Source: a virus
Virus record (IMG/VR): IMGVR_UViG_3300048557_000333
Span: 1-25,193 of that record
Reading direction: 5' to 3' (one strand)
Length of the DNA: 25,193 nucleotides
Part shown: positions 1 to 25,193 of the stretch, piece by piece
Layout: each line of letters begins with the position of its first letter
Position numbering within the stretch: the stretch's first letter is position 1
Position numbers and translations under genes: made by a program
The notes under the pieces: model-generated
Seen by the model: the letters and a program-made list of their open reading frames with translations, nothing else
Databases searched by the model: none
Told to the model about the DNA's origin: nothing

Positions 1-3000
1 GTGAAACTCTAAACACTATATTACCCTCATTAGTTAATCCTGTAGGATTTATTACATTTAAATTAACATTACCAGAAAGAGTTATATCTCCAGGTGAAAC
101 AAACTTATATGCAGAACTGATAGGTGTAGCGGTTATTATCCATGTAATAACATCATTTTGTTTTGCTATTATAGTATTTTCACCTGTTATACTACCATTT
201 GTTGCTGTACCTATTATTTGTAGAGATGTAGATATAATTGTTGCTGTTTGTGGTATTGTACCTATAGTACTTATATCTGTTTCTACAAAAGTTAATGTCC
301 ATCCACTTGATCCTTCATAGCCTATAGTATTAAACTGTTTTATAGTTGAAGGTGCATCATTAAATATTGGATCAACGTATGAAGGTTGAGTACCTAAGCC
401 ATAAAAATTATTCCTAAATCCAGGCGTGTGATCATTATGTTTCCATAAATTACCTTGATAAAAAGTATAATATGTATTATTTAAACTCAAACCTGATTCT
501 TGATTAAAAGATCTAAAGCTACTCCAGCCACCTGATGATTCATCATACGTAAGAGTTAAATATCCATTCGCAGCTGTAGCTACATTTGTGTCTTTATTAC
601 CATCATATCCTTGCCCTACAAGTGTCAATGTATATAATCCAGAGTATTCATCGTAACTACCAACAATACTTGTAGATGCTTTTAATGCGTCTCTAAAAAA
701 ATCAGACATACCCACGTTAGATATATCAGTTATACCGTTTTGAGATAATCTTAATACAGATCCATTATTTTTATCTGTAAAATATTTTTGAAAACCAAAC
801 TCAGCATAAGATAAAGGATCTTTAGCTATACCAAAAACACCTGCATATGGAGCTACTGTACCTAAAAATTGTGTGTTACTAGTTACAGGAACTTGTCCAC
901 CTTCTGCTGAATATATAAAATCTTTATCTATTGGTGATCTTGATACCTTATCTTCTTGAAATATTAACAATTGAGTATCATCAGCGGCTAACTTTTGTAT
1001 AGAACCATCTTGTGGATCTACAGAGATAGTTAAACCACCTTCAGACTCATTAAATTGATTTATATAATTAACACCTGTTCTAGAGTTAAAAAGTCCACTA
1101 GAGTGTATTAAAGTGTTAAATCTAAGTTCTTCAGCAAAATTATCTTGAACAACAAAAGCTCTAACACCTACGTCAAAAAATGTTTCATTAAAACCAGCTC
1201 TTAATCTGTTTAACTCTACATGAGAACCAGATGATGATGATGGCGGTTGAAAATCTAATAAATAACAATTAAAAAAATCCACATCTATTGCTACGCCTGT
1301 TATAGCACTTACTAAACCACCTGTTGATGTCTCATAAAATATATCTAAATCAGATTCTACAGGTTGTGTTTCAAAAACACATATACCTGATGTAACTGCC
1401 GTTCCACTGTTATTTATAGTTGTAACAGCCGCTGTACCAGTTGGATTAGCTATTGATTGAACTGATTGAAGAGCTCCAGTTGTAGCATTAAACACATTTG
1501 CACCTCCCACGTATTTAGGATAAACAGAAACATCACATGGTGATATTGTTGCTGATGTACTCGGCGGTATAACAGCTGTTTGATCTCTTGGTATTTTATT
1601 TAAACTATCACCTAATCTTTCCACCGTGTTAGCAGCACTAACAGCTGATATCCAATTATAATACTCTTGTTCTCGTTGTTTAACAACTATTCTATATGAG
1701 TAAGCCCAACTAGGTATTTCATTTGCAGGATCTGCAAAAGTAATTCTTAAAGCGTTAAATGCTGTGTCTGAGCTTGCTGAACCTGTGTTAGGATCCACAT
1801 AAACAGTATCACCTCCTGAATTAGAAAGTATTACTGGAGATTGTCTACCAAATTTATCAGCAAGAACTATACCAACTTGATATGTTCTTCTTGATTTTAA
1901 AGAAAGCATTTCAAGTTGATCATGTCTAGCTGAAGATTCTCCAGTTCTTGTTACGCTAAAATTTATATTAGGTATATTATAATTTTGTAAAAAATTACCA
2001 TAAACCAATCTACCGCCTACTAATTCTTGAGATTGAGCTATTCTAGGAACTGCATCATACACTCTAGTTAATTGATCAGCTGGTAAAGTTCTAAATGGAT
2101 CTTGAGAAGCATAGAAAAAGTTTATAGATGTTTCACCCGCAACAGGTTTATCTTCAACCACATACAAAGCACTTGATCCTGTTTCTTTATATATTAATTC
2201 TACTTGAGTAATACCATATCCAGCTGGAGTAGGTATTTGAAGTTGAACTGACTTAATCGCATTAACAAAAGTTTCTATTTCACCTAACTCATTTATATCA
2301 GCGGGGATAGGATCTAAATTAGTAAGTCTTGAAAAAACTGTTGCTGTGAATGGAGCTAATGTACTATATTCTCCATCTTCAAATTGCCATCTATAAGAAA
2401 ATCTTACTAATTTATCTTCTAAAAAGTTAGATGTTATAGCATTACCTTGTTCGTCTGTAGTTCCAACATCTAATATTGTTGGTGATTCATAAGGCGTAAA
2501 CTTAGCCACTGAAGCTAAATTATCAAAATCCACAGCTGTATAATAACTAGGATCATTAACAGCTCTAACTATATTTATTTTTCTAGGTGGATTACGATTA
2601 TCAGTCCAAAATAAAAGATCATCAACTAAATTAATACCTGATATTTTAAAATCTTTATGAAAATTTAAAGATGCACCTGTAACTAAAGTTCTTACTTGTT
2701 TAGAGGATTGATTATAAGAAAATATACCATGTGTACCTCCATTGCTTCCATCGTAAGAATCATTAGATGTTACATAGAAAAATATACGATCACTACCATT
2801 ATCTCTATAAGAACCAATACAAGATCCACCAGATATTCCTGATGCTGCAACTTGAACATTACCTAGTAAATTTTCTACAGCACCCATATCAGAACTTTCT
2901 GATTTTCCAACGTTAACGTTTAATGCTTCTCTATATTCACCAGCTGGAACAAGTCTATCATCTAAATCTCGATTCATTCGGCCACCACTGAATAACTTTT

Positions 3001-3013
3001 TAATTTCTGGCAT
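1..3013 (-). CDS. Nozzle/muzzle-like tail protein (partial, C-terminus outside window)
   Basis: An open frame of 1004 codons starts at ATG 3013 and runs past the left edge without a stop; I read it through at both ends and at several internal points. The N-terminus (MPEIKKLFSGGRMNRDLDDR, then LVPAGEYREALNV) has the pattern seen in P22 gp10 / T7 gp12-type nozzle proteins. Two further blocks, LLFWTDNRNPPRKIN near residues 131-145 and RFSYRWQFEDGEYS near 203-220, are ones I recall from a protein common in marine phages. A later stretch near nt 400-560 reads SGGWSSFRSF and FYQGNLWKHND, like propeller blades. The last readable part (nt 1-260) is threonine/isoleucine-rich, like a beta-sandwich domain. 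It lies 9 bases after the ring protein, where a tail nozzle would be expected. The nozzle role is inferred from pattern and position; a generic tail stabilisation protein is the alternative. Confidence 0.7.
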   Translation of the reverse strand, partial: MPEIKKLFSGGRMNRDLDDRLVPAGEYREALNVNVGKSESSDMGAVENLLGNVQVAASGISGGSCIGSYRDNGSDRIFFYVTSNDSYDGSNGGTHGIFSYNQSSKQVRTLVTGASLNFHKDFKISGINLVDDLLFWTDNRNPPRKINIVRAVNDPSYYTAVDFDNLASVAKFTPYESPTILDVGTTDEQGNAITSNFLEDKLVRFSYRWQFEDGEYSTLAPFTATVFSRLTNLDPIPADINELGEIETFVNAIKSVQLQIPTPAGYGITQVELIYKETGSSALYVVEDKPVAGETSINFFYASQDPFRTLPADQLTRVYDAVPRIAQSQELVGGRLVYGNFLQNYNIPNINFSVTRTGESSARHDQLEMLSLKSRRTYQVGIVLADKFGRQSPVILSNSGGDTVYVDPNTGSASSDTAFNALRITFADPANEIPSWAYSYRIVVKQREQEYYNWISAVSAANTVERLGDSLNKIPRDQTAVIPPSTSATISPCDVSVYPKYVGGANVFNATTGALQSVQSIANPTGTAAVTTINNSGTAVTSGICVFETQPVESDLDIFYETSTGGLVSAITGVAIDVDFFNCYLLDFQPPSSSSGSHVELNRLRAGFNETFFDVGVRAFVVQDNFAEELRFNTLIHSSGLFNSRTGVNYINQFNESEGGLTISVDPQDGSIQKLAADDTQLLIFQEDKVSRSPIDKDFIYSAEGGQVPVTSNTQFLGTVAPYAGVFGIAKDPLSYAEFGFQKYFTDKNNGSVLRLSQNGITDISNVGMSDFFRDALKASTSIVGSYDEYSGLYTLTLVGQGYDGNKDTNVATAANGYLTLTYDESSGGWSSFRSFNQESGLSLNNTYYTFYQGNLWKHNDHTPGFRNNFYGLGTQPSYVDPIFNDAPSTIKQFNTIGYEGSSGWTLTFVETDISTIGTIPQTATIISTSLQIIGTATNGSITGENTIIAKQNDVITWIITATPISSAYKFVSPGDITLSGNVNLNVINPTGLTNEGNIVFRVS

Positions 3014-3022
3014 GTAATTTTA

Positions 3023-3949
3023 TTAGTGTTTAATCCATTTAGCTTTATTACGAAATATCTGAGTCATTTCATCTACTTTCATATTAGCTATTCTAATTTT
3101 TGCATTTCTAGTTTTAGCAGCTGCTTCTTTTTTATATAAAGGTAATAAACCTGAAGTTGATGGTCTTATTTTACATAAGTTATAAAGAATTGTTGACATA
3201 ACAGCTTCTTCTGCTAATTTAGGTACTAACACATTGTCAAAATCTCCATTATTACCCAAACCATCAGATATATAACTTAATGTTATATATGTGTCTTGAG
3301 GTATTGTTGATGGAAAGTATATTTGTCCTGCGTTTAAATCTATAACACACGTACCGTTTATATTTGAAAATTGAGGCGTTAAACCATAACGGCCTCCAAA
3401 ATAACCAAAGTAGTTAGGTACATCAAAATATCCATAGTAATATGTACTTGCAAGCTCTTCATTTTCTTGTGGATTATTAGATTTGTATCTATCTATTGTT
3501 TCAGATGTTTCAGCAAATATTATATTACCGTCATTGTCATATAAGTAATGATAATTTTCATCTTGAGCAACACCTTGATTTGCTTGTGTTGTTGTGCTAG
3601 GTAATATTGTTCTTTGTACGCCACTAGCATCTGTCCATTTTATACTAATATAATTAACATAGTCTGAAGGCAAGGACATTTGTCTCAAAGAGCTTAATTG
3701 TATTTCTAAAGCTTTTTCAGAATGAAACGTATCATAACTAAATTCTTGTACTGCTTTTTGTGCAAAGAAAGCAACTTCATATCGAGGAACTTGAGTAAGA
3801 GTTTTACCATCACCAATATATGCTACAATAAAATTGTTTATTATATCGTTTAAGTTTGTTCTCCTGTAATATCCAGGGACTGCTAATCCATTACCACCAT
3901 CTAAAGCGGAATAATTATCTACATCTAAAGGTCTTCTTGATATTGCCAT
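3023..3949 (-). CDS. Neck/ring protein (head-tail connector, crAss-like family)
   Basis: A 308-aa protein. Residues about 33-120 carry the pattern I associate with connector ring proteins of crAss-like and marine phages: a segment LNDIINNFIVAYIGDGKTL, then a helix rich in aromatic and alanine residues (FFAQKAVQEFSYDTF), then LPSDYVNYISIKWTD, a strand leading into a proline-rich turn. The C-terminal part (about 245-308) is helical and lysine-rich (KKEAAAKTRNAKIRIANMK), which would suit contact with DNA or with the portal. Its ATG overlaps the stop of the preceding gene as TAATG, so the two are probably translationally coupled. It most likely forms a ring below the portal, with a job comparable to P22 gp4. 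The family assignment is from recalled sequence pattern; the exact ring position is inferred. Confidence 0.68.
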   Translation of the reverse strand: MAISRRPLDVDNYSALDGGNGLAVPGYYRRTNLNDIINNFIVAYIGDGKTLTQVPRYEVAFFAQKAVQEFSYDTFHSEKALEIQLSSLRQMSLPSDYVNYISIKWTDASGVQRTILPSTTTQANQGVAQDENYHYLYDNDGNIIFAETSETIDRYKSNNPQENEELASTYYYGYFDVPNYFGYFGGRYGLTPQFSNINGTCVIDLNAGQIYFPSTIPQDTYITLSYISDGLGNNGDFDNVLVPKLAEEAVMSTILYNLCKIRPSTSGLLPLYKKEAAAKTRNAKIRIANMKVDEMTQIFRNKAKWIKH

Positions 3950-4665
3950 TATTGTTCAGTTGCTGCGTTTTGTTGTTCTTTACCTTGTGCAAAACCTGTT
4001 ACGTCTCCTTGTTTGATAACAACTCCCGCATAGTTTAGTATAGTAACAACTAAGTTGTTTTCTTCAGAAGGATGTAAATCAAAGTTGTAAGATTTTGCCA
4101 CTGTATCATAACTATCATTTGCTGGGTCAAAAACTGTAGGATCGTAATAGGGCACAGTTCCATTTAGAACGTAACCCCATTTAGGCCTTATTGGCTTTTT
4201 TAAATAATCTAATTTTACACCAGATGTTACTGTTGAAGGATAAACCACAACACCCGTGTTTGTTAATGAATACACGGGCTGTGTTTTTACTGGTGCTGTT
4301 AATGGTGATAAATTAATGTATTTAACCTCTTCATGTGAAGCTCTATCTGCTATAACGTTATCTACAGAAACCACACCTACTCTATATAAGTCAGCAGGAT
4401 ATGTAAATTCACCATTAGCATGAGTAAGAGTGCTATCTTTATAAAACACATTTATTTTTTCTGCTAAATAAGTATTAGGATCAGAAAAATCACTTGTTAA
4501 AAAAGCATTTAACTCATAACCTGCTTCTCTTACAAAATAACTTGCAAATATCTCATTTTGAGCTTGCTCAGCTAATCTATTAAATTCTTCAGGCGTTATA
4601 TAACCACGATTATCTTTGTTTGTTATAACAAGAACAGATTGGTATACATTGTTTATATTTACCAT
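3949..4665 (-). CDS. Neck/ring protein, second connector component
   Basis: A 238-aa protein starting MVNINNVYQSVLVITNKDNR, followed by GYITPEEFNRLAEQAQNEIF. This start (a short helix, NK-x-x-RGYITP-x-EFN, then a glutamine-rich helix) is one I associate with small neck proteins of crAss-like and marine Bacteroidota phages, always near the other ring protein. The middle (residues about 80-180) is beta-rich with FTYPADLYRVGVVSV and VVYPSTVTSGVKLDYLKKP, typical of a connector sandwich domain. The C-terminus is glutamine- and alanine-rich and probably helical or flexible. It is the first gene after the hairpin at 4690-4720 and is joined to the next ring gene by a TAATG overlap. Role inferred from gene order and resemblance; no catalytic motif is seen. 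Confidence 0.62.
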   Translation of the reverse strand: MVNINNVYQSVLVITNKDNRGYITPEEFNRLAEQAQNEIFASYFVREAGYELNAFLTSDFSDPNTYLAEKINVFYKDSTLTHANGEFTYPADLYRVGVVSVDNVIADRASHEEVKYINLSPLTAPVKTQPVYSLTNTGVVVYPSTVTSGVKLDYLKKPIRPKWGYVLNGTVPYYDPTVFDPANDSYDTVAKSYNFDLHPSEENNLVVTILNYAGVVIKQGDVTGFAQGKEQQNAATEQ

Positions 4666-4689
4666 TTATTTACTTTTATATTAATTTGT

Positions 4690-4720
4690 TGATGTAAGGT
4701 TGATTTCTCACCTTACATCA
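4690..4720 (-). other. Perfect 11-bp hairpin in the gap before the ring genes
   Basis: The plus strand reads TGATGTAAGGT, nine loop bases (tgatttctc), then ACCTTACATCA: an exact 11-bp inverted repeat. It sits 6 bases after the stop (TAG, 4727-4729) of the 251-aa gene and 24 bases before the ATG of the next gene. In the minus-strand transcript the hairpin is followed by an A-rich tract, not a U run, so it is not a standard intrinsic terminator. A processing or RNA-stability element, or a weak terminator, are the reasonable options. Confidence 0.6.
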
Positions 4721-4726
4721 GGTAAG

Positions 4727-5482
4727 CTACGAAAGCTTTTTAGTAATTGATTTCATTAAATCAACTCCTTCATCTGTTTTAAAGTATTGTGCTAATGCAC
4801 CATAAGGATGTTGATCAAATGGTACTGTCATTACCTTTTTACCATTAGGAAATTTAAATACAGTGTTATCTTCTGTTAATTCTAAAATACCAGATTCAAC
4901 AGCTCTGTTAGCTAAATTTCTTAAAGTTATATCTTCATCTTCAGAAAGCTCTATAAATAAAGCTGGATTTTGTCTAGCAAATCTATAAGCATCTCTTTTT
5001 AACTCTTTAGATGATAATGTAGACACACTTGAACCTAATTCAGTTCTCATTATAGCTTCTAAATGTGAAATATCTAAAGTTCTTACTAAATTTAAAGCTT
5101 CTAGTTCAAACTCTAGATCTTCAATTTCATCTTCTGCTATAACTTGATCATCTATTTCTTCCCAAATTTTTCTTGGATGATATATAGATAATAACTTTTG
5201 TACTAAAGGTTCTGTTCTAGGAACGTTTAATACTCCATCTTGAAATATTAAATGTTGTAATGTAGAATAACCATCTTGTTCATCCACAAATAATGATGTT
5301 TGATTAGATGCTAATCTTAATTCTCTATTTATTCCTTTTTCCTCATCCCAATATAATAAAGGTTTTCTTGGAGTATGTCTAGTTTGTATTGTATATGTTA
5401 TAGGTGACATATTACCTTTTAATACATATACTCTATCTTTTAGTTCCCAGCTTTTTTCTGAGTTCTGTACTTTTGTTTTCAT
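4727..5482 (-). CDS. Conserved phage protein of unknown function between capsid and ring genes
   Basis: A 251-aa protein, function not known to me. The N-terminal third contains RHTPRKPLLYWDEEKGINRE and then LRLASNQTSLFVDEQDGYST, a block I recall from proteins found beside the capsid gene in crAss-like and other marine phages. The middle (residues about 112-140) is a strongly acidic helix (IDDQVIAEDEIEDLEFELEA). The last part has a possible strand pair around VFKFPNGKKVMTVPF and ends in a helix. It is the first gene after the capsid terminator, so it may be transcribed by read-through or from its own promoter; I could not identify a promoter in the 64-base gap. Position suggests a head completion, decoration or DNA-associated virion protein, but nothing in the sequence proves this. 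It ends in TAG. Confidence 0.65.
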   Translation of the reverse strand: MKTKVQNSEKSWELKDRVYVLKGNMSPITYTIQTRHTPRKPLLYWDEEKGINRELRLASNQTSLFVDEQDGYSTLQHLIFQDGVLNVPRTEPLVQKLLSIYHPRKIWEEIDDQVIAEDEIEDLEFELEALNLVRTLDISHLEAIMRTELGSSVSTLSSKELKRDAYRFARQNPALFIELSEDEDITLRNLANRAVESGILELTEDNTVFKFPNGKKVMTVPFDQHPYGALAQYFKTDEGVDLMKSITKKLS

Positions 5483-5502
5483 AATAAAATAATATAAAAT
5501 AA

Positions 5503-5531
5503 GAATACTGGGCTCCGAAGAGCCCGTATCC
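5503..5531 (-). terminator. Intrinsic terminator after the capsid gene, cUUCGg loop
   Basis: In the minus-strand transcript, GGAUACGGGCUC pairs with GAGCCC-A-GUAUUC across a four-base UUCG loop closed by C-G. This is a stem of 12 pairs with one G-U pair and one bulged A. UUCG closed by C-G is a known exceptionally stable tetraloop. The stem is followed by a U-rich tract (UUAUUUUAUAUUAUUUUAUU). It starts 16 bases after the capsid stop codon (TAA, 5547-5549) and ends just before the 251-aa gene, so it should cap most transcripts of the capsid operon. Confidence 0.85.
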
Positions 5532-5546
5532 TATAGTTAAAAAATA

Positions 5547-7136
5547 TTAAGCTTTAAATAATACGAAATTATTAGCAGCTTGAGTAATAAGACATCTTTC
5601 ACTTAAGTAGATAACTCTCATTTCATCAATGTCAGTTGTAGGGCTAGAAGTTCCAACAGATCCTGTAATCCAAGATTTATTTTTTCTGTTTTCAGTTTCT
5701 GAAGCTCTATAACGAACGTGTAAGAATGGTCGCTTGATATTTTGACCTAATTGCTGATCGTAAACTGTAGAAGTTCCTGCTGGTACTAATACACCTTCAA
5801 CATCACCAAAACCTCCACGAGTTGACCAGTCATTTAAGTATTTCCAGTCAGTTTTGTAAAAGTCATAAGATCCTCTGCGATATCCTGTAAATCCAAGATT
5901 TAATGCCATATCCGCGCTATTGTTAAATACACCGTAAGATGTACCGTGAGCGTGGTTAGCTGTTCCAGCATATGCACCATTTTGCATTGCAAGAATGTCA
6001 TCAATCTCTAAAGAAAGTTCACGATTTAAGAAAAGCATGTTTTCTTCAATAGCTCCTTGCTTGTCTAATTGTTTAAGTACTGCATCAAAATCTGTTAATG
6101 CTCCACCACCTGCTTGAGCAGCTGCTTGAGATCCAAATCCTTGATATACATTTCCACGTGCTTCAAGAGCAGCAAAGAAACCTTCAGTACCTTTAGCGTT
6201 TTGGTTTGTTCCACCAACAGTAATTGAGCTAGCACCTGTAGTATAGCCTAAAGCTATTCCATTAGCACCACCTTGTCCACCTGTCTTAAGAACACCTTCA
6301 ACCATAGACATTTCAATGTAATCTTCCCAACGTAATCTATTTTCGTGTTCAGACTTCATATACCATAAATACCCACTAGCACCATTCTCAGAAGTAACTT
6401 CAATCCAACCGATCTGAGCTGTGTCAGAACCATTGATTGCATAGTTTTCTTTTAAGATAATAGGTGAGTTGGTAAATGTAGCGTAGCTAGGATTTAAAGA
6501 CTCTGTAAAAGTACCTGTACCTTTAGCAAATTCAGATCCATAAGAAATAGCTGTTACTCTATCTCCTACTAAGATTCCATTGTGAGCAACGTAACATTTG
6601 ATTTGAAAGTTTTGTCCTGCTACTGCAGTTACAACTCCTTTTATTACTTCGCCAGTTCCACCAACAGCTGATGTAGCTGTAGTTTGAACTTGTACCATTA
6701 CTGTTTCTCCAACTCTAAAGTTTACAGGCTCAGTTTTATCTGTAGTAATTCCTGTGCTTCTTGGTTGTGCAGTTGGTACACTAAAGTTAAGTGCTGTACC
6801 TGATACACCTGCTACAATAGCGCCTGGAGTAGCTCCACCTGGAAGCGTTCCTGCGTTATTTAAAGGAATAACGTTAGCATAACGTGTGTGTAATCTACCT
6901 TGCTCAGTCCAGATTATTTGATCTGAAGTGGAAGGCATTTCCGCTGATACCATACGTAAAAAAGAACCGATAGATCTGTTTCCATATCTTTCTACTTCTT
7001 TTTCGTATACATCAGGTAAAAATTGTTGACCCCACTGAGCAAAATTCGCATCAGTAAAATCGATATAGTTCCCAGGATACATTGTTTTGCTCTGGGTTGG
7101 TTGTAAAGCGGCTGGTATGCCTACTGTAAATGCCAT
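5547..7136 (-). CDS. Major capsid protein
   Basis: A 529-aa protein expected to have an HK97-type fold, the shell subunit of the capsid. The N-terminus contains QQFLPDVYEKEVERYGNRS followed by FLRMVSAEMPSTSDQIIWTE, a helix-loop segment I recall from capsid proteins of crAss-like and Cellulophaga-type phages. Residues about 150-240 are a beta-rich insertion. The C-terminal half (DILAMQNGAYAGTANHAHGTS, later KRPFLHVRYRASETENRK) resembles P-domain and A-domain strands. No prohead-protease cleavage signal stands out. The gene is richer in G+C than most neighbours, consistent with high expression. It follows the scaffold candidate by 22 bases and is directly followed by a strong terminator, the usual setting for an abundant virion protein. 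The start ATG is preceded by AAAATCAAAACAA, without a Shine-Dalgarno sequence. Confidence 0.82.
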   Translation of the reverse strand: MAFTVGIPAALQPTQSKTMYPGNYIDFTDANFAQWGQQFLPDVYEKEVERYGNRSIGSFLRMVSAEMPSTSDQIIWTEQGRLHTRYANVIPLNNAGTLPGGATPGAIVAGVSGTALNFSVPTAQPRSTGITTDKTEPVNFRVGETVMVQVQTTATSAVGGTGEVIKGVVTAVAGQNFQIKCYVAHNGILVGDRVTAISYGSEFAKGTGTFTESLNPSYATFTNSPIILKENYAINGSDTAQIGWIEVTSENGASGYLWYMKSEHENRLRWEDYIEMSMVEGVLKTGGQGGANGIALGYTTGASSITVGGTNQNAKGTEGFFAALEARGNVYQGFGSQAAAQAGGGALTDFDAVLKQLDKQGAIEENMLFLNRELSLEIDDILAMQNGAYAGTANHAHGTSYGVFNNSADMALNLGFTGYRRGSYDFYKTDWKYLNDWSTRGGFGDVEGVLVPAGTSTVYDQQLGQNIKRPFLHVRYRASETENRKNKSWITGSVGTSSPTTDIDEMRVIYLSERCLITQAANNFVLFKA

Positions 7137-7158
7137 TTGTTTTGATTTTAAAAATTAT

Positions 7159-8421
7159 TTATTTCCATTTAACTCGCAATTTAGAAGAGTCATTTCCAGA
7201 AACAACTTTAACTTTTTGACCATTTGAATTTACAATACTAGAATTATCTACTCTCGGAGACATATCAATATTTTTTGCAGCTTTAGCTTGTTCTTTTATA
7301 GCATCGGCACGGCCTTGCTCATAAAAATGATTAGCTATTTTATCTGCATTTCTTCCGGCAAATAAAGCTTTGTGATAACCTTTAGCATCTGTAATAGTGC
7401 CATCTTTACCGATAAATTCATTAGCAAAATTTTTAATATCAGATTGAAATTCTTTAACTTGAGATGGATTTTCTACTTTAAAACGATATTTATTTTTTCC
7501 TACGCTAAAATCAAAACCTTTGAAATCGTCAGAAAAAACATTACTTGTTTTATTTAAAAAATCTTTTTGTAAAGTTTCACTTTCTTTTATTAAACTTTGT
7601 TGTTCATTATAATACTCATAAGCTTTTTTATATTCAGGATCAATATTGTTTTGCTTTCTTAACTTAAGATCAGCATAATATTTTTCCTTACTTGTTTTAA
7701 AGTGGTTTTGAGCATTAAATAATTCTTCTTTAAAAGCTAATTGTTTAGCTTTAACATCTGACGGATCTTCCGTCTCTGCATCATAACCAAAATTTTTATT
7801 AAGCATAAACTCAATATCATCTTGATTTAAATGCGGTTTTGTACTTTTATAATATTCACGCATTAAAGTAGTATTATCATATTTACTGATGTCTCTATTT
7901 AGATTAACATAATCTTCTAAAGAACCACCAGTTTCTTCCATGAATGTAACTAGCTTTTCTACGTTTTCAGGAAGCATTTGTTTTTCAGCTTCCTTAACTT
8001 CTTCTTTTTGTTCAGCTGTTATTGAAGGTTCTTCTTCTTTAACAACAGTTTCTTCATCTTCTTTAATTAGCTCTAAAGGAGATTCATTTTCTTTTAATAC
8101 TTTTTCTTCAGCTTGAACGGGTTCGTTTTTTTCACTGGACTGTTCCCGTACTTCTTTGTCCACTTCTTTGCTATCTCCGGATGATTCATCCACAGAAACT
8201 TCCTCTGTTTTTCGCTCTTGAACGGCATTTTCTTCCTTGTTTTGTACGGGAGGTTTATCTAAATTGATTTTATAAACACCATCGTCTTGTAAGCCATATT
8301 CAGACGCAACTTCCCCAGTTTCTACTGCTTGATCTAATACAGCAGCTTCTTGTTCTTGTTTAGTAGGTGCTGGACTATCGTCTGCAACAACCTTAACTTG
8401 TACTTTTTCTTGTTCTTCCAT
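7159..8421 (-). CDS. Probable scaffolding/head-assembly protein
   Basis: A 420-aa, highly charged protein. Residues 1 to about 150 are low-complexity and very rich in Glu, Lys, Ser and Val (for example VKEEEPSITAEQKEEVKEAE), so probably disordered. Residues about 155-300 look helical and coiled-coil prone (KEKYYADLKLRKQNNIDPEY, then KKAYEYYNEQQSLIKESETL). A short beta-type segment FSVGKNKYRFKVENPSQ lies near residue 300-320. The C-terminus is basic (SGNDSSKLRVKWK), like the capsid-binding tails of phage scaffolding proteins. It lies between portal and major capsid protein, the usual scaffold position, with a 30-base gap to the portal and 22 bases to the capsid gene. No sequence family is recognised with certainty; the scaffold role rests on composition and position. 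Confidence 0.6.
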   Translation of the reverse strand: MEEQEKVQVKVVADDSPAPTKQEQEAAVLDQAVETGEVASEYGLQDDGVYKINLDKPPVQNKEENAVQERKTEEVSVDESSGDSKEVDKEVREQSSEKNEPVQAEEKVLKENESPLELIKEDEETVVKEEEPSITAEQKEEVKEAEKQMLPENVEKLVTFMEETGGSLEDYVNLNRDISKYDNTTLMREYYKSTKPHLNQDDIEFMLNKNFGYDAETEDPSDVKAKQLAFKEELFNAQNHFKTSKEKYYADLKLRKQNNIDPEYKKAYEYYNEQQSLIKESETLQKDFLNKTSNVFSDDFKGFDFSVGKNKYRFKVENPSQVKEFQSDIKNFANEFIGKDGTITDAKGYHKALFAGRNADKIANHFYEQGRADAIKEQAKAAKNIDMSPRVDNSSIVNSNGQKVKVVSGNDSSKLRVKWK

Positions 8422-8451
8422 AATTTTATATAATATAATAGTTACTTATTT

Positions 8452-10881
8452 TTATTTAGGTGAAAATCTACTTAAATCAATACCACCTAAAACATCATTT
8501 CCTTTAGATTCAAAAGATTTTGCTGGTTTACCAGAAGATGGTGGTCCTGATACGGATTTACTAGAAACCTTTAAACTTTCTCTTTCCATAGCTCCTTGAT
8601 TATTAGCTTGAGTTAATTCTTTTTGAGCTTGTAATTCTAATTGTTTTAATTGAACATTTAATTCATATTCATATTGCATTAACTCTTTTTTTGTTTGAGC
8701 TTCTACTTCTAGTTTTTTTATTTCAAATTCAATATCAGCTTGTCTATATTGTATTTTAGATTCTGTTTTAACTTGCTCTGCTTGAGCTTTAGCTTGTTCA
8801 ACTACAATTTGCGCTTGACCCTGTGCTTCAGCTTGTGCTGCTGATGCCGCTTTGGCCATTTCTTGATCTTGATTTTGCTTTCTTACTCTTCTAATTTTAA
8901 GTAATTGATTAGCAAGTTTAAGATTTTTTATTTCACGTATATCAATAGCGTCTTCTAAATTAATACTATCTCTTGATAATGCAGCTTGTATGTTTGCTTC
9001 TAAAATAGCTTTTTGCTCTTCATCAGGTTCTAATTCTAAAAATATACCAAAATCATGCAAATGTAAGTTTTTCATTTCTTCTAAAGATCCTACTGAAAAT
9101 TGACCTAAAGAATCAATAAAAGCTTCTTTTGTAGGATGAAACTCTAATACATCTTTAAATCTTAAACATATAGCCTCAGCTAAGGCCAATGTTATATACA
9201 TACTTGATGATAATATATGTCTTGTAGCTGTATTACTGTTTGCTGCTGCTAATTTCTGTACTCCAACTAGTGAATTTGGATCAGGATCAGAACCATCTCT
9301 AGCTTCATTTAAACCAGTAATATCTCTTATCATTTGAAGATACTGATTATATGCTGCTACTAATATTTGTATTTGATTACCTTGAGTTCCAGGTAATTCT
9401 TGTATTGGCACTTTACCTGGATTAGGATCACCTTCTACAGTTAAAGATCTACCAATAATAGAACCTGTAGAAAAATACATGTTTAATGCTTCTTGAGCAT
9501 TATAATTGGTTCCATTACCTAAATCAACTTCTGCAATACCATCAGCATCTATAAAAACACCTGATGGAACCATTCTTTGTATTGTTTGTTGTAGTTTTAA
9601 ATGTGTTAACTGAATTAAATCAGCATAAGGCGTCATTTTAGAAACTAAAGAATTTATATTACCTTTATACATTCTTGGAGCTGATACAGTATAGTTCATT
9701 AATACTTTATTAGTATTTGAACTAGGCCTTATCATGTTTTTTGCTTTTTGCCACTTAAGTAGTATATTACTACCTAATATATAAGCTCCTTCATAAACAA
9801 CCTCTCTAGCTTGTGCTACTCTTTCAAATCTTGTTCTTTTATCTTGTGGTGGGTTAAATTTATCATTTTTTAATATAGCTTTATCAGCACCAGTAGATGT
9901 TTCTTTAATTTTATAAACGTTGTTTTCCCAAGTTTTCCAATTAAAATATAATACAGTAAGTGTATTATTATTATCTATTTCGCTATTAAAATTATTATTA
10001 AACCAGTTATTATTATAATCAACCCAATTAGAACCTTTTTTAACAAATTCTGCTATTTCTTCATTTGGTAAATTTGGAAATTGTTTTTTAAGTTCGTTAA
10101 GATTTATTCTTTTAATTTCTCCAAAATAATAACAGTCTTCAAAATTAGGATCTTCAGTATAAGACCAAACTAAATTTGCGGGATCTACATAATCTAATTT
10201 TATACCATCTGTATTGTTAAACGTGTTTTTTACAGCTCCTATGCCTAATACAGCTAAATCATAATCAACGCGTTTTTTTAATTCTGGATATTTATTTGTT
10301 AGAAAAACATTATTAATAGCTTGTTCTTCAGCTATTTCTATACCTTGTTTATATGCTAATTGCATGTATAATTCAAGTTCTTCTGTATTTGTAGGCATAT
10401 CATCTTGTTTGATATTTCTAGCATCAACACCTACTTCAGCTTCTATTTGTTTTAATAAAGATTGAGCATTAATATCTCTTTGAACTTTATTTACAAAATC
10501 TGTTCTTTTTCCTGTTGATATAGGATCTTGCGCAAAAGCTTTTATATCAAAAAGTCGATCTTGCATACCGTTTACAACGATATCTACAAATTTAGGAATA
10601 ATAGGTACAGGTTTCCAGTCTAAATTTAAATAAGACAAATCACCGTTTATAGCAAATTCATCTTTATATTTTTTAACAGACTGCTCACCTCTAGCATATA
10701 ATCTTAACCTGTGAAACTCTTCATTGGTTTGATAATACATACCGGGGTTATTATCTTTATTGAACCATTCTTGTTCAATAGCCCTTCCAACCGATAAACC
10801 ATATTCAGAAGACATTTTTTCTTCATCTGAGACAGCTTGACTCGGAAATTGTGTAGGAAGTTGTCCTGTTGTTATTGCCAT
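8452..10881 (-). CDS. Portal protein with long helical C-terminal barrel
   Basis: An 809-aa protein that forms the dodecameric ring through which DNA is packaged. The N-terminal 130 residues read LRLYARGEQSVKKYKDEF, then YLNLDWKPVPIIPKFVDIVV and NGMQDRLFDIKAFAQDP, a signature I recall from crAss-like and marine Bacteroidota phage portals. The middle contains a polar NNNW-rich stretch (about 285-310) and an RDITGLNEARDGSDPDPNSL segment near residue 525, a portal-type helix-turn. From about residue 667 to 765 there is a long charged helix (alternating Gln/Ala/Glu/Lys, coiled-coil-like) that would make a barrel as in P22. Residues 770-809 look flexible. It starts 2 bases after the terminase stop. 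The family is well supported by pattern; structural details are inferred. Confidence 0.85.
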   Translation of the reverse strand: MAITTGQLPTQFPSQAVSDEEKMSSEYGLSVGRAIEQEWFNKDNNPGMYYQTNEEFHRLRLYARGEQSVKKYKDEFAINGDLSYLNLDWKPVPIIPKFVDIVVNGMQDRLFDIKAFAQDPISTGKRTDFVNKVQRDINAQSLLKQIEAEVGVDARNIKQDDMPTNTEELELYMQLAYKQGIEIAEEQAINNVFLTNKYPELKKRVDYDLAVLGIGAVKNTFNNTDGIKLDYVDPANLVWSYTEDPNFEDCYYFGEIKRINLNELKKQFPNLPNEEIAEFVKKGSNWVDYNNNWFNNNFNSEIDNNNTLTVLYFNWKTWENNVYKIKETSTGADKAILKNDKFNPPQDKRTRFERVAQAREVVYEGAYILGSNILLKWQKAKNMIRPSSNTNKVLMNYTVSAPRMYKGNINSLVSKMTPYADLIQLTHLKLQQTIQRMVPSGVFIDADGIAEVDLGNGTNYNAQEALNMYFSTGSIIGRSLTVEGDPNPGKVPIQELPGTQGNQIQILVAAYNQYLQMIRDITGLNEARDGSDPDPNSLVGVQKLAAANSNTATRHILSSSMYITLALAEAICLRFKDVLEFHPTKEAFIDSLGQFSVGSLEEMKNLHLHDFGIFLELEPDEEQKAILEANIQAALSRDSINLEDAIDIREIKNLKLANQLLKIRRVRKQNQDQEMAKAASAAQAEAQGQAQIVVEQAKAQAEQVKTESKIQYRQADIEFEIKKLEVEAQTKKELMQYEYELNVQLKQLELQAQKELTQANNQGAMERESLKVSSKSVSGPPSSGKPAKSFESKGNDVLGGIDLSRFSPK

Positions 10882-10883
10882 AG

Positions 10884-13115
10884 TTATTGTATTATCTTAC
10901 TCATTGATCCGTCGTTTTTATATTTTGCAAAACGAAAATCTATTTTTTTTGTTGTTCTTTCCATATTAGGCCTATACATATGTTTTCTACACGCCATAAT
11001 TGCAAGTCCACTACTTATGGATGCATCATGAGATGTTCTTCTTGATATATCAAAACGCGCCCAGTCTTCTAATGTTTTTTGAAAATACATATTACCATGA
11101 TTTTCTTCTTTACGTCCTACATAGTCTTCTATGTAAGATTCAATAGCAGCTGCGTGTGCTTGTTTTATATCTTCAGATGTATTTGGTATACCTCCTAATT
11201 CTATTTCTGTTTTAGATAAATTACCTAAAAGTTTATCAGGTCTATTCATAGAAAAACCTCTATAACCTCTTCTTTTTAAATGATATAATAATCTTGGTTT
11301 ATTATTTTCAGCAAGTATTGGCATACCGTAAAACACTAATGCCATTAATACTTCTTCAAAAAATATTTCTGCTGTTTGTGGTCGTGCTATGTATTCTAAG
11401 AAAAACTTAGTATTAGGCACATCATTTACCATAGAAAAAGTAGTTAATCCATGAAGAGCACCATTAGACCCACCACCCCCAACAGTACCGCTGATGTCAT
11501 AACTATCACACCCGAAGGCTCCGAACCCATCATTACCAGGATATTTAATACCATTTTTTATGATTATATTATTTTGTATGTTATCTGGCGGTATCCATGA
11601 TATTTTAAATCTACCATTTTTACTAGGAACCCATATAACTTTAGTATCTTTTATACCATTTTGCCAAGCAAAAGTTCCACGAACAACATAACCTTTAATA
11701 GCCATTTCTTCGTTAAAATCTATTTGCTCATATATTTTAGTTAAATTAAATAATGAATTAACTGTTTCATCTCTAAAAGCATGCTTTTCAGATCTTGGAA
11801 ATTGTCTGTAATATTCATTTAAAGCATCACTATCTTTTTTTAATCCTTCTACTTCATTTTCCCAATGATCAATGACTCCCGTAAATATTTTTTCCCCATC
11901 AATTCCTTCAATCGGGTCTGATGGTGTATCGAAGACAGGATATCCGTATTTGTCAATAAACCCTTCGTATCCCCACTCCATAGGTATGAACAAAGAATAT
12001 AGTCCACTTGTAGTCTGGCCATTGCGGTTTCTATTTGTAACATCTGAATTATAAAATAATTTTTTAAAGTTATCTCCACCTTTATTTAAAGCATTAGATG
12101 TAGATCCCATCATACATTTACCTACTACTTTGGCACCGAGCCTGAGGCACGTTTTCGTGACTCTCCAGTTGTTGAGTATATTGTCCGGCCTCTCCCATTT
12201 ACCGGATTCATCATGGACGAGGAGTTGTAATTTCTCTCCATCATACGAGTTGTCTCCCGTGTTCTTCCAATCGATTGTTGTATCGAGCCCCTTCCCAAAT
12301 TCCTCCTGACTATAGGTCTCTTTGATGGCGTTTCTGGTAAGTCTTCTTGACGGTATCTTATAGGATAACTCCGTCTTTGGTCGTTCCATCCCATCCTGTA
12401 TTGGTTTGAAAAAAAATGGATAGTTGATTGATATGGGTACAATCTTGTCTGTAAACATCTTCTTCGCATCTGCTCCAGTTTTAGATAAGACCCCAAATCT
12501 AGAGTCCTTGGAAGTTGTTGCCAAGTTAACAGTCTCTGAGGATGCCATGAAGCTAAAGCCAGACCGTCTGTTCTTAAGGTAGCACATTCCATAAGATCTC
12601 TTATCTGCCTTGCAAGCCTCCCAGAAGTAGTAAAATATCCTGTTTGCCTGCCTAAAATCTGGTGCTCCCACGTCGATCTTTGTCCAGGATAAATAGACAT
12701 AGTGCGATCCTGTAATGTAGTTCGGGGCACCGTTGCACATGAACCAATACCCATCATTACGATAATTAAACTCACTATCAATATATTGGTAGTATTTTTC
12801 TTTAATATCCTCTGGGTAAGATTGAAAATCATATATGCTTTTTATTTTATTTAAAGATTCTGGTTTATTTTTTATTCTAAAATATTGATCTGTTTGTTTT
12901 AAGTCTTCTCCATCTATTTTGTTGGGAGTTTTAGGTATTGCTACCTTAAGACCTTGTATTTCATATATATCACCTATTGTACCATCTTTACTTATTACAA
13001 CACAGTCTAATTCTTCATTATATCCATATTCAAACTTCTTATGTTTATTAAGATGTTTAATTTTTTTATCAGATAAATGAGCATTGTGTATTTTATAAAG
13101 CGTTTGTTTGTACAT
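10884..13115 (-). CDS. terL: Terminase large subunit (ATPase and nuclease)
   Basis: A 743-aa DNA-packaging motor. The ATPase half contains YITGSHYVYLSWTKIDVGAP and FYYFWEACKADKRSYG, then a Walker A position reading NRRSGFSFM (residues 182-190) without the usual GKS/GKT. Walker B is LLVHDE (298-303, catalytic Glu 303), and a coupling motif GSTSN lies at 337-341. The RNase H-like nuclease half shows D537 or D540 in FGCDSYD, E603 in LAENN and D697 in SHDAS, which fits the acidic triad. The RRSG Walker A and surrounding sequence resemble terminases of crAss-like phages. The start overlaps the previous stop as TAATG. Base composition is patchy: nt 12118-12770 (residues about 117-333) and two shorter patches are much richer in G+C than the rest, yet the protein frame is intact. 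Confidence 0.92.
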   Translation of the reverse strand: MYKQTLYKIHNAHLSDKKIKHLNKHKKFEYGYNEELDCVVISKDGTIGDIYEIQGLKVAIPKTPNKIDGEDLKQTDQYFRIKNKPESLNKIKSIYDFQSYPEDIKEKYYQYIDSEFNYRNDGYWFMCNGAPNYITGSHYVYLSWTKIDVGAPDFRQANRIFYYFWEACKADKRSYGMCYLKNRRSGFSFMASSETVNLATTSKDSRFGVLSKTGADAKKMFTDKIVPISINYPFFFKPIQDGMERPKTELSYKIPSRRLTRNAIKETYSQEEFGKGLDTTIDWKNTGDNSYDGEKLQLLVHDESGKWERPDNILNNWRVTKTCLRLGAKVVGKCMMGSTSNALNKGGDNFKKLFYNSDVTNRNRNGQTTSGLYSLFIPMEWGYEGFIDKYGYPVFDTPSDPIEGIDGEKIFTGVIDHWENEVEGLKKDSDALNEYYRQFPRSEKHAFRDETVNSLFNLTKIYEQIDFNEEMAIKGYVVRGTFAWQNGIKDTKVIWVPSKNGRFKISWIPPDNIQNNIIIKNGIKYPGNDGFGAFGCDSYDISGTVGGGGSNGALHGLTTFSMVNDVPNTKFFLEYIARPQTAEIFFEEVLMALVFYGMPILAENNKPRLLYHLKRRGYRGFSMNRPDKLLGNLSKTEIELGGIPNTSEDIKQAHAAAIESYIEDYVGRKEENHGNMYFQKTLEDWARFDISRRTSHDASISSGLAIMACRKHMYRPNMERTTKKIDFRFAKYKNDGSMSKIIQ
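12118..12770. other. GC-rich island inside the terminase gene
   Basis: My hand count gives about 44% G+C over 12121-12780, against 27% in the 60 bases to the left, 25% in the 60 bases to the right, and 15% in the 60 after that. Codons here end in C or G far more often than in the rest of the gene. The island covers the ATPase core from just after DSEFNYR to about KVVGKCMM. The edges are abrupt. Smaller islands occur at about 11870-12030 and 11465-11535, the last over the first nuclease aspartate. It may be an imported segment or a chimeric assembly. Confidence 0.75.
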
Positions 13116-13357
13116 TATTTGATTCTATTTTCAACACCTAAAAAAGTTTTAGATTCTGTATTAGATTTTTTATCAGATAACTCTTCAATTTTTTCTATAA
13201 TCTTTAATGAATCTTCTATTGCAACCCATTTGGCTTGAGCTGCTGTTTTAGCTTTTTCAGGATCTAGTTCAGATAAATCAATATTTTGTTTAATAACTTT
13301 TTCAAGTTCAACTAATGCTTTTTCCGCTGCTTGTATTATTCTTTTTCTTCGGTCCAT
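13115..13357 (-). CDS. Small helical protein just upstream of the large terminase
   Basis: An 80-aa protein starting MDRRKRIIQAAEKALVELEK. It appears to be nearly all helix, with a basic N-terminus, an acidic middle (DLSELDPEKA) and a second helix ending IEKIEELSDKK. Its stop overlaps the terminase start as TAATG, so the two are likely translationally coupled. Its own start lies inside the end of the previous gene, a 50-base overlap in another frame; no later ATG exists in its N-terminal part, so the overlap is probably real. A small terminase subunit is the obvious guess from position, but I see no helix-turn-helix and it is shorter than most small terminases. Function unknown. Confidence 0.6.
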   Translation of the reverse strand: MDRRKRIIQAAEKALVELEKVIKQNIDLSELDPEKAKTAAQAKWVAIEDSLKIIEKIEELSDKKSNTESKTFLGVENRIK

Positions 13358-13910
13358 AATTAATAGTTATATGATTTGATAAAATTCTATAAAGTTTTTG
13401 ACCATCAATATTAAACTCATACTCAGAGTTAGGTGTAAACCCCACCACGTCTCCTATAGACGCTCCTAATGAACTTAATTGGCTATTAGTATATACTAGT
13501 TCCCCTTTTAAATTTTCATCCGTATCAAGAGCCCATTTGTCTTTCATTTTTATAGGCGCAACAAAGCAATATCCAGGAAGTGCAATCCATTTTTTATCTT
13601 TTTTATAAGCAAAAACTTGATCCGCCGCAACAGTATATTTATCTTCATCAAGATAACTAGCTGAGTTACGCTCTTCTTGTTGTTGGTTTAACCATCTTCT
13701 AAAAACATTATGATGAACTATTATTTCATCTCCAACACTTACTTCTGTTTTTATACCAGCTGGAACACTAATAACTTTACCTATTCTGTTAACGAACATG
13801 TAATCTCTCTCTGTAATTTCTGTATTAACAACTAATTTTTTGTCATCAACATTAACTACGTTATTGTAACGATTTTCAGTAGATATAATATAATCAAAAA
13901 GTGCTTGCAT
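13308..13910 (-). CDS. Tandem GroES-like (co-chaperonin-fold) protein
   Basis: A 200-aa protein. The first half (about residues 38-100) reads RIGKVISVPAGIKTEVSVGD then EIIVHHNVFRR, matching the GroES barrel pattern G-x-V, hydrophobic strand, V-x-VGD-x-V. The second half (about 115-186) repeats it more clearly: KGELVYTNSQL, then SIGDVVGFTPNSEYEFNIDG and QKLYRILSNHITI, which lines up with the GroES end pattern GD-x-V, x-YDGEEYLILRESDILAI. So one chain appears to carry two such barrels. GroES-type proteins cap chaperonins; T4 gp31 does this for its capsid protein, so help with capsid folding is possible. Lysine- and serine-rich residues form the C-terminal tail. It is joined to the previous gene by TAATG. 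The fold is a pattern inference; a mobile loop for GroEL binding is not evident, apart from the insert around QQQEERNSASYLDEDK. Confidence 0.55.
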   Translation of the reverse strand: MQALFDYIISTENRYNNVVNVDDKKLVVNTEITERDYMFVNRIGKVISVPAGIKTEVSVGDEIIVHHNVFRRWLNQQQEERNSASYLDEDKYTVAADQVFAYKKDKKWIALPGYCFVAPIKMKDKWALDTDENLKGELVYTNSQLSSLGASIGDVVGFTPNSEYEFNIDGQKLYRILSNHITINYGPKKKNNTSSGKSIS

Positions 13911-14131
13911 TAATAATCTAAGTTATATTCAACAGATACAGCCATATTAGAATTAAAATGCTTCCAAGGTAATACCTCTTTATTTTTAGTTATAAATATT
14001 TTATAAGAACCATCTTCTTCTAATATATCTGAAATAGTATGTCCTCCATAAACTTCTTGGCCCACAGAGTAATGCATTGCTTCGTTTTTGTAGTCAGTAC
14101 CTATACTGATCTTACGTATTAATTTTGCCAT
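13910..14131 (-). CDS. Small conserved protein of unknown function
   Basis: A 73-aa protein reading MAKLIRKISIGTDYKNEAMH at the start, followed by YSVGQEVYGGHTISDI, and ending VLPWKHFNSNMAVSVEYNLDY. The pattern is beta-strand rich with two short loops and no membrane segment or signal peptide. I recall similar short proteins (start x-LIRKVSIG, end W-K-x-FN-x-x-x-x-S-x-E-YN) upstream of terminases in marine Bacteroidota phages, but no function is known to me. It ends in a TAATG overlap with the GroES-like gene and begins 10 bases after the peptidase stop, so it is part of the same transcript. Confidence 0.6.
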   Translation of the reverse strand: MAKLIRKISIGTDYKNEAMHYSVGQEVYGGHTISDILEEDGSYKIFITKNKEVLPWKHFNSNMAVSVEYNLDY

Positions 14132-14141
14132 TTAATTTAAT

Positions 14142-14486
14142 TTAGTATGTCCATATTGTCATAGGTGGAGCACTGTCATAGCCTATACCTACATGAACAA
14201 AATTGTTTTTTCTACTTATACCTATTCTAGTAAAACCTACTTCAATAGCTGCTTTTACTAATTTATAAGTAGCTTCGCCTCCTACGCAAGCTATATCTAC
14301 AGCGGCACCATAAGTGTGCTCACCTGGACTAGACTTACGCGCCTCTATTGGATGCTGAGGTGATCTATATGTTGACGTTAATGTAATTGGATATCCATAT
14401 GTTTCTCTAAGATTATCTAGCATCTCAAGAAGCTTAGGATCCATTTTGTCAAAGTTATTAAATTCAGATTCATTAAAATATTTCAT
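14142..14486 (-). CDS. M15-type peptidoglycan peptidase (endolysin)
   Basis: A 114-aa cytosolic protein, the size of a bare catalytic domain of the peptidase M15_3 type (D-Ala-D-Ala carboxypeptidase-like). Visible motifs are STYRS (38-42, with Arg41), EHTYGAAVDIA with zinc ligands His57 and Asp64, and NFVHVGIG with the third zinc ligand His98. It would cut peptide stems of the cell wall at the end of infection. It has no signal peptide, so export must depend on the holin encoded upstream. The start lies 4 bases after the stop of the 50-aa membrane protein, completing a holin, small membrane protein, endolysin order. A virion-associated role is less likely given this setting. Confidence 0.85.
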   Translation of the reverse strand: MKYFNESEFNNFDKMDPKLLEMLDNLRETYGYPITLTSTYRSPQHPIEARKSSPGEHTYGAAVDIACVGGEATYKLVKAAIEVGFTRIGISRKNNFVHVGIGYDSAPPMTIWTY

Positions 14487-14490
14487 TGTA

Positions 14491-14643
14491 TTATTCTTTT
14501 GTTTTTTTTATTATCATTAATATTGTGTATCCTATTGATAACAATAAAACTACTGTCTGTAGTACTGTGTTTATTTCAGGTATTACTGAAAATATCATTG
14601 CTCCTACGTTAATTCCAAAGATTTTTAAATCTTGTTCTATCAT
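14491..14643 (-). CDS. Small single-span membrane protein in the lysis cassette
   Basis: A 50-aa frame starting MIEQDLKIFGINVGAMIFSV, followed by IPEINTVLQTVVLLLSIGYT and ending ILMIIKKTKE. One clear membrane segment spans about residues 28-45, followed by a lysine-rich tail; the region around 10-22 is also hydrophobic. Its ATG overlaps the TGA stop of the holin gene as ATGA, and its TAA ends 4 bases before the peptidase ATG, so it is almost certainly translated as part of the cassette. Such small proteins beside holins can be antiholins or second holins. The sequence does not decide between these, and it lacks the periplasmic domain expected of a spanin. Confidence 0.72.
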   Translation of the reverse strand: MIEQDLKIFGINVGAMIFSVIPEINTVLQTVVLLLSIGYTILMIIKKTKE

Positions 14644-15065
14644 TGTTTATGTTTATTATTTCCAAATACCTTCTCGACGCCGCGAGATCCAAAATAGCCT
14701 CCGATGACTATTGTTAATAATGAAGTAACTGATTCCAGTGAATAGCCGGCGTACCACCCTATAACATATGATATTGTTAAAAATACAAGAACCAATGGTC
14801 GGACGTTGGACGCAAGCCAGTTACCGCTTCTAGCATCTGCTACCCATCTTTTGGTTGTGCCATCAATTTCGGCTCTTTCTATTCTTAACTTTTCTAGTGC
14901 AACTTGTTTATCGCTTTCTGAAAGCTGAGAGTTACCACTAATTAGTTCTGATATTACATTTCCCGGCAATATTGCGTCGCCGACCATTCCTAGAATACTT
15001 GGTGCCTTTTCGATTAAAAACCGTCCGACACCTGTATCTTTAAAGGGTTTCTTTTTTTCACTCAT
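14640..15065 (-). CDS. Holin-like protein (GTA-type holin family)
   Basis: A 141-aa protein. Residues 12-42 are a semi-hydrophobic N-terminal segment; residues 45-80 are charged and helical with the stretch RWVADARSGNWLASNVRPLV, a hallmark I recall for the three-transmembrane GTA holin family. Two strong membrane segments follow, at about 88-108 and 113-125, separated by a short turn, and the C-terminus (EKVFGNNKHKQ) is basic. It would form membrane lesions that let the peptidase reach the wall. It lies between the large LamG-domain fibre gene and the small membrane protein, with which it shares an ATGA overlap. The start has an A/T-rich leader (AAATTAAATAAA), no Shine-Dalgarno sequence. Confidence 0.78.
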   Translation of the reverse strand: MSEKKKPFKDTGVGRFLIEKAPSILGMVGDAILPGNVISELISGNSQLSESDKQVALEKLRIERAEIDGTTKRWVADARSGNWLASNVRPLVLVFLTISYVIGWYAGYSLESVTSLLTIVIGGYFGSRGVEKVFGNNKHKQ

Positions 15066-15075
15066 TTTATTTAAT

Positions 15076-18000
15076 TTATGCTATTGCTAAATATATATAA
15101 CTATAAGATGAACCACCATCTAAATCATTACCACCACCGCTTACATTAAATCCTGTTGAAGTAAATTGAAAATCTGTTCCCGTATTACCTTCTGCATTAT
15201 TTAAATTTGCATATAATTGTTCATCAGCTCCTCTTGCGGAATCATGTATAACCCAATTTCTTGTTTGATTATAACTTTTAATCATTACAAACCTTGGTTG
15301 AAATCCAACATATACAGAGGTTGTACTTGGATAAGTTGAAGTATAAGAACCTATTTTGCTATAACCTGGGATTGATTTAAAACAATAAGCAATCCATTCA
15401 ACAGTTCCACCTGTCCAACGATTAGTAAAAGTTGTAGATGTTACAGATGAAAAACTATCTGCTCTTCCCGATACCGCATCAGTACCTCCATTTCTTGAAA
15501 AACTTAAATAAGCTTGCTCACCAGTAATTGAAGTGTAAATTTGCCAATCTTCTGCTGCATCAACACCTTTTAATATAATCATATCTGGTTTACCATTTAG
15601 CCCATGCCCTACATTGGTTGTGCCATTAGATGTACAACTAACTACTGAAAACCCTGCATCCTGGTTTACCGCAATGGTACCTACATCTGTACCATCAGTG
15701 TTTTGAGTTAAATAACCTGGCTGACCAAATGTTACATTACTAGATGCACCACTGTAATTACCACTTAAATCTACTGCATCTGTTTGTAATGGATAAGCTG
15801 CAATACAACCTGCACCTGCAGGATAGTTTAATGTATTATTACTTTCCACTGGTTCTGCGTAAAGAGTAGCAACACTCGCTGTACCTGTTGTAGGAAGTGT
15901 TGTATTAAAAAATCTTACTTGGTCTAAACTTCCATCTAAAACATCGCCTCCTGAATCCCATTCTCCAAACTTACCTGCAAATGTAGAGTTACTGTTACTA
16001 CCAGAGAGTCCTGTTGTTTTTGTTACTGTTTTTGATACGCCATTTATATACATTGAAGTAGAAGAATCATTTCCTGTAATTACCATATTGTACCAAGTGT
16101 CAGCTACAACCTCTGATGAAAAATCTGCTTCTTGTAATGTTCTGTTTCCTGATGAACCATTTGTTTGATGGTATTGAATTTTTAATTTTTTGGTTGTAGC
16201 AAATATTATATTTGCATATCCTCTTAAATATTGAGTATTAGTTTCCGTATAAATTGTATGGTCATTATTAAAATCATTAAATTTTACCCAAAATGAAATA
16301 GTATGTCCACCTGTATTCCAATCACCAACAATATAATTACTTAAAACTATTTTACTAGTAGTTCCATTAAAGCTAGTTGATAAATTAGCTAAAGGTGCTT
16401 TCCAGTTCCATGAAACCATATCTATCCCAGCCGGATTCATATAAACAGCACTGGTTGCCCCTAAAGTAAACCCGTTTGGATCAAAACTTGTAAAATCTGT
16501 ATATCCTGTAACAGCAGCAGCTGTTGTATCAGCCTCTAATACGCTACTAATCCCTCTTACAGTATCTACTAAAACATGATTTTTGTTATCATCCCTAGTT
16601 TTTACCCATACTAATCCAGGCTTAAAACCTACTGTATTTATTATGTTTGTAGTATTATTACCTGTATATATAACAGGATTAAATTGATCTAAAGCATTTA
16701 TAGCTACTGGCTCACATTCAACTTCTTTGTAAAGTGTAGTTACATCTGATGCGGATAGTGCTGAGTCGTATATACGTATTTGATCAATATCTCCCTCAAA
16801 CCAAGCACCACTAGAGGGTATACCATCACCGTGACCTATTAAACAATTATTAGCGTAGTAACTAATTGTTCCTGACCAACTACTGCTTGTGGTTGCAACT
16901 CCATCAATATACAAAGTAACTGAAGTATTATTTACAATTACTCCCACAATGTGATGCCAGTTTCCATCTGTAACAACTGTATTAGGCGTAACTTGTGCAG
17001 CAACAAGATCACTATTATTAACAGCTCTCCAATTTAATTTGCCACTTGGTTGTAATAATTCTAAAAAATATTCATATTCTACAGTAGCATCATTACCTTT
17101 GGAAAAAACATAACCAGTACCTGAGGTTGTTGTTTTTATCCATAAACTAAAACTTATTTCACCTGTTTTTGTTACAGAAAAATCTTGTGAAGTACCTAAA
17201 ATTATTCTGCTGCTGCTACCATTAAACGCTCCAGCAAATCCAAACTTACCTTCAGTATTGAAGTTAACATTAGTAGCAGTACCATTGTAATTACCTAACT
17301 GATCTGTAGCATCTGACATTTTGTAGTATGCAATGCTATTAGGATTAGCAAGTTGATAATCTACACTAGCGCTTGTAGCTGTTGTAGTTGTTTCGTTATA
17401 TAAAGCTGTGATAGCTGCTTGTGATAAATCTGAATTAAATATTCTTACTTGGTCAATTTTACCAGGAAAATATTGACTGTCTGCTAAGCCAATTTTTGTA
17501 TCAATATATGTTGCAACACTTGCTTGGTTAGCTCCATATGCAGTATATGAACATTCTATTCCATTTACAAATACTTTAGCTCTTTGATTACTTATACTTC
17601 TATCTGATATTACTACTATATGATACCACGTGTTACTTACAAATGATGATGGAAGTGTTGCATCAACATAATCAAGAAGATTTATACCCGCTTGACCACC
17701 ACTAAAAATCTGTATCTTAGTTGCATCGGGTTTCATTATACTAATTTCACCAACTCTAAATGCACTAGTGTTATTTGCAAAAAATCCTGTATATGCACTA
17801 GCATTATTAAAATTAACCCACATAGAAATACTATATACATTTGCTGGATTTATAGTGCTTGATGAAATTCCAATGTTAGAACTGCTACCATTAAATACAG
17901 CTGCATTACCAAACTTCCCAGTTGCATAAGTTATATTATTTGCTGTACCAGGATATGTATTGCTTGGTATAGAAGTTGTAGCGTTGTTTAACTGATATGT

Positions 18001-18096
18001 AGCTGTAGATGTAACTGATTGATCAGTTGTAAATAACTGGTCTGTGTCCGTTGTACACGCAATTCCAAAAGCTGATAACAGACTTTGTCCAAACAT
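15076..18096 (-). CDS. Large tail fibre/adhesin with three LamG-like domains
   Basis: A 1006-aa protein. LamG/concanavalin-like domains, each with FNGSSS near the start and DQVRIF or DQIRIY near the end, lie at about 33-237, 250-458 and 572-748. A shorter piece resembling only the start of a fourth lies at 757-800 (CIAAYPLQTDAVDLSGNYSG). Residues about 470-567 (VIYTGN...VSWNWKAP) match the first part of the repeated unit in the 893-aa neighbour, and 811-1006 (GFSVVSC, VGHGLNGKP, then GFQPRFVMIK and a YIYLAIA end) match the rest. LamG domains often bind carbohydrate, so a surface-glycan receptor-binding role is likely. It is the last gene of the fibre cluster, 10 bases before the holin. The trimeric fibre architecture is inferred. 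Confidence 0.75.
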   Translation of the reverse strand: MFGQSLLSAFGIACTTDTDQLFTTDQSVTSTATYQLNNATTSIPSNTYPGTANNITYATGKFGNAAVFNGSSSNIGISSSTINPANVYSISMWVNFNNASAYTGFFANNTSAFRVGEISIMKPDATKIQIFSGGQAGINLLDYVDATLPSSFVSNTWYHIVVISDRSISNQRAKVFVNGIECSYTAYGANQASVATYIDTKIGLADSQYFPGKIDQVRIFNSDLSQAAITALYNETTTTATSASVDYQLANPNSIAYYKMSDATDQLGNYNGTATNVNFNTEGKFGFAGAFNGSSSRIILGTSQDFSVTKTGEISFSLWIKTTTSGTGYVFSKGNDATVEYEYFLELLQPSGKLNWRAVNNSDLVAAQVTPNTVVTDGNWHHIVGVIVNNTSVTLYIDGVATTSSSWSGTISYYANNCLIGHGDGIPSSGAWFEGDIDQIRIYDSALSASDVTTLYKEVECEPVAINALDQFNPVIYTGNNTTNIINTVGFKPGLVWVKTRDDNKNHVLVDTVRGISSVLEADTTAAAVTGYTDFTSFDPNGFTLGATSAVYMNPAGIDMVSWNWKAPLANLSTSFNGTTSKIVLSNYIVGDWNTGGHTISFWVKFNDFNNDHTIYTETNTQYLRGYANIIFATTKKLKIQYHQTNGSSGNRTLQEADFSSEVVADTWYNMVITGNDSSTSMYINGVSKTVTKTTGLSGSNSNSTFAGKFGEWDSGGDVLDGSLDQVRFFNTTLPTTGTASVATLYAEPVESNNTLNYPAGAGCIAAYPLQTDAVDLSGNYSGASSNVTFGQPGYLTQNTDGTDVGTIAVNQDAGFSVVSCTSNGTTNVGHGLNGKPDMIILKGVDAAEDWQIYTSITGEQAYLSFSRNGGTDAVSGRADSFSSVTSTTFTNRWTGGTVEWIAYCFKSIPGYSKIGSYTSTYPSTTSVYVGFQPRFVMIKSYNQTRNWVIHDSARGADEQLYANLNNAEGNTGTDFQFTSTGFNVSGGGNDLDGGSSYSYIYLAIA
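15697..15828 (-). repeat. Truncated LamG remnant within the 1006-aa fibre gene
   Basis: Residues about 757-800 read CIAAYPLQTDAVDLSGNYSG then ASSNVTFGQPGYL. This lines up with the opening of the second LamG domain (SIAYYKMSDATDQLGNYNG then TATNVNF), but the expected FNGSSS strand and the rest of the sandwich are missing. It sits exactly between the third LamG domain and the resumed shared unit. Confidence 0.55.
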
Positions 18097-18099
18097 ATT

Positions 18100-18543
18100 T
18101 TAAGCTATTTGTGATATAGTATACCAAAATTCAGTGGCACCTACACATGTAATTTGTATAAAATTTTTAGCAGCTGCAGTATCGCTATAGTCACCAGATA
18201 TTTTATTAAATGTACCTGCTGATCCGCCTACTGTAAAACCTAATGTATATGAACCGCCTGCGCCGGTTACAACTATAGCTTTAGTTACACCGATCACAGG
18301 ATTAGTTATATTAAGTGTAGTATTAGCATTAGGCGTTAATGTAAATACCTGAGCTGCTGTATAGCTTACATCAATTGTAGCTGCTGGTGTTAAAGCAGTA
18401 GCTGTTGTAAATTCAGTACCTACTTTAGTACTAGTAACACTAGCCGCGGCTAATTTACTAGAAGTTACATTAGCATTAACTATTTTTGATGTTGTGACTG
18501 CGTCGTCATTTAATACGTTACTTGTTACTTTTGTTAAAGCCAT
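18100..18543 (-). CDS. Small fibre-like virion protein
   Basis: A 147-aa protein starting MALTKVTSNVLNDDAVTTSK, followed by a run of near-repeats TSKIVNANVTSSKLAAASVT and STKVG (residues about 17-43) that suggests a triple-stranded fibre shaft or beta-helical repeat. The remainder is Thr-, Ala- and Val-rich with alternating strands (TLNITNPVIGVTKAIVVTG, then GSYTLGFTVGG) and ends FWYTISQIA, consistent with a small beta-sandwich head. The start MALTK is shared with the glycine-rich 409-aa fibre protein, hinting at a common N-terminal attachment segment. It lies between the two large multidomain fibres, 6 bases after one and 3 bases before the other. A short side fibre is the best reading; no enzyme motif is present. 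Confidence 0.6.
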   Translation of the reverse strand: MALTKVTSNVLNDDAVTTSKIVNANVTSSKLAAASVTSTKVGTEFTTATALTPAATIDVSYTAAQVFTLTPNANTTLNITNPVIGVTKAIVVTGAGGSYTLGFTVGGSAGTFNKISGDYSDTAAAKNFIQITCVGATEFWYTISQIA

Positions 18544-18549
18544 TTTTTA

Positions 18550-21231
18550 TTAATTTTCTTTTATTGCTAAGTATATATAAGTATAATTTCCATTTACATC
18601 ACTATTAGAAGTTAAAATTGTAAATCCTGTTGCTGTAAACTGCACGTCAACAGCACTATCTTCAGCCCAACTTCCATTCGCATATAAACGGTTTTTACCA
18701 TTTGTACCTGTAGTTCTTTTATCATCTAATATAGCCCATTGACCCTGGTGACTAATTGATTTAACAAGTAAATAACTAGGTTGAAATCCTGTTGTAACAA
18801 CTTTTCCACTTGCGTTTGATCCGGCATAAGAGCCCACTTTGCTATAACCCGATATTGATGTAAAACAGTAACCTATAAAAGATTGTCCATTGTCAGAAAC
18901 ATTACCACCGCTACCTACACTAAAAACAGTTGAAGTAGGAGCAGTACTGTTCCATTCGTCGTTAGTAGTGCTTTGACTATCACTACTATTTAATACTAAT
19001 CTATATGCTGCACTAGTAAGCCCGGAAGAATAAACAGGCCAATCAGATCCTGCTGTATATTTTTTGACTATAATTAATTCAGGCGCAGCATTAAGCCCAT
19101 GACCAATTGTAGCAGTATTATTATCACCTGTCCATTGAACAATACTAAATCCGGCTGCGGCATTTGCACTAACCACACTAGTTCTTGTTCCTGCTGTATT
19201 TATAGAACCTAATTCTCCAGCTTTCCAATTCCACGATACAAAGTTATAACCACCTGCACCAAAATCATGAGCAGAACTACCGTTATAACTACCGCCATTT
19301 AAAGTCCACCCATTATTATTCCAAGTTAAAGTTCCCCATGAATCTGTAGCAGCATCTGTATTATTTGAATATACATTTTTAACACCGCCGTTAACGCCAT
19401 AAGGCATTAAAGAGCTAAAAAGACCATTTGACCATGTATTATTTCTTACTTTTAACCAAGAAAAATCTGCTTCAAATCCTATGCCATTAACATTTAATGG
19501 AGTACTAGATGATCCATTATAAAGTGTTGTATTAAAACTATTAGCTAAACTAGGTGTTGTTGTATTAGGGTCTGCTGCAAAAGCTAGGTAGATGTAAGTT
19601 CCTGAGACATCATTTACAGCACTATTACCGTTTGTTAATTGAAAACCATTTGATAAAAAATTTATGTTTACAGTTTCTGTAGTTTCAACATTTGCAAGGT
19701 TAGCATTTAATACTTGTTTTCTTTGGTTTACAGGACTTCTTTTATTGTCTACTATAATCCAATTGTTAGTAGAGCCTGCTGTAGTATTTTTTATTAGTAA
19801 AAAAGCAGGTTCAAAACCTGTTTGAATATTGTTTGTTATATTATTTCCAGTGTATGAGCCTACTTTGCTAAAACCTGGTTTTGATGTGAAACAATATGCT
19901 ATTGTATCTCCTCCATAATATGATGGATAAGAACTCCAACTCGATCCTAAAGTAAATACAGTTGAAGTTGGTGATGTGCTATTCCATCTACCTGTATCAT
20001 CACTAAATGCTCCACTTGTATTTAAAGTTCCTTCTTTTGTGTTTCCTACATCTTCCGAATAAACAAACCAATTGCTTGCAGTTAAACCTGTTTCATATAC
20101 TTTTACAAACATTAATTCTGGTGCAGCATCTAATCCGTGACCTACAGTGGTTGCACTACCACTTAACCCTGTTCCATCATACTTTACAATACTAAATCCT
20201 AAAGTATTATTAACACTAACTTGACTATTAATGTCTCCATCAGTATTTGCCACAGCTGCTCCGCCGGCTTTAAAGTTCCATGATACAAATGTTGAAGATG
20301 ACTTATTTACATTATTATCTGAACCTAAACTAAATCCGCCATTGGGGGAAGTATTAAATGATGTTAGCTTTGTTGTTGATGTAGCTTGTGCACTTGTTTC
20401 GTTTGAGTATAATGATTTATCTGAACCTCTAACTGAATCAAATAAGTTGTGCCACTCTGTGCCACTTCTTTCTTTTATCCATGTAAAATCTGGCTTAAAT
20501 CCAGTGGTTATAGATTGAGTTCCACCATTACCAGTATATAAAACAGTGTTTAAATGATTGCTAGGAGCATCGTTTTGAACTGTTATACTAAAAGATCTTG
20601 ATGAACTAGTTTGATTTTCATCATCTGTAGCTGTAATGCTAAATGTTGTTGTTGTATCTGATGACACTGTAGGCGCTGTACCTGTTATAGCTCCTGTAGC
20701 TGTTGCTAAAGATAAACCTGTTGGTAAAGTACCTGTGGTTACCGCATACTCTATAGTATCACTGCCTTCTGTAGCTGTTACTTGAAAAGAAGCAGAAGCT
20801 CCCTCTGTTACAGAACCTAAACTACCTGAAGCTGTTGACCACACGGGTATGCCGCTATATTGTATAAAATTTGCTTGTGAAGCAGTACCTCCATCTGGAT
20901 TTGTTACAGCTACAGTATATTGACCAGCTGCTTTAGCTGGAGTTGTAATTGTAATTTGATTAGCAGAATTAAAAGCTGTAACTGCTGATGTACCACCCAC
21001 AGTACAAGTAATACCTGAAGCAAATAATGTACCATTAATAATAACACTTTCACCTCCTGCGGGATCTGCTGCTGTTTGAGTTCCTGGATAATCAATAGAT
21101 GTTATTGTAGGATCTTGTATAGGAGCAGCCCAAGACATACCACCTGCGCCATCAGTCTTTAAAAACTGACCATCTGTACCATTATCTGATACGCCATAAA
21201 ATTGTGCTGCCTTAGGTTTAGTTTGAGCCAT
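18550..21231 (-). CDS. Multidomain tail fibre/adhesin with IPT/TIG, cadherin-like and duplicated units
   Basis: An 893-aa protein. The N-terminus (MAQTKPKAAQFYGVSDNGTD, then GQFLKTDGAGGMSWAAP) is of a type common at the base of marine phage fibres. Residues about 40-127 look like an IPT/TIG domain (TITSIDYPG, SVIINGTLF, ends VTNPDGG...NFIQYSG). Residues 128-220 look like a cadherin-like putative Ig domain (TGTLPTGLSLATATGAITGT). Then comes a unit of about 330 residues present twice, at 225-554 and 564-893, each with a TxLYxG start, GF-P-F-WIK/WLK, a VSWNxKA block, a VGHGL or IGHGL-NAAPEL block, YCFTS-x-x-G-SKVGSY and a YIYLA end. The gene starts directly after the stop of the 123-aa gene with no gap. 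Likely receptor binding; no catalytic residues are recognised. Confidence 0.72.
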   Translation of the reverse strand: MAQTKPKAAQFYGVSDNGTDGQFLKTDGAGGMSWAAPIQDPTITSIDYPGTQTAADPAGGESVIINGTLFASGITCTVGGTSAVTAFNSANQITITTPAKAAGQYTVAVTNPDGGTASQANFIQYSGIPVWSTASGSLGSVTEGASASFQVTATEGSDTIEYAVTTGTLPTGLSLATATGAITGTAPTVSSDTTTTFSITATDDENQTSSSRSFSITVQNDAPSNHLNTVLYTGNGGTQSITTGFKPDFTWIKERSGTEWHNLFDSVRGSDKSLYSNETSAQATSTTKLTSFNTSPNGGFSLGSDNNVNKSSSTFVSWNFKAGGAAVANTDGDINSQVSVNNTLGFSIVKYDGTGLSGSATTVGHGLDAAPELMFVKVYETGLTASNWFVYSEDVGNTKEGTLNTSGAFSDDTGRWNSTSPTSTVFTLGSSWSSYPSYYGGDTIAYCFTSKPGFSKVGSYTGNNITNNIQTGFEPAFLLIKNTTAGSTNNWIIVDNKRSPVNQRKQVLNANLANVETTETVNINFLSNGFQLTNGNSAVNDVSGTYIYLAFAADPNTTTPSLANSFNTTLYNGSSSTPLNVNGIGFEADFSWLKVRNNTWSNGLFSSLMPYGVNGGVKNVYSNNTDAATDSWGTLTWNNNGWTLNGGSYNGSSAHDFGAGGYNFVSWNWKAGELGSINTAGTRTSVVSANAAAGFSIVQWTGDNNTATIGHGLNAAPELIIVKKYTAGSDWPVYSSGLTSAAYRLVLNSSDSQSTTNDEWNSTAPTSTVFSVGSGGNVSDNGQSFIGYCFTSISGYSKVGSYAGSNASGKVVTTGFQPSYLLVKSISHQGQWAILDDKRTTGTNGKNRLYANGSWAEDSAVDVQFTATGFTILTSNSDVNGNYTYIYLAIKEN
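18553..20559 (-). repeat. Tandem duplication of a 330-aa unit in the 893-aa fibre gene
   Basis: Copy 1 covers about 19570-20559 and copy 2 about 18553-19542. Both have the same order of blocks (TxLYxG, GF-x-x-F-WxK, VSWNxKA, GHGLNAAPEL or GHGLDAAPEL, STxPTSTVFxxGS, YCFTS, SKVGSY, NGNYTYIYLA or SGTYIYLA). The copies have diverged clearly in sequence, so the duplication is old. A third, interrupted copy lies in the 1006-aa gene. Confidence 0.75.
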
Positions 21232-21603
21232 TTATTCTGTTATTAAATCCCAACTGGTTGTTTCTTCGTTCCAAACATATCTTTCTCCATCGTCTGGATA
21301 CTCAACCGGTGCTTGCCATAAACATGATGTTTCATCTAGCGTCCAACTATCATATGGTTTAGGTGGAATAAAAGCATCACGAGCATAGTCATAAGTATAT
21401 CCTATACCTGCATAATTTTTTCTATATGGAGTACCATCACCTGAGTGTACACCACCACTTGTATTGTAAGAAGTTCTTTTACAAACTTGTTTTCTTACAT
21501 CTTGGTATTCTAGTTCCCAGTTTGTATTTGTATCGCCTTCGTCTCTACCTACTATTACTTCGGTTACTACGTTAGCCATATCTAAAAATGCGTAATGTGC
21601 CAT
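21232..21603 (-). CDS. Small virion-type protein common in marine phage fibre clusters
   Basis: A 123-aa protein starting MAHYAFLDMANVVTEVIVGR. The central blocks CKRTSYNTSGGVHSG and KNYAGIGYTYDYARDAFIPP, followed by KPYDSWTLDETSCLW and a YVWNEETTSWDL end, are ones I recall from a small protein widespread in cyanophages and other marine phages, usually among fibre genes. It has no membrane segment or signal peptide; two cysteines (positions about 41 and 94) and many aromatic residues suggest a compact domain. It starts 4 bases after the glycine-rich fibre gene and is followed without gap by the 893-aa adhesin. It could be a fibre chaperone or a small structural protein; nothing here settles that. 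Confidence 0.62.
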   Translation of the reverse strand: MAHYAFLDMANVVTEVIVGRDEGDTNTNWELEYQDVRKQVCKRTSYNTSGGVHSGDGTPYRKNYAGIGYTYDYARDAFIPPKPYDSWTLDETSCLWQAPVEYPDDGERYVWNEETTSWDLITE

Positions 21604-21607
21604 ATTG

Positions 21608-22837
21608 TTAGTTAAATTGTATATTTCCTGTTCCAGCGTTTGTAAAGGTTGTTATTTTATCTGAACCTGATGTAATAGTTGTCCCAGATAATCCACTTAT
21701 AGTGAATGCGTTTGAGTAACGTAATATAACTACTCCAGAACCTCCAGTAGCACCTCCTCTAATATTATCAGCTCCACTTCCACCGCCCCCACCGGCGCCT
21801 CCGCCAGTATTAGCTACACCATTATTTGATGATGCAATAGGCCCAGTATTTATACCTGTTCCTCCACCACCTTGACCACCAGCACCAACTTGAATAGCAG
21901 AATATGAACCACCACCACCACCACCGGCGTAGAATGTAGCTGTACCTATTATAGAGTTTGATAATCCATCACCTCCGTCAAAGCCTCCTCCGCTTGTTGC
22001 AGAAGTTCCAACGGCGCCAGCACCACCACCACCACCAGCACTATCACCTTGACCAGAAGCGGAAGTACCACCGCTATATCCTTGTGTTGGAGATACCGCC
22101 GCACCACCAGCTATAGCAGAAGAGCCACCTCTTGATCCTCCACCACCAGAACCACCATCTCTACCAAGTTGTATATCCGGAGTTTGACCACTTATACCTG
22201 TACCTCCACCACCACCACCTGTAGAGGTAATAGTAGCAAAAACAGAATTACTTCCATCCCCACCTTGAGAATAAGGAGCTGGGGTAGCCACAGTTCCTCC
22301 AGCACCTACTGTAAGAGTATAATTTGTTGCTGTTAATAACGATAATGCAGTTTCAGCTGAACCTCCACCTCCTGTAGTACTGCCATATGAAGTTCTATAT
22401 CCTCCGGCACCTCCACCTCCACCTTCATTACTTCCACCGGAACCGCCCCCAGCCACTACTAAGTAATTAATTGTTAAAGGAGTGGTTTCTATTGCTATAT
22501 TATCAGCAGTCCAACCTTTTGTTACATCTTGATAAACTAAATTTATAGTAGAATTATTAGTACTATTTTTATAATCATCTGTGGAGCCTTGAATTTTTTC
22601 TGATCCATTAGCCGAAAAAATAACTTTATTAGTAGCAAATGTCCCTGCATAGTCTTGTATAATAACTTCGTTGCCTGCAGTTCCTGCTGGTAAACTAATT
22701 GTTATTTCAGCTGATGTAGTATTAACAAAATAACCTTTCCCAGCTACTGCTGTAAAATTACTTGTCTGGATAGTTGATACCCATTCAGTACCAAAAGTTC
22801 CGTCTATTAAGTTCTTTGTTAATTTTGTTAATGCCAT
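21608..22837 (-). CDS. Glycine-rich tail fibre/adhesin, paralogue of the preceding gene
   Basis: A 409-aa protein. Residues 1-20 (MALTKLTKNLIDGTFGTEW) are a short attachment segment. Residues about 19-125 form a beta-rich domain (STIQTSNFTAVAGKGYFVNT, LPAGTAGNEVIIQDYAGTF, SEKIQGSTDDYK, KGWTADN) that closely matches the same part of the gene upstream. From about 130 to 380 the chain is a glycine-rich domain (LVVAGGGSGG, GGGGGAGGYRTSYG and many similar runs), of the Gly_rich_2 kind. It ends with VILRYSN and a small strand-rich tip. Glycine-rich fibre tips, as in phage S16 gp38, fold as polyglycine sandwiches and recognise receptors, so this is a likely receptor-binding protein. The start overlaps the previous stop as TAATG. 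Confidence 0.72.
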   Translation of the reverse strand: MALTKLTKNLIDGTFGTEWVSTIQTSNFTAVAGKGYFVNTTSAEITISLPAGTAGNEVIIQDYAGTFATNKVIFSANGSEKIQGSTDDYKNSTNNSTINLVYQDVTKGWTADNIAIETTPLTINYLVVAGGGSGGSNEGGGGGAGGYRTSYGSTTGGGGSAETALSLLTATNYTLTVGAGGTVATPAPYSQGGDGSNSVFATITSTGGGGGGTGISGQTPDIQLGRDGGSGGGGSRGGSSAIAGGAAVSPTQGYSGGTSASGQGDSAGGGGGAGAVGTSATSGGGFDGGDGLSNSIIGTATFYAGGGGGGSYSAIQVGAGGQGGGGTGINTGPIASSNNGVANTGGGAGGGGGSGADNIRGGATGGSGVVILRYSNAFTISGLSGTTITSGSDKITTFTNAGTGNIQFN

Positions 22838-25193
22838 TAGCTAAATGTTATATTACCTGTTCCTCCTGTAAATACTGATACTTTTTCTGTTCCTTCTGTA
22901 AAAGGTGAACCAGTTGCTTCAACAATACCACCTGGAACATTAGCAGTATATAAACTTGGATACCTTAATATAACTACTCCAGACCCACCATTTTCTGCTG
23001 GGAAAGCTTTATTACTTAAAGATCCCGCACCTCCACCTGTGTTTATAGCCGCTACTCCATATCCTTGAGCTGTATAATAACTACCACCATTACCACCGCC
23101 TCCTAAAGATGTATTTACATTTCCACTACCTCCTAAACTACCTGAAGCTCCTCCTGAAGCATAATAAACATCACTTCCAGAAACTTCACCAACAGAAGCA
23201 GTTGCAGCATTAGTAGCGTTTAATATATTTACTACTAAACCTAAACCACCTGGAGCGGTACCAGAAGATGCGGCTCCACCAGCACCACCTCCTGATGTAC
23301 TATAATCATTTCCAGCTGCAGGTAAAGGACCTCCGCCAAAACCTTGAACTACAGGTGTTGAAACAGCACTACCAGGATTTAAAGTTGCAACAGCAGAATG
23401 ACCACCACCACCACCACCAGAACCACCATCTGATCCGGGAGCTGGATTTTGACTTGCATTTTGACTGTTTATAGCACCTTTACCACCCCCAGTAGATGTT
23501 ATATTTGAAAATATAGAATTATTACCATTAGCAGCTCCACCCGCTCCTACGGTAATTGAATAACTTGTTCCAATAACAACCTCTGGAGCTGACTCCATAC
23601 TACCTCCACTAATTGTTATAGGAGATATAGTTCCATAGCTTGTTCTTAAACCACCAGCACCACCTCCACCATTTGCTGAACCATTGTTACCACCACCAGG
23701 ACTACTTCCCCCAGCTGCAACAACTAAAAAATGTAATAAAGGTGGAACGTTTGTAATTATATTATCAGCAGTCCATCCTTGAGTAGCATCTTGATATAAT
23801 AAATATACCGTAGCATCTTTAGTTACACATTTGTAATCATCAGTATCACCTTGTATTTTTTCTGACCCATTTGAACTTATAATTAGTTTATTAGTATTAA
23901 ATGTGCCAGCATAGTCTTGTATTCCAATTATATTACCTGGAACACCTGCTGGTAAATTTATTGTAATTTGTCCAGAAGTTGTATTAACTATATAACCTTT
24001 ACCTGGATTAGCTGAAAAAGTAGCTGTTTGTATTGTTGTATCCCAATCAATACCAGGAGCTAAAGTGTTAGCTATAGTAAAATTATTAGGTGAATTAGTT
24101 GTTACATTAATTCCAGTACCACCTGTTAAAGTTGCAGGAGCTAATGTACCACCTGAATTTAAAAATCCTACAGATCTTATTTCTATTATAACACCACTAG
24201 GTGGTGCTGTAGCAAAAGTAACTGTATTAGCAGATAATGTAAGAGTACTTACGTTTTGATATAAACCATTTAAATATACTTCAATAGCATTTAAATCTAC
24301 TGGTGTTATACCAAGAGCATAATCAGTTGTTGATCCATCCCCTGTAAAAGTATCTGTATATAAAGCATTAGTCGATGCTGATATAGCACCTAATACCATT
24401 ACCTCTATATTATAACCGCTTTGAGGTGCTGTTGCAAAAGTTAGCGTTGATCCAGATATCCCATATGTACTTTTATCTTGGTATATACCTTCTAAAAACA
24501 CAAAGGTCATATTCTCTTCGTTAACAGTTGTATTTAAAGTAAATGCTGTTTGAGAACCTGTACCTGTAAAGTTATTCTTATTAAATCCACTTAAAGCTAA
24601 AGCTTTTACATGAACTATTTCTATATTAGCACCGTTTGGTGGCGCTGTTGTAAATGATACTACATTACCTGTAGTTTGATATGTTAACTTAGACTGATAA
24701 ACACCACTTACAAATACTGATGTAGCATTTTCATTTATAATAGAAAGTGTTGTAGAAAAATCAGTTTGTGTTCCGTCACCAACAAATTCATCCACCTCAA
24801 CAACACCATCTACTGCAACATAATGCATTATTTCAATAGCAGTTCCTGTTGGAGGTGCTGTTCCGAATGTTACTGTAACTCCTGTTGCTGTGAAAGTATC
24901 TTTATCTTGATAAACACCATCTAAGTATATTTGTATATCATTTTCTGATACTACTGTAGACGAAACACCATATGCAACTGTTGAACCATCACCCGTATAA
25001 TTATTTCTTTCTATTGTTACAGTTCCACCACCGCCTCCTGTAGAAGCAATTGTTAGTGTGTCTGTTGCGGCATCTGTAGTTAGACTGATGTTATTACCAG
25101 CGGCTACGGTTAATGTATCTGTAGGACCATCAGCTACAATGCTTGATTGTCCTGATACTGCAAATGTTTTAAATGCTTCAGTAACTGTACCAC
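22837..25193 (-). CDS. Long tail fibre with repeated modules and glycine-rich tip (partial, N-terminus outside window)
   Basis: The frame is open from the right edge to TAA 22837-22839 (784 complete codons). The ATG at 24828 is internal: the upstream codons continue the same repeat, giving TFAVSGQSSIVADGPTDTLT and NNISLTTDAATDTLT, a fibre shaft pattern, then GGGGTVTIERNNYTGDGS. Four modules of about 71-74 residues follow, each with a Y/F-x-G-DG-S/T start, an L-x-G-x-YQ block and an ATAPPSG-x-x-IEI end. Next comes the domain shared with the 409-aa paralogue (TIQTATF, GKGYIVNT, IQDYAGTF, EKIQGDTDDYK, GWTADN), then a glycine-rich domain with GGGGGAGG-like runs, and the end VILRYPS. It is probably a main receptor-binding fibre. 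Its full length is unknown. Confidence 0.75.
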   Translation of the reverse strand, partial: GTVTEAFKTFAVSGQSSIVADGPTDTLTVAAGNNISLTTDAATDTLTIASTGGGGGTVTIERNNYTGDGSTVAYGVSSTVVSENDIQIYLDGVYQDKDTFTATGVTVTFGTAPPTGTAIEIMHYVAVDGVVEVDEFVGDGTQTDFSTTLSIINENATSVFVSGVYQSKLTYQTTGNVVSFTTAPPNGANIEIVHVKALALSGFNKNNFTGTGSQTAFTLNTTVNEENMTFVFLEGIYQDKSTYGISGSTLTFATAPQSGYNIEVMVLGAISASTNALYTDTFTGDGSTTDYALGITPVDLNAIEVYLNGLYQNVSTLTLSANTVTFATAPPSGVIIEIRSVGFLNSGGTLAPATLTGGTGINVTTNSPNNFTIANTLAPGIDWDTTIQTATFSANPGKGYIVNTTSGQITINLPAGVPGNIIGIQDYAGTFNTNKLIISSNGSEKIQGDTDDYKCVTKDATVYLLYQDATQGWTADNIITNVPPLLHFLVVAAGGSSPGGGNNGSANGGGGAGGLRTSYGTISPITISGGSMESAPEVVIGTSYSITVGAGGAANGNNSIFSNITSTGGGKGAINSQNASQNPAPGSDGGSGGGGGGHSAVATLNPGSAVSTPVVQGFGGGPLPAAGNDYSTSGGGAGGAASSGTAPGGLGLVVNILNATNAATASVGEVSGSDVYYASGGASGSLGGSGNVNTSLGGGGNGGSYYTAQGYGVAAINTGGGAGSLSNKAFPAENGGSGVVILRYPSLYTANVPGGIVEATGSPFTEGTEKVSVFTGGTGNITFS
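23401..23418. repeat. ACC trinucleotide run coding six glycines
   Basis: Six ACC units on the plus strand (GGT on the coding strand) encode consecutive glycines in the tip of the long fibre. A matching six-unit run lies at 21908-21925 in the paralogue. Such runs can change length by slippage in whole codons. Confidence 0.7.
24148..25005 (-). repeat. Four tandem fibre modules of 71-74 residues
   Basis: The modules begin at about 25005 (NNYTGDG), 24792 (DEFVGDG), 24576 (NNFTGTG) and 24354 (DTFTGDG). Each contains an LDGVYQ, VSGVYQ, LEGIYQ or LNGLYQ block and an APPTG, APPNG, APQSG or APPSG turn followed by IEI or IEV. The spacing is regular but the sequences have diverged, so this is protein-level repetition and not recent DNA duplication. 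Confidence 0.85.

Follow-up and report, generated by a model that had tools for sequence, protein, structure and literature searches.

Reshuffling of phage receptor-binding proteins is established (PMC10684548; PMC6630733 for Gp38; PMC3909814 for marine host-recognition genes). In the Gp38 adhesins of T-even-type phages, glycine-rich conserved motifs stand between hypervariable segments, which are reshuffled modularly to give chimeric adhesins (PMC6630733, PMC6851490). Recent domain mosaicism (≥90% identity) has been described in general for phage tail fibres (PMC10684548), and the host-recognition genes of marine phages under-recruit as metaviromic islands, within genes too (PMC3909814). Laminin domains are mentioned in neither PMC10684548 nor PMC3909814, and our literature search found no paper on DUF7483 or on LamG fibres of pelagiphages. 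The locus described here lies in a 25,193-base virus record (the window, meaning the whole stretch of DNA analysed) and adds to these precedents a DUF7483 triple repeat, a joint that can be interrupted, an out-of-phase LamG period and a joint-by-joint map of breakpoints.

Two neighbouring adhesin-like genes and their shared unit

Read in the direction of transcription, the minus strand has first a gene with a T7-type tail-fibre N-terminus (22837–24828), then a Gly-rich gene and genes of 123, 893 and 147 aa; the 1006-aa gene comes next, and behind it lie the genes for a holin, an M15 endolysin, the terminase large subunit and the portal. This synteny with the tail-fibre, holin, endolysin and terminase genes, together with lectin-type folds, points to a putative adhesin or receptor-binding role for the 893-aa and 1006-aa genes (Table 1). 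The first gene (2–3013) matches the crAss muzzle C-terminal domain (E 8e-7), and the nearest host-named relatives of the terminase (10884–13115) are records of Flavobacterium, Cellulophaga, Tenacibaculum and Maribacter phages (best 44%), with 62% to an unassigned Manatee Spring record; the muzzle match and the terminase relatives suggest a crAss-like podovirus of marine Bacteroidota. The adhesin modules, by contrast, look like those of pelagiphages, cyanophages and roseophages.

Table 1. Positions in the window of the two genes and their modules.
Feature	Position	Strand	Evidence and remarks
1006-aa putative adhesin gene, LamG1-LamG2-A-[LamG3 insert]-B-C	15076..18096	-	ORF, Pfam, domain HMMs
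LamG1 (aa 32-241)	17374..18003	-	domain HMM
LamG2 (aa 256-464)	16705..17331	-	domain HMM
DUF7483 repeat A (aa 467-567), VSWNWKA at end (16396)	16396..16698	-	Pfam, motif, domain HMM
Inserted block (aa 568-798)	15703..16395	-	replaces the 6-residue linker that joins WNWKA to NTDG (GGTAVS in L010)
LamG3 core (aa 576-733, FNG to DQVRFFN)	15898..16371	-	95.4% DNA identity to pre-A LamG core of L011
LamG N-terminal segment behind LamG3, fused to NTDG start of B	15703..15813	-	LamG N-terminal profile; conserved in relatives
DUF7483 repeat B (aa 799-909)	15370..15702	-	domain HMM; core 90% DNA identity to L015 B
DUF7483 repeat C (aa 910-1006)	15079..15369	-	domain HMM
893-aa gene: TIG and putative Ig (He_PIG) domains followed by a pair of DUF7483 units without insert	18550..21231	-	ORF, Pfam
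893-aa gene, DUF7483 unit 1, A-B-C without insert; VSWNFKA at 20266-20286	19558..20565	-	Pfam, motif, AlphaFold2
893-aa gene, DUF7483 unit 2, A-B-C without insert; VSWNWKA at 19219-19239	18553..19548	-	Pfam, motif

The unit shared by the two genes is Pfam DUF7483 (PF24299, 330 profile positions), which scores 570 bits in the 893-aa protein and 203 bits in the 1006-aa protein (curated cut-off, 27 bits). The sequence-only reading had described two intact copies in the 893-aa gene and a split one in the 1006-aa gene, and its coordinates and motifs proved correct when the positions of VSWNWKA, NTDG and GHGL were rechecked. The 893-aa protein has two DUF7483 stretches, the best of which covers profile positions 2–330 without a break. 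The 1006-aa protein also has two, the best aligning profile positions 109–327 at aa 797–1006 and the other being the A part; continuity is broken by 231 aa that intervene after repeat A, and the second block restarts at about 15702 (aa 799, NTDG), with GHGL at 15609.

That reading had taken the split pieces for two halves. A shared unit is indeed split, but not in half: profiles built for the sequence on either side of the split match each other, and hhalign of the family alignments related A to B (E 1e-14), A to C (1e-17) and B to C (3e-12), with one repeat (A) ahead of the split and two (B-C) behind it. Compared in the same way with LamG, A, B and C were unrelated to it. On these alignments DUF7483, which Pfam treats as one domain, is three homologous beta-rich repeats. 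Because AlphaFold2, given a 63-sequence alignment, modelled an intact unit from the 893-aa gene with a pLDDT of 93.9 and a pTM of 0.93, A-B-C is predicted to form one compact object. The order of A, B and C is fixed in nearly all of 174 loci, and this order and the compact model rule out the possibility that the blocks are independent domains occurring in arbitrary order.

Against solved structures DUF7483 had no confident match. The best PDB entry, APC-beta of Plasmodium perforin-like protein 1, gave an E of 9e-5 but a TM-score of ~0.25, a weak hint that we did not accept as the fold; PCSK9 stood lower in the same list of structure matches, and a sequence search of the PDB matched no chain. 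BFVD held many relatives of the unit, one carrying the name DUF7483. In three loci (L087:1936-5319, L068:7007-8323 and L069:1231-2814), A-B-C is 100–190 aa longer than usual with no LamG match, and these longer spans are perhaps other insertions within the unit.

LamG sequence at the A/B joint

The 1006-aa gene has its unit split behind VSWNWKA by ~231 aa of LamG sequence; Pfam Laminin_G_3 (PF13385) matches three stretches of the protein (177 bits against a cut-off of 27.6), and a LamG domain (aa ~571–761) and a 37-aa segment stand between A and B-C. Module transitions over the 174 loci were A-B 114, A-LamG 14, LamG-B 15, B-C 135 and B-LamG 0. Relative to the unit, LamG was found at A/B, before A or after C, and at B/C in none of the 174 loci.

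The earlier proposal that LamG was inserted in frame at a module boundary is borne out by interrupted and uninterrupted alleles of one orthologous locus, which we defined by the conserved N-terminus MFGQSLLS and to which the syntenic fragment L014 was added. Interrupted alleles are those of the window, L006, L007, L008 and L009, and also of L012 (broken frames); uninterrupted versions, sought among relatives at the same locus, were found in L010, the L182–L185 group, L192 and L014. The joint lies directly behind WNWKA, aa 568–798 standing where L010 has a six-residue linker. Spacing from WNWKA to AGFS is exactly 21 residues in four uninterrupted alleles and 235–247 in five interrupted ones, so the split is not due to chance. 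Every interrupted allele was found in a virus contig assembled from a metagenome. Since none of the 16 genomes from GenBank phage records has LamG between A and B, the uninterrupted form is taken as the common state; gain and loss were not polarised with the B-C tree because B and C have themselves been exchanged.

At the same locus, L013 (1-1890) and L198 (42-2267) carry two LamGs followed by a different C-terminus, with no DUF7483 after the LamGs; the replacement in L013 is SPRY-like by eye. This C-terminus probably represents a further exchange, with its joint after LamG2. In L012/L188/L215 (IMGVR 3300046167_000610), reading frames are broken in both adhesin genes, through either sequencing error or real decay.

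The insert had been read as a full LamG domain plus a LamG fragment. Both sequences are present, but they form one period cut at FNG rather than a whole domain with a stray fragment. LamG1 and LamG2 start with strands such as SIAYYKM..GNYNGTATNVNF..KFG, followed by FNGSSS. The insert starts at FNG right after A (VSWNWKA-PLANLSTS-FNG) and ends in GCIAAYPL..GNYSGASSNVTFGQPG, the N-terminal LamG part that is missing in front. A profile of genuine LamG N-termini matches this trailing segment at an E of 2.9e-7 in the window and of 1e-11 to 9e-6 in relatives (shuffled sequences, at least 0.3); because of this match, the insert is, as judged from profiles, a single period, FNG to FNG, from a LamG array and not a whole domain, with the N-terminal segment behind the Laminin_G_3 core and not ahead of it. 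The permuted phase is common to all NNTLNYPAG-type inserts. Five other loci (L030, L036, L203, L204 and L209) have LamG in ordinary phase at the A/B joint, there of a second DUF7483 unit, apparently through independent insertion at the same joint; the two phases suggest that LamG at A/B had more than one origin.

Circular permutation is known for concanavalin A. In the AlphaFold2 model of aa 460–1006, A and B-C are confident and LamG3 is moderate, and the modelled insert comes out as similar to LamG, pentraxin and sialidase-CBM folds. Around the trailing LamG N-terminal segment (aa 762–798), pLDDT is low (35–42 over aa 749–796), and for this reason we did not accept circular permutation as demonstrated by structure. 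Another out-of-phase junction is seen in L011 (2001-4817), L015 (2449-4788) and L019 (6864-9401), where the N-terminal strand of repeat A already contains the start of a LamG core (YTGNGSTQxITG followed by xxFNGSSS) and the LamG N-terminal segment stands ahead of the remaining A. The junction motif Y(N/T)G..T seems to be common to the LamG and repeat A families.

Exchange of cores and the ends of shared tracts

Across 5.9 kb of core genes running from lysis to portal, L009 matches the window at 99.5% identity, and yet the LamG1, LamG2, LamG3 and B cores of the two cannot be aligned in DNA, between edges that are 88–98% identical. LamG, A and B cores recur at 90–100% DNA identity across slots, genes and phages: LamG1 of L007 equals LamG2 of L009 (100% over 487 bp; flanks 47–48%), LamG3 of the window matches the pre-A LamG of L011 (95%; flanks 33–35%), its B matches that of L015 (90%; flanks 48%), and repeat A of its 1006-aa gene matches that of the 893-type gene of L012 (95%, over exactly repeat A; flanks 35%). 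The tree of LamG cores mixes slots, with 14 slot changes needed, and its strongly supported branches force at least four changes for the permuted A/B class; the insert state is likewise scattered across the B-C tree. Edges also move, because synonymous differences at the right edge of the insert and in the terminase disagree in opposite ways, being 0.18–0.28 against 0.43–0.65 for L006, L007, L021 and L023 and 0.20 against 0.02 for L009. Judged by these tracts, shuffling is ongoing and finer than a single insertion.

The sequence-only reading had attributed the insert to module shuffling between adjacent genes. Shuffling stands, with DNA tracts jumping slots and genes, and the repeat A shared with L012 confirms exchange between genes of the two adjacent types. 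The LamG itself was not borrowed from the 893-aa neighbour, in which Pfam finds none; the closest relative of LamG3 is in another phage, L011.

Tract ends cluster at the joint motifs FNGSSS, DQVRI, WNWKA, AGFSIV and YCF. Among distinct LamG ends, 70 of 72 lie at profile positions 24–46 (FNGSSS) or 166–196 (DQVRI..LY) and none of the 72 at 45–161; all 30 ends in repeat A lie at 2–36 or 95–106 (WNWKA = 103), and 15 of the 17 in repeat B at 1–24 or 100–123. Because the zones were picked after a first look at the data and the pairs overlap and are not independent, binomial figures for this clustering are not to be read literally. Complete GenBank phage genomes have tracts of 80–95% DNA identity at A/B and B/C, with unalignable cores between them. 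Tract ends at conserved edges could, taken alone, be explained by purifying selection; it is only the core-transfer tracts that demand recombination instead.

A modular locus and its alternatives

We consider it highly probable that this is a modular tail adhesin locus, a putative receptor binder, in which the cores lying between conserved joints are exchanged. Short conserved module ends would act as homology arms (FNGSSS and DQVRI in LamG, the start of A, WNWKA at A/B, AGFSIV, and YCF-GYSK at B/C), recombination between co-infecting phages would replace, without loss of frame, the variable core that two joints enclose, and selection would favour in-frame, foldable products. The A/B joint can also take a whole additional LamG slot, which in the lineage of the window is one LamG period cut at FNG, leaving the N-terminal strands behind the core. 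Homologous recombination during co-infection, by a phage or a host recombinase, is the most likely agent, and the cores may bind glycans of the host surface. It seems doubtful that the joints are, beyond this, an evolved recombination framework for lectin-like cores across slots, genes and distant marine phages, with the A/B LamG folding as a circularly permuted lectin.

The same edges would be expected if A-LamG-B and A-B were ancient variants, separately inherited without recombination, with edges under purifying selection and cores drifted and positively selected. Edges are conserved at the protein level between phages whose terminases differ by 16–38%, and the phase shared by the NNTLNYPAG-type inserts also fits. 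However, cores of 90–100% DNA identity occur in different slots, genes or phages between flanks of 33–48%, insert classes are broken up on both the core tree and the B-C tree, and the near-twin L009 has different cores; we find such a history very improbable, and for the DNA-identical cores it is contradicted unless the contigs are chimeric. Chimeras would arise if short-read assemblers had fused strains at the conserved edges into false mosaics. The data are mostly metagenome contigs, L012 has frameshifts, and edges of ~200 bp and ~90% identity are located at the tract ends, but the boundaries are sharp, with too little shared sequence on the flank side for an assembler to bridge. Reading frames are also intact in most mosaics, the same edge of the insertion is found in 11 contigs, and the conserved-joint pattern is present in the complete genomes of GenBank phage records as well, so that misassembly appears less probable still.

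Site-like breakpoints in a hypervariable locus would also be produced by a dedicated diversification system that moves cassettes, such as a diversity-generating retroelement, an invertible tail-fibre segment or a site-specific recombinase. Pfam scans of the 18 ORFs of the 25-kb window, a partial record for which a distant enzyme is possible, found no reverse transcriptase or recombinase. An invertible cassette was rejected, as inverted repeats were weak (80–89%, 18–21 nt) and none flanked the cassette, and the changes are replacements of entire cores rather than scattered substitutions. We regard this as the least probable of the three.

With core exchange between conserved joints as the preferred reading, the locus offers a nucleotide-resolution case of how marine phages may rebuild their adhesins, mapping the joints that tolerate insertion, those never seen to do so, and the sites of core swaps. 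Whether the conserved edges work as arms for homologous recombination and whether a core swap brings a new receptor become directly testable, and core swapping at fixed joints fits a fast change in what the phage sticks to.

The DUF7483 proteins of pelagiphages, cyanophages and roseophages have the same repeat unit, whose full profile the 893-aa protein spans. In GenBank phage records the unit is uninterrupted and often near tail-fibre genes, whereas in the window LamG divides one of the units at A/B. Of the three stretches that match Laminin_G_3 or ConA-like lectin domains, the inserted copy differs in having no N-terminal strands in front. The likeness to Gp38, in which conserved motifs likewise separate exchanged variable segments, is one of pattern, with no sequence relation seen, and the scale is different: the pieces exchanged here are whole domain cores of ~85–160 aa, whereas those of Gp38 are short loops.
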